Shown here: piece after piece, positions 1-64,000 of the stretch | Position numbering within the stretch: position 1 is the stretch's first letter | How the letters are laid out: each line of letters begins with the position of its first letter | Origin: Haladaptatus caseinilyticus | GTDB lineage: Archaea > Halobacteriota > Halobacteria > Halobacteriales > Haladaptataceae | Assembly: GCF_026248685.1 (NCBI RefSeq) | Contig: NZ_CP111036.1 | Coordinates: 744,001 to 808,000 of the forward strand | Reading direction: 5' to 3' | Length of the DNA: 64,000 nt | Position numbers and translations under genes: made by a program | Notes under the pieces: generated by a model | The model's database searches: none | Told to the model about the DNA's origin: nothing | What the model saw: the letters and a program-made list of their open reading frames with translations, nothing else

Positions 1-132
1 GCCGTCGCCGCTCGCGTAGAGTGCTTGGTTGACGCGCTCGTGGTCATCTCGGGACATGACGGCGTGGTCCGCCCGATGTGGTTCGACGTACAGTCGCCCG
101 AGGTAGTAGCCGCTGGAAAACGACTCGAACAT
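1..132 (-). CDS. N-terminal part of a small conserved haloarchaeal protein (DUF5802-like), cut by window edge
   Basis: An open frame of 44 codons runs from an ATG at 132 off the left edge. The protein begins MFESFSSGYYLGRLYVEP and continues with many charged residues. That opening resembles a short haloarchaeal family I recall as DUF5802, whose function is unknown. A TATA-like box lies about 30 nt upstream, which fits a leaderless transcript and supports this start. The C-terminal part is outside the window, so length and domain cannot be judged. Confidence 0.6.
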   Translation of the reverse strand, partial: MFESFSSGYYLGRLYVEPHRADHAVMSRDDHERVNQALYASGDG

Positions 133-159
133 GATAGACAGTAACACACAAGAGGTAAT

Positions 160-168
160 AGTTATATA
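160..168 (-). promoter_or_regulatory. TATA-like box of the gene ending at the left edge
   Basis: An AT-rich tract reads as TATATAAC on the minus strand, about 30 nt upstream of the ATG at 132. This is the usual haloarchaeal spacing for a leaderless mRNA. Confidence 0.4.
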
Positions 169-207
169 GCAGTTATGCAAAAGCATTATATAGAAGGGCA
201 GACATAG

Positions 208-219
208 TATATAAATAAT
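208..219 (+). promoter_or_regulatory. TATA box of the DUF1405 gene
   Basis: The sequence TATATAAATAAT lies about 25-35 nt before the ATG at 244 in a locally AT-rich stretch. The position predicts transcription starting at or next to the ATG, so it favours 244 over the internal ATG at 280. Confidence 0.5.
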
Positions 220-243
220 TCTATTCATTTCGGCCATGCAACG

Positions 244-915
244 ATGACAGCAGTTCTTTTAGTTGTTCACTACACGGTGATGAATATGGAGATTCCCGAC
301 CGGTACGCCCGCTACTATCTCGAAAATACGCCAAGCTTAGTGTGGTTGCTGGTCGTGAACTCGCTGGCAATTCTCGTTGGGATTCGGTTTTACGTCGAGA
401 CGATGCCCGAGGTACCGACGTTTCTCTGGCCACTGTACGTCGATTCACCGATGGCACTGGCCCTCGTCACTGCCTCGTTTCTGACGCTGTTACCCAATCT
501 CGGCAATCGACTCTCCAACGCGCCGCAGAACCTCCCTCTTGCGTACCTTCACACCTTTGCGTTCGTCTGGCTTGTCAAGTTCGGCATCTGGACGTTCGTC
601 GCACTCAACCTCGGATTTTCGGCGTATTTCGGTCCGCCATGGAACCCAAACGCGGTCTGGGATTACTGGGGAATCGTCATCACCCACCTCGCGTTCGTCG
701 TCGAGGCGTTTCTCATCCCCCACTATGGGCGAACGACACGTGGGGCGTTGGTCGCGGCGCTCGGCGTCGCATTGGCAAGCGACGTTCTCGACTACGGGTT
801 CGGGTTTCATCCACCACTTCGTTACGAACCCGGTGTCTTGCTCCCTCTTGCAACAGTTGTTCTTTCAGTGGTTTCCGTCCTCGCCGCAGACCGAGCATTC
901 GAGCGGTTAGAGTGA
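244..915 (+). CDS. DUF1405 family multi-pass membrane protein
   Basis: 223 aa integral membrane protein with about six hydrophobic segments (roughly residues 32-52, 70-88, 98-122, 140-160, 165-180 and 195-215). The pattern YLENTPSLVWLLVVN near the N-terminus and the later WNPNAVWDYWG stretch resemble the DUF1405 family, related to Bacillus YpjA; its function is unknown. The start at 244 is favoured by the TATA box at 208-219. An alternative start is the ATG at 280, twelve codons downstream, which would remove a short hydrophobic leader. It stands alone on its strand, followed by a separate promoter. Confidence 0.75.
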   Translation: MTAVLLVVHYTVMNMEIPDRYARYYLENTPSLVWLLVVNSLAILVGIRFYVETMPEVPTFLWPLYVDSPMALALVTASFLTLLPNLGNRLSNAPQNLPLAYLHTFAFVWLVKFGIWTFVALNLGFSAYFGPPWNPNAVWDYWGIVITHLAFVVEAFLIPHYGRTTRGALVAALGVALASDVLDYGFGFHPPLRYEPGVLLPLATVVLSVVSVLAADRAFERLE

Positions 916-1026
916 ATTTAATCGGCTTTTAAACTCTCTTTCCGTCTCTCGTATCTCCATCTCGAGATGTGAACAGAACGAACGAATTACCGTCTTTTTA
1001 AAAGAAGGGACAGTAATGAACTACTG

Positions 1027-1776
1027 ATGCACGCCATTCGCGCCGTCCTGTTGGCGACGCTCACAGTGTGTGGGTTCGCCGTCGCTTTGCCGACCGCTGC
1101 CGCACCGTCGTCCACGGAACCAGCAAACGTCTCCCCGAACGCATTCCAAACCGATCAGAACACGACGAGTTCTAACAGCACACTCGGCGCTGAAATTTCG
1201 TCGTTCATGCAAGTCAGCACCTCACAAACAAAAGGCACGGTCGATACCGGCCTCTGGGTTGCCCGCTTCAACAACACCGAAAACAGGTCGGCGCGACAGT
1301 CCCTCGTCAGACACCAAGTCGCGGATTTGGAGACCGAACTGGAAGACGTGCGACAGCGCAAACAAGCCCTCGTCGAAGCACGAAACAACGGGGAAATCAG
1401 CACCCTACGGTATCAGGCACGAATGAGCGAAATCGTCGGTGAGATTCGTTCCCTCGAAAACGCAATCAACGAGACGAAACCGCGGGCGGAGAAGGTCGGG
1501 GTCGGAAACAGGAAACTCCGGAACATGAGTGAACAAACGAAAACCGTCGGCGGTCCCGAAATATCCGAGGTCGCTCGCTCGCTTCGTAGCGTGAGCGTCC
1601 CGGGCGAAAACGCGAACAACTCGACGAACACACCCGGAGTCGGCAACGGCAACGGTTCGAACGGGAGTGCAATCGGAACGACACCGGGAAACGATAACAC
1701 CAGCAACGGAAACATCGGCGTCGGCAACGGGAACTCCTCGGGCGGCATCGGAAACGGAAAGAACGGCAACAGCTAA
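1027..1776 (+). CDS. Secreted coiled-coil protein with Gly/Asn-rich tail
   Basis: 249 aa. A Sec-type signal peptide occupies about residues 1-26 (hydrophobic core VLLATLTVCGFAVAL, then AAA). A central charged helix (about 90-160) looks like coiled coil. The last 55 residues are a Gly/Asn/Ser low-complexity tail (GVGNGNGSNG and similar). Several N-x-S/T sequons would permit N-glycosylation outside the cell. There is no transmembrane anchor or sorting signal at the C-terminus. A T/A-rich box near 995-1003 sits about 28 nt before the start. The following co-directional regulator at 1901 may control it. Function not recognised. Confidence 0.7.
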   Translation: MHAIRAVLLATLTVCGFAVALPTAAAPSSTEPANVSPNAFQTDQNTTSSNSTLGAEISSFMQVSTSQTKGTVDTGLWVARFNNTENRSARQSLVRHQVADLETELEDVRQRKQALVEARNNGEISTLRYQARMSEIVGEIRSLENAINETKPRAEKVGVGNRKLRNMSEQTKTVGGPEISEVARSLRSVSVPGENANNSTNTPGVGNGNGSNGSAIGTTPGNDNTSNGNIGVGNGNSSGGIGNGKNGNS

Positions 1777-1900
1777 AACGGCAGAAAACGGCGTCTGAGC
1801 GTCCAATGACGAGTCTTTTGGTTTGGTGCCACATATCGGCAACGTTCGCTCACGGCGAGAGACACGCTTTTCCGTCCGCGTTACCAAGTCGTTGACGTGA

Positions 1901-2593
1901 ATGGACTCCGCAGTGCTGCTCGATATCCTCGGGAATGAAAATCGCAGGCGAATCTTGCGACTTCTCTCGCACAAACCCTGCTACGTCACAGAGATAAGCG
2001 AATATCTCGGCGTCAGCCCCAAGGCGGTCATCGATCACCTCCGAAAACTCGAAGAGGCGGGATTGGTCGAAAGCCGAACCGACAACCAGCGGCGCAAATA
2101 TTTCAACATTTCACGGAACCTCCGACTCGAAGTCGACGTTTCTCCATACGAGTTCGATATGAAAAGTGCCTATCCGGCGAGTCCGAACCTCGACGTGAGC
2201 ACGTGTCAGTATCTATCGCTGAACGTTCAGTACGGGAACACACGATCAGGCGATGCCGAATCGGTGAGTGACGCCGAAGCAGGTGAAATCGCCAGTCTCG
2301 CCGAAGAGCTCAACTGTCTGGAAGAGTTAAAGAGCGAACTCTCGCTCGCACAACGATGGGTTCACGGCCGGATCACGGACGTGCTAGACCAACTCAGCGA
2401 GGAAGTGGACGAAACGGGCCAAAACGCGATTCGATCCGAAATTCTGGCCGCGCTCGCGGCAGAGGCCGAAACGGTAGGGGAAATTAGCAAGGAAACCAAC
2501 GCCCCCGAACACGTCGTCGAAGGACACCTCGCAACCATGGCCGAGCGGGGAATCGTCGAGCGAAACGACGGCCATTGGACGCTTTCCGGTTGA
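1901..2593 (+). CDS. ArsR-like transcriptional regulator with two winged-helix domains
   Basis: 230 aa. Residues about 5-75 form an ArsR-type winged helix: a recognition helix in EYLGVSPKAVIDHLRKLEEAGLV followed by a wing (NQRRKYFNI). The C-terminal part (about 165-230) contains a second winged-helix-like pattern, ISKETNAPEHVVEGHLATMAERGIV. No metal-binding cysteine cluster typical of ArsR/SmtB sensors is visible in the first domain, so the signal is unknown. It lies 124 nt after the secreted coiled-coil gene on the same strand, which suggests but does not prove a regulatory link. Confidence 0.75.
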   Translation: MDSAVLLDILGNENRRRILRLLSHKPCYVTEISEYLGVSPKAVIDHLRKLEEAGLVESRTDNQRRKYFNISRNLRLEVDVSPYEFDMKSAYPASPNLDVSTCQYLSLNVQYGNTRSGDAESVSDAEAGEIASLAEELNCLEELKSELSLAQRWVHGRITDVLDQLSEEVDETGQNAIRSEILAALAAEAETVGEISKETNAPEHVVEGHLATMAERGIVERNDGHWTLSG

Positions 2594-2611
2594 AGCTCTT
2601 TCGCGGCGACT

Positions 2612-3076
2612 TCAGAGGTCGCGGGTCAGACCATCTCGGAGGTCACTGCCGAAATACGCGCCCAGACCGGCCACGAGAAACCCTGCACCGAGTCCGACGG
2701 CAGCGACGGTCGTTCCGCCCGCTGCCAGCAGGGTGAGATTCCCTAAGAGGAGCGTGAGTCCTGCGGCAACCAGGCCGCCAGTCGCGGTTTCCAACGTTCG
2801 TGATTCGCTGGTCAGTCCACCGAGCGCGAACGCCGCGACGAACATTCCGACGAGTCCACCGAGCGTTCCTACGAACGGAACGAACCCACCGACGAACGTC
2901 GAAACCGTCAGTGCAACCACGGCCAGGAGAAAATACCGTGGTGAAAAGAAGTTCACCGCGCGCTGCTTGGTGCGACTCCGGAAACTCTCGCTTCCCCCTC
3001 CCTGTTCTCCACTCTCGTCCCCGAGAATATCGGACAGGTCGTCACTCGTCTCGCGCGTCCGAGTTCGCTGAGTCAT
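2612..3076 (-). CDS. Small membrane protein, haloarchaeal conserved, unknown function
   Basis: 154 aa. A charged cytoplasmic N-terminus (about 1-40, rich in Arg, Asp, Gly and Ser) is followed by four hydrophobic Gly-rich segments (about 47-68, 70-90, 98-115 and 120-142). The alternating GG/VGG/LGG pattern is typical of small Gly-rich membrane families such as DUF456-like proteins, but I cannot assign it firmly. It converges with the regulator at 2593 (18 nt apart) and is divergent from gatD. Confidence 0.6.
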   Translation of the reverse strand: MTQRTRTRETSDDLSDILGDESGEQGGGSESFRSRTKQRAVNFFSPRYFLLAVVALTVSTFVGGFVPFVGTLGGLVGMFVAAFALGGLTSESRTLETATGGLVAAGLTLLLGNLTLLAAGGTTVAAVGLGAGFLVAGLGAYFGSDLRDGLTRDL

Positions 3077-3157
3077 GTATCCGAGTTGACTCCCGGAGAT
3101 AATGTGCCTTTCCCCGAAACGAATGGATTGAAGTCCAACGCCGCGCTACCCCGAGGT

Positions 3158-4399
3158 ATGAATCCAGGGGACCGTGTCCGCGTCGAACGGGCAGACCAGA
3201 CGTTCGAAGGGGTGCTTTTGCCCTCCTCGACGGCGAGCAACCTCGTCGTCAAACTCGACGGCGGTTACAACGTTGGAATCGACCGCGACGATGCCGACGT
3301 TGACGTGCTCGAATCGGACGTGTACGACATCGAAGAGGGAGAGACGGGCGACTCGTCCATCGTGGAGTTCGACCCGGAACTACCGACGATTTCGCTCATC
3401 AGTACGGGGGGAACCATCGCATCCACGGTGGACTACCGAACCGGTGCTGTGACTGCACGATTCGACGCGAAGGACGTCCTTCGGGCGGTGCCCGACCTCG
3501 CAGGGCGAGCGAACTACCGCGGTCGAGTCGTCGCCAACATCCTGTCGGAAAATATGACGCCCGACGTCTGGCAGGACTTGGCGCAGGCAGTATACGAAGA
3601 GATCGAGAACGGCGCGGACGGTGTCGTCGTCATGCACGGGACCGACACGATGCAGTTTACCGCCGCCGCCCTCTCGTTCATGCTCGACACGCCGGTTCCC
3701 ATCGTCTTCACCGGAAGTCAGCGTTCCGCCGACCGACCATCCTCGGACAACGTGATGAACGCGGTTTGCGCCGTGGAAGCCGCAAAGTCCGACTGCGCGG
3801 AGGTGCTCGTCTGCATGCACGAAAACGAAAGCGACGACGATTGCGCACTTCACCGCGGAACCCGAGTGCGAAAGAACCACACGTCGCGCCGGGACGCATT
3901 CCAAACCGTCGGTGCGAAACCACTCGGAGCAGTGGATTACGAGGCCGAAGAAGTCACGTTCCGACGCGAGTACGACGAGCGAGGCGCGCAGGAACTCACG
4001 CTCAGGGACGACATCGAAAGTGACGTCGAACTCCTCAAGTTCACACCCGGTATGGGTGTCGAAGCACTCGATCTCGCCGAGGGGAAGGCGGGGCTCGTCA
4101 TCGAAGGAACCGGGCTGGGACACGTCCATTCCGACTGGGCGGACCGAGTCGAGGAACTGGTCGAAAGCGGAACGACCGTCGTCATGACGAGTCAATGTAT
4201 CGAAGGCCGCGTCTGTGACCGCGTGTACGACACCGGACGTGACCTCCTCGACGCTGGTATCGTAGAGGGTGAAGATATGCTACCAGGCACTGCGAAGGTG
4301 AAACTGATGTGGGTTCTGGCGAACAGCGACGACCCCGTGACCACGATGCAAGAACCCATCGCGGGAGAGATTTCCGAACGGTCAGTGCCATGGGAGTGA
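3158..4399 (+). CDS. gatD: Glutamyl-tRNA(Gln) amidotransferase subunit D
   Basis: 413 aa asparaginase-like subunit of the archaeal GatDE amidotransferase, which converts Glu-tRNA(Gln) to Gln-tRNA(Gln). Visible features: a short N-terminal barrel (about 1-60), the asparaginase motifs STGGTIAS (about 82-89) and HGTDTM (160-165), and the lysine in RVRKNH (about 239). The family is about 410-420 aa, so I start at the ATG at 3158 rather than at an upstream ATG at 3086 that would add 24 non-conserved residues. gatE is not in the window. The gene overlaps the next one by 10 nt, suggesting co-transcription. Confidence 0.93.
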   Translation: MNPGDRVRVERADQTFEGVLLPSSTASNLVVKLDGGYNVGIDRDDADVDVLESDVYDIEEGETGDSSIVEFDPELPTISLISTGGTIASTVDYRTGAVTARFDAKDVLRAVPDLAGRANYRGRVVANILSENMTPDVWQDLAQAVYEEIENGADGVVVMHGTDTMQFTAAALSFMLDTPVPIVFTGSQRSADRPSSDNVMNAVCAVEAAKSDCAEVLVCMHENESDDDCALHRGTRVRKNHTSRRDAFQTVGAKPLGAVDYEAEEVTFRREYDERGAQELTLRDDIESDVELLKFTPGMGVEALDLAEGKAGLVIEGTGLGHVHSDWADRVEELVESGTTVVMTSQCIEGRVCDRVYDTGRDLLDAGIVEGEDMLPGTAKVKLMWVLANSDDPVTTMQEPIAGEISERSVPWE

Positions 4400-5295
4400 C
4401 CGAGATAGAACTCAGAAAAGCCACTCACGACGATTACGACGGAGTCATCGCGTTCACCGAGGACACGTGGGCAGACCGCGACGGCGACGACTACATCCCG
4501 CGAGTATATCACGATTGGATAGACGGCGATGATCGACACACCATCGTCGCGGACGCTGGCGACGAAATCGCAGGAATCGTACAGGCGGTTATGCTTTCGG
4601 ACTGGGAAGCTTGGGGACAAGGTATGCGTGTCAACCCGAACTTCCGCGAACAGGGTGTCGCAAGCCGCATGACCGACAAACTGTTCGGCTGGGCACGCGA
4701 CCGCGGGGCGACCGTCTTCCGAAACATGGTGTTTTCGTGGAACGTCGCCGGACTCGGGTCGTCGCGCGCCGCCGGATACGATCCGGTCACCGAATTTCGG
4801 TGGGCGCATCCCGAACCCGACACCGACGTGCGCTCCGAGCTGTCCGTTACTGACGACGCGAACGCAGCGTGGAAGTTCTGGACCGGAAGCGACGTTCGGA
4901 CACATCTACAGGGTCTCGCGCTCGATTTCGATGAGTCATGGGCGCTCTCGGAACTCACACGTGAAGACCTTCGTCGAAGCGCCGAAAACGACGAACTGCT
5001 CGTCATCCAGGACGACGGCGTGCAGGGGTTTTCGACCGTCTCCCGGGAGTGGGAGTGGGAAAACGACGATGGCGAACCCGAAACGTGGGTCGAATACGCA
5101 GTCGGTGCGTGGGGGGACACCGAGTCCGCACGAGCGCTGTTCACCGAAATCGCACGTGATGCCGGAGAACGGGGCGCGAAAAAGGCGCGAGTGCTGATTC
5201 CCGAGACGGTTCGATTCGTCAGTGACACCGCCTACTGTCGAGTGGAAATTTCGGACGACCCTGATTTCGTGATGGGCGCGGATTTGACCGAGTAG
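4390..5295 (+). CDS. GNAT family N-acetyltransferase
   Basis: 301 aa acetyl-CoA-dependent N-acetyltransferase. The N-terminal half carries the GNAT core with the acetyl-CoA loop REQGVASRM (about 86-94), which fits Q/R-x-x-G-x-G/A. The second half (about 150-301) has an alpha/beta pattern that may be a degenerate second GNAT fold. The chosen ATG overlaps the last 10 nt of gatD, which is consistent with translational coupling. Substrate unknown; the link to gatD may be only transcriptional. Confidence 0.8.
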   Translation: MGVTEIELRKATHDDYDGVIAFTEDTWADRDGDDYIPRVYHDWIDGDDRHTIVADAGDEIAGIVQAVMLSDWEAWGQGMRVNPNFREQGVASRMTDKLFGWARDRGATVFRNMVFSWNVAGLGSSRAAGYDPVTEFRWAHPEPDTDVRSELSVTDDANAAWKFWTGSDVRTHLQGLALDFDESWALSELTREDLRRSAENDELLVIQDDGVQGFSTVSREWEWENDDGEPETWVEYAVGAWGDTESARALFTEIARDAGERGAKKARVLIPETVRFVSDTAYCRVEISDDPDFVMGADLTE

Positions 5296-5312
5296 TATCC
5301 CTGGCAGACGGT

Positions 5313-6077
5313 TTATCGAAAGGCGTCAGCGAGTTTCGACAGGTCGTCGCTTCGTTTTCGTTCGTGGCCCACCCCAAGCGGCGAGATACTGATTTCTCCA
5401 TCGGCGAGTGCCCGGCGGTCGGTGCCTTTCGGGTCGTCCAACTCCTCCGGGCGGTCTCCGCGAAGCGGGTCGTAAAACTGATCGACAACTGCAAATCCAT
5501 CGTCGTTTTTGTCCCGCTCGATTCGGACGCCGAAGTCCCTCGTCGGTCTGGTAATTTGAATCGGTACCGTCCGCTCGACAGTCGGCACGTTGACGTTCAG
5601 GTAAGTGCCCGAGCCGATGGAATCGGCGTTTTCGACCAGATAACGTGCGATCCGTGACGGCAGGGCGAAATCCTCGCGTTCGAACTCGCGTTGCCCGCCC
5701 CTTATCGGGTCGTAGGCCGAGATTGCGATTCCGGGCACACCCAGGTAGACTGCTTCCTTGGCGGCCCCAACCGTCCCGGAGCGGTCGAGTTTGTGCGCGC
5801 CGAAGTTGGGTCCAGCGTTACAGCCCGAAACGACGAGGTCAGGTGTCGGGTCGAGAGTTTGCAGACCGACCGCGACGCAATCACAGGGGGTTCCGTGGAC
5901 GACGAGTCCGCGTTCGTGGTTATCCACCGCGACTTTGTGTGAGTTCGTCCGTCCGGCACCACTCTGGTTGTCCGCCGGTGCAACGACGGTCACGTCGGCA
6001 ACTACCGAGAGTTCATTGTAGAGCGCGTCGATGCCGGGTGCATCGACGCCGTCGTCGTTCGTTACGAGGACGTTCAC
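5313..6077 (-). CDS. surE: 5'/3'-nucleotidase SurE
   Basis: 254 aa nucleoside monophosphate phosphatase. The family's metal site is visible: NDDG at residues 7-10, the Ser in NQSGAGRT (Ser39), and SGCNAGPNFG (about 84-93), where metal-liganding Asn normally sits. Translation most probably starts at a GTG (6075-6077), giving MNVLVTNDDG, the canonical SurE beginning. The start lies 3 nt after the samp1 stop codon, so the two are almost certainly co-transcribed and probably translationally coupled. Confidence 0.95.
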   Translation of the reverse strand: MNVLVTNDDGVDAPGIDALYNELSVVADVTVVAPADNQSGAGRTNSHKVAVDNHERGLVVHGTPCDCVAVGLQTLDPTPDLVVSGCNAGPNFGAHKLDRSGTVGAAKEAVYLGVPGIAISAYDPIRGGQREFEREDFALPSRIARYLVENADSIGSGTYLNVNVPTVERTVPIQITRPTRDFGVRIERDKNDDGFAVVDQFYDPLRGDRPEELDDPKGTDRRALADGEISISPLGVGHERKRSDDLSKLADAFR

Positions 6078-6080
6078 GAA

Positions 6081-6356
6081 CTATCCACCACTCACCGGCG
6101 GAAAGAGCGCGAGCTCGTCGCCAGGTTCGAGTTCCGTCTCCAATCCCGCTTCGGTGAACACGTTCGTTCCGTTTCGGAGTACGTTGATGTGGTCGCGGAG
6201 GTGGCCATCGTCGTCCAAGACGCGATTTTCGAGTTCCGGACGCGGTTCGAGGAGGGCCGAAAGTGCGTCCCCGACGGTGTCGCCCGACTCGGCGGCCACC
6301 GATACGTCCTTTCCTCCCGCGATTTCCGCGAGGTCCGCGAAGAGTTTCCACTGCAT
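6081..6356 (-). CDS. samp1: Ubiquitin-like small archaeal modifier protein SAMP1 (MoaD-like)
   Basis: 91 aa beta-grasp protein, very similar in pattern to Haloferax SAMP1: it starts MQWKLFADLAE and ends FPPVSGG. The C-terminal Gly-Gly is the adenylation/thiocarboxylation and conjugation site. From established work on Haloferax volcanii, SAMP1 is both a protein modifier and the sulfur carrier for molybdopterin synthase (MoaE). A MoaE-fusion gene lies at 35052-35861 in this window. No E1 (UbaA/MoeB-like) gene is seen here. The start ATG at 6356 is the only one giving the normal family length. It is first in an operon with surE. Confidence 0.93.
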   Translation of the reverse strand: MQWKLFADLAEIAGGKDVSVAAESGDTVGDALSALLEPRPELENRVLDDDGHLRDHINVLRNGTNVFTEAGLETELEPGDELALFPPVSGG

Positions 6357-6663
6357 ATACGACGTGACGGTCGGACGCGGGAAGTCGCTTTCTCTCTCGG
6401 CGGGAGAGCGGTTGCGGTTCGCCTGCAGGGACGCGAGCGAACCAAAACCGTCGAAACAGCAGGAATGGCCGACGAAATGACGGGAAAAGCCAGCGAGATA
6501 GTCGGGTCGGCCAGCAAGACAGCGGGCGAACACCGGAAAAATACCGACGACGCTGGTACACGGACATGCATCACCTGACGTTGGCATCGGGATGCTATTT
6601 TCGCGTGGCGCAGTTACGCTCGAACGACGGTCCTGCAAACGGTCTTCATCGTCTCCACCGAGA
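6357..6663. other. Intergenic region upstream of samp1, no clear gene
   Basis: About 307 nt between samp1 and the TrkA-C gene, both on the minus strand. It should hold the samp1 promoter. A plus-strand frame at 6465-6578 (37 aa, MADEMTGKASEIVGSASKTA onward) is the only coding hint. It resembles a small hydrophilic stress-type peptide in composition but has no recognisable promoter or homologue that I can name. Confidence 0.4.
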
Positions 6664-7848
6664 CTACCGTATTCGACTCCGAGCAGTCGTGTTTGCGTCG
6701 ATCGGTTCGGTATCCGTTTTTGCCGCCCGTTCGATTCGCCGGATGACGGTCGGTTCGGCGACGACGAACACGGTATCCGCTGTCTCCAGCGGCCGACCAC
6801 GAAGCGGAAGCGTCTCCGTAGCGCCGTCAGACGGTCGGACTGCGACGACGGTTGCATCGATGCTTCCGACCGGAAGACCGACGAGGGCGCTTTCCGGTTC
6901 AACCGTCAGTACACCCATCGTTACGTCCGCGGAGCGAAGCCGGGTGACGAACTCGCGTTCCGGCCGTGTCCGCCGTGGAAGCGTCTCGAGTCGATACCGC
7001 TCGGTCGTGTCGAACGTCTTCGCGTCGTTTGCATCCACGGCGAGCGTCACCACGTCCCCGGCAACACCCCTGATTTCGCCGGTCGTGAGGCGTTCCGATC
7101 CAGTGTTAGTTCGTCGCCAGATAGCGACGGAATCGCCAGCACCGGCGCTGAATGCAGGGTCCGCTCGGATGGCGATAGCGACCGTTCCCGGGACGAGCAG
7201 CGGACCGAGTCCCGCGACTCGGCTGCCGAGTGCGAGATATTCGACCGTTCCATCCGAAGTGAGGTCGATATCGACGTGTCCGATGCCGTGGTCGTCCTCG
7301 AGTCGGGCGATGATTCGCTCTCGAAGTTCGGACACGGTGATTCCGCGTGGAAACACGAACGACGACCCAGCCAGCGCCGTTTTCGTTTCATCCGAAACAG
7401 TGTCATAGCCGTCGATGTCGCCGATGTTTTCGGGAATCGTGACCGTAACCATCCGCCCGACCGCGCCGACGATTCGACTCACGTCGTCGTCGAGTTTCTT
7501 CGCTCCCGAGAGGGCTGCCATGTTGGTCGTCAGTCGGTCGCCGACTCGCGCACCGACGACGGCGGTGATGGCCGCAACGACGAATGAAGTGATGTTTTTC
7601 GTCGCGTTGGGGATCGTCAGGACGTCCTGATTTCCGGCGGTGAAAAACGGTTGGAGCGTCTGCCATGTGCCCAATGAAACGCCGACCGCGCCGACGCCGG
7701 CAAGGATGGCTAGTCCAGCAGGCACGCGTTCCCGAGCGTACCATCGATGGACGAACGCAACCGCGCCAGCGACCGCTCCCGAAAGGATTCCGAGACCGAT
7801 AATTTGGACGAGCGCTCCCTGCGGATTCTGCGGGAGTGGCTGCATCAT
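6664..7848 (-). CDS. Membrane-anchored TrkA-C (RCK_C) domain protein, second of a pair
   Basis: 394 aa. Three hydrophobic segments at the N-terminus (about 15-33, 43-60 and 85-105) are followed by a soluble region. The C-terminal part (about 295-375) has the TrkA-C/RCK_C pattern (SALVGLPVGSIDATVVAVRPSDG, then TVFVVAEPTVIRRIE). No Rossmann NAD-binding motif is seen, so it should bind ligand only through RCK_C. The ATG overlaps the stop of the preceding gene as ATGATG, so translation is coupled. TrkA-C domains gate or regulate K+ and other ion transporters; here the membrane part is too small for a known pore. Confidence 0.75.
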   Translation of the reverse strand: MMQPLPQNPQGALVQIIGLGILSGAVAGAVAFVHRWYARERVPAGLAILAGVGAVGVSLGTWQTLQPFFTAGNQDVLTIPNATKNITSFVVAAITAVVGARVGDRLTTNMAALSGAKKLDDDVSRIVGAVGRMVTVTIPENIGDIDGYDTVSDETKTALAGSSFVFPRGITVSELRERIIARLEDDHGIGHVDIDLTSDGTVEYLALGSRVAGLGPLLVPGTVAIAIRADPAFSAGAGDSVAIWRRTNTGSERLTTGEIRGVAGDVVTLAVDANDAKTFDTTERYRLETLPRRTRPEREFVTRLRSADVTMGVLTVEPESALVGLPVGSIDATVVAVRPSDGATETLPLRGRPLETADTVFVVAEPTVIRRIERAAKTDTEPIDANTTARSRIR

Positions 7849-9035
7849 TCGACCACCTCCGCGAATCGACGGAGCGAATCGCGTGTTCCGACCACGTACA
7901 AGTTATCCCCGGCAGTGAGGGTCGTGGTGCCGGACGGTGCGACCGTCCAGTCGTTTGCCTGCTCGATACCTAACACCGCCACATCGTATGTATCGCGAAC
8001 GGAGAGACCACCTAACGCCATCCCTTCCAACTCGCTTCCGGGGGAAATTTGTACCCGCCGCCACTGCTTGCCCGCCTGTCGGAGTAAACGGACGAGTTCG
8101 AATTCGGGGTGAATCTCCCGCGACCGCACCCGAAGTTTCGTCGGTATACCGCCGATGAGGTCGCTCGCGTCGGCTTTCGGAACCGAAACCGTCACCCGGC
8201 CGTCCCCACCGGTCGTCGTCGGTGCGCGGGAAACGGAGCTCGGATCTTCGTCAGCGTCGTCCTCGGACTCATTTCCTTCCGTTTTCGCGCTAAGAACCGT
8301 CCCGACAACCTCGTCGTCACCGAGTTCGAGGGCGACTTCGTCACCACGTGCGATTCCCGTCGGTACGAGGGAATCGACCGATACCGCGCGACGGTTCGAA
8401 GGAAGGCGACGGGAAAGCGAACCTTCCGGAGGTGCGGCACGAACTGTCGCCTTTCCTCCCGTGTCGATCTCGACGGAAACGTCGGCGAGGTCGTACTCGG
8501 TTCGAAGTCGGTCCGCCAAGCGAGATTCCAACTCGGCGATGGGGAGATCTGCAGGAAACGTCCATTCGCCGTCACGGATCGCCGACCTGAGGTCATCGGT
8601 AAGCGGTGGATAACCATCGATGTCACCGACGTCGCCCGTCGTCCGAACACGAACCCGACCGAACCGGCCGACTCGTTCGATCACATCGCCGGAGAGACGA
8701 TGGTCCCGGAGTTGACGGAGACCCACCCGCCGGGGGAACGATGCGCCCATGGAGTCGCCCTTCGCGTGAGCGTACTGTGTCGCCAACATGACGACGATGA
8801 CTGCAACGACGACCACCGGCGATTCGACGACAGTGGGGTCGAGAAGACCCAACAAGCCACCCTGTACACCCGCGATGGCAACGCCGAGGACGACGACCGC
8901 GAATCCGGGGAGCGAAACGCTCGTCACGTACCGGAACACGAAGCCGAGACACCACGCGACGAGCGCCGGAACGACCCCCGTGAGCGCCCCGAGATACAGC
9001 CCGAGGAGCACAGCGACCGGGAACGAATAGTCCAT
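7845..9035 (-). CDS. Membrane-anchored TrkA-C (RCK_C) domain protein, first of a pair
   Basis: 396 aa, with the same architecture as its overlapping neighbour: an N-terminal membrane part (segments about 8-30, 35-60 and 72-90), a middle region containing the shared motif GDIDGYPPLTDD (the neighbour has GDIDGYDTVSDE), and a C-terminal TrkA-C-like domain (about 315-396). An acidic linker (about 255-275) separates the parts. The two proteins look paralogous and may form a heteromer. The gene is divergent from the K+ channel at 9176, giving a compact ion-homeostasis locus. Confidence 0.75.
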   Translation of the reverse strand: MDYSFPVAVLLGLYLGALTGVVPALVAWCLGFVFRYVTSVSLPGFAVVVLGVAIAGVQGGLLGLLDPTVVESPVVVVAVIVVMLATQYAHAKGDSMGASFPRRVGLRQLRDHRLSGDVIERVGRFGRVRVRTTGDVGDIDGYPPLTDDLRSAIRDGEWTFPADLPIAELESRLADRLRTEYDLADVSVEIDTGGKATVRAAPPEGSLSRRLPSNRRAVSVDSLVPTGIARGDEVALELGDDEVVGTVLSAKTEGNESEDDADEDPSSVSRAPTTTGGDGRVTVSVPKADASDLIGGIPTKLRVRSREIHPEFELVRLLRQAGKQWRRVQISPGSELEGMALGGLSVRDTYDVAVLGIEQANDWTVAPSGTTTLTAGDNLYVVGTRDSLRRFAEVVE

Positions 9036-9175
9036 ACGCCGGACTGTAGTGGCAGTTACAAAGGCGTACCGACAGAAATGTCAAAACGACGTTGTGAGCT
9101 GGTCGAACTAGCGGCAGCGGCGGTGGTCGGCCTCGCGTACCGTTCGGCCACCTGATTTATCGCACGGGAGGTAGC

Positions 9176-10384
9176 ATGGAGATTCACATGGGGCGAGTGG
9201 CGCGGGGGAGATTCGTCTCCGCTCGTATCGTCGTCTGGTTAACCATCGGCGTCGCGTTGCTTTCGATAGCGACCGGTCTCGTCTCCACTGGTCTCAGCGG
9301 CACCGGAGGAAACGGCGGGTTGTTCGGCGGAATCATTCCCGACGTCGTTCGGACGACGACAGCATACACTAGCACCATCGTCGGCTTTCTCCTCCTCGTC
9401 GCAGCCCTCGGCCTCCGCCGTGGCTTTCGTGCGGCCTGGTACGCGAGTACGATATTGGTCCTCATCGCCGCGATACATGGAATACTTCAATCGACGCCGT
9501 ACTCGCTCCTTCTCGTCGCCGGGTCGCTCGTCACCCTTCCGATGTTGATTCGGACTCGTCACCGGTTCGAACATCCGATCGAACCGACGACGACGCAAAT
9601 CGCCGCCGCATCCGCCGTCGTCGGAGCACAATTGTACGGGACTATCGGTGCGTACACACTCCGGCAGTATTTCGACGGCATCGACGGCAGCAATGCCCTC
9701 TTCGAAGCCTTTTATTTCACCGTCGTGACGGCGAGCACCGTCGGGTATGGCGATATCCAACCGACGGCACCATTCGCACAAGCGTTCGGAATGACCGTCA
9801 TCATCCTCGGAACCGGTAGTTTCGCGGCTGCACTGGGTGTTCTATTTGTGCCGATGGTGGAGAACAGTTTCGCAAGCGCCCTCGGTCGAACAACCGACAC
9901 CAACATCGAACTCATGGAAAATCACCTACTCGTACTCGGATACGGCCACCTGCTTACGGAATGGATAGTCGATGAGCTCGCCAACGGAACCGAATACGCA
10001 CTCGTCATCGACGACGAAGCGCTCGTCAACGAACTTCGGTCCAAAAACCGAACCGTCATCCATGGCGACCCTACCGACGAGGAGTTACTCGAACGGGTCG
10101 GCATCGAACGAGCACAGGCGGTGCTCGTCGCGACCGATGACGACGCCGACGACGCACTCACGGTGTTGACCGCTCGGCAGTTGAATCCCGACGTTCGAAT
10201 CGTCGCCGGTGCGACCGACCACGACAACGTGAAGAAATTCCGCCGGGCAGGAGCCGATATCGTGGTCAGCCCCGCCTTCGTCGGACGGATGCTGGTGAAG
10301 GCGGCACTCGGCGGGGAACACGTCGAAGAACTGGCCGACCAGTTAGCGGGAGACCCCCTGAACCAAACGTTGGACGATTTCTGA
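9176..10384 (+). CDS. Potassium channel with RCK (TrkA-N) domain
   Basis: 402 aa. Hydrophobic segments occupy about 18-40, 62-80, 88-122 and 143-225. The last of these contains the pore with the K+ selectivity filter TVGYGD (188-193). The C-terminal half (about 248-402) is a TrkA-N Rossmann domain with the dinucleotide motif GYGHLL (255-260), an acidic DDE after the second strand, and GDPTDEELLERVGI. This is the MthK-like Kch plan with extra N-terminal membrane helices. A GGAGGT ribosome site at 9167-9172 is only 3 nt from the ATG at 9176; ATG 9188 is the alternative. The gene converges with the HPP-USP gene. Confidence 0.88.
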   Translation: MEIHMGRVARGRFVSARIVVWLTIGVALLSIATGLVSTGLSGTGGNGGLFGGIIPDVVRTTTAYTSTIVGFLLLVAALGLRRGFRAAWYASTILVLIAAIHGILQSTPYSLLLVAGSLVTLPMLIRTRHRFEHPIEPTTTQIAAASAVVGAQLYGTIGAYTLRQYFDGIDGSNALFEAFYFTVVTASTVGYGDIQPTAPFAQAFGMTVIILGTGSFAAALGVLFVPMVENSFASALGRTTDTNIELMENHLLVLGYGHLLTEWIVDELANGTEYALVIDDEALVNELRSKNRTVIHGDPTDEELLERVGIERAQAVLVATDDDADDALTVLTARQLNPDVRIVAGATDHDNVKKFRRAGADIVVSPAFVGRMLVKAALGGEHVEELADQLAGDPLNQTLDDF

Positions 10385-10387
10385 TGT

Positions 10388-10422
10388 GGTCGTGCATCGC
10401 GGCTCAACCGTGATGCACGACC
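10388..10422. terminator. Long hairpin at convergent gene ends
   Basis: Two 15-nt arms (10388-10402 and 10408-10422) pair around a 5-nt loop with only one G-U pair. The hairpin starts 3 nt after the channel stop codon, and its right arm lies within the last codons of the opposing HPP-USP gene. It would form in transcripts from either direction, so a bidirectional terminator or 3'-end stabiliser is likely. Confidence 0.5.
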
Positions 10423-11906
10423 GCTACGTCACAGTCGATCTCGTGCATTCGCTCGAACGTCGGCGGCGAGATGAACCGCGATGCTGCGCTTCGGTCGGTG
10501 CTCGCGCCGATTATCATGAGGTCGTAGTGGTCGTCGTTCGCGGCGAGGAAATCCTCGATACTGCTCCGCGAGACGCGCGTTTCGAACACGCCCGAGAACG
10601 CCTCCACGAGGTCCGCGAGGGTCGATTCGGCTGTTCGGCGCTCCGCCTCACGGTCGATGCAGGTACAGACACTGACCGACCCCGACCGCCCAACCAGTCG
10701 CCGTGCGAAATCGATCATCGTGTGGGCGGTGTTGCCCGCTCGTCGGATCGGGACGAGAACGCGCTTCCATCGTCGACGAGGCGTTCCGTCGGGGGCTGGC
10801 CGATATGCGATTGCGTCCACGTTTCCGCGGAACAGTCCCCGGACGAACGGCGAGAGCGCGCCGTGTTTCTCCTCGTACGGGGTGACGATGAGGTCACAGT
10901 TCACTTCGCGAGAGGTGTTCAGAACCGTTTTCGCGGACGTTTTGCCGTCTCCCGCGACGACGACTTCACAGGGAACACCCATCCGCGTCCGGATTCGGTG
11001 TGCCTGCGTTTCGAGGCGGTCCGCGGCGACATCCGCCGCCTGTGCTTCGGCGGTTTCCCCCTCAGAAACGAGTTCCGCGGACTCCGGGTTCACGAGCGTG
11101 GGTTCGTTCCCGCCGTCGGAGGCCTCGATATCCCGTTCCGCTTTCTCGATGGCGTGTTCGTCCACGACGTCGATGAGAACGACTTTGCCCGCGTCGTGTG
11201 CCGCGGCCAGTTTTGCACCGAACATGGCCGCTTCCTCGGCGTCCTCGCCGCGCATCGGGACGAGGACGTGGTCGTCGCCTTTCGTCGAACGATAGAGATA
11301 CCGTGCCCGCCGTTCGTAGAACTCCCGTCGCCAGATGACGAACACGCCAGCGACGATACTGCTAGAGACTGCGATACCGGCGACGTACAGGAACCCTGAA
11401 AGAAAACTCCCCATTTCGCCAAAGGGAAACATCAGGACGAGTAGTGCGGACGAAAACGCGGTCGGCTGTTCGACGTTGAGCGACCACGTCACGAGCACCG
11501 TGAGGAGAATACCAAGCGCCGCCCCTCCGGCGTGAATCGTCATCGAGTCCGGCGGAACGTGATACAGATATCTGGCGGAGAACGTCAGTGCGACCCAGCC
11601 ACAGAGCGCCCCCGCAGTCATGCCGCCGACGAACCGAGTGGGAGAAGCGTACTTCCCTTCCGGGTCGGCGAACAGGGTGTACGTCCCCGATGCAAGCGGG
11701 GGGAAGAGCAAGAACGTTACGACGTTCACCGTGTTCGAGAGCCACGTGATGACCGCAATGATGATGGGTGCGACCACCAGTATCGTGAGCCGAGTGAGGT
11801 TTCGAGTGTGTTCGACCCACTGGGTGAAATGCTGAATTTCCCGCCGTTCGAACCGGCGAATGCGCCGAAGTGCCGCGTGATAGCGCATACGCAGGTCATC
11901 AAGCAT
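10404..11906 (-). CDS. HPP family membrane protein fused to two universal stress (UspA) domains
   Basis: 500 aa. The N-terminal part (about 35-200) has at least four hydrophobic helices and an HPP-like pattern (FLLFPPLASGTYTLFADPEGKYASP). The C-terminal half carries two UspA-like domains (about 210-345 and 375-500), the first starting DDHVLVPM and the second WKRVLVPI. Usp domains often bind ATP and sense stress. I start at the ATG at 11906 because the family-like sequence begins at MLDDLRMRYH; an upstream ATG at 11963 would add 19 unrelated residues. Placement beside a K+ channel suggests a role in ion or osmotic stress. Confidence 0.78.
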   Translation of the reverse strand: MLDDLRMRYHAALRRIRRFERREIQHFTQWVEHTRNLTRLTILVVAPIIIAVITWLSNTVNVVTFLLFPPLASGTYTLFADPEGKYASPTRFVGGMTAGALCGWVALTFSARYLYHVPPDSMTIHAGGAALGILLTVLVTWSLNVEQPTAFSSALLVLMFPFGEMGSFLSGFLYVAGIAVSSSIVAGVFVIWRREFYERRARYLYRSTKGDDHVLVPMRGEDAEEAAMFGAKLAAAHDAGKVVLIDVVDEHAIEKAERDIEASDGGNEPTLVNPESAELVSEGETAEAQAADVAADRLETQAHRIRTRMGVPCEVVVAGDGKTSAKTVLNTSREVNCDLIVTPYEEKHGALSPFVRGLFRGNVDAIAYRPAPDGTPRRRWKRVLVPIRRAGNTAHTMIDFARRLVGRSGSVSVCTCIDREAERRTAESTLADLVEAFSGVFETRVSRSSIEDFLAANDDHYDLMIIGASTDRSAASRFISPPTFERMHEIDCDVAVVHHG

Positions 11907-11996
11907 ACGAAAAACTGCGCCATTCGAGAATAAATGCGTTCTGTTACTGAGAGAGGGTGACACCCAAAGGAAATGAAGTCACCCGATGCGGGGTAG

Positions 11997-12731
11997 TTAT
12001 TCCGAGAGCGAGACGACCGCGTCCAGCGAGATGCGAATCGCCCGTTCGACGTTGTTTTTCGCCTTCTCGGGGAGTTCATCGTCCTCGGTGTCGGTACCCT
12101 TCTGGGTCCCCTTCACGAGGTTGCCATCGACCGTGCAGATGGCTCCCGAGCGCATTCCTTTCCGGCGGGCAACTGAGAAGACGGCCGCGGCTTCCATCTC
12201 CACCGAGAGGATGTTCGCTTCCTCCCAGTCCGAAACGTACTCGTCGGTTTCGGCGTAGAAGGCGTCGTCGGACGCGATCGGACCGACGTGAACGTCCTCG
12301 TCGTTCGCTTCCGCGGAATCGACCAACGCGGAGAGAACGTTGTATTCCGGCACCGCGGGGTAGGTGTCTTTCTCGTAGCGCCGGGTCGTCCCCTCGTCTT
12401 TCGCCGCGCCGGTCGCGACGACCATATCCCCGATTTCGATGTCCTGTTGGAGTGCGCCGGTCGTTCCGACACGAATCACGGTTTCGACGCCGACGGCTTC
12501 CATCTCCTCGATCGCGATGGTCGCCGAAGGACAGCCGATACCGGTCGAACAAATCGTCAGCGGAACGCCCTCGTACTCCGCGTTGACGACCTTGTACTCG
12601 CGGTTTTCGGAAACGACATCCGAAGTATCGCACTGCTTTGCGATTCGGTCAACGCGGCCCGGGTCGCCGGGAATCAGCGCGATGTCGTTCAGGTCGCCCT
12701 CGTCAACGAGCAGGTGCGGTTGCATTGCCAT
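11997..12731 (-). CDS. udp: Nucleoside phosphorylase (uridine phosphorylase type)
   Basis: 244 aa PNP_UDP family enzyme that cleaves nucleosides with phosphate. Visible motifs: DIALIPGDPGRVDRIA near residue 15 (phosphate-binding GDPGR), IRVGTTGALQ (about 86-95), and the nucleoside-site EMEAAAVF (about 177-184). Similarity is closest in pattern to bacterial and archaeal uridine phosphorylases; exact base preference cannot be read from sequence. It stands alone. The start is MAMQPHLL at 12731 or the ATG two codons later. Confidence 0.88.
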   Translation of the reverse strand: MAMQPHLLVDEGDLNDIALIPGDPGRVDRIAKQCDTSDVVSENREYKVVNAEYEGVPLTICSTGIGCPSATIAIEEMEAVGVETVIRVGTTGALQQDIEIGDMVVATGAAKDEGTTRRYEKDTYPAVPEYNVLSALVDSAEANDEDVHVGPIASDDAFYAETDEYVSDWEEANILSVEMEAAAVFSVARRKGMRSGAICTVDGNLVKGTQKGTDTEDDELPEKAKNNVERAIRISLDAVVSLSE

Positions 12732-12818
12732 AGGCGGGGATTCTCAGGGATGGACGAAAAACGTCCGGATTCGGCCGTACTTCCGTGAGTTTTGTTCTTC
12801 TGCTGTGATTTCGTGAGT

Positions 12819-12959
12819 ATGTCTCACTGCCCTGACTGTGGCCAAGAAGTCGAAAAACTGGTGAAAAGCGACGCATCCGCTGGCGGAATTCTGCGTTCGA
12901 GAAACGTCTGGGACTGCCCTCACTGTGGCGCGATTCTCGGAGTTAGCGGGAATACATGA
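12819..12959 (+). CDS. Zinc-ribbon microprotein (two CPxCG motifs)
   Basis: 46 aa. It contains CPDCG near residues 4-8 and CPHCG near 33-37, which together would bind one zinc ion. Such CPxCG small proteins are common in haloarchaea and often regulatory, but none can be named here. The ATG at 12819 follows a T-rich stretch. The stop lies 7 nt before the opposing gene at 12967. Regular cysteine spacing makes this a genuine gene despite its length. Confidence 0.75.
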   Translation: MSHCPDCGQEVEKLVKSDASAGGILRSRNVWDCPHCGAILGVSGNT

Positions 12960-12966
12960 TTCGCTG

Positions 12967-13437
12967 TTACGGCAGATACCGAACGCTCACGATACCCTCT
13001 TCCGAGCGAATTTCCACGCGATTTACGCCAAGTCGGGCGGCGCGGGCGAGCGTCCCTTCGTCGTCCAGCACATCGCTCACGGCGTCCTCCGTTTCCTCCG
13101 GCGGCACCGAAAGGACGTGAATCTCGCCGATTCCGGCGCGTTCGGTTCGTTCGAGGTCGCCAACCGCTTGTTCCGCCGCGATGTTCCGCTCATGGACCGT
13201 CGGCGGTTCCTCGCTCTCGTGAACCGTGAGCGGTCGCTGGTCGTCGATTTCCACGACGTCCCACGTCATCTCCATCGGTGGTTCCGGCGCGACAGTGGCG
13301 TCGATGGCGTCGTTGGCATCAACGCCGGGGTTTTTCGAGAGGGTGTGTACCTGTCCGTCGTGTACGTCCTTCAGTACCGCCGACTCCGCTTCGGCGTGCG
13401 TGACGAGGAACGTGCTCGTCTTCTCGGTCATGGGCAT
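12967..13437 (-). CDS. Conserved acidic haloarchaeal protein (DUF5812-like)
   Basis: 156 aa soluble, strongly acidic protein beginning MPMTEKTSTFLVTHAEAESA. It has no membrane segments and no recognisable catalytic motif. The opening FLVTHA and the central PPMEMTWDVVE remind me of a haloarchaeal family of unknown function that I recall as DUF5812. An alternative ATG lies two codons downstream. It sits tail to tail with the zinc-ribbon microprotein gene. Confidence 0.6.
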   Translation of the reverse strand: MPMTEKTSTFLVTHAEAESAVLKDVHDGQVHTLSKNPGVDANDAIDATVAPEPPMEMTWDVVEIDDQRPLTVHESEEPPTVHERNIAAEQAVGDLERTERAGIGEIHVLSVPPEETEDAVSDVLDDEGTLARAARLGVNRVEIRSEEGIVSVRYLP

Positions 13438-13483
13438 GGGTAGGTCGTCGACCCTTTTCCGGATTACGCTCCGGAAAACTGCG

Positions 13484-13999
13484 TCACCGAGTAAACCGAT
13501 GGATAACGAAAATCAACAGCGCGGCGACCAGTGGTGGGACGAGGCCGAACAGTTGCGGGAGCGAGTAGAGGAAGGTCCCGATCGCGCCCGCGTTGGCCGA
13601 TTGGTACTCCGGCGGAACCGTAATGACGAGTCCGGCATACAGCGAAATAACGAAGAGAAAGCCACTGAGTGCGAGTACAGTATCGTAGACCGGAACCGTT
13701 GCCTCACCGCGGCGATGCCGTCGCGCGACGAACAGAACCGGCGCGAAGAGCGGACCGAGGATGAACAGCGCAACGACGCCGAGGAAGGCGTTCGAGGAGG
13801 TGTCGAAGGCGGAGTGGCCGAGCGTTTCTACGAACCAGAAGATGAGCGCCAGCACGAACGTCAAGCCGAGAACGGCCCCGAGAACGAAACTAACGAGAAC
13901 GTAGAGGCGGAAAACCGTCGAATCAGTCGCGCGAAAGCTGTAGCGAAACGCGCCGAACAGCCCGGAGTAGTCCTCTCCGGTGGTTGCGGCGTCGGTCAT
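13484..13999 (-). CDS. Four-helix membrane protein, unknown function
   Basis: 171 aa from the ATG at 13999, with about four hydrophobic helices (about 30-55, 68-85, 100-120 and 140-165) and no charged catalytic motif. The longer frame from 14056 would add 19 polar residues that look unlike a natural N-terminus. The sequence YSGLFGAFRYSFRATDSTVFR before the first helix seems family-like, but I cannot name a family. It is divergent from idi with 125 nt between. Confidence 0.6.
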   Translation of the reverse strand: MTDAATTGEDYSGLFGAFRYSFRATDSTVFRLYVLVSFVLGAVLGLTFVLALIFWFVETLGHSAFDTSSNAFLGVVALFILGPLFAPVLFVARRHRRGEATVPVYDTVLALSGFLFVISLYAGLVITVPPEYQSANAGAIGTFLYSLPQLFGLVPPLVAALLIFVIHRFTR

Positions 14000-14124
14000 T
14001 GCTCGATAGTCGGGGTCGTATGAACCTAAATGCCGCGACTCGGGGTGGGAAGACACGGACCAGGACGACTCGTTCGTGGACGTGTTCCGAAGAACGTTTG
14101 AGACGGTTGGTTCTCTGTAGCAGT

Positions 14125-14721
14125 ATGAGCGCTGATAACGCCACCAACACGTCCGCTAGTTCTGCCTCGGACGATACCGACGAAGTTCATAAAAACGCCC
14201 GTAAATCCGTCGTCGCCGTGGATGCCGACGACAACGATTTGGAAATCGTCAACCGCCTCGAAGCGCACACTGGAGACGGCATCCGCCACCGTGCGTTCAC
14301 CGCCCTCATCTTCGACGAAGACGATAACATCCTGCTCGCCCAGCGTGCGCCGACCAAGCGTCTCTGGGACACCTACTGGGACGGCACGGTCGCCTCCCAC
14401 CCCAACCCGGGGCAATCCCAAGAGGAAGCCACCCGTCAGCGTCTCGAAGACGAACTCGGCATTTCGCCGGACCAGTACGACGACCTCCAACAGACGGACA
14501 AGTTCGAGTACAAGCGCTACTACCCTCAAGAGGGCGTCGAGCACGAGGTTTGTGCCGTGTTGAAACTCACACTCACGGACACCTCACTCAATCCCGTCGA
14601 GGAGGAAGTCGGCGGCCTGATGTGGGTCCCCTACGAGCGACTATACGAGAATCCGCGCTGGTATCGCCAACTCCGTCTCTGCCCGTGGTTCGAAATCGCC
14701 ATGCGGCGGGATTTCGAATAG
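14125..14721 (+). CDS. idi: Isopentenyl-diphosphate delta-isomerase, type I (Nudix)
   Basis: 198 aa Nudix-fold enzyme that interconverts IPP and DMAPP for archaeal isoprenoid lipids. Recognisable parts: the metal-binding helix region after SHPNPGQSQEEATRQRLEDELG and the downstream catalytic-Glu motif EHEVCAVL (bacterial ENEVCPVF). At the position of the bacterial catalytic cysteine (SVCGHP in E. coli) this protein reads TVASHP, with Ala instead of Cys; see findings. The start is the ATG at 14125, giving an acidic polar leader. A T-tract follows the stop. Confidence 0.88.
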   Translation: MSADNATNTSASSASDDTDEVHKNARKSVVAVDADDNDLEIVNRLEAHTGDGIRHRAFTALIFDEDDNILLAQRAPTKRLWDTYWDGTVASHPNPGQSQEEATRQRLEDELGISPDQYDDLQQTDKFEYKRYYPQEGVEHEVCAVLKLTLTDTSLNPVEEEVGGLMWVPYERLYENPRWYRQLRLCPWFEIAMRRDFE

Positions 14722-15004
14722 AAGGAGGGGTTTTTGGCTGTTTGAAGCGACGATTCTCGCATCGTTTTTGGGCCGCTGACGAAGGGAGTGTCGACTGCGG
14801 TTGCTGGTCGCAAGTCTCAGCCGCGAAGAATGGAGCGTGTTTCGGGACCTTCGTGACAGGAGTTTTCCGTCACTCGCAGCCGATTTGCGTTCGCTCAGCC
14901 ACCCACAGAGGAACCCGACACAGGACGACACCGGCCATGCTACCGCAACACACACCTCGCTAGAATCGACAGACCCTTTCCCTCGAACATCCGACCCCCC
15001 TTGC

Positions 15005-15478
15005 ATGAGCACGATTCGGGTCGTTTGGGGAACCGCGAGCGGGCCGACGAAGATGTCGTCATACGATGCGGCACTCGCGGACGCGAACGTCCACAACTAC
15101 AATCTCGTCTCCGTCTCGTCGGTCATCCCCGCCGACACGCCGGTCGAAGCAGTGGGTACCGCGCCCGATCTCGGTCCGGCAGGAAATCGCCTGACAGTCG
15201 TCGAAGCGCGTGCAACGAGGCCCGGTCCCGGGCATGTCTCGGCCGGTTTGGGCTGGACCGAGAGCGACGGCGCAGGGCTGTTTTACGAGGCCGCGGGCGA
15301 AACCGATGCGGGAGAAATCGAGGACAGGGTTCGGGCCGGATTGGAAGCGGGGCGGGAACTCCGGGACTGGGAGTTCGACGACGAAGCGGTGAAAACGGTG
15401 ACCGAAGACGCCGAACCGGGGACGTACGTTACGGCCGTCGTTCTTGCAGTATACGGCGAGAGCGAACCGATTTGTTAA
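15005..15478 (+). CDS. pdaD: Pyruvoyl-dependent arginine decarboxylase
   Basis: 157 aa. The enzyme decarboxylates arginine to agmatine; archaea use agmatine for polyamines and for agmatidine in tRNA-Ile2. Family members are about 150-165 aa proenzymes that self-cleave before a serine to form the pyruvoyl group. The expected site is visible in LVSVSSVIP, with cleavage between Ser38 and Ser39. The Gly-rich segment ATRPGPGHVSAGLGW also fits. The ATG at 15005 gives the right family length. The preceding 283 nt contain no recognisable gene. Confidence 0.88.
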   Translation: MSTIRVVWGTASGPTKMSSYDAALADANVHNYNLVSVSSVIPADTPVEAVGTAPDLGPAGNRLTVVEARATRPGPGHVSAGLGWTESDGAGLFYEAAGETDAGEIEDRVRAGLEAGRELRDWEFDDEAVKTVTEDAEPGTYVTAVVLAVYGESEPIC

Positions 15479-15535
15479 CTTCCGACGACGACGGGTTTAT
15501 ACGGCTGACGGCCTTATCGAAGGACAGCAGACCGC

Positions 15536-15928
15536 ATGAATGGAAATACTCCGTATGCTGGAACCCCCGACGTGACGCAGGCCGGACAGCGTGCGTCCGT
15601 CGATGTCGTCGAACTCTCCCCAGAGCAGACGCGCGCGCTTCGGGACAGCGTGGCCGACATCGCCACCCTGACCCGGAAGTTCCTGCCGGACGAATACGTC
15701 ATTGGATCACATGTCACAAACGGTGCTACTGGACCGCAGGCGACTGTCTCGGTTCAGCCACCGGTCGGTCACATCGTCAGCGCCGGGTTCGAGCCCGACG
15801 ACGACGAACTCGATGACGACCTCCTCGACGAAGAAGAGCGCGACGAAGTCGCTCGGGGACTGGCCGCTAGCGCCGTACTCCAAGTAAAACAGGCAGTCGA
15901 GGACCAGATCACTCCGACTGCCCGTTAG
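15536..15928 (+). CDS. Conserved acidic haloarchaeal protein (DUF5811-like)
   Basis: 130 aa soluble protein with a very acidic stretch (DDDELDDDLLDEEERDE, about 85-102) and a C-terminal helix. It is conserved in haloarchaea next to infB to my knowledge (family recalled as DUF5811), with no known role. Its 3' end overlaps by 20 nt the opposite-strand remnant gene ending at 15909. Confidence 0.65.
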   Translation: MNGNTPYAGTPDVTQAGQRASVDVVELSPEQTRALRDSVADIATLTRKFLPDEYVIGSHVTNGATGPQATVSVQPPVGHIVSAGFEPDDDELDDDLLDEEERDEVARGLAASAVLQVKQAVEDQITPTAR

Positions 15929-16118
15929 GCGGTCGTTTGAAGACTGCGTCACCGACGACCAGCGACGACACAACCCCCGTCAGCATCGTCCCGAGATGGA
16001 TCGGCATCGAACTCGAGACGCTGACCACGAACCCGCCAACGAGTAGTATCGAAAGGACGAGTAACACGAGGTCGTAGTACGAAACCGACTATCGAGCGAT
16101 ACGGCTACGTACGCTCAT
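15909..16118 (-). pseudogene. Small two-helix membrane protein gene interrupted by an in-frame TAG
   Basis: From ATG 16118 the frame reads MSVRSRIAR, then TAG (16089-16091), then continues open for 59 codons to a TGA at 15909. The downstream part starts SVSYYDLVL and has two hydrophobic helices (LVLLVLSILLVGGFVV and LGTMLTGVVSSLVV) and a polar tail. The whole would be a 69-residue protein typical of small haloarchaeal membrane proteins. It follows infB by 52 nt on the same strand. Options are a pseudogene, a sequencing error, stop read-through, or initiation at a downstream GTG. Confidence 0.55.
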
Positions 16119-16170
16119 GTACTTCCCTCCATCCCCCAGTTTTCCGGCCACCAACTAAAGCGTATTCGCC

Positions 16171-17976
16171 CTATTTGCCCCAGAACGGATCGCGTTTTCT
16201 CTGTTTGTCGAGATACATTCGAAGCGCTTCGAGTTCGTCGCCCGGAATGTCGTCGGAAAGCTCCTGTTCCAGGATTTTGGCGTGTTTTTCGGGCAAGTCG
16301 ATCCACAGTTCGTCACCTTCCTCGATTTGCCGACCGACCGTCGGGCCATCGATGGCGACGCTGACGCGAGTACCCGCACGCGCCTCGTCTACGTCCTCAC
16401 CCTGTTCTTGAATCCCTTTGATGGTGCCAACCCGCTTCGGTTCGTTGCCCTCGAACTTGGCGACGAAGGAGTTGTTTTTGACGGTTCCGGACATGACTTC
16501 GACGCCGACCACTGCGGGGTTGTTCTGCCGGAAAACGTGGTCTTCCAGGATTCGGAAGCGGGACGGTCTCGTGATGTTGTCGAGCACGGTCTGTTGCTGT
16601 GCACGTTCCATCTCGTCCACGTACTCTTCGTACTCCTCGATGAGTTGGTAGATAACGTCGCTGTCGAAAAGACGAACATCCCGTTGTTCCGCTTCGTCAG
16701 CGGCCTCCGCGAGCGTATCGACGTTGAATGCCAGAATCGTTCGGTGTTTCGGTTCGTCTGCAGTCGTCGCAAATCGAATATCGCGCGGCGCGACGTCTCC
16801 GACTTCGGCGAGCATGACCGGAATTTCCTCCTCTTTGAGCGTGCTCACCATGGCTTCGAGGCTGCCGAGCGTGTCGGCTTTCACGACGACACCCTCCTCT
16901 GCTGTACTCACTTCGACTTCTGCGAGTTCCGCCTCGACTTCCGAAATAACGTCATCGATTTCCCGGTCGCGAACGACTCGGACGGGTGCTCCCGCCATCG
17001 CGTCGTCGAGACCCGGTGCGGCGATTTTAACCCCGGCCGCGGCACCGATGGAATCGACCTTCTCGAATCGGTCTTCGGTTCGAATCTCCGCCAATGGTCG
17101 GGGTTTCAGTAGGGCGCGAACGTCCGTCACTATCGGCTTGTTCTTGCCACCGACGACGACAGTCTCGTCCGCGCCGACGGTACCGTCGTAAAGCACCACG
17201 TCGAGGGTCGTCCCGAAGCCTTTCTCCTCTTTGACTTCGAGAACCGTTCCGGCGCCCGGTCCGGTGACGTCGATTTCCATGTCGTCGCGCATGTACCGTT
17301 GGGCCAGTCCCATCAGCACCGTGAGCAGGTCGGGAACGCCTTCGCCCGTCTCCGCGCTGACCGGCACCACACCGACGTTGTTCTGGAAGTTCTGCACTCG
17401 CCAGTACAGGTCAGCCGAAAATCCTGCATCACTGAGTTCACCGATCAGTTCATACAGGTTCTGATCGAGTGTCGAGCGTGCTCGATCACTCTGTGCGTCG
17501 TACGTTCCCTGAATCGGCGAGTCCGGTTTCGGATTCCATCCCGGCGTCGTATCGATTTTGTTCGCCGCGACGACGAACGGGGTCTGTGACTGTGCGAGGA
17601 TGTTTATCGCCTCTTCAGTCTGTGGCTGGAACCCGTCGTTGACGTCGACGACGAGGATCGCGATGTCCGCCAGCGCACCACCGCGCGACCGAAGGGTCGT
17701 AAACGAGTGGTGCCCCGGCGTGTCGATGAACAGCAGTCCCGGAAGGTCGAAATCGTCCGGATTGACCAGTTTCCCGGCGACTTTCGACACGATGTCGAGT
17801 GGTACCGCTGTTGCACCGATGTGTTGTGTGATTGCGCCCGCTTCACCTTCTATCACCGTCGAGCCGCGGATTTTGTCGAGCAAGCTGGTTTTGCCGTGGT
17901 CGACGTGACCGAGGACTGCGACGATGGGGGTTCTGAGAGACGGGGTTTCCGTCTCGTGTGAATCTGTGTCCGACAT
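16171..17976 (-). CDS. infB: Translation initiation factor aIF5B (IF-2 family)
   Basis: 601 aa ribosome-dependent GTPase that promotes subunit joining. The G domain starts near residue 17 with VLGHVDHGKTSLLDKI (G1), the DTPGHHSF motif (G3) and AANKID (G4) follow, then the beta-barrel domains and C-terminal part ending in DKQRKRDPFWGK. Length matches archaeal aIF5B, which lacks the long bacterial/eukaryal N-terminal extension. I start at ATG 17976, as the upstream 56 codons of open frame are not acidic and not family-like. Confidence 0.95.
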   Translation of the reverse strand: MSDTDSHETETPSLRTPIVAVLGHVDHGKTSLLDKIRGSTVIEGEAGAITQHIGATAVPLDIVSKVAGKLVNPDDFDLPGLLFIDTPGHHSFTTLRSRGGALADIAILVVDVNDGFQPQTEEAINILAQSQTPFVVAANKIDTTPGWNPKPDSPIQGTYDAQSDRARSTLDQNLYELIGELSDAGFSADLYWRVQNFQNNVGVVPVSAETGEGVPDLLTVLMGLAQRYMRDDMEIDVTGPGAGTVLEVKEEKGFGTTLDVVLYDGTVGADETVVVGGKNKPIVTDVRALLKPRPLAEIRTEDRFEKVDSIGAAAGVKIAAPGLDDAMAGAPVRVVRDREIDDVISEVEAELAEVEVSTAEEGVVVKADTLGSLEAMVSTLKEEEIPVMLAEVGDVAPRDIRFATTADEPKHRTILAFNVDTLAEAADEAEQRDVRLFDSDVIYQLIEEYEEYVDEMERAQQQTVLDNITRPSRFRILEDHVFRQNNPAVVGVEVMSGTVKNNSFVAKFEGNEPKRVGTIKGIQEQGEDVDEARAGTRVSVAIDGPTVGRQIEEGDELWIDLPEKHAKILEQELSDDIPGDELEALRMYLDKQRKRDPFWGK

Positions 17977-18206
17977 ACCTACCACCCGGGAGAAGTTCTT
18001 ATCACAGAACAACCCCGCACAGCATTTAACTCCATCGCCACGCAGGTGCGACAGGACGTGGAAAAAATGGGGCACGAAAGAGTGGTTCATCCGGACTCGA
18101 AAACGAACGACTGCAACGGATGGGAGACTCGCCTTGGACTCCACCGGCTCTCCTCACCGATACCACCCCGTGGAGTTTATGTAGTAGCGGTCGGTAACCC
18201 CCAACT

Positions 18207-18452
18207 ATGTCGGACATACTCGCGGAGAATCTCTCAGGGAAGGCCGTTATGGGGTCAGACGGCACGGAACTGGGGATGCTCTACAACATCACGATGAACT
18301 TGAAGACGGGGGAACTGTCCAGCCTCGTCGTCGAACCGGATGAACAGATCGACCCGAAAACCGTCGACCTCGAAATCGATGAGGATGGGCATTTCGAACT
18401 TCCCGTCAACCGGGTACAGGCGGTCAAAGATTACATCGTAGTTCAGCGGTAA
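18207..18452 (+). CDS. PRC-barrel domain protein
   Basis: 81 aa protein consisting of one PRC-barrel: LSGKAVMGSDGTELGMLYN followed by beta strands and FELPVNRVQAVKDYIVV. PRC-barrels are RNA or protein interaction modules (as in RimM). Its stop codon TAA shares its last base with the ATG of nob1, so the two are tightly coupled, and a role in ribosome maturation with Nob1 is a plausible inference. Confidence 0.85.
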   Translation: MSDILAENLSGKAVMGSDGTELGMLYNITMNLKTGELSSLVVEPDEQIDPKTVDLEIDEDGHFELPVNRVQAVKDYIVVQR

Positions 18453-18910
18453 TGTACGTTTTAGACGCCTCAGCTTTTATCAACGAGTATCATACGACCG
18501 AACAGACAGCGTCCATTCCAATGGTCCAACAGGAGCTAGAGGGCGAACACGCCTTCCGATTCGACGCCATGGAAGGGTCAGGGATGCACATCCACCTGCC
18601 ACGCGACGATGCGGTCGAAAAGGTCCGCCGTGCCGCGGACGAGACTGGTGATTTGGACGTCCTGTCGATGACGGACATCCGACTCATCGCCGCCACGTTC
18701 GAACTCGACGGGACGCTCGTCACCGACGACTACGCGATGCAAAACGTCGCCGAACGTATGGACGTGGCCGTCGATGTTATCGCTCAGGACGGCATCGAGG
18801 AACAGCGAAACTGGTCGTTCCAGTGTGCCGGTTGTGGTCGGGAGTTCGACGAGGACAAAGACCGCTGTCCGATCTGTGGCAGTCCGCTCTCGCGGAAGAA
18901 CCCCTCCTAA
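18452..18910 (+). CDS. nob1: rRNA maturation endonuclease Nob1
   Basis: 152 aa. An N-terminal PIN nuclease domain (about 1-110) has acidic residues in VLDASAFI (Asp5), MTDIRLIAA and VTDDYAMQNVA. A C-terminal zinc ribbon (about 120-145) has CAGCG and CPICG. This is the archaeal Nob1 layout; the enzyme trims the 3' end of 16S rRNA in the small subunit precursor. Translation is coupled to the PRC-barrel gene. The gene converges with the CPBP protease gene 4 nt away. Confidence 0.92.
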   Translation: MYVLDASAFINEYHTTEQTASIPMVQQELEGEHAFRFDAMEGSGMHIHLPRDDAVEKVRRAADETGDLDVLSMTDIRLIAATFELDGTLVTDDYAMQNVAERMDVAVDVIAQDGIEEQRNWSFQCAGCGREFDEDKDRCPICGSPLSRKNPS

Positions 18911-18914
18911 GGGT

Positions 18915-19685
18915 TTACCCGGCGTACTGTACGTACATCAGCCCGAAAAGGACTGCGTCGAACGAGCCGTGTATGAGTGCCGAGACGGTGACGTTGCCCG
19001 TCTTGAGGTAGGCACCACCGAGGAGGAGTGAGAGCAGGAAGATGACGATGAGCGTTCCACCGGTCGCGACGAGCGTCGATGACCCTGCCGCGTAGGCGGG
19101 GATGTGTGCCAGTGCGAAGATCGCGCTCGCGACGACGACCGCACCGTATTTCGAGAACGGACCGTACAGGGATTTTTGAATGATGTTCCGGTAGAGCAAC
19201 TCCTCACCCGGGCCGATGAGGAGCCATGCGGCAGGGATCATGATGAGAAGGATTTCGGGATTGCCCGTACTGACTTGTTGTTCGATGCTGTGGTCCGCGG
19301 TCCCGATTCCGAGTTGGGTGAGGATGACGCCGACGATGATCTGCAACACGAGGAGGCCGATCGTGCCGACGACGACATAGCCCCAATCACGCGCATTGGG
19401 GAGCTTGAAATCGAGATACGACAATCCGTATCCACGGCCGAGCATGAACAGGGCGGCGACCGTTCCGGTCCCAAAACCGAGTGAAAGCGTGGAAAGCGCG
19501 AGTCGTTCCATCGGTCCAAGCGAGTTGGGACCGAGGACGAGAAGGAACGCAGTCGCCCATAGCGAGATAGCGAGCAGGCCCGAGAAGCCGAGAACGCCAC
19601 CGATTGTGACCGCACGCACCATCTGGCCGAGCGAACCACGAGTCGGCGAATCGCCACCGACGCCTGCCGCTGTACCGTCTTCCAT
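18915..19685 (-). CDS. CPBP family intramembrane metalloprotease
   Basis: 256 aa from the ATG at 19685, with about seven membrane helices. CPBP/Abi motifs are present: GEELLYRNIIQ (Glu-Glu-x3-Arg), FALAHIP (second, His) and LIHGSFDA (third). These residues form the metal site of Rce1-like proteases. Substrate is unknown; haloarchaeal members are thought to act in protein maturation or halocin-type immunity. Upstream open codons to 19850 are polar and not family-like. Confidence 0.85.
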   Translation of the reverse strand: MEDGTAAGVGGDSPTRGSLGQMVRAVTIGGVLGFSGLLAISLWATAFLLVLGPNSLGPMERLALSTLSLGFGTGTVAALFMLGRGYGLSYLDFKLPNARDWGYVVVGTIGLLVLQIIVGVILTQLGIGTADHSIEQQVSTGNPEILLIMIPAAWLLIGPGEELLYRNIIQKSLYGPFSKYGAVVVASAIFALAHIPAYAAGSSTLVATGGTLIVIFLLSLLLGGAYLKTGNVTVSALIHGSFDAVLFGLMYVQYAG

Positions 19686-19731
19686 AGCCGGAGGAAGGGA
19701 CTGCGGGAGTAAAGATGCTACGACCAGACGT

Positions 19732-20436
19732 TCAGTGGCGACGGGAGAGGAGTGCGATTCCGGCGAGCGCGGCCATTGCGACGACCAATCCGAACCCGGG
19801 TTGACCACCGGTATCGCTAGATTCGACGGTAGTCGTGGAGGTATCGACACTCTCGTCGGCCACAGGGGTGGTCTTCTCGGTCGTCATCTCGGCTTCGGTG
19901 TCATTCGTCACGGAATCGCTGGTCGTGGTTGTCGTCGATAGCGCCGTCGTCGTTGTCGTCGTCGTTTCCGTTCCGTTTTGGAGGACACCATCGACGGCGA
20001 CGAGCGGATCTTCCGCAGTCGAGTTGTTTTTCCGCGTGGAGACGACGACGCCGAACTCCGTTTCGGCGTCGTAGTCGCTAAAGTTGAACGTCGCAGTGAA
20101 CGTTCCATCCGGTCGAACCGCAACCGGCCGCGATTTGAAGAACTGGCTCGTCGCGTGAATTTCGACGAGCAGTTCAGTATCCGGTTCGAGGGTCGTTTCG
20201 CCATGAAGCGTCTGGTTCGCGGCAGCATCGAGGACGAGGAGGTCACCCTCGTAATCGAGCGACACGGAACTGTTGTTCGCCTCGGTCGTATCGTGGTCGA
20301 ACGGCGTATCAGCGAGCGTCTCTACGGGATATCCGTCGGACGAAGCGGGGTCACTGAAAGCAGTGGCCGCGCCGGTGAAGAGCGAAATTGCGACGAAAGC
20401 CGCGAGAACCGTCGAAACGTAGTTGTTACTCATCAT
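19732..20436 (-). CDS. Secreted BGTF-type surface protein with PGF-CTERM signal
   Basis: 234 aa. Signal peptide at about residues 1-27 (LAAFVAISLFTGAATAF). An extracellular beta-rich domain (about 40-155) contains many N-x-S/T sequons and resembles BGTF surface domains. A Thr/Ser/Glu-rich stalk (about 158-205) follows. The end reads GQPGFGLVVAMAALAGIALLSRRH: Pro-Gly-Phe, a hydrophobic helix and basic residues, the PGF-CTERM tag processed by archaeosortase A with lipid attachment. This points to a cell-surface protein next to the S-layer. Confidence 0.82.
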   Translation of the reverse strand: MMSNNYVSTVLAAFVAISLFTGAATAFSDPASSDGYPVETLADTPFDHDTTEANNSSVSLDYEGDLLVLDAAANQTLHGETTLEPDTELLVEIHATSQFFKSRPVAVRPDGTFTATFNFSDYDAETEFGVVVSTRKNNSTAEDPLVAVDGVLQNGTETTTTTTTALSTTTTTSDSVTNDTEAEMTTEKTTPVADESVDTSTTTVESSDTGGQPGFGLVVAMAALAGIALLSRRH

Positions 20437-20515
20437 ACTGTAAGTGCGCCATTGAGGAGACGCAGAGGACGTTTGATTACACTTCGTAGTCCGGTAAATG
20501 CTTTGTGAACGATGG

Positions 20516-21808
20516 CTATTCGATCACGAGATTCGACTTGTCAGCAACCGAATCAGCTTCGTCGAACTCGCCGCCGCCAAGCAAGCCGCGGGCGGCACGC
20601 TTGCCCCACTCGACTGCCGGTTGGTTGAACGTCTGGACGCTGTAGAGTTCACCCGCGAGGACACAGGACGCTTCCAAACAGTAGAGGAGTTCGCCGAGTC
20701 CATATTCGTCGACGCGGTCGATTTCGAGACGGACGGACGGCTGTCCCGATTCCGCAAGACTCGCCTCGGTCGCTTCGAACTCCGCGTCGAGCAGTGTTCC
20801 GAGGCTTTGCCCGCCGAGGTACTCCAGACCGGGAAGGTCGGTTTTCGGGATCGAACGGTCCCCTCGCTCGGTCGGACGGACGAACGTGACCATCTTGTCG
20901 CGGGGGCCTGCCCGGTACAGCTGGAGTTGGGAGTGCTGGTCGGTCGCACCGAGCGCTCGGACTGGCGTCTGACCCAGTCCATCCTTCCCGAGACTCTCGG
21001 CCCACAACTGAGCGAACCACTCGGCGAACGTCTCCAGCGACTCGGCGTAGGGCATCATCGCGTTGATTCCCGCCCCGCGTTCGTCCAGCGCGTAGCACGC
21101 CGTTCCGTAGGCGTAGGCGGGTGAATCGAACAGCGATCCCGACAGCCGATTCGCCTCCGCCGCTGCCCCCGAAAGCACCGCGTCGATGTCGTGACCCTGA
21201 ATCGCGGCACAGGCCAATCCGACGGTCGAAAGCACCGAAAACCGCCCCGGAACACCGTCCGGAACGTCGAGTGCGGGCAGGTCGTGTCGGTGTGCGAGGT
21301 TTCGGAGATTGCCCTCGTCGCCGGTCGTGACGAAGGTTCGGTCCGTCCAGTCCACGCCGTCCGCTTCCATCGCGTCGCGCACGGCGAGGAAGTTCGCCAG
21401 CGTCTCGGCCGTCGTTCCCGAGCGAGAGACCACGTTGACTGCAGTAGTCGAGAGCGGGATGGTGTCGAGAAGGGACGAAACGTGTTCGGGGTCCACGTTG
21501 TCGAAGAAGTATGCATCCACATCGGATTCCAGTCCGTGCGCCAGCGTCGCCGCGCCGAGCGCACTTCCGCCGATGCCGACCGTGAGTACAGTTTCGGCAT
21601 CCGCGAACGGTTCGACCGCGGCCCGAATCTCGTCGGTATCGGTCGTCTCCGGCAGGTTCAGTGCTTCGTACCCGTGTTCGTTGTTTTCGCGTCCCGTTTC
21701 GATTCGCTCGTGGGCGTCGGCGACGCGCTCGTCCAATCGGTCGAGTGCGTCGCGTGAGACGCCGGGAGAGGCAACGGTGTCGAGGACGTTGCCGAGGTCA
21801 ACTCGCAT
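20516..21808 (-). CDS. pgi: Glucose-6-phosphate isomerase
   Basis: 430 aa SIS-fold PGI enzyme that interconverts glucose-6-P and fructose-6-P. Visible features: VGIGGSALGAATLAHGL (about 75-91), the VVSRSGTTAETLANF phosphate site, and the QLWAESLGKDGLGQTPV region with QHSQLQLYRAGP carrying the active-site Gln/His. The family start is MRVDLGNVLD at 21808; an upstream ATG at 21871 gives 21 Arg-rich residues that do not fit. Upstream poly-A (plus strand 21829-21840) offers a TATA-like element on the coding strand. Confidence 0.93.
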   Translation of the reverse strand: MRVDLGNVLDTVASPGVSRDALDRLDERVADAHERIETGRENNEHGYEALNLPETTDTDEIRAAVEPFADAETVLTVGIGGSALGAATLAHGLESDVDAYFFDNVDPEHVSSLLDTIPLSTTAVNVVSRSGTTAETLANFLAVRDAMEADGVDWTDRTFVTTGDEGNLRNLAHRHDLPALDVPDGVPGRFSVLSTVGLACAAIQGHDIDAVLSGAAAEANRLSGSLFDSPAYAYGTACYALDERGAGINAMMPYAESLETFAEWFAQLWAESLGKDGLGQTPVRALGATDQHSQLQLYRAGPRDKMVTFVRPTERGDRSIPKTDLPGLEYLGGQSLGTLLDAEFEATEASLAESGQPSVRLEIDRVDEYGLGELLYCLEASCVLAGELYSVQTFNQPAVEWGKRAARGLLGGGEFDEADSVADKSNLVIE

Positions 21809-22192
21809 ACGAGAGTCGGCACTGTGTGGGAAGAAAAAGCCACCTGCTTCGGTGCGCCGGGAACGTGCCACTGGGAGAGAGTTCTGGTACAGTGATTTCA
21901 GGCATCACCTACTTATCCCGGATGGTTCGGAACGGGATTTCCCGATGTTTACCGCTGTCACTCGAATACTGAGCCCCAGTCGCTTCAACACTGCCGATCT
22001 TACGAGCGGTTTCGATCGAGAGGCAGGTACCACATCCCAAACGCCGACCGGTCGAAAATCGGCGACCGCCGGAGGTAGCAGGAGTCAGCAAGCCGCACAA
22101 ACCACAGAATCAACAGCCACGCAGCCACTAGAAAGGAGGCAACTCACCACAAGCGGGGAAAGTAATTCACCGCGAACGAGGAAAGTGGTGAT
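21809..22192. other. 384-nt gap between pgi and pan, no gene recognised
   Basis: This contains the pgi promoter near 21828-21840. Several short open frames exist on both strands but show no coding bias or known motif. The right half (22050-22190) is A/G-rich and includes the 3' side of pan. I see no RNA gene. Confidence 0.4.
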
Positions 22193-23413
22193 TTAGTACG
22201 CGTATCGCAGATTCGGCACCGGGTCGTCACCGGCCTCGATTTTCTCCAGGGCGCCCTCGAAGTCCCGCATCGTCACCTCGGTACGACCGTCGCGAATGGC
22301 AAACATACCGCTTTCAGTCGTCAAGCTTTCGATTTCGGCACCGCTGAATCCTTCGGTTTCCTCGGCAAGTCGGTCGAAATCCACGTCGTCCGCGAGGTTC
22401 ATGTCGCTGGTGTGGATTTCGAGGATACGGTGACGACCCTCCTCGTCCGGGTTCGGCACTTCGATGAGGCGGTCGAAGCGACCGGGGCGGAGGATGGCAC
22501 TGTCGAGCATGTCGAAGCGGTTGGTCGCCGCGATGATGCGGATCTCGCCGCGGTCCTCGAACCCGTCCATCTCCGAGAGCAGTTGCATCATCGTCCGCTG
22601 CACCTCGGCGTCGCCCGACGTTTTCGAGTCGGTACGCTTCGATGCGACCGCGTCGATTTCGTCGATGAAGATGACTGCCGGTTCGCGCTCGGATGCGAGT
22701 TCGAACAGGTCGCGGACGAGTTTGGCACCCTCGCCGATGAACTTCTGAACGAGTTCCGATCCGGCCATCTTGATGAACGTGGCGTCGGTCTGCTTGGCGA
22801 CTGCCTTCGCCAGCATCGTCTTCCCAGTTCCCGGTGGCCCGTGGAGGAGGACGCCGGATGGCGGTTCGATACCGGCGGCTTCGAACTGTTCGGGGTTGAT
22901 GAGGGGTTCTTCGACCGCTTCCCTGACCTCTCGAATCTGTTCTTCGATACCACCAATGTCGTCGTAGGCTACGTCCGGCGATGCGTCCACTTCCATCGCC
23001 TGTGCTCGCGCGTCCGTCTCCATATCCAGTAGTCGCTCGATGGTAAACGAGTCGTTGACTGCGACCCGATCACCGGCCTCGATGTCCTCGCGCAGTTGCA
23101 CCGCGACGTCCGTCAACACCTCTTGGTTGTTTCCGTGTTGTTTGATGATGAGACCGTCATCAGTCACGTCTTCAACCGTTGCAACGTACAGCGACGTCGT
23201 TTTCAGCGTCTCGTTCTCCCGCTGAAGACGATCCACCTCGTCGGCAAGATCTTCGCGGCGTTCTCCGGCGTCTTCGACACGTTCACGCAGTTTTTCGTTG
23301 ACCTTGACGATATCCGTAAAGTGTTCCTGGAGTGCCGACAGGCGCTCCTCATCGGACATCTCCGGATCGAGTTCGAGTGTTGGTCTATCAGGGACAGATG
23401 GACTGCGCGACAT
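22193..23413 (-). CDS. pan: Proteasome-activating nucleotidase (AAA ATPase)
   Basis: 406 aa. Coiled coil (about 22-72), OB domain (about 75-135) and AAA module with Walker A GPPGTGKT (192-199), Walker B FIDEID and sensor motif AATNR. It unfolds substrates for the 20S proteasome. The C-terminus reads RYAY, where the usual HbYX docking motif would have Tyr in the penultimate position; here that residue is Ala. A TATA-like box (23440-23446) lies 27 nt upstream of the ATG, so the mRNA is probably leaderless. Confidence 0.95.
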
Positions 23414-23439
23414 TTGTTATTCCTTCGTATGTCGCCACA

Positions 23440-23446
23440 TTAAAAG
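23440..23446 (-). promoter_or_regulatory. TATA box of pan
   Basis: On the minus strand this reads CTTTTAA, centred about 29 nt before the ATG at 23413. The spacing fits a leaderless haloarchaeal promoter. Confidence 0.5.
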
Positions 23447-23679
23447 TGCCTTTGGGTCGCGGACCATCCGGAAGACTTCTGTATCTTCAAAATAATCACG
23501 CGTGTTGCCGTGGTTTTGTGGGTATTTACTCCCTTTTTGACTCAAATTACACCAAGATATTTTCAAAAAAATATAATATGCAAGATCCAACGACGGTGAA
23601 AATCGAACGTGAGCAATCCGGGCGGGACAGCGACTGAGAGACTGTTCTTCGTGGGGCGAAATCGATAGCGGGTCCCGTG

Positions 23680-25470
23680 TTAAATCAACGATTCCATCTT
23701 ATCGAGATGTGCGTCGTAGACATCGAGGGCTCGCTGAATCGGTTCGGGCGACGCCATGTCGACACCCGCATCGCGAAGAAGTTCGAGCGGGTATTCTCGT
23801 GATCCACTGCTGAGGAAGTCGAGGTACTTTTCGGCAGCGGGTTCGCCTTCCTCCAGAATCTTGTCGGCCAGTGCAACGGCGGCGCTGATACCCGTACTGT
23901 ACTGATAGACATAGTAGGCGCGGTAGAAATGCGGGATACGCATCCATTCACGCTCGATTCGCTCGTCAACGACCGCGGGTTCGTAGAACTCGCGTTTGAG
24001 GTCACCGTAGATCTCGTCTAGTCGGTCGGGCGTGAGTGCCTCGCCATTCTCCGCTACCTGATGGGTTTGGTATTCGAAGTCGGCGAAGAGCGTCTGGCGA
24101 TAGAGAACCGAGCGGAACTGTTCCAGATATTCGTTCAACACGTGAAGACGGAATTCCGGATCCTCGACGGTTTCGAGTAGATGGTGTGTCAGGAGTGCCT
24201 CGTTGACCGTGCTGGCTACCTCGGCGACGAAGATTTCATAGCCGCCGTACACGTAGGGTTGCGTCTCGCTCGTCAACTGCGAGTGAAGCGAGTGCCCGAG
24301 TTCGTGTGCGAGCGTATACATCGAGGTGACATCGTCTTGATAGTTCATGAGGATGAACGGCTGCGTGTCGTATGTCCCACCGCTGTACGCACCCGACCGC
24401 TTGTCCTGCGTCTCGTACACGTCTATCCAGCGCGAATCGATGCCGTCAGCGACGCGCGACTGGTAGTCCTCCCCGAGCGCACCCACGGCGTCGACGACGT
24501 ACTCGACCGCTTGGTCGTAGTCGAGGTCGGGACTCTTCGAGTCGGTCATCGGCATGTAGATATCCCACATTCGGAGTTCGTCCACTCCGAGGCTCTCGCG
24601 TTTGAGTTCGGCGTGGCGATGGAGTTTATCGAGGTTGTCACGCACCGTATCGAGCAGATTGTCGTACACCTCCGGCGGGACGTTCGGACCGTCCAGCGCC
24701 GCTTCGCGTGCGGTGTCGTAGTTCCGGGCGCGAGCGTACTTCACGTCCGACTTGACGCTGTTTTTATACGCAGCGCCGACCGAATTCCGCACGTCACTCC
24801 ACTCGTCAAAGTAGTTCTCGTAGACCGTCTGCCGGAATTCGCGGTCGGGATTTTTGAGCAGGTTGACGACGTTACTTTGTGTTATTTCGACCGCATCTCC
24901 GTCAGGGCCTTCGACGGTCGGGAAGGCCATGTCGGCGTTCGAGAGCATGTTGTAGATCTCGCTGGACGCACCCGTGACCTCGCCGAACTCCGCGAGTAGA
25001 TTCTCGATTTCCGCCGAGCGGGTGTGCTCTTTCATCCGCATCACGTCGTCGAGGTAATGGTCGTACTGTTCCAGACCGTCCGTCTCCTCGATCATGCGGT
25101 CGAGTTCGTCGCGGTCGAGTGACTGCACTTCCGGCTCGATGAAACTCGACGCGCTCTGGGCACGCGAAGCGAGCGACTGGGCACGGGTCGAAAGTGCCTG
25201 ATACTGTTGGTCGGAGGTATCCTCGTCGCTTCGCATTCGGGCGTACGATGCAACCATCGAGACCTCGCGGCCGATTTCGTCCGAGAGTTGCAGAACCGAG
25301 AGAAGGGTTTCGCCGTCGTCCGTCGTTTGGCCTTCGTACGCTTCGAGGTCACCCAATCGGTCCTCGACGTTCTCGTAGGCTTCCTCCCATTCGTCGTCGC
25401 TCGCGTAGATGCTCTCCAAATCCCATTTGTACACGGTATCGATATCGCTCCGTTCGGGAACAGAACTCAT
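23680..25470 (-). CDS. pepF: Oligoendopeptidase F (M3 metallopeptidase)
   Basis: 596 aa. It carries the zinc motif LAHELGHSLHS (HExxH, first His near residue 388) followed downstream by the third ligand Glu in EVASTVNEALLTHHLL. It hydrolyses oligopeptides of 7-17 residues. Sequence and length match PepF/M3B. It is divergent from an M28 peptidase with only 100 nt between, so the two peptidases share a promoter region. Confidence 0.93.
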   Translation of the reverse strand: MSSVPERSDIDTVYKWDLESIYASDDEWEEAYENVEDRLGDLEAYEGQTTDDGETLLSVLQLSDEIGREVSMVASYARMRSDEDTSDQQYQALSTRAQSLASRAQSASSFIEPEVQSLDRDELDRMIEETDGLEQYDHYLDDVMRMKEHTRSAEIENLLAEFGEVTGASSEIYNMLSNADMAFPTVEGPDGDAVEITQSNVVNLLKNPDREFRQTVYENYFDEWSDVRNSVGAAYKNSVKSDVKYARARNYDTAREAALDGPNVPPEVYDNLLDTVRDNLDKLHRHAELKRESLGVDELRMWDIYMPMTDSKSPDLDYDQAVEYVVDAVGALGEDYQSRVADGIDSRWIDVYETQDKRSGAYSGGTYDTQPFILMNYQDDVTSMYTLAHELGHSLHSQLTSETQPYVYGGYEIFVAEVASTVNEALLTHHLLETVEDPEFRLHVLNEYLEQFRSVLYRQTLFADFEYQTHQVAENGEALTPDRLDEIYGDLKREFYEPAVVDERIEREWMRIPHFYRAYYVYQYSTGISAAVALADKILEEGEPAAEKYLDFLSSGSREYPLELLRDAGVDMASPEPIQRALDVYDAHLDKMESLI

Positions 25471-25570
25471 ACCATACTGGTAAGGATAGCTCCCCTGTAA
25501 ACGTTGAGATTTCGGAAGGATACTTTACCGCCGGACAGAGGTTTTTACGGGATGACGACACAGTGGGGGT

Positions 25571-26905
25571 ATGGTTGACGAGGCACAGATAGCGCTCGCC
25601 GGAATGTGGCAGGACGAGTATCCATGGACGTTTTTGACGAAATTGACCGAACTCGAAAATCGGATGGGTGGCCATCCCGGTGAGCGACGGGCCGCCGAAC
25701 TCGTCGCCGAGGGGTTCGAACGCGCTGGTGCGCGAAACGCCCACACCGAATCGTTCGAGATGGACTGTTGGTCACGTGGGTCCGCACGACTCGCGGTCAC
25801 TGACCCGGTGGAACGCTCGTTCGAAACCATCGCGCTGCCGTACTCGCCCGCTGGCGACGTACAGGGCGAATTGGTCGATGTCGGCCACGGCATGCCCGAC
25901 GAAATCGACGAGAACGACGTTGCCGGAAAAATCGCGGTTGCAAGCACGACGACACCCGCGGGGAGTCGGTTTATTCACCGAATGGAGAAGTTCGGCTACG
26001 CTGCCGCAGCAGGTGCCGACGGGTTCATTTTCCACAATCACGTTTCGGGACAACTTCCACCGACCGGGTCGCTCACCTTCGGGGACGAAACCGCGATTCC
26101 GGGTGTCGGGGTGAGCAAGGAAACCGGTGCATGGCTGACCGACTACGCCGACCGCGGCGCAAGTGCGAGGCTCATCGTCGATGCCGAAACGACACCGGGG
26201 ACGAGCCACAACGCCGTTGCGGAACTCGGGCCGGATACCGAGGACGAGGTCGTGGTCGTCGCTCATCTCGACTCGCACGATATCGCCGAGGGTGCCCTCG
26301 ACAACGGATGCGGTATTACCGTCGTCGTCGCGGCGGCCCATTTGCTTGCGAAGATGGACCTCGACACCCGGGTTCGAATCGCCGGAGTCGGCTGTGAAGA
26401 AATCGGACTGTTGGGAAGCGAGGTGCTCGTAGAATCGCTCGACCCCTCGAACGTAAACGCCGTCGTCAACGTCGATGGTGCGGGCCGATTCCGCGACATG
26501 CGGGCGTACCTTCATGGTTCCGAAACGATGCGTGACGTGGTCGAAACCGTCTCGGATGAGACGAATCAACCCATCAAGCAACAGGAGGGAGTCCATCCCT
26601 TCAGCGACCACTGGCCGTTCCTGAAAGAGGGAATTCCCGCGCTCCAACTGCACAGCGAGCAAGACCACAGCGCGCCGGGAGCACGCGGCCGGGGATGGGG
26701 ACACACCCACGCCGACACACGGGACAAAGTGGACGACAGAAACCTGCGCGAACACGCCATGTTGGCGGCGTTGCTCGTGCGAGAGGTCGCCTCGCGCGAC
26801 GAGATTCCGAGGCGGGAGGCGGAGGACGTGGCCGCGAACCTCCGCGAAAACGACTACGAAGAGGGGATGCGGGCGGCCGGCATCTGGCCCGACGAGTGGG
26901 TTTAA
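25571..26905 (+). CDS. M28 family aminopeptidase with PA domain
   Basis: 444 aa. A PA-type lid (about 110-190) precedes the M28 catalytic zinc domain. Metal ligands are visible in order: His and Asp in AHLDSHD and the following GALDNGCG, Glu-Glu in GCEEIG, Asp in VNVDGAG, and His in GHTHADTRDK. It probably trims N-terminal residues. There is no signal peptide, so it is cytoplasmic. Its 3' end overlaps the opposite-strand gene by 4 nt. Confidence 0.87.
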   Translation: MVDEAQIALAGMWQDEYPWTFLTKLTELENRMGGHPGERRAAELVAEGFERAGARNAHTESFEMDCWSRGSARLAVTDPVERSFETIALPYSPAGDVQGELVDVGHGMPDEIDENDVAGKIAVASTTTPAGSRFIHRMEKFGYAAAAGADGFIFHNHVSGQLPPTGSLTFGDETAIPGVGVSKETGAWLTDYADRGASARLIVDAETTPGTSHNAVAELGPDTEDEVVVVAHLDSHDIAEGALDNGCGITVVVAAAHLLAKMDLDTRVRIAGVGCEEIGLLGSEVLVESLDPSNVNAVVNVDGAGRFRDMRAYLHGSETMRDVVETVSDETNQPIKQQEGVHPFSDHWPFLKEGIPALQLHSEQDHSAPGARGRGWGHTHADTRDKVDDRNLREHAMLAALLVREVASRDEIPRREAEDVAANLRENDYEEGMRAAGIWPDEWV

Positions 26906-27144
26906 CTTTCGATTCGCTTGCCGTCCATGATCGCTCCGATGAGAACCGCGAGGCCACGGAGGACGAAGTAGACCCCGACAAACAGCGACAGGCCGGTGAT
27001 AACCAGTGACAGGATTGCACCCACTGTACCGAAGGAGAGGGTGAAAATGCCAGCAACTCCCGAACCGATAGCTCCGAGTATCAGACCGAGGAAGACGTAC
27101 ATCGTCGCTTGCCAAAGCCAGTCAGTGTCAGGTCGATGACTCAT
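26902..27144 (-). CDS. Small two-to-three-helix membrane protein (paralog of next gene)
   Basis: 80 aa from the ATG at 27144, with hydrophobic stretches at about 14-35, 40-60 and 52-72, and a polar C-terminus DGKRIES. The segment GVYFVLRGLAVLI matches GVYFIVRGLGELV in the neighbouring gene, showing recent or ancient duplication. No function recognised. The 3' end overlaps the M28 peptidase stop. Confidence 0.6.
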   Translation of the reverse strand: MSHRPDTDWLWQATMYVFLGLILGAIGSGVAGIFTLSFGTVGAILSLVITGLSLFVGVYFVLRGLAVLIGAIMDGKRIES

Positions 27145-27221
27145 ACGGGAATCCATCGTCCAAATAACAAAACGATTCCGGTGGACGAAATCGACGGGAG
27201 TCGTACTCACCCAACGGAAAG

Positions 27222-27458
27222 TCAGCCCCGGTGCGTGATTTCGTCCCGGACGATGTCCTCGACGAGTTCCCCGAGTCCGCGGACGATGAAGTAGACCCCG
27301 ATAAGGAGGGAACTGATATAGAACAGCGCGAACACGACGATTCCGAAACCATTTATCGCCCCGGCAATCGTCGCGCCGACCCATCGTCCGAACGAGAAAA
27401 TCAGTATCCCGGTGGCGATGTTTACCGTCACATCTCGGAGCAGGTCGTTGCCTACCAT
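27222..27458 (-). CDS. Small membrane protein, tandem paralog
   Basis: 78 aa from ATG 27458 (MVGNDLLRDV), two or three hydrophobic segments and a charged tail VEDIVRDEITHRG. It shares the GVYFxxRGL core with the gene at 26902. It starts 30 nt downstream of truA, so it may share its transcript. An ATG at 27473 would add five residues. Confidence 0.6.
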   Translation of the reverse strand: MVGNDLLRDVTVNIATGILIFSFGRWVGATIAGAINGFGIVVFALFYISSLLIGVYFIVRGLGELVEDIVRDEITHRG

Positions 27459-27488
27459 AATAGATGGCCCCACATGACAGTGAGAAAG

Positions 27489-28280
27489 CTATTCGAGGTG
27501 TGTAGTGATCTCTCCGGCAACTCGCGACCGGGTCCGGCGCTCGATTCGCAAGTCGCGGAACACGTCTCTGGCACTCTTCGCCGCATCGTCCTCGAGTTCG
27601 AACTCACAGCCATAGCCCACGTCCGCGAGCAGCAGTGGATGTGCAGGAGCGGGCGGGATTCCTTCCGGTCCGTCCAACGGTTTCGCGGAGAGGACGCGCT
27701 CGATTTTCGCCATCGGGGCGTCGCCGACCGCGATGGCGTGGACGAGCGAGACGACCCGACGAACCAGATTACGGGCAAAGCCACCGGCCCGGAGCGTAAA
27801 GACGAGATAGTCGCCGTCCTGCAGGACGTGGATATCGAGGTCGCGGACGGTACCGTCGTCATCGGGCGTCAGATTGTGATAATCGTTCTCGCCGGCGAGT
27901 CGCTTGGAGGCATCTTTTGCGAGACCAAGGTTCGCCTTCGGGGCGTAGCAGTGGTAGACGTACTCCCGATAGTAGGCGTCGTGTGTCGCGTGAAATTCCG
28001 GAACGACCTCGGCGCTCGCCCACGCACGGATCGACCCCGGAAGTTCGCTGTTGAACGCCGAGGGAGTGAGCCAGTCGGGACACTCGAACGCGACTGTCTG
28101 TGCAAGAGCGGAAACACCGGCGTCGGTTCGACCCGCGGCGGCGTATCCCTCCGGGACGGTATCCGCGACACCGAGGGCACGGAGTGCATCGAACATCGCA
28201 TCCTCCACGGTCGGAACGTCCGGCTGGCGCTGAAATCCGTAGAACGGACGGCCATCATAGGCAACTCGAAAGGCGCGCAT
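27489..28280 (-). CDS. truA: tRNA pseudouridine(38-40) synthase TruA
   Basis: 263 aa. It converts uridines 38-40 in the tRNA anticodon arm to pseudouridine. The family opening MRAFRVAYDGRPFYGFQRQP is present. The catalytic Asp sits in AGRTDAGVSA (about 52-62), followed by REYVYHCY and the RAGGFARNLVRR motif. I use ATG 28280; an ATG at 28295 adds only five residues. Confidence 0.93.
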   Translation of the reverse strand: MRAFRVAYDGRPFYGFQRQPDVPTVEDAMFDALRALGVADTVPEGYAAAGRTDAGVSALAQTVAFECPDWLTPSAFNSELPGSIRAWASAEVVPEFHATHDAYYREYVYHCYAPKANLGLAKDASKRLAGENDYHNLTPDDDGTVRDLDIHVLQDGDYLVFTLRAGGFARNLVRRVVSLVHAIAVGDAPMAKIERVLSAKPLDGPEGIPPAPAHPLLLADVGYGCEFELEDDAAKSARDVFRDLRIERRTRSRVAGEITTHLE

Positions 28281-28428
28281 CGCCAGTCCGTACACGTGGG
28301 ATGGGTATAGTTCGTTGGATGCTACTGCATGGAACGATATCGGTTGTAGATGCGTACCGGACGGTAAGTCCAGGGTTCACTCGAATCGAAAAGTTATATC
28401 CGTGGTAAACGACCAGTCAAGCGTTGCA

Positions 28429-29028
28429 TTATCCACCGGTGAGAAACCCTGTAACGTAGGTTTGCTCGTGCGCAGGGAACACGTCGTTTACCGCATCCGC
28501 ACCGTGCTGTTCCGTAAGTAGGGTTCGTAATTCCGCTTCGTAGTCGGCCTTTCGAATTTCGTCACTCGGGCCGGATTCGACGTCGAGGTTCGCAGTGACG
28601 AGTCGATCGACTGCACTGCGACCGAATCCGGAGAGTGGCACGATATAATCGATGTCGTAGCGGTCTTCGAGACTTTGCGTTTGCGCACGCGAGACCGTTG
28701 GGACCCGGTCGTCCCGACGCGTTCCATCGGCAATCGCGTCGAAGCGCATCCCAGCCACGCTTTCCAGAGCGTGGAGATGTACTTGCTGGATACCGTTCCG
28801 AGGATAGCCGTCTTCGACCATCCGTTCGACTGCGGTGAGTGCCGCGTCTCGGTCGAGTTCGACGGTCTCGAAGTCAAACCCGGTCGCTTCGGCGGTGTCC
28901 CGAGCATGCTTCCAATCGTCGGTAACGCCGAAGTGAGCCGTGACGAGCGTCACGTCGTAAAAATCGTTTAGCAGGAGGGCGGCGAGCGTCGAGTCCTTTC
29001 CCCCGCTGTAGAGGAGTCCGAGTTCCAT
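28429..29028 (-). CDS. PP-loop ATP-pyrophosphatase family protein (DUF7411-like)
   Basis: 199 aa. The N-type PP-loop YSGGKDST (7-14) binds ATP and adenylates a substrate, as in the asparagine-synthetase/thiolation group. Sequence continues TLVTAHFGVTDDWKHARDTAEATGF, then GTRRDDRVPTVSRAQTQSLEDR, which seems characteristic of a haloarchaeal family of unknown substrate. It starts 1 nt after the PDCD5 stop codon, so it is co-transcribed with PDCD5 and perhaps rps19e. This suggests a role in tRNA or translation-factor modification, which is inference only. Confidence 0.75.
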   Translation of the reverse strand: MELGLLYSGGKDSTLAALLLNDFYDVTLVTAHFGVTDDWKHARDTAEATGFDFETVELDRDAALTAVERMVEDGYPRNGIQQVHLHALESVAGMRFDAIADGTRRDDRVPTVSRAQTQSLEDRYDIDYIVPLSGFGRSAVDRLVTANLDVESGPSDEIRKADYEAELRTLLTEQHGADAVNDVFPAHEQTYVTGFLTGG

Positions 29029-29029
29029 C

Positions 29030-29371
29030 TCAGCGGCGTTTGATGTTGAAGCTCTTCTTATCGGGCTTCAGTTCGCGGAGCAGTTCTTTCATTTTCTGGT
29101 CGTCGATTTTGCCGTTGATTCGCCCGCTTTGTGCGATAGCGAGGATTTGTTGTTCGACTTGGTCGGCGAACTGCGGCTTGCTCATCCGAACCGAGTTCAG
29201 TCGTTTACGAGCGCCGTCGGTGAGGTACTGCCGGAGCAGGGCCTGCTTCTGTGCATCAGCCTGCTGTTGTGCCTGTTGTTGGGCATCTTCTTGCTGTTTT
29301 TGATCCTGCAGTTCCTCCATCTTTTTCTTTCGAAGCTCTTCCAGTCGGTCGTCGTCAGGACTTCCACTCAT
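29030..29371 (-). CDS. PDCD5/TFAR19 family DNA-binding protein
   Basis: 113 aa. A basic, Gln-rich helix at about 10-45 is followed by the conserved three-helix core [18 protein letters not shown] and [27 protein letters not shown]5-like proteins are ubiquitous in archaea next to rps19e, as here. Function in archaea is uncertain; nucleic acid and chaperone-like binding have been reported for the family. Confidence 0.9.
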
Positions 29372-29523
29372 GCCTTGTCCCTTGCTTACCGCGCACGACC
29401 AAAAACAATTACGGAGGACACCGTCCGAGCAGGTGAGAAAATCGAGACGGTCGAACTGTAGATTCGAGAATAGTCACGACTCACGGGGAGAAAAAACGAT
29501 AGTCGAAAACGGAAATCGCGTTC

Positions 29524-29979
29524 TTACGCGTAGCGTTCGAGTTCCGGTCGGTCCAGGTCGGACATGACCTCACCGGCCGTATCGTCGAGGAAACTGCGAC
29601 CCTCGGCGGAGATTTCGCGGCCGCGTACCTCGCTGGACTCGATGAGGCCTTCCTCTTCGAGCTGCTGGAGGATGGTTCGGATGACCTTCTTGCTCCCGTC
29701 AGCGCGGTGTGCCGGTGCGACGACGTAGCGGTTCGAACCGGATTTGGTGTCGCCGTATTCGGTCGAAAGGCGTTCGACGCCGACCGGTCCGTCCACAGCC
29801 ACCTTTCGGAGGAGGCTGCCTGCACGGACGTACCAGAAGTCGTCCTGCTCCGGAGGCAGTTCGCGTTGTGCGCCGGTTTTTGCGAACTCGAACCAGTCCG
29901 GTTGTTCGATTCGATCTGCAAGCTCGTCGGCGAGCGCTTCGATGAGCGCGTCAGCCGGAACGTCGTAGAGCGTCGTCAT
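29524..29979 (-). CDS. rps19e: Small-subunit ribosomal protein S19e
   Basis: 151 aa. Begins TLYDVPADALIEALADELADRI; core WYVRAGSLLRKVAVDGPVGVERLSTEYG then KKVIRTILQQLEEEGLI, the winged-helix pattern of S19e. This protein is needed for late maturation of the small subunit. A TTTAAA box at 30004-30009 lies 25-30 nt before the ATG. It is first in a row with the PDCD5 gene, 152 nt away, and the PP-loop gene. Confidence 0.95.
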   Translation of the reverse strand: MTTLYDVPADALIEALADELADRIEQPDWFEFAKTGAQRELPPEQDDFWYVRAGSLLRKVAVDGPVGVERLSTEYGDTKSGSNRYVVAPAHRADGSKKVIRTILQQLEEEGLIESSEVRGREISAEGRSFLDDTAGEVMSDLDRPELERYA

Positions 29980-30003
29980 ACGATTGGATTCCCTTCGGCG
30001 GCG

Positions 30004-30009
30004 TTTAAA
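30004..30009 (-). promoter_or_regulatory. TATA box of rps19e
   Basis: TTTAAA lies 25-30 nt before the start codon at 29979, consistent with a leaderless transcript. Confidence 0.5.
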
Positions 30010-30158
30010 GCCATCGTTACGGAGTTCGGACGAGCAGGGTGGGATGCCGTCTCAACCACCGTTCGCGCCGGAGAGTGCAGTTCGAGGTATTGCATGATAG
30101 CGAACAGTTGGCTCCCCACTGTGCGGTCGGTCCCCAATTCACGGCCGATTATCGGGGA

Positions 30159-31193
30159 CTACTCGCCGTTCGTCTTGTCAGCTTCCAACATCGCTATCGT
30201 CACCCCGCCGAGCATCGTCGGAAGCCAGTAGGTCGCACCACGGTGAATGAACGCCGCCGCACCTGCCGTCGCCGCAGTGACACCCGTAATCGGCACCAGT
30301 AGCAGGACCAGTGCCGCCTCGACACCGCCGAGGCCGCCCGGGAGTGGTGCGACGCCAGCGATACTCCCTATCGGAACGATGAACAACACCGCCGCGAACG
30401 GAACGGGGTGTCCGAGCGAGTAGAGCGACAACCACAGCGAGATGGACGAGAGGAGCCATCCGAACGCCGAAAAGAACACGGCAAGAAGGAGACCACGACG
30501 GTCACCCGCGATTCGCTCGATAGCACCGAAAAACCCGTCGACTCGCCGCTTGACGGCAGGTTTTGTCGTCGGGTTCACGTTCGGGACGACGCGCGCAGCG
30601 ATGCCGATGAGCGGGACGGCACCACCCGCGATACCTTCCCCCACACGGTCCCGGTTCTGCCAACCGACGACCGCCGCAGTGGGAATCGCGACCGCTATCA
30701 CGACGATAGTGAGTGCAACCAGTTCTATCGTATCACCGAGCGTGACCACCGTCGCGTAGTAGGCGACACCGACCAGCGCAAACGTGATCGAGGGGACGAA
30801 GTTGATGGAGTCTACGGTCGCGATAGCGCCGAGGCTGGTCTCGTACTCGGCGTTCGTCACCCGAGAGATGAGCAGGGCGGTGAACGGTTCGCCACCGGCT
30901 TGCCCGAACGGCGTCACGTTGTTGGCGAACGTCGCGCCCGCGTAGAGGAAAAACGCCCGGAGCGCGGAGACGTGAACGCCGAGAATCCCGAGAACGGTAC
31001 GGAGCGACATCGCCCACGAGAAGAGCCAACAGAGTGCAACGACCACGACGAGGGCAACCACCCGAGCATTCGCCATCGACAACGCCGAGATCACGCGGTC
31101 GATACCGAGGACGGAGAACACGACGAGGAGGACGGCGACTGCGGCGACAAACCCAACGACGATCGTCCGCAGGTCGCCCAAATCGAGACGCAT
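30159..31193 (-). CDS. UPF0104/LPG synthase-type multi-pass membrane protein
   Basis: 344 aa with about eight membrane helices. The pattern FANNVTPFGQAGGEPFTALLI and GSIAGVAPLPGGLGGVEAALVLLL matches the lysylphosphatidylglycerol-synthase transmembrane family (AglD-type/flippase-like proteins). In haloarchaea such proteins act in lipid or glycan handling, but the precise substrate is not readable. It is divergent from thiL. Confidence 0.85.
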   Translation of the reverse strand: MRLDLGDLRTIVVGFVAAVAVLLVVFSVLGIDRVISALSMANARVVALVVVVALCWLFSWAMSLRTVLGILGVHVSALRAFFLYAGATFANNVTPFGQAGGEPFTALLISRVTNAEYETSLGAIATVDSINFVPSITFALVGVAYYATVVTLGDTIELVALTIVVIAVAIPTAAVVGWQNRDRVGEGIAGGAVPLIGIAARVVPNVNPTTKPAVKRRVDGFFGAIERIAGDRRGLLLAVFFSAFGWLLSSISLWLSLYSLGHPVPFAAVLFIVPIGSIAGVAPLPGGLGGVEAALVLLLVPITGVTAATAGAAAFIHRGATYWLPTMLGGVTIAMLEADKTNGE

Positions 31194-31280
31194 CAGTTAT
31201 CAGTTCGCCAATATCGGGGACACTGCTTGAAGCCAACGAAGACCGTTCGGCTTTTTTCTCGGCGCGACAGAACGATCGAT

Positions 31281-32165
31281 ATGGACGAACGGGCCGCGCT
31301 CAAATTACTGGCGGGCAAACTCCCCGACGCGGGTGACGACGCGGCGGTCGTGGACGGATTAGTCTTAACGACCGACATGCTCCACGAGACGACGGACTTC
31401 CCCTCCGGGACGACACGGTACACCGCCGGGTGGCGTGCGGTTGGTGCCTCCCTCTCGGACATTGCGTCGATGGGGGCACAAGCAGTCGCTGCCGTCGCTG
31501 TCTACGCCGCACCCGAATTCGAGCCGGACGAGCTCGAATCCTTCGTGACTGGTGCGAGCGACGTCTGCGAATCGGTCGATGCGCGCTACGTCGGCGGCGA
31601 CCTCGATACGTTTGGAGAGTTCACGACGACGACGACCGCGCTCGGCCGAACCGACAGCCCGATTACTCGGTCCGGTGCACAGCCAGGGGACGTTCTCTGC
31701 GTGACTGGAACGCTGGGACGGAGCGGCGCGGCACTTCGATTGTTCGATCGAGGCGAAACCGAACGAGCAAACGAGCTCTTTCGATTCGAGCCGCGCGTGG
31801 CGGCGGGGCGAGCCCTCGCACCGCACGCGTCAGCGATGATGGACTCTAGTGATGGCCTCGCACGGTCGGTTCACCAACTGTCGGAGGCCAGCGGTTGCGG
31901 GTTCGAACTCGACGGCGAGGCGATTCCGGTCGCTGAAAGCGTTCGTGACGTTGCCGAGGATGAAGACGACAAGCAGACGTTGAGTCTCTTTTTCGGCGAG
32001 GATTTCGAACTCGTCTTCACGATTCCAGAAAAAGCAGTGTCGGAGGCACGAACAGCGTCACCGACATCGGTTTCGGTTATCGGCGAGGTCACGGCTTCCG
32101 GCGTGACGATGGACGGCGAACCGCTTCCTGACCGTGGGTACACCCACGGTCAGGAAATGATTTGA
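31281..32165 (+). CDS. thiL: Thiamine-monophosphate kinase
   Basis: 294 aa. It phosphorylates TMP to TPP. The ATP-binding N-terminal motif GDDAAVVD (18-25) and the following TDMLHETTDF and GDLDTFGEF metal motifs are those of ThiL in the PurM-like superfamily. I start at ATG 31281, since the N-terminus there matches the family; the long open frame upstream is on the wrong strand for the neighbouring gene. Its last 16 nt overlap the convergent protease gene, with a hairpin there. Confidence 0.92.
   Translation: MDERAALKLLAGKLPDAGDDAAVVDGLVLTTDMLHETTDFPSGTTRYTAGWRAVGASLSDIASMGAQAVAAVAVYAAPEFEPDELESFVTGASDVCESVDARYVGGDLDTFGEFTTTTTALGRTDSPITRSGAQPGDVLCVTGTLGRSGAALRLFDRGETERANELFRFEPRVAAGRALAPHASAMMDSSDGLARSVHQLSEASGCGFELDGEAIPVAESVRDVAEDEDDKQTLSLFFGEDFELVFTIPEKAVSEARTASPTSVSVIGEVTASGVTMDGEPLPDRGYTHGQEMI
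32125..32156. terminator. Perfect 15-bp inverted repeat at convergent gene ends
   Basis: Two 15-nt arms (32125-32139 and 32142-32156) are exactly complementary with a 2-nt spacer. They lie inside the last codons of thiL and across the stop codon of the opposing site-2 protease gene. In RNA the stem would form with a loop borrowed from the stem bases. It is probably a bidirectional terminator or 3' stabiliser. Confidence 0.55.
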
Positions 32166-33274
32166 ATCGGTGTCGGCGTGAAACAGAGGAATCCAATGAC
32201 GAACGTCAACACGCCAAGCAGTTTTCTCCGTGGGTCGAGTTCACCGTCGTCGATGGGTGTTGCGGGACCGACGTAAGCGAAGAACATCGACAGGAATCCC
32301 CAGATAACCCACAGAACGGTCGCGTTGCTCACGTGGAGGACGTAAAAGACGTACGCCGCCAGTCCGAATAGGACCGCAGGAACGAGCGCGGCGATACTTT
32401 CCTGTCGTTCGCCGACGATCGCCCGAACGATGTGACCGCCGTCGAGTTGCCCGACCGGGATGAGGTTGAGGAACGTGACGAACATTCCGACCCAACCGCC
32501 GATAACGACCGGGTTGACGGATTTCGTCGGGTCGTTGTCGTACGCCAACGGCTCGCCGACGACCGCTGCGATAGCCTTCAGCAGGGGCGGATAGCCGAAC
32601 TTCACCTCGATGGTCGATGCACTGTTGAGCGTCGCTTGGGAGACGGTTACGGGTTCCAACGTCAATCCGATTGCCGTGACGATAACCGTCGCGACGAGGC
32701 CTGCCAGCGGTCCGGAGACGCCGATATCGAATAGCGCCTCGCGGTCGGGCATCTGACCTTTCATCCGGATGACTGCACCCATCGTGCCGATGAGCGTCGG
32801 CATCGGGATAAAATACGGGAGTGTCGCGTCAACGCCATGGTAGCGACTCATTACGTAATGGCCGAGTTCGTGCGTTCCGAGGACGCCCATCACGGCGAGG
32901 GTGAACGGCCACGCCGTCAGTGTCGCATCGATCGGACTGGAAAGCGGGTTGACGTGGTACCACGACGCCCCAGCCCAAAGCGTCGAGAGGATGGTCGCGA
33001 CGAACAGCAGGACGTTTTTCCATGGGATACCGTCCGGACCGAGTGTGACGGGTTCGGCGACGAGCACGTACTCTCCCATCCGGGTCGAGAGCGTGACTTC
33101 GTAGCCTTGTTGTCGAAACAGCGGCCACACCGTCTTCATCAATCTCTCTTGTGGAACCAGCGGCTCGCCGTAGTAAATCAACTGCTCGCCGTCTCTGCGA
33201 ACGTCGTACACCCGAAAAACTGAGCGAAGTCGCTCCAGCGGAGGTCCATTCTCGGGCGGCTCGGTCGAAGCCAT
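32150..33274 (-). CDS. Site-2 protease family intramembrane metalloprotease (M50)
   Basis: 374 aa. A soluble N-terminal region (about 1-85) is followed by about six membrane helices. Zinc motif THELGHYVMSRYHG (HExxH, His135-His139) and the second motif LIPVGQLDGGHIVRA (LDG, about 297) mark the S2P family. It cleaves membrane-bound substrates such as anti-sigma-like factors in other organisms; the archaeal target is unknown. It converges with thiL. Confidence 0.9.
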   Translation of the reverse strand: MASTEPPENGPPLERLRSVFRVYDVRRDGEQLIYYGEPLVPQERLMKTVWPLFRQQGYEVTLSTRMGEYVLVAEPVTLGPDGIPWKNVLLFVATILSTLWAGASWYHVNPLSSPIDATLTAWPFTLAVMGVLGTHELGHYVMSRYHGVDATLPYFIPMPTLIGTMGAVIRMKGQMPDREALFDIGVSGPLAGLVATVIVTAIGLTLEPVTVSQATLNSASTIEVKFGYPPLLKAIAAVVGEPLAYDNDPTKSVNPVVIGGWVGMFVTFLNLIPVGQLDGGHIVRAIVGERQESIAALVPAVLFGLAAYVFYVLHVSNATVLWVIWGFLSMFFAYVGPATPIDDGELDPRRKLLGVLTFVIGFLCFTPTPIQIIS

Positions 33275-33308
33275 TCAGTCTCAATACGGAACGAATCGGT
33301 ATAAACCC

Positions 33309-34259
33309 CTAGACGATAGTACCTGACTGCAGGACGGCGATGAGAAGCGTCAGTACCGGCACGCTGGCTAACGTACTGACGAAGATAGCCGTGCTCACGT
33401 ATTCCGGGGCGGAAAGTCCCACATTTCCGCCATCGTACTCGATACTCAAAATGAGCGGCGTTATCGCCGCCGGCATCGCACATTCGAGAACGAACACCCG
33501 AGCGACGGTTACGTCCTCGAAGCCGAGAAGAAAGACGACGACGACGGCGACGAGCGGTGCAACGAGGAGTTTCATCGCGTTCGCGACGCCCACGCGGGAG
33601 ACGGCGGCACCCGAATCGGTGTTCGCCAACTGGATCCCAAGCATCAACAGCATGATAGGAATCGCCGCATCGCCGGTCAGTTTCAGCGTCTCCATCGCGG
33701 CGGAATCGACGGGGGGAACGATATCGAGTGCACGCGCCGCACCAGCGGCAAAGACGGCGTAGACGAGGGGAAGTTTGAACACGTCACGAAGCGCCGCAAG
33801 GTTCGACGTGCCGTTACCTCGCGACGCGAGATACACGCCGACAGTGTAGGTGAGCACGGATTGAGCCGCAATATAGAGAATTGCGGTACTACGGCCTACG
33901 TCACCGAATGCGAACTGCGAGAGGGGAATTCCGTAGTTACCCGCGTTGGGAAACGCGCTCGTTAGCACGAGTGCTCCGAGGACGGGTTCCGACTCGCCAA
34001 GGGCCCGTCCGACGAACTCCGCCAACAGCGCCATCCCGAGCGTGAACACCGCAACGCCCACAGCGAGCGTCACGGCGGTACCCCCACCGAGCGACGACGT
34101 CGTGAGGCTGTGAAAAACGAGTGCAGGAGTCAGAACGTAGATGGTAACGGTTCCCAACGCATCCACGTCGATATCACGGAGGGTCCCGAGAAAATATCCG
34201 ACGGCAGCCACGGAGAGAACGGGGAGGATAGCGGTCGTCAACGCGGAGAGGAGTGACAC
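33309..34259 (-). CDS. AEC family transporter (auxin-efflux-carrier type)
   Basis: 316 aa with about ten membrane helices. Conserved pieces include VAAVGYFLG at the N-terminus, SAFPNAGNYGIPL (the family's first Asn-Gly-Pro motif, about 103-115) and ECAMPAAITPLIL. The family exports organic anions or unknown solutes. It is upstream of a G-rich gap and downstream of nothing on its strand. Substrate unknown. Confidence 0.88.
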   Translation of the reverse strand: MSLLSALTTAILPVLSVAAVGYFLGTLRDIDVDALGTVTIYVLTPALVFHSLTTSSLGGGTAVTLAVGVAVFTLGMALLAEFVGRALGESEPVLGALVLTSAFPNAGNYGIPLSQFAFGDVGRSTAILYIAAQSVLTYTVGVYLASRGNGTSNLAALRDVFKLPLVYAVFAAGAARALDIVPPVDSAAMETLKLTGDAAIPIMLLMLGIQLANTDSGAAVSRVGVANAMKLLVAPLVAVVVVFLLGFEDVTVARVFVLECAMPAAITPLILSIEYDGGNVGLSAPEYVSTAIFVSTLASVPVLTLLIAVLQSGTIV

Positions 34260-34555
34260 TGGTCGAACGAAGACAACGGGGAATTACAAAGCCATCGAAG
34301 GCGGAAAACAGGAACGGCGTGACGAGGGACGGCATTCAGGACCGTCGAATTGGGGATTTGGGTGCGTTTCGGCTGCAGCGTTGTCGGGGGAATCGCGGAG
34401 GGTGGGAGGTTTGTAGGGGATGCGATATCAGGGGAGCACGGGGTGTGATTCGTGTGGGGATTGGGGATTCAGGGTCCGTTGGGGTTCGGAGCGTGGGGAA
34501 TTCGTGGCGGGGTGTTCGAATGGGACACGTGCGGGGACGTGCGGGCCGAGGTGCG
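34260..34555. other. G-rich intergenic island with a consensus G-quadruplex motif
   Basis: Between the AEC gene and the DUF7123-like gene, both on the minus strand. The plus strand is unusually G-rich with repeated runs of GGG to GGGGG (34330-34560). The stretch 34456-34484 fits the consensus of four G-runs with loops of 3, 5 and 6 nt. No gene is evident; a Pro/Arg-rich open frame on the minus strand looks like a composition artefact. Confidence 0.45.
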
Positions 34556-34807
34556 TTATGCGGGAGCCACGCGCCACGTGGTCGCACTCGTGTACGACCA
34601 CTTTTCGACTTCGAGCTCAGCGCAATCGGTCAGTTTCACCATCAGCGCACCGATCTCTTTGGCGGAGAGGTCGACTTCGTCCGCGATGAACTTGCTTTTG
34701 AAGTACATCTCTCCATCGCTCGCTTTCTCGCACAGGTACTGCTTGAGTCGGTCTTCCTTGGATTCCGGTTCAGGGCTTTCAGGGGCGATTTGCGTGGTAG
34801 CGCTCAT
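34556..34807 (-). CDS. Small conserved haloarchaeal protein (DUF7123-like)
   Basis: 83 aa. A polar N-terminus is followed by a compact winged-helix-like pattern KSKFIADEVDLSAKEIGALMV and a wing EVEKWSYTSATTWRVA. This may be a small DNA-binding or regulatory protein; I recall the family as DUF7123, function unknown. A TATA-like TTATAA at about 34845 on the minus strand lies about 35 nt before the ATG. Confidence 0.65.
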   Translation of the reverse strand: MSATTQIAPESPEPESKEDRLKQYLCEKASDGEMYFKSKFIADEVDLSAKEIGALMVKLTDCAELEVEKWSYTSATTWRVAPA

Positions 34808-35051
34808 GTGCTGACTCCACTTCGCCCATGGAGAGGAGGGATGTTATAAAGGGAGGAAGCTTAGGGTGGTTTCGGGAATCTTCAGCACTTTCGAGCGGAA
34901 AGTGACGTGAACGCGGGTGAAAGTGACATTTCACGAAGTATTCAAAAACGCTTAGAATGTTTAAAAGCCCCTCTCGTTTTTTATTTCCCGAATCTAGAAA
35001 CTGTCGTCGAATGGGTCGAAAAGCGTGATCAGTCCCACCGATACCGTCGGT

Positions 35052-35861
35052 CTATCGCTCGTGAACCCAGAACTGTTCGTCGGTGGTCACCTCTTTTTTG
35101 AAAATCGGTACCTCCGCTTTTAAACGATTGATACCATCCTCGACGGTTCGAAACGCCTCTTCGCGGTGACCAGCGAGCACGACGACGAAAACGATATCCT
35201 CACCGTATTCGATGACCCCCGTTCGGTGGTGCAGTAGAACGGTGAAAACCCCGTCACGCGTTTCGAGTTCGTCACGAATGGTGTTCAGTTTCGTCTGTGC
35301 GACCCCGTCGTATATCTCGAATTCGAGGGATTCGGTCGGTGTATCGTCGTCACTGTCCTTAGCCCGGACGCGCCCCGTGAACGTCGCAATCGCACCCGAG
35401 CGTTCCGCATTCGGCGAGCGTTTCGCGCGCTCAACGAGGGATTCGAGGGTTTCGTACTCCTCGACAGCTGCCAGTGCATCGCAAACAGCCTCGACGTCGA
35501 GGCCGTCCGCGTCGGTTGCGACGAGCGTTTCGCCAGCGAAGTCGGTGTCGTCGAGGGAAACCGTCGGTATATCCGCGGCTGGAAAGCCGGAAACGACCGC
35601 ATAGTCGTTCTCCGGTGCGAGTTCGTCGAGTACATCGGAGAGCGAGCGGTTCCCACCGCGGGCACACCACCCGTTCTCACCGAGTTCGACCGTCGTCGAG
35701 TGAGACGAATTCGGCGAATCAAACCCGTTTGCCGAACGGGTCGAATCGGTCGATACCGACGACGAGGTAACGACGGCCACTCGACCACGTTTTCCGAGCT
35801 GATTCGCGAGTCGGTCTGCAACTCCCCCCGACTCGTCTCCGACGATACCCAGTATCTTCAT
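35052..35861 (-). CDS. moaE: MobB-like/MoaE fusion: molybdopterin synthase catalytic subunit
   Basis: 269 aa. Residues about 1-120 resemble MobB, but the P-loop region reads GIVGDESGGVADRL and lacks the P-loop Lys, so nucleotide binding may be lost. Residues about 140-269 are MoaE: GAIATFTGRVRA, HRTGVIEYGED and LAGHREEAFRTVE, then FKKEV. MoaE inserts sulfur from a MoaD-type carrier into precursor Z to make molybdopterin. In haloarchaea the carrier is SAMP1, encoded here at 6081-6356. It is divergent from pyrH. Confidence 0.88.
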   Translation of the reverse strand: MKILGIVGDESGGVADRLANQLGKRGRVAVVTSSSVSTDSTRSANGFDSPNSSHSTTVELGENGWCARGGNRSLSDVLDELAPENDYAVVSGFPAADIPTVSLDDTDFAGETLVATDADGLDVEAVCDALAAVEEYETLESLVERAKRSPNAERSGAIATFTGRVRAKDSDDDTPTESLEFEIYDGVAQTKLNTIRDELETRDGVFTVLLHHRTGVIEYGEDIVFVVVLAGHREEAFRTVEDGINRLKAEVPIFKKEVTTDEQFWVHER

Positions 35862-35948
35862 GCGCGTAATGGAGATGGCGAGGCGCTTTTACCCTTCGGT
35901 CGGAAGTTGAGAACGCTTAAGGCTGCGTCCCCGTAAGTCGGCCATAGT

Positions 35949-36668
35949 ATGAAGGTCGTCGTTTCTATCGGCGGGAGCGTACTCGCGCCGGACCTCGAAT
36001 CCCAGCGCGTCCGTGGCCATGCCGAAGTCATCGAATCGCTCGCAAAAGAGGGGTGCACCATTGGTGCCGTCGTCGGTGGTGGCGGTGTCGCGCGGGAGTA
36101 TATCGGCGCGGCGCGTAACCTCGGCGCAAACGAAATCGAACTGGACGATATCGGTATCGACGTGACGCGGCTCAACGCTCGCCTGCTCATCGCAGCACTC
36201 GGCGAGCAAGCTGCACCGAGTCCCGCCGAGACGTACGAAAAAGCGGGAACGGCGATGCACCGTGGCGATATCGCCGTGATGGGCGGCGTGATGCCCGGCC
36301 AAACGACCGACGCCGTGAGCGCGGCGCTGGCGGAGTACACCAACGCCGACCTGCTCGTTTACGCGACGAGCGTCAACGGCGTGTTTAGCGACGACCCCAA
36401 CGAAGTAGACGACGCGACAAAATACGACGAACTGTCCGCCGGTGAACTCGTCGATGTCATCGCCGACCTCGAAATGACCGCAGGAAGCTCTTCGCCGGTC
36501 GATCTGCTGGCCGCAAAGCTCATCGAACGATCGGGCGTCAGAACCATCGTCCTCGACGGCACGGAGCCGGAGCGAATCGCGGACGCGGTGCTCAGCGGAG
36601 ACCATAGCGGGACCGATATCATCCCGGAGGGCACCGACGACGAGATGACCTACTGGGTACAAGGATGA
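35949..36668 (+). CDS. pyrH: UMP kinase
   Basis: 239 aa amino-acid kinase-fold enzyme that phosphorylates UMP to UDP. Visible motifs: KVVVSIGGSVLAP at the N-terminus, VVGGGGVAREYIGAAR (about 41-56), and VYATSVNGVFSDDPN (about 136-150). It overlaps lysS by 4 nt (ATGA), so the two are translationally coupled. Confidence 0.93.
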   Translation: MKVVVSIGGSVLAPDLESQRVRGHAEVIESLAKEGCTIGAVVGGGGVAREYIGAARNLGANEIELDDIGIDVTRLNARLLIAALGEQAAPSPAETYEKAGTAMHRGDIAVMGGVMPGQTTDAVSAALAEYTNADLLVYATSVNGVFSDDPNEVDDATKYDELSAGELVDVIADLEMTAGSSSPVDLLAAKLIERSGVRTIVLDGTEPERIADAVLSGDHSGTDIIPEGTDDEMTYWVQG

Positions 36669-38317
36669 GCACGGGCACAGCACCAGTCGATGAGCGTGAC
36701 GAGGGGGGAGCCGACCACCACGTCTTCTGGGCTGACGAAGTCGCCGACCGGATCGAAGCACGCGACCCGGATGACCCCATCATCATCAAGGGTGGAATCT
36801 CTCCATCGGGGGTTCCGCACCTCGGCAACGTCAACGAGATCATGCGCGGCTACTTCGTCGCCCAGGTGCTGCGTGACAGAGATCACGAAGTGAGACAAGT
36901 GTTCACCGCGGACGACCGCGACCCACTACGGAAACTACCACGAAAGCTCGCCGACTTGGACGGCAGCATCGTCGATCTGGGTGACGTGAACGCCGGTGCA
37001 CTCGGTCGTAATCTCGGCAAGCCGTACACTGACATTCCGGACCCGTTCGACTGCTGTGGTTCCTACGGCGAGCATTTCTCGAACCTCATCCAGCAGAGCG
37101 CGGATTTGCTCGGCGTTCCAATCGACGTGATGTCGAACACCGAGATGTACGAGTCAGGTGCATTAGAGGACGTAACCCGTGAACTCCTGACGAACGCCGA
37201 GACGGCACGAGACGTGCTGGCCGAATATCAGGACAAGGTGGATGGCGAGTACATCCCGTTCAATCCCATCTGTGAGGAGTGTGGGAAGGTTACCGAGACG
37301 GTCACTGATTTCGATGTCGAAAACGGGACCGTCGAATACGTTTGCACCGACCTGAAGGCCGGCGACAACACCATCGACGGCTGTGGTCACGAAGGCACCG
37401 CAACACTCCGCGAAGGGAAACTGCCGTGGCGATTCGAATGGCCAGCCCAATGGAAGACGCTCGACGTCGATTTCGAACCGTTCGGCAAGGACCACGCGGA
37501 GGGGTCGTGGCCGAGCGGCGAGGATATCGCCCGGAACGTCATGGATTTCGAACCACCGGTTCCGATGACCTACGAGTGGTTCACCCTCAACGGGAAGCCG
37601 TTTTCCTCCTCGGAGGGAAACATCGTGCTCGTTTCCGAGGTGCTGGAACTACTCGAACCCGAAGTACTCCGGTACTTTTTCACCAAAGACCCGAACAAGG
37701 CGCGCGACTTCGACATTGGCCGCCTCGACCTGCTCGTGGACGAGTTCGACCGATTCGAGCGAATCTACTTCGGCGAGGAGAACGCCGACGAGCGGGAAAC
37801 CGCACTCGCCGAGCGAATTTACCCGATGGTCGTGAGCGAGATTCGACCCGAGCGGATCCGAATCCCATACACGTTCGCCGCCATTCTGGGAATGACCGAC
37901 GACCCCGAACTCCGAGAGGAGATCGCGCGAAAGGAGGGACACATTCCCGACGATGCGCCGGACTGGGCAGTCGAGGAGGCGCTCGCGCGAGTCGAACGAG
38001 CGCAGACGTGGGCACAGCGAACGAGCAACGAATACGACTACGACCTGAAGCGAACGGAGATGCCCGAGGCGGCGATAAATGCCGAGACGGCGACCGCGCT
38101 CGACGAGCTCGCGGATTTCATCGAAGCGGGCCACGACGGCGATGAAATCCAAGAAGAGATATACGAGACCGCAAAGCGCCACGATATCGATATGGGTGAG
38201 TTCTTTGGAACGGGCTATCGCCTCTTTTTCGACGAGGACCAGGGGCCAAAACTCGGACCGTTCCTCTCGAATTTGGATCGGGAGTTCGTGCTCCGCCGAC
38301 TGCGACGGGAAGGATAA
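36665..38317 (+). CDS. lysS: Lysyl-tRNA synthetase, class I
   Basis: 550 aa. HIGH-type signature PSGVPHLGN (47-55) and KMSKS-type signature PFSSSEGN (about 313-320). This is the archaeal class I LysRS, unrelated to bacterial class II. A Cys-rich segment (CEECG, then CTDLKAGDNTIDGCGHEGT) would form a zinc site. The start is coupled to pyrH. A T-tract (38327-38332) follows the stop as probable terminator. Confidence 0.94.
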   Translation: MSTGTAPVDERDEGGADHHVFWADEVADRIEARDPDDPIIIKGGISPSGVPHLGNVNEIMRGYFVAQVLRDRDHEVRQVFTADDRDPLRKLPRKLADLDGSIVDLGDVNAGALGRNLGKPYTDIPDPFDCCGSYGEHFSNLIQQSADLLGVPIDVMSNTEMYESGALEDVTRELLTNAETARDVLAEYQDKVDGEYIPFNPICEECGKVTETVTDFDVENGTVEYVCTDLKAGDNTIDGCGHEGTATLREGKLPWRFEWPAQWKTLDVDFEPFGKDHAEGSWPSGEDIARNVMDFEPPVPMTYEWFTLNGKPFSSSEGNIVLVSEVLELLEPEVLRYFFTKDPNKARDFDIGRLDLLVDEFDRFERIYFGEENADERETALAERIYPMVVSEIRPERIRIPYTFAAILGMTDDPELREEIARKEGHIPDDAPDWAVEEALARVERAQTWAQRTSNEYDYDLKRTEMPEAAINAETATALDELADFIEAGHDGDEIQEEIYETAKRHDIDMGEFFGTGYRLFFDEDQGPKLGPFLSNLDREFVLRRLRREG

Positions 38318-38326
38318 CCGGAGACG

Positions 38327-38332
38327 TTTTTT
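38327..38332 (+). terminator. T-tract terminator after lysS
   Basis: A run of six T begins 9 nt after the lysS stop codon. Intrinsic termination in archaea needs only such T-tracts. Confidence 0.4.
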
Positions 38333-38490
38333 ACGAGTCCCCTAATCGCCAGCAGAGTTAATAGTGCTGGCAAATATAAACCTACTACCTCCGCATAATA
38401 GGTGCATAACAAAGTACCCACATGTGTTATAGAGAGGTGTAAAGTCCATCTGGCGACCAATCTCGTCAGCGACTGAACGGAGATATTACC

Positions 38491-38784
38491 ATGGCCCTGA
38501 TAGAACTCAATCTAGAAAAGCCAGCACTGAAACGGACCGAGCTCGTTAAGGAAACCGAAGTCGAGGAAACCGAGACGACGGAAGAGGTGGATGCGGAAGT
38601 CGAAGAGGAGGAACTCGAGGAGACGAAAGGTCGCGGCAAAGCTAAAACGTTTGTCCGCCGCGCCGCAGTTCTCGGCGGTACCGCCGCCGGAATCGCGGCT
38701 GCACGGAAATTCCAGCAGAAACGTCAGAGCAAGAAGGATGCCGAGCAGCAGGACTTCGAAGAAGACTGGCAGACCGCCGAATAA
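38491..38784 (+). CDS. Small acidic protein with single hydrophobic helix
   Basis: 97 aa. An acidic N-terminal half (EETEVEETETTEEVDAE) is followed by basic TKGRGKAKTFVRR, a hydrophobic/glycine stretch VLGGTAAGIAAARK and a charged C-terminus. A GGAG-like ribosome site precedes the ATG. No domain recognised; the layout suggests a peripheral membrane or DNA-associated protein. It sits between lysS and a site-2 protease. Confidence 0.6.
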   Translation: MALIELNLEKPALKRTELVKETEVEETETTEEVDAEVEEEELEETKGRGKAKTFVRRAAVLGGTAAGIAAARKFQQKRQSKKDAEQQDFEEDWQTAE

Positions 38785-38848
38785 CGCACCTTCCTTTTTC
38801 GCGTTCGTTCCCAAACGCCTTTGAGCGACGCGAACCTTTCTGTTGCCA

Positions 38849-40681
38849 ATGGATACGATTGTGTGGGTGGTTATCGGAATTACAGCCTACTGGTTTGCCC
38901 TTCTCGCACTCCGGGCAAACGATATGCTGCCGTCGTATCTCGGTATGCAGGGGCCGATTCTGACGCTACACACCCAGAGAGGAAAGAAACTGCTCGACCG
39001 TCTCGCTCGACCGAAACGGTTCTGGCGAGCGTGGGGGAACTTCGGTCTCGGCATCGCGTTAGTCGTGATGGTCGGGACCTTCCTCGTGCTCGTCCTGCAG
39101 GCGATTACCATCGTACAGAAGCCGCCGGAGCCGACAGCAGTCACGCAACCGCGCAACGTACTCGTCATCCCCGGCGTCAACGACTTCCTGCCGCTTTCGG
39201 TCGCCCCCGAAATCCTGTTCGGCCTCCTCGTCGGATTGGTCGTTCACGAGGGAGGACACGGCATCTTCTGCCGCGTCGAGGATATCGAAATCAAATCGAT
39301 GGGGCTGGCACTGTTCACGATTCTCCCCATCGGCGCGTTCGTCGAACCCGACGAAGAGAACCGGAGAAAAGCGGATAGAGGCGGCCAAAGTCGGATGTTT
39401 GCGGCCGGCGTGACGAACAACTTCGCGGTGACGATCCTCGCGTTCATGCTCCTCTTCGGCCCGGTGATGGGTTCGATAACCGTCGCATCGGGTGCGGCGG
39501 TCGGCGGCGTGTTCGACGGGTCGGCCGCGGATGATGCGGGTATCCAACGTGGCGATCGAATCGTCGGTGTAAACGGAACCTCCGTCGAGAGCAACGGCGA
39601 CCTCCACGACAAACTGGCGAACATCGAAAGCAGAACGGTTCCGGTTACCGTCGAACGCGGCGACGAGGAGCGACAGACGACTATCGAACGTTCCTTACTC
39701 GTCACCGCGATCGCGAAAGCCTCCCCTTTCGCATCGGATGGACAGAACTCGGGCAAGCCAGCGATCGACACAAGCGAAAACATCACCGCCGTGAACGGGA
39801 CCACCGTGTATACGGAACGGGCATTGGAACGTGAACTCGCCGACCGAAAAATCGCCACGCTGACCGCCAATGGCGAGAACGTGACTGGCCCGATCGGTGC
39901 GCTCTCAACCGTCCAAGCGGGCGGTCCGATGAGCACGGTCGGTGGAGTGAGCAAAGGCGACTCGCTCGTCATCACGGCTATCGACGGCGAGCGAATCGTC
40001 AACAGCAGCGACCTGAGTAGTACGCTGAACGGATACGAGGCGGGAGAGACCGTCACCATCGAAGCGTTCACGAAAAACGATGGGTCCTACCAGCGCGCCA
40101 CCTACGACGTGACCCTCGGCGAGAACAGTGACGGCGGAGCTATCGTCGGTATCCTCGTCTCACCAGGAACGTCCGGCATCACGGCCAGTGGGTTCGGGAC
40201 GAAACTGTATCCGGCCGAGACGTTCCGGGACCTCGTTGCCGGGCAGTTCGTTTCCGTCTTCGGTGGCGGTGGCAACGGCCCACTCACTGCCTTCCTGCTG
40301 GGTATCGCCGGAACACTTCTCCTGCCTTTCGCCAGCCTCTCGATGCCCGTCGGCTACAACTTCGCCGGGTTCGTCGCGTGGAACGCCAACTTCTACACGG
40401 TGCAGGGACCACTTTCGGGACTGGGTGGAGGCGTATTCTTGATTGCGAACGCCCTGTTCTGGACGGGATGGATAAACCTCAACCTCGGCTTCTTCAACTG
40501 CATTCCGGCGTTCCCGCTGGATGGAGGACACCTCCTCCGGATGGGTTCGGAAGCCGTCGTTTCGCGACTCCCGACGAGTCAAGGAAGACAGGTTACGACG
40601 ATGATAACGACGACCGTCGGCCTGACGATGCTGGCCAGCCTCATCCTGATGATATTCGGCCCACGCCTGTTGGCCGGATAG
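38849..40681 (+). CDS. Site-2 protease family protein with two PDZ domains
   Basis: 610 aa. Membrane helices flank a zinc motif VVHEGGHGIF (HExxH variant, His133-His137). Two PDZ-like regions lie at about 215-280 (DDAGIQRGDRIVGVNG) and 335-410 (VGGVSKGDSLVITAIDG). The second catalytic motif CIPAFPLDGGHLLRMG is near the C-terminus. This is the S2P/RseP plan and differs from the shorter M50 protease at 32150. ATG 38849 is used; a TTG two codons upstream is the alternative. Confidence 0.9.
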   Translation: MDTIVWVVIGITAYWFALLALRANDMLPSYLGMQGPILTLHTQRGKKLLDRLARPKRFWRAWGNFGLGIALVVMVGTFLVLVLQAITIVQKPPEPTAVTQPRNVLVIPGVNDFLPLSVAPEILFGLLVGLVVHEGGHGIFCRVEDIEIKSMGLALFTILPIGAFVEPDEENRRKADRGGQSRMFAAGVTNNFAVTILAFMLLFGPVMGSITVASGAAVGGVFDGSAADDAGIQRGDRIVGVNGTSVESNGDLHDKLANIESRTVPVTVERGDEERQTTIERSLLVTAIAKASPFASDGQNSGKPAIDTSENITAVNGTTVYTERALERELADRKIATLTANGENVTGPIGALSTVQAGGPMSTVGGVSKGDSLVITAIDGERIVNSSDLSSTLNGYEAGETVTIEAFTKNDGSYQRATYDVTLGENSDGGAIVGILVSPGTSGITASGFGTKLYPAETFRDLVAGQFVSVFGGGGNGPLTAFLLGIAGTLLLPFASLSMPVGYNFAGFVAWNANFYTVQGPLSGLGGGVFLIANALFWTGWINLNLGFFNCIPAFPLDGGHLLRMGSEAVVSRLPTSQGRQVTTMITTTVGLTMLASLILMIFGPRLLAG

Positions 40682-40749
40682 GCTCGGAGTCGGTTCCACG
40701 TTACTGGTTTTTCACTGACCGAAACGAACGGATGGCAACGCGAGCGAGA

Positions 40750-41226
40750 CTACGCTTCGTCTTCGACCTCGGGAAAACAGTTGAACTCGATAGTGACGGA
40801 GTCAACGGCCTTTTCGTTCGTATCGACGACGACCACGCGATATTGGCCGTGAAACGGGCGATGGCCGAGGTGCTGTTCGTACTGGAGTTGACCTTCGTTT
40901 ACACCGACTTTGTTCGCCATCAGGTCGGCATCGTCGGCCGAAACCGGAATCGAATGAGCGAGTTCGTCCGCGATATCGTACACCCGAATCGTGTCGATAT
41001 CGTATCGTTTCACGTCTTCGACGGACAGCGGAACCACGAGCCTGACCGTATCGTCTTCGACGGTTCCCCTCGCGCCGTTGTCCAACGCGTCACCATCCCC
41101 ATGGGAAAGCGCGTGCGAGTGACAATCGACCGTATCCGAGCCACCGGAGTTTGATCCGCTACAGCCAGCTAGTCCAGCCATCGTTCCACACCCGAGACTG
41201 GTTAGCAGTCGTCGTCTGGAGGGCAT
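40750..41226 (-). CDS. Tat-dependent lipoprotein, unknown function
   Basis: 158 aa. Begins MPSRRRLLTSLGCGTMAGLAGCSGS: twin Arg, short hydrophobic segment and lipobox LAGC, with the Cys near residue 22 as lipidation site. The mature part is acidic with a His-rich segment (CHSHALSHGDGD) near its start. It is a membrane-anchored extracellular protein. No domain recognised. Confidence 0.7.
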   Translation of the reverse strand: MPSRRRLLTSLGCGTMAGLAGCSGSNSGGSDTVDCHSHALSHGDGDALDNGARGTVEDDTVRLVVPLSVEDVKRYDIDTIRVYDIADELAHSIPVSADDADLMANKVGVNEGQLQYEQHLGHRPFHGQYRVVVVDTNEKAVDSVTIEFNCFPEVEDEA

Positions 41227-41305
41227 ACAATCATATATCTGAAAGGAGTCGAAATAACTACCGATCGCCGTAGTTCGTGATATCGACGCAACCGAAACTG
41301 ACGGG

Positions 41306-41821
41306 TCAGTCTTCGAGACCCATCCGTTCGTAGAACTCCTCCGGCGTGTCGGGAATCCGCTCGAAGTCGCCGAAGTCGCGTTCGTGGTGTCGAATTATCT
41401 GTTCCAATATCCACGAACTGAACGTCTCGTCGAACTGCCACTCGCCGGCGGGACTTTCGACTTCGAACCGGTCGTCGGTTGCAAACGCGACGTAGACGTG
41501 ATAGAATCCGAGAATTACGTCCGCAAACTCACGGGCTTTCGTTCCGCTCTCCGTTCGCTTTTCTTCGAGTTCCTCGTAGCCCGCGTCGGTGAGTTCGAAA
41601 TACTTCCGGTCGGGTTCGTCCTCACGCTCGATTCGTTCGGCCCATCCTTTCTCCTCGAACTTGTAGAGAATTGGATACACGGAGCCGTAGGATGGTTCCC
41701 AGTGGCCACCGCTAATCTCCCGTATCTCCTTGAGTATTTCGTACCCGTACCGCGGTTTTTTGTCCAGAAGTTCGAGCACGAGATACGATATCAGGCCTTT
41801 CGGCGGGCCACTTTTCCGCAT
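41306..41821 (-). CDS. PadR family transcriptional regulator
   Basis: 171 aa from ATG 41821. PadR winged helix: LISYLVLELLDKKPRYGYEILKEI (helices), GSVYPILYKFEEKGWAER and the wing RKYFELTDAGYEELEE. The C-terminal part (about 90-171) is the dimerisation region. It is divergent from the heme protein gene at 41958 (136 nt apart), which makes that gene a likely target. Upstream codons of the frame, back to 41923, are non-acidic and were not used. Confidence 0.88.
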   Translation of the reverse strand: MRKSGPPKGLISYLVLELLDKKPRYGYEILKEIREISGGHWEPSYGSVYPILYKFEEKGWAERIEREDEPDRKYFELTDAGYEELEEKRTESGTKAREFADVILGFYHVYVAFATDDRFEVESPAGEWQFDETFSSWILEQIIRHHERDFGDFERIPDTPEEFYERMGLED

Positions 41822-41903
41822 TGACAGGGGGTTTAAGTCGTGTTTTTGAAAGGCTTTCGGTCGGAGCGACACTGTCCGCAGTAATATCAATAGCGTCGAT
41901 GTG

Positions 41904-41930
41904 AAAGTTCCGAGGCGACTCAAAAGTTCC
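41904..41930. promoter_or_regulatory. Direct repeat AAAGTTCC x2 between padR and pitA-like gene
   Basis: Two copies of AAAGTTCC (41904-41911 and 41923-41930) are 19 nt apart, start to start, about two helical turns. The second overlaps the expected TATA region 28 nt before the ATG at 41958. They could be operator half-sites for the divergent PadR regulator. Confidence 0.3.
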
Positions 41931-41957
41931 TTGTCCGGTCGCTCCTAACCCCCGCTT

Positions 41958-43466
41958 ATGCCGAGAAAAGTCCCACCGACGCGCGAAGGATGGTACGCAC
42001 TCCACGATTTCCGAACCATCGATTGGAACGCGTGGCGAGACGCTTCCGAGCGAGTTCGAGAGAGCGCACTGACGGACGGCGTCGAGTTCCTTCAGGCGCG
42101 CGAAGATGTCACCGACGCGGACGACGGGTCGTCCGCCGTCTTCAGCGTCATGGGGCACAAGGCCGACCTGCTGGTCGTTCACTTCCGTCCGGAAATGAAC
42201 GACCTCGACACGGCTGAGCGAGCGTTCGAGCGAACCGGGTTCGCCGACTTTACGGAACGAACCGATTCCTACGTCTCCGTGACGGAAGTCGGCGGATACA
42301 CCTCCGATGAGATGGTCAAAGATCCGGACGACATCGAAGACACGGGGATGGCGCGCTACGTGGCGAGCAAACTCTATCCCGACGTTCCAGACGCGGAGTT
42401 CATCTGTTTCTACCCGATGAGCAAACGCCGAACCGGGGAAGACAACTGGTACGACACGCCGTTCGACGAGCGCGCCGAGATGATGTCCAGCCACGGCGAC
42501 ATCGGCAAAGGCTACGCCGGAAAGGTCACCCAGATCATCACCGGAAGCATCGGAATGGACGATTTCGAGTGGGGCGTCGACCTGTTCAGCAATGACCCGA
42601 CCCACATCAAAGACCTGCTGTACGAGATGCGCTTCGACGAGGGAAGTTCGCGCTTCGCGGAGTTCGGGTCGTTCTACTTCGGACGGCGCTTCCCGCCCGA
42701 AGACCTCCCGGCGTTCATGGACGGCCAGGAAGTCCCAGTTCCGGAGGACGCCCATCCCCACGGCGATGCGCACGCACATGGTCACAGCAACGCGGGCACG
42801 AGTCCGCACCACGGTGATGCCCACGGCGAAAGTGGACACGGCGAAGGCGGCCATCACCACGAAAAATCCGGAGACGAGGATGACGAGTCCGAGAACATTC
42901 GCGGCGAACTCGAGGACCTCGACATCTACGCCGGAAAGCCGCACGGCGAGGACGTGTATGCGATGGTGCTCTACTCCGAGGAGGACGCGGACGACCTGTT
43001 CGACGAGGTAGACGGCCTCCGGAAAAACTTCGATCACTACGACACACATGTCAAGACAGCGGTGTACGAAGGCGCCGACCGCTCGGCGGTCGTGAGCATC
43101 TGGAAGACCCAAAGCGCGGCGGAGACGGCGGGCGGTTTCCTCGCGGACCTCCCCGGAATCGTCGCCCGAGCGGGTGATGAGAGCGGATTCGGGACGATGG
43201 GCATGTTCTACACCGTCAAGCCCGACAAACGGGAGGACTTCGTGGACAAGTTCAAAACCGTCGGCGGCGTGCTCGAAGATATGGAGGGTCACTTCGACAC
43301 CGACCTCCTGGCGAACCACGAGGACGAAAACGACATGTTCATTGCCAGCCAGTGGCGCTCGAAGGAGGACGCAATGGCGTTCTTCCGCAGTGACGCCTTC
43401 AGCGACACCGTTAGTTGGGGTCGGGACGTCTTGGCCGACAGGCCTCGACACGTGTTTTTGGCGTAG
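41958..43466 (+). CDS. Chlorite-dismutase-like heme protein fused to ABM domain (PitA/HemQ type)
   Basis: 502 aa. The N-terminal part (about 1-245) is a Cld/HemQ-family domain with the expected His in MMSSHGDIGKGYAGKV and a fold ending in FGRRFPPED. A His-rich linker (about 264-303; DAHPHGDAHAHGH and GESGHGEGGHHHE) leads to a C-terminal ABM-like (antibiotic monooxygenase) domain (about 310-502). Haloferax PitA has a similar fusion. Likely role: late heme synthesis or heme handling; not proven. It is divergent from PadR. Confidence 0.85.
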   Translation: MPRKVPPTREGWYALHDFRTIDWNAWRDASERVRESALTDGVEFLQAREDVTDADDGSSAVFSVMGHKADLLVVHFRPEMNDLDTAERAFERTGFADFTERTDSYVSVTEVGGYTSDEMVKDPDDIEDTGMARYVASKLYPDVPDAEFICFYPMSKRRTGEDNWYDTPFDERAEMMSSHGDIGKGYAGKVTQIITGSIGMDDFEWGVDLFSNDPTHIKDLLYEMRFDEGSSRFAEFGSFYFGRRFPPEDLPAFMDGQEVPVPEDAHPHGDAHAHGHSNAGTSPHHGDAHGESGHGEGGHHHEKSGDEDDESENIRGELEDLDIYAGKPHGEDVYAMVLYSEEDADDLFDEVDGLRKNFDHYDTHVKTAVYEGADRSAVVSIWKTQSAAETAGGFLADLPGIVARAGDESGFGTMGMFYTVKPDKREDFVDKFKTVGGVLEDMEGHFDTDLLANHEDENDMFIASQWRSKEDAMAFFRSDAFSDTVSWGRDVLADRPRHVFLA

Positions 43467-43490
43467 AGAGGGAAGGGATATCATTTCCGA

Positions 43491-43613
43491 ATGATTACCG
43501 CCGAGATGAACATGGGCTGGCAGGCTACCGTTGAACGAGTCGGCAAGGACGGTGCGATTATCGCTGGAATCCTTCTCGTATGGGTCGCATTTCGGGCTTC
43601 GGCGTCTGCCTGA
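43491..43613 (+). CDS. Possible 40-aa membrane microprotein
   Basis: 40 codons from ATG 43491 to TGA 43611. The peptide has a polar start and one hydrophobic helix (AIIAGILLVWVAF). It starts 24 nt after the heme-protein stop codon. It could be a genuine small membrane protein, but there is no recognised homologue and no clear promoter. The remaining gap up to 43823 shows nothing else. Confidence 0.35.
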   Translation: MITAEMNMGWQATVERVGKDGAIIAGILLVWVAFRASASA

Positions 43614-43823
43614 CCTCCGTCGCTTCGATGACCGGAACGCTGGTGTACAAGCTTGGAAAGTGCGGAGTGAAAGTGAACGTGAGCCACAAATAACTACCCA
43701 CGGTCATTCGATTTTCCAGTTGAAACCATGGCCCGAAGAAGTCACACTGCCCGCCGGAACCAAAACCCCCATGCCCTCGGAAGAGTAACTAACCGATAAG
43801 AAAATCGAGGGTGAAATAAGGAT

Positions 43824-44732
43824 ATGACAAAGCGACACGTTACGCTCCCCGAGTCCGCCGAAGCGGGCGTCCGCGGGTTCATCGACGAAGTAGACGAACG
43901 GCTCGCCAGCGACGAGGATACGTGCAAGGTGGTCGAGGAGGTGCTCGTCGACCTCCACGGTGACCGCGACGCCTATGAGGCGTGGCAGAACGGCGAACCA
44001 GTGTCGAACGCGGAACGCGTGCGACTCCAGAGTTACGACCCCTGTAACTCGACGCTGGAAAGCGAGTACTACGCGGAAAAAGACGAGGAGAAGTTCCGGA
44101 AATCGAAACACCTCCAGTGGTTGTGGCGACAGTTCGACGCGACACCGATGGCCGACAACGTCGAGTTTGCCCTCCGTTTTCGTGAGATGCTGGCGAGCCA
44201 CCTCTTCGAGGAGGCGGGTGACAACCTCCGCATCTTCAAGGGAGTCACAATGACATACGGGCACAACATCACGGTGGGTGACAACACGGTCATTCACGAC
44301 GATGTACATCTCGACGACCGCGGAAAACTGACAATCGGCGACCGATGTTCCATCAGCGACGGAGTCCACATCTATACGCACGACCACGATGTCGTGGACC
44401 AAACCGAGGTGACGAACTTCCACACTATCATCGAAGACGATGCGCGAGTAACGTACGACTCGATGGTTCGTGCGGGAGTAAAAGTCGGTGAGGACTCCAT
44501 CGTTGGCGCGCGCGCAGTCGTCCAGAGCGACGTTCCGGCGCACCACATCGCGGTCGGTATGCCCGCGAAAAGCATCAAAATCAAACCCGGGTGGGAGGAC
44601 GAAACGGTCCCCCTCGACGACGCACCACCGACGGAAAAAGAATCACGACGAATCGACTCCGAACTGCCCGACGATTTCGAGGTGTTCGACGAGTTCCAGC
44701 GCGACCTCGGTCCATCGAATACATCGAACTAA
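43824..44732 (+). CDS. Hexapeptide-repeat acyltransferase
   Basis: 302 aa. The N-terminal third is acidic and helical. Then a left-handed beta-helix with hexapeptide repeats is seen from about 135 to 250: ITVGDNTVIHDDVHLDD, LTIGDRCSISDGVHIYTHDHDV, VGEDSIVGARAVVQSDVP. The H-x-H stretch at THDHD and the GMPAK end are typical of maltose/galactoside O-acetyltransferase-like LbH enzymes. Acceptor unknown. Confidence 0.85.
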   Translation: MTKRHVTLPESAEAGVRGFIDEVDERLASDEDTCKVVEEVLVDLHGDRDAYEAWQNGEPVSNAERVRLQSYDPCNSTLESEYYAEKDEEKFRKSKHLQWLWRQFDATPMADNVEFALRFREMLASHLFEEAGDNLRIFKGVTMTYGHNITVGDNTVIHDDVHLDDRGKLTIGDRCSISDGVHIYTHDHDVVDQTEVTNFHTIIEDDARVTYDSMVRAGVKVGEDSIVGARAVVQSDVPAHHIAVGMPAKSIKIKPGWEDETVPLDDAPPTEKESRRIDSELPDDFEVFDEFQRDLGPSNTSN

Positions 44733-44777
44733 TCCGACACCACACCGCTTTTCTCCTGTGAGGTCGTGAGCTATACT

Positions 44778-45863
44778 ATGCGACGCCGTACGTACTTGCG
44801 GACGATGGCGCTCGGGATCTCCGGACTCGCCGGGTGTATGGAATCGTCCGGTAGTGCGACGCAAACCTCGACTACGGATATGGGTCCGGGAGTTCGGATC
44901 AAGACGGTCGCTATGAACCTCGAAGTGCCATGGGGGACGGCCTTCGCTTCTAACGGCGATCTCTATCTCACGGAGCGACCGGGTCGGATTCGTCGTATTC
45001 GCCCGAACAGCAACGAAATCGTCGCCGACATCACCGACGAAATCGCCCACGAAGGGGAAGGCGGTCTCCTCGGATTGGTTCTCCACCCGAACGACGAGAA
45101 CTTCGCGTACACCTACCAGACGTACGATGGGTCGGCAGGGCTCACAAACCGAGTCGTCCGTCATCGTATCAAAGACGGGTTCAAGCGCGACCGCACGATT
45201 CTCGACGACATACCCGCCTCGTCGATCCACAACGGCGGCAGACTTGCCATCTACGACGATGCGCTGTACGTCACCACGGGTGACGCTACCGATTCGGAGC
45301 TAGCACAGGACAAAGAGTCGTTGGCAGGAAAAGTCCTTAGACTGTCGCTCGATGGAACGCCACATCCAGACAATCCGTTCGGGAACGAAGTGTTCACATA
45401 CGGTCATCGCAACCCGCAGGGCCTCGCGTTACGGGATGGAACGGTATTCAGTACGGAACACGGCCCCGACACGAACGACGAAATCAACGTCCTCGAAGCG
45501 GGGAACAACTACGGGTGGCCGACCGTCACCGGCGAAAGCGAAGGCGAGGAGTTCACCGACCCGATTGCGACGTACACGCCGACTATCGCACCTGGAAGCG
45601 CGACGTTCTACACAGGACCGATTTCCGAATGGCGAGGCGATTTCTTCTTCGGAACGCTCGTGGGGCAGCATCTCCACCGCGTTCGAATCGACGAACGGAA
45701 CGTAGTCGAACAGGAACGCCTGCTGGAAAACGAGTACGGGCGCCTGCGAACCGTTTTCACTGGACCGGAGGACCATCTGTACGTGACGACCAGCAATCAG
45801 GATGGACGATCAGCAGGGCCCGCGCCACAGGACGATCGAGTGCTGAAGCTTCAACCAGCATAA
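44778..45863 (+). CDS. PQQ-dependent sugar dehydrogenase-type beta-propeller lipoprotein
   Basis: 361 aa. Tat-type leader with RRRTYLRT, a hydrophobic stretch and lipobox SGLAGC (Cys about residue 21). The mature domain is a GDH-like propeller (YliI/sorbosone dehydrogenase): EVPWGTAFASNGDLYLTERPGRI, GGLLGLVLHPN, GHRNPQGLALRDG and EHGPDTNDEINVLEAGNNYGWP. The family oxidises aldose sugars with PQQ bound. PQQ production by this organism is unproven. A GTG at 44766 is an alternative, but ATG 44778 gives a proper Tat leader. Confidence 0.85.
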   Translation: MRRRTYLRTMALGISGLAGCMESSGSATQTSTTDMGPGVRIKTVAMNLEVPWGTAFASNGDLYLTERPGRIRRIRPNSNEIVADITDEIAHEGEGGLLGLVLHPNDENFAYTYQTYDGSAGLTNRVVRHRIKDGFKRDRTILDDIPASSIHNGGRLAIYDDALYVTTGDATDSELAQDKESLAGKVLRLSLDGTPHPDNPFGNEVFTYGHRNPQGLALRDGTVFSTEHGPDTNDEINVLEAGNNYGWPTVTGESEGEEFTDPIATYTPTIAPGSATFYTGPISEWRGDFFFGTLVGQHLHRVRIDERNVVEQERLLENEYGRLRTVFTGPEDHLYVTTSNQDGRSAGPAPQDDRVLKLQPA

Positions 45864-46000
45864 CTCCTACCCGCGTTTTTTCGAACGCAGTAAAGACGAG
45901 AGTAATGAGTGGCCACAAACGGCCAGTTCGACGACCAATCAACGAACGTTCTAAAATTTGTGGACAAAATGTGCGAAGCTACCAAGTAGCATGACGGCGT

Positions 46001-46303
46001 ATGTCATATCGTAGCATGAACGTCTGGGGGTGGATCATCCTGTACGTCGTCCTCTTCGCAGGACTGCAGCTACTCATCTATCGTTTCCTCCGGAGCGACG
46101 AGGATTCGCCGCTCCTTCAGTCGACGCCATCGAGCGCGGAGCGAGGTGCGCCGGACGAGGTTCGAAAGGAAAGCGTTCTCGAAGAGTTCAGCGAGGCAAA
46201 TCAGGCAGACCCGAGCATTCGTCGATGTCCACATTGTGGGACGGAAAACGGTGCGGAATACACGTTCTGTCGGGAGTGTATCGGACCCCTCGGGGTTTGG
46301 TAG
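46001..46303 (+). CDS. Single-helix membrane protein with C-terminal zinc ribbon
   Basis: 100 aa. An N-terminal hydrophobic helix (about 9-28), an acidic linker, and a zinc ribbon CPHCGTENGAEYTFCREC (about 76-93). Such membrane-anchored zinc ribbons are common in haloarchaea (recalled as DUF7577-like). Alternative ATG at 46016, five codons later. No function known. Confidence 0.65.
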   Translation: MSYRSMNVWGWIILYVVLFAGLQLLIYRFLRSDEDSPLLQSTPSSAERGAPDEVRKESVLEEFSEANQADPSIRRCPHCGTENGAEYTFCRECIGPLGVW

Positions 46304-46351
46304 TGGAGCGTGGTAGCCACGCTTTTCCCATCCGCGTCCCCACGAAGAGCT

Positions 46352-47083
46352 ATGCCACGCGCCGTCGCGATTAACGTCGCCGCAAATACCAACCAGCCCG
46401 GCGTCCGCGGCCCGATTTTTTCGGACGGGCGGTTCGAATACGTCCCGATCCCCGAATCGGAGCCGACGGGTCGTGCGGTTCCGACCTACGCAGATCTCGA
46501 CCTCTCGGTCGAACTCCCCGAAGGCACGGACGACCTTCCCGTCCATCTCGACCCGGAGTTTGCGGAGTATCCCTGTTGTGAACGGTACACCTACGGCGAC
46601 CCGTTCGGCGTGAAAGCTCGACCGCTTTTGGAACTAGGCGAGGGAGATTTCGTTTTTTTCTACGCGACGCTCTCGACGATGGACGAACCGGACCACGAAT
46701 GGATTTCCCCTCGCTGGGGGGCATATATCATCGGGCAGTTTCGGTTGGCGCGCGAACCGATGTCCGAATCCGAGTTTGCGGGCTCCAAAAACGACGTTCG
46801 GAACGTTTTCGAGAACAACGCGCACGTGAAACGCGAGACGTTCGATGCCGAGGTGTTGGTGGCGGGTAAAGAGGAGGATTCGATGTTGTACGAACGAGCA
46901 ATGCCGTTGAGTAGTCCCGAGACGGGGACGGAGGCGAATCGAATCGTGACGGAACTCTCCAGCGACTCGGGAAAGGGACCATGGTGGCGCAGACCGATGA
47001 AGTTTAACCGAGATGAAACGAAGGCGCTCATTTCACTGGTGGAGAACCGCGATTTCGGTCAACTCGTCGATAAGACGGGGTAA
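46352..47083 (+). CDS. Putative nucleotide-modification-associated (Nmad3-like) protein
   Basis: 243 aa. Opening INVAANTNQPGVRGPIFSDGRFEYVPIPE and later LEEGDFVFFYATL-like text with DPEF and CERYTYGDPFG resembles proteins annotated as Nmad3 family putative nucleotide modification protein. That annotation is from computational comparison of DNA-modification loci; no reaction is established. No nucleotide-modification, phage or restriction gene lies beside it. ATG 46352 gives the family-like start. Confidence 0.5.
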   Translation: MPRAVAINVAANTNQPGVRGPIFSDGRFEYVPIPESEPTGRAVPTYADLDLSVELPEGTDDLPVHLDPEFAEYPCCERYTYGDPFGVKARPLLELGEGDFVFFYATLSTMDEPDHEWISPRWGAYIIGQFRLAREPMSESEFAGSKNDVRNVFENNAHVKRETFDAEVLVAGKEEDSMLYERAMPLSSPETGTEANRIVTELSSDSGKGPWWRRPMKFNRDETKALISLVENRDFGQLVDKTG

Positions 47084-47323
47084 CCGGGGTGTACAGCAGG
47101 TTATTTTATGCTGATGGAATCGAAAGCGTTCTACAATGCGCGAATTTGACACAGTTAGAACATGATTTCCCCGTGTCGAATAGAAACGACGGAAGCATCG
47201 AGACGTGATGTAACGGAGATCGGAGTCGGCACGCGTCCCGTCGGTGCGCTCCGGATCTCGACCGAACGTGGTGGGCGCCATTCACAGCCACGACAAAACA
47301 AGATGGCAAGGGCGATTTCGTAG

Positions 47324-48493
47324 ATGACAAGCGACGAACTATCCGGGGCGAACCAGGAACGTCAGGCAACCATTCTCAGACGGATCTATCGCGTCATCGC
47401 GGACAAAGACGAGCCGTTCGAGGGAAAGGTGGAGAAACTGCTCGAAATCGGCAGGGAAGCGCTGGGAACGGAGTATGGAGCGCTCTCCTACATCGAGGGC
47501 GATGATTATATCTTCGAAATCGTCCACGACCCAAGCGGAGAAACAGAAGCCGGTGACGTCGTCCCGCTGGAGGAAACGAACTGCGAGTATGCAATCGATA
47601 CCGAACAAACGCTCGTTCTGACGGACATCGAATCCGAAGCCCCGGAGCTGACCTCCCGTGCGGGGTTCACCGAGATGGGAGTGCAGTGTTACATCGGAAC
47701 ACCGGTCGTGGTAAACGAAGCGGTCTACGGAACTTTTTGTTTCTACGACCGAACGGTTCGGGCGGAGCAGTTCACCGACTGGGATATCACGCTCGTGGAC
47801 CTGATGGGAAAGTGGATCAGCTACGAATTGGAGCGGGAACGGAGAGAAGCCAAACTCACGCGACAACGAAATCGCCTCGACGATTTCGCAAACGTCGTCG
47901 CCCATGACCTCCGAAATCCGATCAATGTGGCACAGGCGTACGTCGAGTTCGCCCGGGATGAGCCCGAGAACAGACACGAACATCTGGACGGCGTCGAAAC
48001 CGCGCTGAACCGAATGGAGGTGCTCATCGATGACGTGCTGTCGCTCGCACATATCGAACAGCAGAATCTCGACGCCGAAACGGTTCATCTCCGGAGCGTC
48101 GTTGATGACGCGTGGGAAACCGCCGCGACGGAGGGCCTTTCACTATCGATAGGGGATGTACTCCCCACGATCGTCGGCAGCCACAGCCTCCTGCAGCAGG
48201 CGTTCGAGAACCTGATTCGAAATACCGTCGAACATACGGATTCGGAAGGAACGATTCATATCGGACTGCTGGAAGATCGCTCGGGGTTCTACTTCGAGGA
48301 CGACGGTCCAGGAATTCCGAAGGAGAAGTTCAAGCGAGCGTTTCAAGCCGGGTATTCGACCACCAGCGACGGGACCGGACTCGGTCTCAGCATCGTCAAG
48401 GAAATCGCCGACGCTCACGATTGGTCGATTTCGGTAACCGACGGAACGATGGGTGGCGCACGATTCGAAGTGGAAAACGTCCAGTTCATCTGA
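47324..48493 (+). CDS. Sensor histidine kinase with GAF domain
   Basis: 389 aa. GAF-like sensing domain (about 20-165), HisKA with phospho-acceptor His194 in ANVVAHDLRNPINVAQ, and HATPase domain with N box (QQAFENLIRNTVEH), G1 box DDGPGIP and G2 box GTGLGLSIVKEIADAH. There is no transmembrane segment, so it is cytoplasmic. The partner response regulator is not adjacent. The 240 nt upstream hold no gene. Confidence 0.92.
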   Translation: MTSDELSGANQERQATILRRIYRVIADKDEPFEGKVEKLLEIGREALGTEYGALSYIEGDDYIFEIVHDPSGETEAGDVVPLEETNCEYAIDTEQTLVLTDIESEAPELTSRAGFTEMGVQCYIGTPVVVNEAVYGTFCFYDRTVRAEQFTDWDITLVDLMGKWISYELERERREAKLTRQRNRLDDFANVVAHDLRNPINVAQAYVEFARDEPENRHEHLDGVETALNRMEVLIDDVLSLAHIEQQNLDAETVHLRSVVDDAWETAATEGLSLSIGDVLPTIVGSHSLLQQAFENLIRNTVEHTDSEGTIHIGLLEDRSGFYFEDDGPGIPKEKFKRAFQAGYSTTSDGTGLGLSIVKEIADAHDWSISVTDGTMGGARFEVENVQFI

Positions 48494-48626
48494 AAACGGG
48501 GTTCGGATGATGAACGCCGCGACGACGGGGATCGAACAGGGCGAGACGATCTCGCTTCGCTCGGCTCCGGCTCGCTTGCTCGACGCCTGCGAGCGCATCC
48601 GCTCGTCACGTTCGTTCCTCGCAGAA

Positions 48627-48697
48627 TGCGCCGACCGGGAGTTGAACCCGGGCTATGAGCTTGGGAAGCTCATGTCCTGCCACTAGACCACCGGCGC
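48627..48697 (-). tRNA. tRNA-Gly (anticodon CCC)
   Basis: A full cloverleaf of 71 nt including the discriminator A: 7-bp acceptor stem (one G-T pair), D arm, anticodon stem TGAGC/GCTCA with loop TTCCCAA, a four-base variable loop, T arm CCGGG/CCCGG with TTCAACT. Anticodon CCC at 48663-48665 reads GGG. CCA is not encoded. Confidence 0.93.
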
Positions 48698-48888
48698 GTG
48701 ACTCTCTCTTCGGTCGTTCTTACGCGCCGAGGATCGCAAATCAATCGGATCTGCTCACCGCCGGTGCACTCGAACGATGCCAACGTTGCTACACCCCGAC
48801 ACCACTTCAACGTAGCGCCGTCCCACGTTCGTCCAAAAATTCATCGCAGTCGGGGAGGTTTTAGTCATTAGCAGACTAACACCCGGTC

Positions 48889-49683
48889 ATGATAGATCTC
48901 GAACTGTCCGAGTCGGAGCTCGACGCTCACCGCGAGCACATCACGGATTTTATCGATGAGCAGATTTCCGCGGCGGGTGCCGATTCGGCGGTCCTGGGAC
49001 TGTCGGGCGGCATCGACAGCACGCTGACGGCCTACCTCGCAGTGGAAGCTCTCGGAAAGGAAAACCTCCACGGCCTCGTCATGCCCGGTGCGGTGAGCCG
49101 GGAGGATAACATGAGCGATGCGGAGTGGGTCGCAAACGAGCTCGAAATACCCTACGACGTGTTCGAAATCAACCCCATCGTGGACGAGTTCCTGAACGCA
49201 TACACCGAGGCCGAGGGTGACCAGATGGCGGTGGGCAACGCCCGCGCCAGAACGAGAGCGGTACTGAACTATCTCGTCGCCAACCACCAAGGAGCGCTCG
49301 TTCTCGGCACCGGAAACCGGACCGAGGCGCTGGTTGGCTACTTCACGAAATACGGCGACGGAGCGGTCGATTGCAATCCGATCGGTAACCTCTACAAACA
49401 GCAGGTACGCCAACTCGCGAAGCACGTCGGCGTCCCCGACGAACTCGCCGAAAAGGAAGCGACCGCCGGTCTGTGGGCCGGGCAGACCGACGAAGAGGAG
49501 TTGGGCATCGACTACGACACGCTCGATGCGGTGCTGGCACTGCACGTCGATGGTCCGGTTTCTGCCTCCGCAACTGCACGACAGGTCGATGGGGTTACCG
49601 AGGATGACGTTGCGCGAATCGAATCGATGTTCGCCCGGAGCAAGCACAAGCGCGCCGCCCCGCCGTCACCCGAATCGGTGTAA
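48889..49683 (+). CDS. nadE: NAD+ synthase
   Basis: 264 aa. PP-loop SGGIDST (39-45) with the downstream motifs GNARARTRAVLNYLVA and GTGNRTEALVGYFTKYGDG (substrate site). It adenylates deamido-NAD and amidates it with ammonia; no glutaminase domain is present, as in the short archaeal type. It converges with the ECH gene, 11 nt apart. Confidence 0.94.
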   Translation: MIDLELSESELDAHREHITDFIDEQISAAGADSAVLGLSGGIDSTLTAYLAVEALGKENLHGLVMPGAVSREDNMSDAEWVANELEIPYDVFEINPIVDEFLNAYTEAEGDQMAVGNARARTRAVLNYLVANHQGALVLGTGNRTEALVGYFTKYGDGAVDCNPIGNLYKQQVRQLAKHVGVPDELAEKEATAGLWAGQTDEEELGIDYDTLDAVLALHVDGPVSASATARQVDGVTEDDVARIESMFARSKHKRAAPPSPESV

Positions 49684-49694
49684 GTCGCGCCGAC

Positions 49695-50393
49695 TCAATC
49701 GCGCTGAGCGGCGATGTTCTCGGCGTGCTTCGCCACGAGGGTACCGAACGCCTCGGCTTCGCGTTCCGCCTGTACATCGGCCGAGGACCGGTCACGGACG
49801 CGGTTTTTGACGACTGAGAGCGCGTCGGGGGTGTTTTGTGCGATTTCTTCCGCGACGGTTCGCGGGTCGTCGGCGATGCGCGAAACCAAACCCATTCGCA
49901 GGGCGTCGTCCGCATCCACGACTCGACCGGAGAGCGCGAGGTCGAGGGCGTCGCCCATGCCGACGATTCCCGGAAGGCGGACAGTTCCACCCCATGCGCC
50001 AAAGATACCGAGCCCGACCCCCGGTTCGGCGAACGTCGCGTCGGGGGTCGCGACTCGGACGTCACAGGCGAGCGCGAGTTCGACGCCACCACCCCGGGCG
50101 AAACCGTCGATCCCGGCGACGACGATGCTTTCCGCGCGTTCGATCGTGTCCGCTACGTGCTGGCCGTGTTCCGCGAACGCAGTCGCCGATTCCTGCTCCA
50201 ACCCAGCCACGACATCGAGGTCGGCACCGGCACAGAACGCGGTTCCTTCGCCGTGGAGATAGACGACCGCTTGGTCGGCGTTTCCCACGGCCTCCGCGAG
50301 GTCGTTGAGGTCCTGCTGCGTGAGTGCGTTGCGGGACTTCGGGCGATCGAGGGTGACAGTTCTAATTTCCGAACCATCGGATACGCGAATCAT
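49695..50393 (-). CDS. Enoyl-CoA hydratase/isomerase family protein
   Basis: 232 aa crotonase-fold. The oxyanion-hole pattern is visible: AFCAGADLD (about 53-61) and DGFARGGGVELALACDVRVA (about 94-113). One usual catalytic Glu follows in EPGVGLG (TFAEPGVGL). Exact substrate uncertain. I start at ATG 50393; codons up to 50507 are not acidic and not family-like. Confidence 0.87.
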   Translation of the reverse strand: MIRVSDGSEIRTVTLDRPKSRNALTQQDLNDLAEAVGNADQAVVYLHGEGTAFCAGADLDVVAGLEQESATAFAEHGQHVADTIERAESIVVAGIDGFARGGGVELALACDVRVATPDATFAEPGVGLGIFGAWGGTVRLPGIVGMGDALDLALSGRVVDADDALRMGLVSRIADDPRTVAEEIAQNTPDALSVVKNRVRDRSSADVQAEREAEAFGTLVAKHAENIAAQRD

Positions 50394-50451
50394 ACGTCCA
50401 GTTGGCGACGCTTTCCAAAGGTCTTTGGCAGTTCCGTCGTAAGCCCCGATA

Positions 50452-51066
50452 ATGGAAGAGGCCGTGCGGGCGCGCGGGGCAGCGCGCGAGGCTATCGGGG
50501 ACATCACGCCAGCGCGACTCCGCGATTATATCGACGAACTACTGGAGTCGTCGGGAATCGTTCCGGGTGTGCTGACGTTGCTGAGCGTGCGAGCAGTCGG
50601 TGGTGATGCCGGGACGAGCGCAGTCGAACGGCGCGCCGCAGGTGTCCAACTCATCTACGAAGGGTTACAACTCACGCGACGGCTGGCGTACGACGAACCG
50701 TGGAACGCTGAGCCACCGCACACGGAGAGTAATATCGCCGTCCTTGCGGCAGACGTGATGGTCTCCCGGGGGTTCTCGCTTCTCGCACGGACGGAAGCCG
50801 CCGGGACGGCGGTACAAACCGTCAAAGCGTTCGGACGAAATCAAACGGAAGGAACGACCAGCAACGCGCTCGAAACCGACGTGTTCGAACTCGCCATCGT
50901 CGCGGGAACGACGGCAACGGGCCGTGACCGTCCGGCAGGAACGCGGCGATACGCCGAGCAACTCGCCGGCGCAGCCGACGAACACGAATCGACGACGAAC
51001 CTACCGGACGATACGGAAGAGGGACTCGTGAAGCTCTCGCGACGACGACCGAATCACGTCGAGTAA
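50452..51066 (+). CDS. Haloarchaeal helical protein (DUF7114-like)
   Basis: 204 aa, mostly helical, with GVQLIYEGLQLTRRLAYDEPW and NIAVLAADVMVSRGFSLLARTEAAG. The pattern recalls the all-helical polyprenyl synthetase fold, but no DDxxD motif is visible, so it is probably not an active prenyltransferase. It is divergent from the ECH gene and next to a tRNA-Thr. Confidence 0.6.
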   Translation: MEEAVRARGAAREAIGDITPARLRDYIDELLESSGIVPGVLTLLSVRAVGGDAGTSAVERRAAGVQLIYEGLQLTRRLAYDEPWNAEPPHTESNIAVLAADVMVSRGFSLLARTEAAGTAVQTVKAFGRNQTEGTTSNALETDVFELAIVAGTTATGRDRPAGTRRYAEQLAGAADEHESTTNLPDDTEEGLVKLSRRRPNHVE

Positions 51067-51144
51067 CCCACGTCATCCAGTGCCGTTCCCTAACGCGAAT
51101 CGAAACGCCTAAAGACGGTTCCGTGTGTAGAAGTAGATGCCTGC

Positions 51145-51216
51145 GCCTGGGTAGCTTAGCGGTAAAGCGCGTCCTTGGTAAGGACGAGAGCCCGGGTTCA
51201 AATCCCGGCCTAGGCT
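51145..51216 (+). tRNA. tRNA-Thr (anticodon GGT)
   Basis: 72 nt cloverleaf including discriminator U: acceptor GCCTGGG/CCTAGGC with one G-T pair, D stem GCTT/AAGC, anticodon stem CGTCC/GGACG with loop TTGGTAA, T stem CCGGG/CCCGG with TTCAAAT. Anticodon GGT at 51177-51179 reads ACC and ACT. No intron. A T-tract follows. Confidence 0.95.
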
Positions 51217-51229
51217 TTTTCGATTTTTT
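51216..51229 (+). terminator. T-tract terminator of tRNA-Thr
   Basis: A T-run directly at the 3' end of the tRNA, then a second six-T run. Both fit archaeal intrinsic termination. Confidence 0.5.
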
Positions 51230-51412
51230 ACCCCGAACAGCGGAGCAGTCGTCCCATAGGGTCGATGCAGTCGGGGAAGAATACGAAATGAAAAATAAAT
51301 AGATAAAAACATAAACTGTATCCGGTATTGGACGATTAGATGACAAATAAAACAGTTTTACTCACCTTAATACACTTATAGGAAAGGGATGGGGAGAGAG
51401 TATTTCGTCTGC

Positions 51413-52903
51413 ATGTCGGAAGAAAACAGACGCACATTCCTCAAGACGGTCGGCGTAGCCGTTGGAGCAGCGGGACTTACCGGAACCGGTGTCGCCCTCG
51501 CACAGGAAGACGACGATAGTGACGATGGCGACGAGACGGGCGACGTCGGTAGTTGGACGAGTTTCCGTGGCGGGTCCGCACGAACCGGAGCAACCGACGA
51601 CGACGGTCCTGCCCCATATGCCACGACGGACTGGTCGATGGACGCGGGCGGCGCACTGCGCGTCGGCACTCGCTCGTACGTCGTCGAGCCAGTCCTCCAC
51701 GACGGGACGCTGTACCTCGCAGTCGCTACGGATACCGGAACGTACGCGAGCGACGGGTTCATCGCCGCCTACGATCCGGAGACGGGTGACGAACTGTGGA
51801 AACACACTGACCTTCCGGCACCGAAAACACCCACTGTTGGCAATGGGACGCTGTACTTCGGAATCGACGTTCCGGGAAGCCAAGCAGGGAGGCCGGAAAA
51901 CACCCTGTTCGCACTTGATGCGGAGACGGGAGAGACGAAGTGGAGTCGCGGTGACCATGTCGAGTGGGAAGATCCGGTTCTCGTAGACGGCCATCTGTAC
52001 ACCGCCTACAGCGAGTATTCGAACGAATCCGGAACGGTCGCACTCGATCCGGAAACGGGAGACACCGTCTGGGAGACCAGCGACGTTAGCGGTGAAGTGT
52101 GCTACGCCGACGGCACGTTGTTCGTTAGAACCGGCACAGCCCTGAACGCGGATGATGGTTCGGTAAAGTGGACCCAAGAAATGGCATCGTTGGAAGCGGT
52201 TCACGACGGGCTCGTGTACGGTACCGCGCGACGGGACGAGGAACCGGGCTATCGACTCCATGCGTGGTCGGCCTCGGACGGAACCGAACAGTGGAAACAG
52301 ATAATTCCCCGAGATCCGGGAGAGTACAAAATCACTAACCTCGCAATCGGAAACGGACAGGTGTTCGTTTTCACCCACGACGGTAATCCGGATGTGAGTT
52401 CGGACGACGTTCAGAAACTCCATGCGTTCGACGCCGAGACAGGCGCGCCGGAGTGGACGTTCGAGTCGTTCGCCTCGATGTACGGTGACCCGGTGGTCGC
52501 CGACGGAACCGTCTACCTCGGTGGGCGGTACGCCCCCGAATCTGAACCGGACCCAGTCCCGGCCAATTACAAGGCGTTCGTCTACGCTATCGACGCGGAC
52601 TCCGGTGAGTCCGAGTGGAGCTACGTCCTCGACAGTCGAAACACCGCCAGTACCCCCGTCGCTTCGGACGGGAAGGTGTATGTCCCGACGTTCGAAGGGG
52701 ACTCCCAATACGCCGAATACGTGGACTCGGAACTGTTCGTCCTCGAAGCGTGTAATGAGCGACCGGACGCCGACCACCGCATCGCAAGCGACTCGACCAC
52801 TGATCCGGATGATGGAGAGGACGGTGACGCTGGCAACGGTGGCGATCAAGACGACGGGTCGAGCGACGACCAGCAGGGCGACAGCGACGAGAACGACTGC
52901 TGA
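51413..52903 (+). CDS. Secreted PQQ-like beta-propeller protein (first of tandem pair)
   Basis: 496 aa from ATG 51413. Tat signal NRRTFLKTVGVAVGAAGLTGTG then ALAQ. The mature part has about seven repeats of the PQQ-enzyme propeller type: G-x-L-Y-x-G, AYDPETGDELWKH, ALDAETGETKWSR, ALDPETGDTVWET and similar. An acidic low-complexity tail ends in ENDC, a lone C-terminal Cys. It lacks known catalytic residues of PQQ dehydrogenases, so it may be a BamB-like scaffold. ATG at 51389 is an alternative start. Confidence 0.82.
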   Translation: MSEENRRTFLKTVGVAVGAAGLTGTGVALAQEDDDSDDGDETGDVGSWTSFRGGSARTGATDDDGPAPYATTDWSMDAGGALRVGTRSYVVEPVLHDGTLYLAVATDTGTYASDGFIAAYDPETGDELWKHTDLPAPKTPTVGNGTLYFGIDVPGSQAGRPENTLFALDAETGETKWSRGDHVEWEDPVLVDGHLYTAYSEYSNESGTVALDPETGDTVWETSDVSGEVCYADGTLFVRTGTALNADDGSVKWTQEMASLEAVHDGLVYGTARRDEEPGYRLHAWSASDGTEQWKQIIPRDPGEYKITNLAIGNGQVFVFTHDGNPDVSSDDVQKLHAFDAETGAPEWTFESFASMYGDPVVADGTVYLGGRYAPESEPDPVPANYKAFVYAIDADSGESEWSYVLDSRNTASTPVASDGKVYVPTFEGDSQYAEYVDSELFVLEACNERPDADHRIASDSTTDPDDGEDGDAGNGGDQDDGSSDDQQGDSDENDC

Positions 52904-53134
52904 GGGCGACCAACCGCCGGAAGCCTGCATCGAAGCGACGCCGAGCTTAGACGAAGTGGAAGCGGGCGACACGACACAGCCAGTGTCGTCGTATCGACTA
53001 ACTGACCACTATTCCATTCGTTATTTACTTTTGAGAATGTTGAAAATTCTGTTCATTTAAAAGACATTTAACGCCAAGAATTGTTCAATTACTATAATTA
53101 TAAGCAAGTATGCTCTATCGGAAACGGGGAATGC

Positions 53135-54559
53135 ATGCCTTCGAATGATAGACGGACGTTCCTCAAGACGGTCGGTGTCGCAACTGGTGCAGTGAGCCTC
53201 ACCGGAACCGGCATCGCTCTCGCACAGCAGGACGACAGCGACGCCAACGGTAGCAACGATAGCAACAACGCCGACAGTAGCAACGACCCGGCCGGATGGA
53301 CGACCTATCACGGAAATCCGGGACGGACAGGTTTCACGGCAGATAGCGGCCCGGAGACGGACGTACAGACCGACTGGTCGATGGATTTGAACGGGAGCAT
53401 GTGGAACCGGGAACCAGTCGTCGCGGACGGCGTCCTCTATCTCGTCGCGGATACCAGTTCAGCCCCGTCGGAAAGCAAGGGGTACATCCTCGCTTACGAC
53501 CTCAAAGCGGGCGAAGAGAAGTGGCGACGGGATGACGTTCCGCAACCAAAGACGCCGACGGTCGGCGACGAATACGTCTACTTCGCCACGATAACCGACG
53601 ACTATCCCGCCAACGACGAAGGTGGCCTCTTTGCACTCGACCGCGAAACCGGCGAGACGAAGTGGCACAAAACCGACTCCTACGAGTGGGAGAACCCGGT
53701 ATTCGTCGACGGTCGGCTGTTCGCCGTCGATGAGGCGAAAGGGTACGGGTTCGCATTCGACGGCAAAACCGGCGATATCGTCTGGATGAACAAGGACGTC
53801 GGAACCGAACCCTGTTACGCCGACGCCACCGTCTTCTATCGGCAGGGTGCCGCGCTGAACGCCGACGACGGGACGGAGAAGTGGCGTATCGAGGACGAAA
53901 ACGCCGATTTCACACTCCACGCGGCCACGGCAGACCGCGTGTACGGTATCAGAACCGACGAGTACGGCATCGCAGTGCAGGGTCGGTCGGCTTCGGACGG
54001 AACCGTCAAGTGGGCGTACCGCCCCGGCGTCAGCGACGACAAGCACGGGCGACTCGCTGTCGGCGACGGCTACGTGTTCCTCGCGGAGTACAACGACGGC
54101 GAACCCGACGGAATAACGGTCATGGACGCCGAAACGGGCGAACTCGTCTGGTCGGACGAGTTCGATATGGAGATAACCGGCGACCTTACCGTGGCTGACA
54201 ACGCGCTGTACGTTCCCGGTAGAACCGGCGTCGATCTGCAGTACGGGGACGCGGTCGTTCTCGCGCTCAGCACCGCGGAACTCGAACGTGAGTGGCGATA
54301 CACCTTCGGAAGTTGGGACTACGACGACGTCGGTCCCGCCGCCGACACGCCCGTCGTCGCGGATGGGAACGTCTACACGTCGACCTATCCGAAACATTCG
54401 ACAACGTACTCCATGTACATCGACCACGCCGAGCTGTACGTTCTGGGTTCTGGCGACGATAGCTCGGACGATGGCTCCGGCGACGATGGCTCCGGCGACG
54501 AGGGTTCGGATGACGACCAAGGAGACGATTCGGGAGGTGACAAGGACGACTGTCAGTAG
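53135..54559 (+). CDS. Secreted PQQ-like beta-propeller protein (second of tandem pair)
   Basis: 474 aa from ATG 53135. Same Tat leader, DRRTFLKTVGVATGAVSLTGTG, same propeller repeats (AYDLKAGEEKWRR, ALDRETGETKWHK, VMDAETGELVWSD), and an acidic tail ending KDDCQ. The two leaders are also similar at nucleotide level, so the pair is a tandem duplication. The upstream 230 nt are AT-rich and hold its own promoter. A longer start at 53081 would break the Tat layout. Confidence 0.82.
   Translation: MPSNDRRTFLKTVGVATGAVSLTGTGIALAQQDDSDANGSNDSNNADSSNDPAGWTTYHGNPGRTGFTADSGPETDVQTDWSMDLNGSMWNREPVVADGVLYLVADTSSAPSESKGYILAYDLKAGEEKWRRDDVPQPKTPTVGDEYVYFATITDDYPANDEGGLFALDRETGETKWHKTDSYEWENPVFVDGRLFAVDEAKGYGFAFDGKTGDIVWMNKDVGTEPCYADATVFYRQGAALNADDGTEKWRIEDENADFTLHAATADRVYGIRTDEYGIAVQGRSASDGTVKWAYRPGVSDDKHGRLAVGDGYVFLAEYNDGEPDGITVMDAETGELVWSDEFDMEITGDLTVADNALYVPGRTGVDLQYGDAVVLALSTAELEREWRYTFGSWDYDDVGPAADTPVVADGNVYTSTYPKHSTTYSMYIDHAELYVLGSGDDSSDDGSGDDGSGDEGSDDDQGDDSGGDKDDCQ
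54467..54496 (+). repeat. 15-bp tandem repeat encoding DDGSG in acidic tail
   Basis: Two exact copies of GACGATGGCTCCGGC (54467-54481, 54482-54496), flanked by degenerate copies. They code for the DDGSG repeats near the C-terminus of the second propeller gene. Confidence 0.6.
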
Positions 54560-54623
54560 TTGACCTCTCGGCTGACTGCCGACTGCACCAACGCTTTTGT
54601 TCTCGGTACGCCTCTGAATACCC

Positions 54624-55283
54624 ATGCGATTTGTTATCGTGGGTTCTGGACGAGTCGGATTACGAACCGCCCGAGTGTTGACCGAGGAGGGTCACGACCT
54701 CGTCATCGTCGAGGACGACCCGGACAAGGTCGAACGTGCGCGCAAGGAAGGGTTCGAGGTCATCGAAGGCGACGGGTCGGACGAGAACGTGCTGACCGAG
54801 GCCGGTCTCGACTCGGCCGACGCGATCGGTGGGTTAACCGGCGACCTGAACGTGAACTTCGCGGCATGTATGGTCGGGAAACATCACGGCTGTCGAACCG
54901 TCATGCGCATCGACGCGGATTATCGGGAAGACATCTACCACAAGTTCGCGGGCGACGTGGACGAAGTCATCTACCCCGAGCGCCTCGGCGCGGCTGGAGC
55001 GAAAACCGCCCTCCTCGGCGGCGATTTCGACGTTATCGCGGATTTGACGGCGAATTTGCAGTTGACGACGATAACCATTCCGGAGAACTCCCCCCTCGTC
55101 GGTACACACGTCATGGCAGTCGAGCTGCCGACCGACGCGCGAATATACGCCCACGGACGGTCACACGAACGGATGACGATACCGCTTCCCGGAACGGCGC
55201 TCGAAGGTGGCGACCGTGTCGCGCTCATCGCCGCACGGGATGCACTCCCGGCAGTGCGGGAACGATTACAAGGGTCAGCGTAG
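54624..55283 (+). CDS. trkA: TrkA family potassium-uptake regulator (RCK N+C)
   Basis: 219 aa. TrkA-N Rossmann domain with GSGRVGLRTAR (8-18) and acidic EDDPDKVERAR after the second strand; GDGSDENVLTEAG and a TrkA-C-like domain (about 135-219). It binds NAD(H)/ATP and gates a Trk/Ktr K+ transporter. No membrane subunit (trkH) is adjacent. Two TrkA-C membrane proteins and a K+ channel lie at 6.6-10.4 kb. Confidence 0.9.
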   Translation: MRFVIVGSGRVGLRTARVLTEEGHDLVIVEDDPDKVERARKEGFEVIEGDGSDENVLTEAGLDSADAIGGLTGDLNVNFAACMVGKHHGCRTVMRIDADYREDIYHKFAGDVDEVIYPERLGAAGAKTALLGGDFDVIADLTANLQLTTITIPENSPLVGTHVMAVELPTDARIYAHGRSHERMTIPLPGTALEGGDRVALIAARDALPAVRERLQGSA

Positions 55284-55839
55284 CTATCCGTTACCCGGTT
55301 CGTTTTGTACAACAGCTACCGAAGCCCATGGCTCTCGAATTCGGGATAAAGGAAAAACGATTGGGCAGCGCGGGATTCTAGGGTCGTCCGGGACGAGAAC
55401 TTTCGTGGGGAGATTGGTGACACTGTAACGGGAAGCCAACCCGCCGCCAGAGCCCCCGGCCCCGCCGGAAACCCACCGCGAGACTGCGACACGCTTCGCG
55501 CCCGAGCCGTCGGGCGCAACTGTACGAAAGGCCGGACCCACCTTTGTTATGAACCGTTTGTCAGGGGTGTAGGCACCGTTTGCTGTTCTCAGGACACGTC
55601 TACGGCGGCGTAAGGGACAACCTTCGGAAAGGGGAGTGTCGAAATGGAGGTGGTAGGGAGCGGGGTCAGGGGAGGATGTGGGTGGTGTGTGCCGGGCGCG
55701 CGGAGTGGGAGGATGGGAGAGAGGTGTTGTGCGCGCCCGATTTCGACTGGGGTTGGCGACAACTTAAAACCGCGTCAGACGACCGTGAGACGCTTCCGAT
55801 ACCCACGATTTCATGGTCTCGGCGTGAGAGGGAATAGCC
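55284..55839. other. 556-nt GC-rich intergenic region with hairpin and G-quadruplex motif
   Basis: No gene is recognised. Left part (55370-55560) is rich in dyads, including a perfect 8-bp hairpin with a 4-nt loop at 55498-55517. Right part (55640-55740) is G-rich on the plus strand; 55656-55682 fits the consensus for four G-runs with loops 3, 3 and 7. A structured RNA is possible; I found no match to RNase P or SRP RNA motifs. Confidence 0.45.
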
Positions 55840-56706
55840 ATGCACGGAACTGGCGTCCCACTGCTGACACCGTTCGATGATGCGGGCGACCTACAGGAAT
55901 CCGAACTCCGCGAACTCGTGTCGTGGGTCGAAGACCGCGGGGTCGATTTCATCGTCCCTTGTGGGTCAAACAGCGAGGCGGAATTGATGAGTGTCGAGGA
56001 ACGTGCCCGGGTAGTCGAAATCGTCGCCGAAGCGTCGAGCGTGCCGATACTCGCCGGAACGGGACATCCCGGCCTCCGGGAAACCATGCGCCAAACGACG
56101 CTCGCGGCGGAAGCGGGAGCCGACGCCGCCCTCGTGATAACGCCCTTTTACTTCGACCACGACGACGAGACGATGATCGACTACTATCACACCGTGGCCG
56201 ACGAAAGTCCGATCCCGGTTTTCCTCTACAGCGTTCCGGCGTACACCGACGTCGCCCTCACACCGGAGGTGGTCGGCGAACTCGCCGACCACGAGAACAT
56301 CGTCGGGATGAAAGATTCCAGTGGCGACTTGACGCGACTGCAACGAGAACGCGCTCGAACCGAGGACGCCGACTTCGACCTGCTCGTCGGGAGCGGTAGC
56401 ATCTACGCCGCAGGACTCGACGCCGGTGCCGACGGCGGTGTTCTCGCGCTGGCGAACGTCGCACCGGAGCGTGCGAACGAGATCTATGAACTTCATCGGG
56501 GGGGGCACGACGAACAGGCCCGCCAGTTGAATGCCCGACTCGTCGAGTTGAATCGGGCAATCACGGCCCAATACGGCGTCCCGGGCGCGAAAGCGGTCAT
56601 GAAAGCGCGTGGCGCACCCGCAGGTGCGCCGCGCCGACCGCACCGTTCGGTGAGTGACGTGGTTCGAGACGAACTCGAAGACCTGTCGCAGGTCGCGGAA
56701 CACTGA
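55840..56706 (+). CDS. Dihydrodipicolinate synthase/N-acetylneuraminate lyase family aldolase
   Basis: 288 aa TIM-barrel. Schiff-base Lys158 in GMKDSSGD and catalytic Tyr130 in FLYSVPAYT are present. The usual GTTGE/GSTGE loop reads GSNSEAE (42-48), so substrate preference is uncertain: lysine-pathway DapA or a sugar-acid aldolase. It is followed by ABC transporter genes, with a 39-nt gap. An upstream G-rich region precedes it. Confidence 0.8.
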   Translation: MHGTGVPLLTPFDDAGDLQESELRELVSWVEDRGVDFIVPCGSNSEAELMSVEERARVVEIVAEASSVPILAGTGHPGLRETMRQTTLAAEAGADAALVITPFYFDHDDETMIDYYHTVADESPIPVFLYSVPAYTDVALTPEVVGELADHENIVGMKDSSGDLTRLQRERARTEDADFDLLVGSGSIYAAGLDAGADGGVLALANVAPERANEIYELHRGGHDEQARQLNARLVELNRAITAQYGVPGAKAVMKARGAPAGAPRRPHRSVSDVVRDELEDLSQVAEH

Positions 56707-56745
56707 GAGAAAGACACTTCGCAGTCGGGTGTCTGCTCTCGAATC

Positions 56746-57717
56746 GTGAGCACGGAGTCGGCTCGATCTACGACGGTCGCGTTTGGAACGGGAACGTCAG
56801 TGCTGGCAGTCGTGACGGTCCAACTGCTGGCGTTCTCGATTTCATTTTCGGTCGGCCGTCCCGAACTCTACGCCGTTTTCGCCGTCCTGAGCGCTGGTGG
56901 ACTCGCCCTCGTCGGAGGACGCAGCACGTTCGGCATCCTTTCCACGACCCTCGGAACCGTACTCCTCGTGGCGCTCGCCCTCCCGCTTTTGATGCTCGTC
57001 GCTCGGCAGAGTCCCGCCTCCTTGCTAAACTCGGCGACCGACCCGAGCGTTCAACGGGCGCTTTTCCTCTCGGTGTACGCGCCCTTGCTCTCCGCGATGG
57101 CCGCGGTTACGCTGGGAGTTCCACTCGCCATCGTTCTCGCTCGCGGATTTCCAGGACAGCCACTGGTGGAAAGTCTCGTTGACCTGCCGCTGGTCGTTCC
57201 ACACAGCGTGGCCGGACTCGCGGTGTTGTTCGCGTTCGGAAGGGGTGGAATCCTTCCCCGGACACGGGTGCTCGGAACGTTGTTCGGAATGGTGCTAGCG
57301 ATGACGTTCGTCAGCGCTCCTTTCGCAGTGAACGCCGCCCGCGAGGGCTTCGAGCGCGTGGATTCGCGCGTCGAACGGGCCGCCAGAACCCTCGGCGCGG
57401 ACGAATGGGAGACGTTTCGACGCGTGACAGCACCGCTGGCCGCCCGGAGTATCCTCACTGGCGGCGTTTTGGCGTGGGGGCGAGCGGTGTCCGAGTTCGG
57501 TGCCGTCGCCATCGTCGCTTACGGCGTGTCGGTGTTCTACCCGCCAGCGATGGAGCGCGTTTCCGGCGTCCAACATGCGCCGGTGTTCATCTACAACACG
57601 TTTCTCTCATCCGGGTTGGAGGCGAGCGGTTCGGTTGCGACTCTTCTGCTCGTTCTCTGTGTCGGGATTTTCCTACTGGTTCGGTCGCTCGCCTACGACC
57701 GTGGAGGATGGCCGTGA
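56746..57717 (+). CDS. Molybdate/tungstate-type ABC transporter permease
   Basis: 323 aa with about seven membrane helices. BPD_transp_1 loop: EGFERVDSRVERAARTLGADEWETFRRVTAPLA (EAA motif, about 203-235). Pattern is closest to ModB/WtpB and TupB permeases. Start is a GTG. Its end overlaps the ATPase gene by 10 nt. No substrate-binding protein gene is adjacent, so the ion is unproven. Confidence 0.83.
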   Translation: MSTESARSTTVAFGTGTSVLAVVTVQLLAFSISFSVGRPELYAVFAVLSAGGLALVGGRSTFGILSTTLGTVLLVALALPLLMLVARQSPASLLNSATDPSVQRALFLSVYAPLLSAMAAVTLGVPLAIVLARGFPGQPLVESLVDLPLVVPHSVAGLAVLFAFGRGGILPRTRVLGTLFGMVLAMTFVSAPFAVNAAREGFERVDSRVERAARTLGADEWETFRRVTAPLAARSILTGGVLAWGRAVSEFGAVAIVAYGVSVFYPPAMERVSGVQHAPVFIYNTFLSSGLEASGSVATLLLVLCVGIFLLVRSLAYDRGGWP

Positions 57718-58661
57718 CGGAGTCGGGGCTCGCCATCGACGTAAACGCGGCGTTCACCGCGGATGGTGCGACGTTTACGGTCGAAGCCGACGTGGATATG
57801 CCGGCAGGCGAAACGCTGGTCGTCCTCGGTCCGAGCGGGAGCGGAAAATCGCTCCTGCTGGAGGCGGTCGCAGGGTTTCATGATTACGACGGGAGCGTCT
57901 CGCTCGATGGGCGGGATATGAACGGACTCCCCCCGGAGAAACGTCGATTTGGATTCGTTTTTCAGGAGTACGCACTCTTCCCGCATCTCACCGTCGCCGA
58001 AAACGTCTCGTTCGGCGAGGAGTATCACGAAGAAACGCGTTCCCCCGACGAACTGCTTTCCACACTCGGCGTCTCGGACTTAGCGGGACGGTATCCAGAA
58101 ACGCTATCGGGTGGGGAAAAGCAGCGAGTTGCGCTGGCCCGAGCGCTGCTCGTCCGGCCGGACGCATTTCTGTTGGACGAACCGCTTTCAGCGTTGGACG
58201 TGCCAACCCGCCAGTCGCTCCGTGAGGACTTGGCCGAACTGCTGGCCGACGAAACCGCGGTGTACGTCACCCACGATAGAACGACCGCGTGGGTTCTGGC
58301 CGACCGAATCGCAGTGATGCGTGATGGCAGTATCGAGCAGAAAGGAACGCCGGATGCGGTATTCGAGCGCCCGGCATCGTCGTTCGTCGCACGGTTCACC
58401 GGGAGCAACTGCCTCCCCCATCCCGAAAAAGGGAGGCCGATGGCGATCCGTCCGGAACACGTCGAACTCGGGAACAAAAATCCGGACGTTCACGCACGAG
58501 TTGTTCGCGTTCTGCCTGAAGACGGTCGATACCGCGTCGTGCTGACGGTCGGTGAAACTCGGTGTGATGCGTACACGACCACTTCATTGGATGTCGGCGA
58601 AACGATCGGTGTTACATTTCCGGGTGGAAAAACCCATCCACTGCCGTCCGACGATGGATAA
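57708..58661 (+). CDS. ABC transporter ATP-binding protein (molybdate/tungstate type)
   Basis: 317 aa. Walker A GPSGSGKS (about 38-45), Q-loop in FVFQEYALF, signature LSGGEKQRVAL, Walker B FLLDEP and H-loop YVTHD. C-terminal TOBE-like region (about 225-317; MAIRPEHVELG, VGETIGVTFPGG). ATG 57708 overlaps the permease end, showing coupling. Together with the permease it forms an importer lacking a visible binding protein. Confidence 0.87.
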   Translation: MAVTESGLAIDVNAAFTADGATFTVEADVDMPAGETLVVLGPSGSGKSLLLEAVAGFHDYDGSVSLDGRDMNGLPPEKRRFGFVFQEYALFPHLTVAENVSFGEEYHEETRSPDELLSTLGVSDLAGRYPETLSGGEKQRVALARALLVRPDAFLLDEPLSALDVPTRQSLREDLAELLADETAVYVTHDRTTAWVLADRIAVMRDGSIEQKGTPDAVFERPASSFVARFTGSNCLPHPEKGRPMAIRPEHVELGNKNPDVHARVVRVLPEDGRYRVVLTVGETRCDAYTTTSLDVGETIGVTFPGGKTHPLPSDDG

Positions 58662-58753
58662 TTACAGGTAAAGCTACTTGGGGTTCCGACCGAATGCCAC
58701 TCTAATGAATTGTATGGAATTCGATATACCGATCATCAAAGAGGGCATCGCCA

Positions 58754-60574
58754 ATGCGTAGCCTATTCGGCAAATCAGTCGCCGCGGTGGTATCGTTGCT
58801 CGTCGTCAGCGCCAGTGGTCTCGGTGTGGCAGTCACGTCAGGCATGGTAACCGTCGGACAGCCAAGCGTCGAGAACGTCCGGACCGACTGGGGAACCGTG
58901 AATGCCGAGACGAGTGAAATCCAGACGGAAATCCGCTTGCACAATCCAAATTCGGTCGGAGTTCCGGACGTAGTAGATGTGAACTACGCAGTCGGAATGA
59001 ACGACGTGACCGTCGCCGAAGGAACGAGCAAGGGTATCGGACTTCCCACTGGGGAATCAATGATAGCGATTTCGACTCGGATGGACAACGAGAAGATTCC
59101 AGCCTGGTGGGTAAGCCACATCAACAACGGTGAACGGACGACCGTGAGCATCGAACCGACTGTGAGCGTCCCGCTGTTCACGAAGAAACTACCAGCACAG
59201 AAGCGACCCTTCGAAACCGATCTGCTCAGCGCGTTCGAGAGCGACGAGACCCGGACCATGACTGCCGGTGACCGGACGGTGCTCCGTGTGATGAAAACCG
59301 ACGCGGAGTGGGGGACAGCGACCGAGGCAAAAACCCCCCTCCACGTCACCGCAACGATCGAAAATCCGACCAGCGGGGAGGTCAGTTTCTCGCAACTCGG
59401 ATACACCATCACGATGAACGACGTACGCATTGCCGAGGGGACAACCGACAGCGGAGTACACGTAACCCCCGGCGAGAAAACGTCGTTCGCGATCGACTCG
59501 ATGTTCGATAACGGCAAGCTTCCGGCGTGGTGGGAGAGCCACGTGAAAAACGACGAACGGACCACGATGGACGTGCAGTTTTACGCCGTGGTAAAAGAGG
59601 ACGGGGAGACGAAACGAGTCACGCTTCCGTTCCTGAGCAAGCGAGTCGTCTTCACCACCGACGTGTTGGGTGGTGGCAAAACCACGACGAAGACGGTGCC
59701 ACGAACCGACACGACCGAGTTCGAGTCGCCGAAACTCCAATCGGTCGAGAGCGAGTGGGAAGTACCCGAAACCGGGAACACCGGAATCCGGACGCGTGCT
59801 GTGGTTGAAAACCCGAACGAGCCGGGATCCGTGTTCGCGGACCATCTCTCCGTCGATGCAAAGTATCGCGTACTGATGAACGAAATTCAGTTAGTCGAAG
59901 GTGAGACGAGTCAGGACATTGGCCCGGGGCGCACCGACCTCGAACTCTCCGGAGAGATCACCGACCGCGAAGTCCAACGCTGGTGGGTCAGCCACGTCAA
60001 CAACGGTGAGAAAACGTCTCGCGTGGTCGAGCGCGACGTAACGGTCGATGCCGGGTTCGCTCGACTACCGGTCGGTGGCGAACCGGAGCGTGGAACGATC
60101 ACGACCGATATGCTCGGCCCGGTCGATTCGAACTCGACGCTTCCGTTCTCGGTCGCCGGTCGGCAGGTCGGGAGCGTTTCGAACACGCAAGCAGAGTGGG
60201 GCGAAGCGACGATGGCCGAAACACCCATCGAGTCGTCCGCTACCGTGAAAAACGACCGAGGAGAGTCGATTCACATCACCGAAGTCGGCTATCGCGTGAC
60301 GATGAACGACATCGTCCTCTCGGACGAATCGAAGGACGAGTCCATCGAAATCGAGCCACACAGCGAGACGACGATTCGAGACACCGTTCCCCTCGATAAC
60401 TCGAAGCTGGGTGCGTGGTGGGAGACGCACCTCCGCCGTGGCGAGGAGAGCACGCTCTCGGTGTCCTACTATGTTATCGTGGAGTACAGTGGCTACACGG
60501 AGCGCGTCGAACTCGACGCGTTGAACTACGAGAAGACCGTGACGACGGACATCTTGGGCAACGAGTCGGCGTAA
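58754..60574 (+). CDS. Secreted protein with four tandem LEA2/WHy-type repeats
   Basis: 606 aa. Signal peptide or anchor at 1-30 (AAVVSLLVVSASGLGVAV). Then four homologous blocks (about 33-160, 183-312, 332-460, 475-600). Each block contains NP/V-type start, the motif V-x-M-N-D-V-x-x-A-E-G-T and the motif PAWWVSHINNGERTT (variants LPAWWESHVKNDERTT, RWWVSHVNNGEKTS, LGAWWETHLRRGEEST). This is the WHy/LEA14 fold known from desiccation-response proteins. It has no enzymatic motif and is likely a cell-surface or periplasm-like structural protein. Confidence 0.8.
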   Translation: MRSLFGKSVAAVVSLLVVSASGLGVAVTSGMVTVGQPSVENVRTDWGTVNAETSEIQTEIRLHNPNSVGVPDVVDVNYAVGMNDVTVAEGTSKGIGLPTGESMIAISTRMDNEKIPAWWVSHINNGERTTVSIEPTVSVPLFTKKLPAQKRPFETDLLSAFESDETRTMTAGDRTVLRVMKTDAEWGTATEAKTPLHVTATIENPTSGEVSFSQLGYTITMNDVRIAEGTTDSGVHVTPGEKTSFAIDSMFDNGKLPAWWESHVKNDERTTMDVQFYAVVKEDGETKRVTLPFLSKRVVFTTDVLGGGKTTTKTVPRTDTTEFESPKLQSVESEWEVPETGNTGIRTRAVVENPNEPGSVFADHLSVDAKYRVLMNEIQLVEGETSQDIGPGRTDLELSGEITDREVQRWWVSHVNNGEKTSRVVERDVTVDAGFARLPVGGEPERGTITTDMLGPVDSNSTLPFSVAGRQVGSVSNTQAEWGEATMAETPIESSATVKNDRGESIHITEVGYRVTMNDIVLSDESKDESIEIEPHSETTIRDTVPLDNSKLGAWWETHLRRGEESTLSVSYYVIVEYSGYTERVELDALNYEKTVTTDILGNESA

Positions 60575-60717
60575 ATCTCGACCGGCCGTGAGGGACGCCC
60601 GTCGGAACCCGCTATCGAAGCTGTACTGTTGATTTTATGAGATATGTCCCGCTGCACCCCAGTGTTCGACGACGACCGAAACGAGCCCTTTTCACCCTCG
60701 AACTCGCAGACCAATCC

Positions 60718-60810
60718 ATGACATGGGGCGAGCTGTTCACCCGTGCTGCGGAGTTCGACACCGACCTCGAAACCGTTCGCGAGACGCTTTCGGAGCACCG
60801 GGATGAATAA
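60718..60810 (+). CDS. Very small 30-aa protein overlapping the PIN-like gene
   Basis: 30 codons from ATG 60718 to TAA 60808: MTWGELFTRAAEFDTDLETV then acidic/basic helix ending EHRDE. An in-frame ATG at 60637 would give 57 aa. Its stop overlaps the ATG of the next gene by 8 nt (ATGAATAA). The helical, amphipathic look and the tight coupling suggest a protein partner of the PIN-like protein. Confidence 0.5.
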   Translation: MTWGELFTRAAEFDTDLETVRETLSEHRDE

Positions 60811-61273
60811 CCCGAATCCCGCCCGCATCGCCGTCGGGGCGGATGTGCTAGCTGCGGACCTGCTGGTCGGAGGAGATGCCCGTCAAACGATGAATATCGT
60901 CCGCGACCACTCGTGGGTGGAGTTCGTCGCCAGCGACGAACTCCTCACGGAAGCCGAGGCTGTCATTCGAGAACTCGCGGACGACGAACTGGCCCGCGAC
61001 TGGCGCGAGAAAATCGAAGCGCTCCGAATCGAAGTCGAACAGTCGCCCGGCGACCACCCTGCCCTCGCCAGTGCGTACGCCGGAAACGCGGCACATATCA
61101 TTTCCTACGACGATGACCTTCGAAGTGCGAAAACCGCGGCCACGCTTCAGGGACGGATTTCGGTCAGCGTCAAACGCCCCGATGGGTTCGTCGCGCTATT
61201 CGACCCCGAAAGCCTGTACGACGTGGTGGTCGGCGGGGAGTATCCGGGTCCGGATATGGAGTGGCGAGAGTAG
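60803..61273 (+). CDS. PIN-like domain protein (DUF7384-like)
   Basis: 156 aa. Starts AVGADVLAADLLVGG (first acidic residue Asp near 14), FVASDELLTEAEAVI (second) and HIISYDDDLRSAKTA (third pair), a PIN nuclease-like series. The C-terminal part SVKRPDGFVALFDPESL is unrelated to VapC. A nuclease or degenerate PIN is possible. Start ATG 60803 overlaps the 30-aa gene. Confidence 0.7.
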   Translation: MNNPNPARIAVGADVLAADLLVGGDARQTMNIVRDHSWVEFVASDELLTEAEAVIRELADDELARDWREKIEALRIEVEQSPGDHPALASAYAGNAAHIISYDDDLRSAKTAATLQGRISVSVKRPDGFVALFDPESLYDVVVGGEYPGPDMEWRE

Positions 61274-61359
61274 CTTTGAGTTACGCAAAGTGCGTCGAAG
61301 GCCACAAAAAACACGTTTCGGTCAAAAACAATTCCCCAACCGATTCTCACCCGTTCGCT

Positions 61360-61896
61360 TTACCGCTCCGACAACCAATCCGCGAACTTCGCCAGCGCCC
61401 GCCCGCGATGTGAGATGGCGTTTTTCTCCTCGGTACTCATCTCAGCCATCGTCTTTCCCTCGTGTTCGAAGATCGGGTCGTAACCGAACCCGCCGTCACC
61501 ACGTGGTGCAACGAGCGTGCCGGGCACCAAGCCTGAAAACGTCTTCGCGTTCTCGCCGTCGTAATACGCGACGATACAGCGAAAATGGGCACGACGGTTT
61601 TCTTCCTGTTCAGCGATTTGCCAGACACGCTCGACGCCGAGCGTGTCCTCAACATATGCCGAGTAGGGGCCCGGAAAGCCACCGATCGCGTCGATAAACA
61701 GGCCCGCGTCGTCCACGACCACCGGGTCCTCGCCGCCCGTCTCCTCATACGCTTCTCGCGCACCGTGAAGCGCGATTTCGGCGAGATCGTCGCTCTGAAC
61801 TTCGGTGTAATCGTACTCGATTTGGCGAACCTCGTCGTCCAGATACTCACGTGCCTCGCGGACTTTCCCCTCGTTGCCGGTGACGAACCGAATCAT
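61360..61896 (-). CDS. rdgB: XTP/dITP pyrophosphatase (Ham1/RdgB family)
   Basis: 178 aa. Removes non-canonical purine NTPs. Family motifs: TGNEGKVREAREYL (N-terminus), VVVDDAGLFIDAIGGFPGPYSAY and GDGGFGYDPIFEHEGKTMAEMSTEEKNAISHRGRAL. Full length. The longer upstream frame to 62058 is Arg-rich and not used. It converges with the PIN-like gene. Confidence 0.94.
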   Translation of the reverse strand: MIRFVTGNEGKVREAREYLDDEVRQIEYDYTEVQSDDLAEIALHGAREAYEETGGEDPVVVDDAGLFIDAIGGFPGPYSAYVEDTLGVERVWQIAEQEENRRAHFRCIVAYYDGENAKTFSGLVPGTLVAPRGDGGFGYDPIFEHEGKTMAEMSTEEKNAISHRGRALAKFADWLSER

Positions 61897-61949
61897 GGCG
61901 AAAAGGGTGTTCCGCGAGCAAAAAGAGGCGTCGAATCGGCCGCGCCGAA

Positions 61950-62222
61950 TCAGTCGTCGTCTACGATGACTTCGACGGGTTCGTCTTCGACGGCTTCGAC
62001 ATCCGGTCCGCTCCGCTCCTGCCAAAGCAGGACACCGGCGAGAGCGAGGACGAGCCACGAACGCCAGTTGGCGAGGTTGAGCGTGTAGCCGATGCCGAAC
62101 GGTTTCTCGACCAGCATCCCTTCACCTGGTTTCCAGTAGGCGGACAGCATCCGCCCGACGCTCGGTCGTTCGAAGTTGTACGGCATGCCGAAGAGGGTTC
62201 CGGAGGTATCTTTGTCGGACAT
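61950..62222 (-). CDS. DUF5808-like small membrane protein
   Basis: 90 aa. GTLFGMPYNFERPSVGRMLSAYWKPGEG then GIGYTLNLANWRSWLVLALAGVLL, one hydrophobic helix and an acidic tail. This fits the haloarchaeal DUF5808 family. Function unknown. It lies upstream of rdgB on the same strand with a 53-nt gap. Confidence 0.8.
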   Translation of the reverse strand: MSDKDTSGTLFGMPYNFERPSVGRMLSAYWKPGEGMLVEKPFGIGYTLNLANWRSWLVLALAGVLLWQERSGPDVEAVEDEPVEVIVDDD

Positions 62223-62440
62223 ATGATAGCGAATGACCGCGTAAGTAATAGCGTTTGGGGCATTACGGTTGCGAGATGCAAATGGATCGGTTAGAGATCG
62301 AGGCGATCGGAGACGGTTTTGATGAAATGCTGACGACGGTTGCCGGGCGCATGCCGAGCGGGTGCAGTCAACCCGATACCGTCCACACCCGCTCGATCAG
62401 TCACAGTGACTCCATCCTAGTCCGTTCCGGAGATGCGCCG

Positions 62441-64000
62441 TCACTGATACCGTCCACGGCCTTCGATTTCGCGCAGTTGCGAAAGCACCTTGCTATCACC
62501 GGATTCCGAATACGCCGACTCGAACTCGCTCCATAGCGTTTCCGCGTCGTTCGAGGTTCCGGCAAGGCTCTGCGAGAAGACGTGCAGGTCCATCGCGTAA
62601 TCTTCCACGTCGTCGGAGTAGTAGCCGAGTCCGAAATCGATGAAATACGTTCGCTCCGACGCACACCTGACGTTTCGTGTCGTCGGGTCGCCGTGGACGA
62701 TTCCTGCACGATGCATCGCACCGAGGTGCCGACCCACGTCACGCACTCGCCGTGCAGACAGTTCCTCACGGAGGTCGGATTCACCGACATGTTGGAACTC
62801 GATGACTGCCTCCAGGGGGTCGACATCGTAGACGACCGGCGTCGGAACGCCGACTCGGCGGGCATCGCTCGTCAATCGCGCTTCGAGAGTCGTCCGTTCC
62901 TTGCGCAAGCGGGCGTCGAGCTGGGGATGGCGATAGGACTTCGACACCCTTCGTTTCGTCACGCGTTCTTCCCCCATCGAGACGGTAGCCTCCGCACCCC
63001 GGATTTCGCGCTCGCCGACGTTGCGAAACACTTCCTCACGGTCGGTTCGCCACGAGACGGCCACTTGGTCGGGACGGAAGTTCGAATCGACTGCCGAGTC
63101 GGTGAGTGGAATCGTGTCACCTGCGTCCAACATCTCTCGACCCAGCACCGCAATCATCCCGGCGTTGTCCCGCAGGAAGCGTGGTTCCGGCGCGTAGAAC
63201 TTCGCGCCACGCTGGTCGCACATCTCCAGTAGCATCTCGCGGAGACGCGCGTTCTGGCCAACGCCACCGCCGAGGACGAGTTCGTCCCGACCCGTGAGCG
63301 AGAGCGCGCGCTCCGCCACCTCGGTAAGCATGGCGAAGATGTTCTCTTGCAGTGAAAAGCAAACGTCCTCGATAGCTTCGCCCGAATCGACCGCCTGTTT
63401 TGCCGCGCTCATGATGCCGGAAAAGGAGAAATCCATTCCCTTCACGACGTAGGGGAGGTCGATGTATTCGCCATCCTTCGCTGCCTCCTCTACCTTCGGT
63501 CCGCCAGGGTGTGACCACCCGACGTGGCGGGTGAACTTGTCGATGGCGTTACCGACGCCCGTGTCCATCGTCTCGCCGAGCACGCGGTATCGACCGTTTC
63601 GGTACCCCAATACGTGAGCGTTCGCGCCGCTGGCGTTCAAACAGATGGGTGAGTCGAACCCGGACTGCTGTCGCCCGATTTCGAGATGGGCGACCATGTG
63701 ATTCACACCGATCAGTGGCACGTCCAACCGTCCCGCAAGCGCGCGTGCCGCAGTCCCGACGATTCTGAGACACGGGCCGAGCCCCGGCCCGCGCGAAAAC
63801 GCGACCGCATCGATCGAACCGTCCGCTTCGGCCATCGCCGTCGCGATGACGCGTGGAATCGCGTCACTCATATGTTCGGCTGCCTCACGCGGATGGATAC
63901 CGCCGCTCTCCGGTTGGTAGGCGTCGGTTTCTATAAAAACGGATTCGGTGTTCGTATCGTAGACAGCGTCAGAATCGGTCTCTGACGGATCGTCGTTCGA
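62441..64000 (-). CDS. Kae1-Bud32 fusion (KEOPS t6A synthesis), 5' end outside window
   Basis: The frame is open from the right edge to the TGA at 62441 (519 residues seen). Kae1 part: GIHPREAAEHMSDA, NHMVAHLEIG (metal His pair), VLGGGVGQNARLREML. Bud32 kinase part begins near EATVSMGEERVTKRRVSKSYRHPQ and carries HRAGIVHGDPTTRNV and FIDFGLGYY. The N-terminal 15-20 residues of Kae1 are lacking. Both parts act in the threonylcarbamoyl-adenosine modification of ANN-decoding tRNAs, such as the tRNA-Thr in this window. Confidence 0.93.
   Translation of the reverse strand, partial: SNDDPSETDSDAVYDTNTESVFIETDAYQPESGGIHPREAAEHMSDAIPRVIATAMAEADGSIDAVAFSRGPGLGPCLRIVGTAARALAGRLDVPLIGVNHMVAHLEIGRQQSGFDSPICLNASGANAHVLGYRNGRYRVLGETMDTGVGNAIDKFTRHVGWSHPGGPKVEEAAKDGEYIDLPYVVKGMDFSFSGIMSAAKQAVDSGEAIEDVCFSLQENIFAMLTEVAERALSLTGRDELVLGGGVGQNARLREMLLEMCDQRGAKFYAPEPRFLRDNAGMIAVLGREMLDAGDTIPLTDSAVDSNFRPDQVAVSWRTDREEVFRNVGEREIRGAEATVSMGEERVTKRRVSKSYRHPQLDARLRKERTTLEARLTSDARRVGVPTPVVYDVDPLEAVIEFQHVGESDLREELSARRVRDVGRHLGAMHRAGIVHGDPTTRNVRCASERTYFIDFGLGYYSDDVEDYAMDLHVFSQSLAGTSNDAETLWSEFESAYSESGDSKVLSQLREIEGRGRYQ

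Follow-up and report, generated by a model that had tools for sequence, protein, structure and literature searches.

A putative membrane-anchored RCK_C gene pair encoded beside a C-lobe-free K+ channel in Haladaptatus caseinilyticus

Haloarchaea keep very high cytoplasmic KCl, and control of their K+ channels is little studied in the literature found. Dimerisation around a small ligand is the normal behaviour of RCK C-lobes. Escherichia coli Kch has an RCK N-lobe without a C-lobe, and KhtT and CpeA are separate, soluble RCK_C subunits of K+/H+ antiporters, encoded with the antiporter. The locus described here lies in a 64,000-nucleotide stretch of Haladaptatus caseinilyticus DNA (the window) and contains two tandem genes, P2 and P1, beside a K+ channel gene. 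No paper on this pair was found in a search of mainly open-access literature; the sole match for TrkA C-terminal in Halobacterium concerns a transcription regulator.

P2 (7845-9035, minus strand, 396 aa) is the first gene of the pair and P1 (6664-7848, minus strand, 394 aa) the second. The stop of P2 and the start of P1 have 4 nt in common (7845-7848); the initial annotation had described the genes as overlapping paralogues. An overlap of 1 or 4 nt is found in 37 of 80 loci (one gap value, -1803, came from a mispicked ORF and was excluded from the gap comparison), and translational coupling of P1 to P2 through the overlap may be inferred. The pair is separated by a divergent intergenic region of 140 nt (9036-9175; 51-224 nt across 77 loci) from the gene of a Kch/MthK-type K+ channel on the plus strand (9176-10384, 402 aa), which may start at ATG 9188, a conserved Met, rather than at 9176. 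The TVGYGD selectivity filter (9737-9754) is near-invariant in relatives of this channel. An HPP-Usp gene on the minus strand (10404-11963) converges with the channel gene; position 11906, taken earlier as the end point of the locus, is an internal ATG of this ORF. Coordinates and strands thus agree with the gene arrangement first proposed. The description of the last protein as HPP/double-Usp held in part: its first Usp domain is clear, the HPP domain scores just under the Pfam cut-off (27.0 against 27.2 bits) and the second Usp is weak (E 0.002). Since P2, P1, the channel and HPP-Usp are conserved in many genomes, they are not chance ORFs.

Three transmembrane (TM) helices are predicted in each of P2 and P1. 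In P2, the membrane part (residues 1-100; 8736-9035) is followed by an alpha/beta domain that contains GDIDGY (residues about 105-203; 8427-8723), a small beta-barrel (residues about 204-300; 8136-8426) and an RCK C-lobe (residues 307-396; 7848-8117), all on the minus strand. P1 has the same architecture, with a variable TM part and a shortened RCK C-lobe (residues about 294-378; 6715-6969, minus strand) recognised by model fold and profile match. The Pfam TrkA_C match is clear in P2 (E 1.4e-12) and under the Pfam cut-off in the P1 of the window (E 0.0015); at E <= 1 it is found in 52/52 P2 and 37/37 P1 family members, these sets being selections of loci thinned for similarity. In the models, the C-lobe of P2 superimposes on MthK with Z 14.6 and rmsd 2.5 over 89 residues, and that of P1 shows the same fold (Z 12.2, rmsd 1.7 over 72 residues). 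TrkA_N, the Rossmann N-lobe, was detected neither in P2 and P1 of the window nor among the 52 P2 and 37 P1 family matches, in agreement with the earlier view of a TrkA-C pair without a Rossmann domain. Both proteins read GDIDGY, as first noted, and the paralogy of P1 and P2 is supported by profile comparison of their middle domains (probability 98.6%, E 6e-16). In profile searches against solved structures, the middle domain of P1 matched the SMUBP-2 beta-barrel (E 4.8e-5) and that of P2 gave a best E of 0.29.

In the thinned sets, conservation in P2 is highest in TM1 and TM2, with entropies of 0.84 and 0.83, whereas its RCK_C domain has 1.35; the TM part of P2 is therefore probably more than an anchor. 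The TM part of P1 has an entropy of 1.81. These two helices of P2 are also more conserved than the channel pore (1.06), as expected for a pathway. Such a pathway would belong to a pair that is self-contained and unrelated to the channel, either as a general membrane sensor or as a small heteromeric transporter whose 3+3 TM helices are gated by the RCK C-lobes of the pair; the channel would then be no more than a long-standing neighbour. This explanation is possible, albeit doubtful. It gains from plasmid and distant copies that carry both genes without this channel, the pair being the moving unit, but domain searches of P2 and P1 of the window and of the P2 family members recognised no TM transporter family, and the genomic and distance data given below also speak against it.

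The channel consists of a pore (Ion_trans_2, E 3e-11) and an RCK N-lobe (TrkA_N; 9929-10273, plus strand). TrkA_C is missing from the window channel, a point that the initial annotation does not mention. Its best family is NCBIfam PRK10537 (E 2.6e-58), with 197.9 bits, under the equivalog cut-off of 425. In 38 pair-linked relatives, again a selection of loci thinned for similarity, Ion_trans_2 and TrkA_N are each present in 38/38 and TrkA_C in 0/38. This absence speaks for a split gating ring, in which P2 and P1 supply the RCK C-lobe in trans and complete, with the channel N-lobes, one MthK-like ring. The channel aligns with MthK 32-257 and P2 with MthK 244-335 (profile match 258-332), which are nearly complementary halves; the helix of P2 preceding its C-lobe, however, overlaps the channel tail. 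Moreover, where the genome lacks an intact pair (18 loci and genomes G090 and G031), the channel likewise has TrkA_N in 20/20 and TrkA_C in 0/20, and the structure of E. coli Kch (1id1) also shows an N-lobe. The split ring is accordingly rather improbable. Its obligatory form was rejected, as channels without the pair have identical domain content.

The P2-P1 pair was matched in 67 of 392 genomes of the phylum, and all 67 lie within the taxonomic order of the window; species of Haloferax are among those that carry the locus. In the loci compared, P2 and P1 stand in tandem in 80/80, so that gene order is conserved within the pair; loci L161, L165 and L170 lie on short contigs or at the end of one. 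For the position of the channel, 82 genomes were used, after 5 of 87 with weak P2 matches alone (best E 4.6e-10 or worse) had been dropped; one of the 82 (G112) carries only a copy of the distant type. In 58 of the 82, no more than 1.2 kb separates P2 from the best channel match, which is divergent in 56; the count uses one best match per genome, by which a second nearby channel could be missed. In 4 further genomes the best match lies within 6 kb, and in all 4 a Na+/H+-exchanger-like gene adjoins the channel (in G014 by gene clustering). Counted by locus, channel adjacency reaches 77/80, the most conserved link after P1-P2 and a point against a self-contained pair. Because a MoaD-like gene, apparently unrelated, adjoins P1 in 68 of the 80 loci, adjacency alone is weak proof and can be mere inheritance.

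The tie between pair and channel is not obligatory. No channel match was found at any of the distant-copy loci (9/9), several of which lie beside HerA-like, MinD-like or pilus ATPases (genes in some genomes were called by an ORF rule that partly failed at L122, and MinD-like and HerA-like proteins were merged in one cluster). Two of four plasmid copies are without an adjoining cation channel or antiporter, and on several chromosomes the pair adjoins a housekeeping gene instead (NFACT, an aminotransferase or a helicase). Half of what the initial annotation named as refuting its view, a pair away from such a channel, was thus observed. In genome G031, deletion has left remnants of the pair beside a divergent allele of the channel, which speaks for a link between the two; the low identity of this channel was considered as relaxed evolution and this was rejected, since dS is raised as well (1.08 against 0.21-0.33 in the flanks), which indicates allele replacement. 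The channel presumably works without the pair, which would make the pair an optional modulator.

Evolutionary distance matrices were compared with loci of too short ORFs left out (kept of 80: channel 75, HPP 36, UDP 43, MoaD 67). The correlations were 0.87 for channel-P2, 0.87 for channel-P1 and 0.89 for P1-P2. At the 32 loci in common, channel-P2 reached 0.85 against 0.74 for channel-HPP, with the difference at or below 0 in 21 of 1000 resamplings; this excess too disfavours a self-contained pair. Co-inheritance through linkage raises distance correlations as well. As the channel is mostly near P2 and its distances track P2 and P1 better than HPP-Usp, channel, P2 and P1 plausibly form a unit, with HPP-Usp optional. 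Only 35/80 loci have HPP-Usp at 1 kb or less from the channel, and its partial correlation with the channel given P2 is 0.17; its membership in the module is unsupported. The initial suggestion of an accessory gating module for the channel is partly supported: the constant tandem, the 58/82 adjacency and the better distance correlation favour it, the frequent MoaD-like neighbour weakens it, and pairs without this channel nearby and channels without the pair speak against it.

Our tentative preference, held with less than even confidence, is that P2 and P1 are two obligatory subunits of a putative membrane-anchored RCK_C sensor, which would tune the activity of the Kch-type channel and perhaps that of further cation transporters. 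On the strength of the usual dimerisation of RCK C-lobes around a small ligand, P2 and P1 are proposed to assemble as a heterodimer beneath the membrane; ligand binding would shift their arrangement, and the conserved TM1 and TM2 of P2 would relay the signal onward. The target in the usual locus would be the divergent Kch-type channel, which carries only the N-lobe of RCK; some genomes could instead offer a Na+/H+ exchanger or a different transporter. A gating ring split over polypeptides, with N-lobes on the channel and C-lobes on the membrane-anchored P2-P1 heterodimer joining in some lineages only, is an unlikely variant. If true, a K+ channel would be under a plug-in type of allosteric control, and contact through P2 TM1/TM2 would link sensor and pore directly. 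As a two-gene RCK_C module that is widespread, confined to one order and equipped with a TM part, encoded next to a channel lacking the C-lobe, the pair is a concrete and deletable candidate for K+ channel control. It also shows a way in which the ligand-sensing lobe of RCK is separated from the Rossmann lobe and fixed to the membrane.

As to the ligand, the closest folds include the c-di-AMP-bound RCK_C structures KhtT, KtrA and BusR, and PMC6741144 describes this messenger, whose targets there were unknown as of 2019, as essential in Haloferax volcanii. Binding of c-di-AMP by the C-lobes of P2 and P1 is nevertheless very improbable. The RCK_C signature (I/L)(I/L)x2Dx1Rx5N(I/L)(I/L), as given in PMC10117811, was found in 0/52 P2 and 0/37 P1, even with V allowed at the hydrophobic positions; P2 keeps the Arg alone, Asp and Asn being lost, and P1 is without the Arg stretch.

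Among known systems, the small beta domain weakly resembles RcpC/CpaB of Tad pilus assembly: Pfam RcpC matched 23/52 P2 (best E 0.00098) and 3/37 P1 (best E 0.016), and 9gzr_A superimposed on P1 214-302 (Z 8.2, rmsd 3.5, 89 aligned). The likeness is confined to this one domain, and RcpC/CpaB was not returned by profile searches of the P2 and P1 middle domains. With E. coli Kch the window channel has in common an N-lobe matched by 1id1 and PRK10537 as best family, but it falls below the equivalog cut-off; Kch is not known to have partners resembling P2 and P1. MthK matches both parts of the system, the channel pore and N-lobe with E 1.4e-28 and, separately, the C-lobe of P2, but it has a full RCK domain, whereas here the C-lobe is missing or resides on separate polypeptides. 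At the presumed positions of the two Ca2+-site glutamates in the N-lobe of MthK, the aligned window channel has Gly and Thr. The first-ranked Foldseek match of P2 is KhtT, with the C-lobe alone used, since whole-chain alignments had rmsd 10-16. P2 and P1 differ from KhtT and CpeA in being membrane-anchored, in being two paralogues, in their other middle domains, in the absence of the c-di-AMP signature and in adjoining a channel rather than an antiporter; like them, they have the RCK C-lobe but lack a Rossmann lobe, and are encoded beside a cation transport gene.

The pair, channel and HPP-Usp locus described in the initial annotation was confirmed in its coordinates, its domains and its divergent and convergent gene order. 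It lies in a 4.8-Mb haloarchaeal genome, and its nearest named loci are those of Haladaptatus. The tandem paralogues P2 (7845-9035, minus strand) and P1 (6664-7848, minus strand) overlap by 4 nt. The RCK C-lobe family TrkA_C was matched clearly in P2 (E 1.4e-12) and weakly, under the cut-off, in P1 (E 0.0015); no Rossmann N-lobe (TrkA_N) was found in either in a domain scan of the window proteins. The channel gene (9176-10384, plus strand) encodes a K+ pore and TrkA_N, with no TrkA_C in the same type of scan; its product aligns with MthK 32-257 (E 1.4e-28), and the gene converges with HPP-Usp (10404-11963, minus strand). Pfam DUF7126 matches inside the RCK N-lobe of 36 of 38 channel relatives and so may represent a Rossmann family akin to RCK. 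A further RCK protein of the window (54624-55283, plus strand; 219 aa), KtrA-type by its reading, covers a TrkA_C match of the genome.

AlphaFold models of P2 (mean pLDDT 83.1, pTM 0.37) and P1 (mean pLDDT 84.1, pTM 0.39) have a common domain order, in which three TM helices are followed by an alpha/beta domain, then by a small beta-barrel and finally by an RCK C-lobe, the relative placing of the domains being unreliable because of the low pTM. On structure comparison of the models, P2 307-396 resembled MthK 244-335 (best Z 14.6, rmsd 2.5, 89 aligned), and the P1 C-lobe resembled RCK C-lobes (best Z 12.2, rmsd 1.7, 72 aligned). TrkA_C was matched at E <= 1 in 52/52 P2 and 37/37 P1 relatives. 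The middle domains of P1 are homologous to those of P2, and the beta-barrel is weakly RcpC-like (RcpC match in 23/52 P2 and 3/37 P1).

The two subunits do not look interchangeable, because conservation in P2 is highest in TM1 and TM2 (mean entropy 0.84 and 0.83, versus 1.35 for its RCK_C and 1.06 for the channel pore), conservation in P1 is lowest in the TM part (1.81; soluble parts conserved at 1.14 and 1.18), and the P1 C-lobe is shortened. P2 is thus likelier than P1 to be the coupling subunit. In some distant copies, which are diverged second pairs, the TrkA_C match instead falls in the P1-like partner: it was present in 4/4 P1-like (E <= 0.1) and 0/4 P2-like proteins of four scanned pairs, and a domain scan of a fifth P2-like protein likewise did not find it.

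Of 117 genomes of the order, 87 gave a match to P2, 84 to P1, 115 to the channel family and 72 to HPP-Usp. A profile built on the TM and middle portions of P2 had matches in 67 of 392 phylum genomes, all of the window's order. Beyond the phylum, coverage consisted of a scan of genome contigs and a plasmid collection only; the contig scan kept 80 loci of 158 relatives, all haloarchaeal by name or of general archaeal title.

Gene order was named in the initial annotation as a check. In 80 named loci chosen by similarity to P2, P1 adjoins P2 in all 80, the channel lies <=1 kb from P2 in 77, a MoaD-like gene <=1 kb from P1 in 68, and HPP-Usp <=1 kb from the channel in 35. In a second set, not chosen by P2, of 82 genomes in which P2 matched well, the best channel match lies <=1.2 kb from P2 in 58 (56 divergent, 2 co-directional) and <=6 kb away in 4; in 9 it is more distant, in a further 9 it is on a different contig, and in 2 it is unlisted. 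Three of the four within-6-kb loci (L167-L169) have a gene labelled Na+/H+-exchanger-like beside the channel, and in the fourth (L128) the gene at that position clusters with an exchanger; in this one family (L167-L169, also L128) the exchanger-like gene is an insertion that separates P2 from the channel and has the channel's orientation. At L124 and L160 the pair and a Na+/H+ exchanger are convergent, while the best channel match lies in another place.

The association is not obligatory, as the pair stands without the channel and the channel without the pair. No channel match was found in 9/9 distant-copy loci (L111-L119; second pair about 29-35% identical), several of which adjoin HerA/DUF87-like, MinD-like or type II/IV secretion ATPases. 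Four plasmid records carry annotated TrkA C-terminal domain-containing proteins, amid cation:proton antiporters and ion transporters in two (Natrinema) and without them in two. Other pair loci adjoin NFACT, an aminotransferase or a Hef-like helicase.

Conversely, judged from sequence, the native pair is deleted in genome G031 and its channel allele is foreign or replaced. Compared with L031 (Haladaptatus litoreus), the HPP, MoaD, SurE and GNAT flanks are 93-97% identical (dS 0.21-0.33), P2 is deleted save its start and the P1 remnant is still 95.6% identical (remnants at L130 6200-8200, flanks nearly unchanged), whereas the adjoining channel is 59% identical (dS 1.08). Its nearest relative among 293 genomes is 66% identical, from the same genus. 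In genome G090 the channel and HPP-Usp are present but the pair is not, and at L141 and L148 the channel adjoins MoaD with the pair absent. In the 20 channels without the pair (18 loci from pair-free genomes, G090 and G031), TrkA_N was matched in 20/20 and TrkA_C in 0/20, the same as the 0/38 of pair-linked channels. The missing C-lobe is therefore, on these domain matches, a trait of the channel family, and does not indicate that the channel needs P2 or P1 for its completion. TrkA_C occurs in 3/94 neighbour ORFs of the 18 loci, none of them P2 or P1 by labels.

Two further features were noted. In a genome without the pair, two related genes lie between HPP-Usp and a phosphorylase gene (L129 9803-13741); a scan of one of them identified a chloride channel of the ClC type that carries CBS domains. 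At L155 (4541-6169) a 151-aa ORF resembling the channel N-lobe converges with the full channel; similar short second matches occur in three related genomes (G048, G037, G025).

Distance-matrix correlations were 0.870 for channel-P2 and 0.874 for channel-P1 (75 loci), and 0.892 for P1-P2 (80 loci). On the same 32 loci, channel-P2 (0.85) and channel-P1 (0.82) compare with channel-UDP (0.76) and channel-HPP (0.74); the difference from channel-HPP was <= 0 in 21/1000 resamplings for P2 and 3/1000 for P1. These values are moderate evidence that channel and pair may form a unit, and tight linkage with exchange would yield the same.

c-di-AMP is an attractive idea for the ligand, because it is essential in Haloferax volcanii with targets unknown in 2019 (PMC6741144). 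The sequences speak against it: the published signature of c-di-AMP-binding RCK_C domains (PMC10117811) was matched in 0/52 P2 and 0/37 P1.

The proposal that the pair is an accessory gating module is reasonable but not proven: its usual positional partner is a Kch-type channel, for which it is optional, and it is also used elsewhere. The pair can be described on these grounds as a two-subunit, membrane-anchored RCK_C module. P2 and P1 differ from KhtT and CpeA in the soluble, antiporter-linked and c-di-AMP features of those systems, but by analogy the pair would work like their separate RCK_C subunit.
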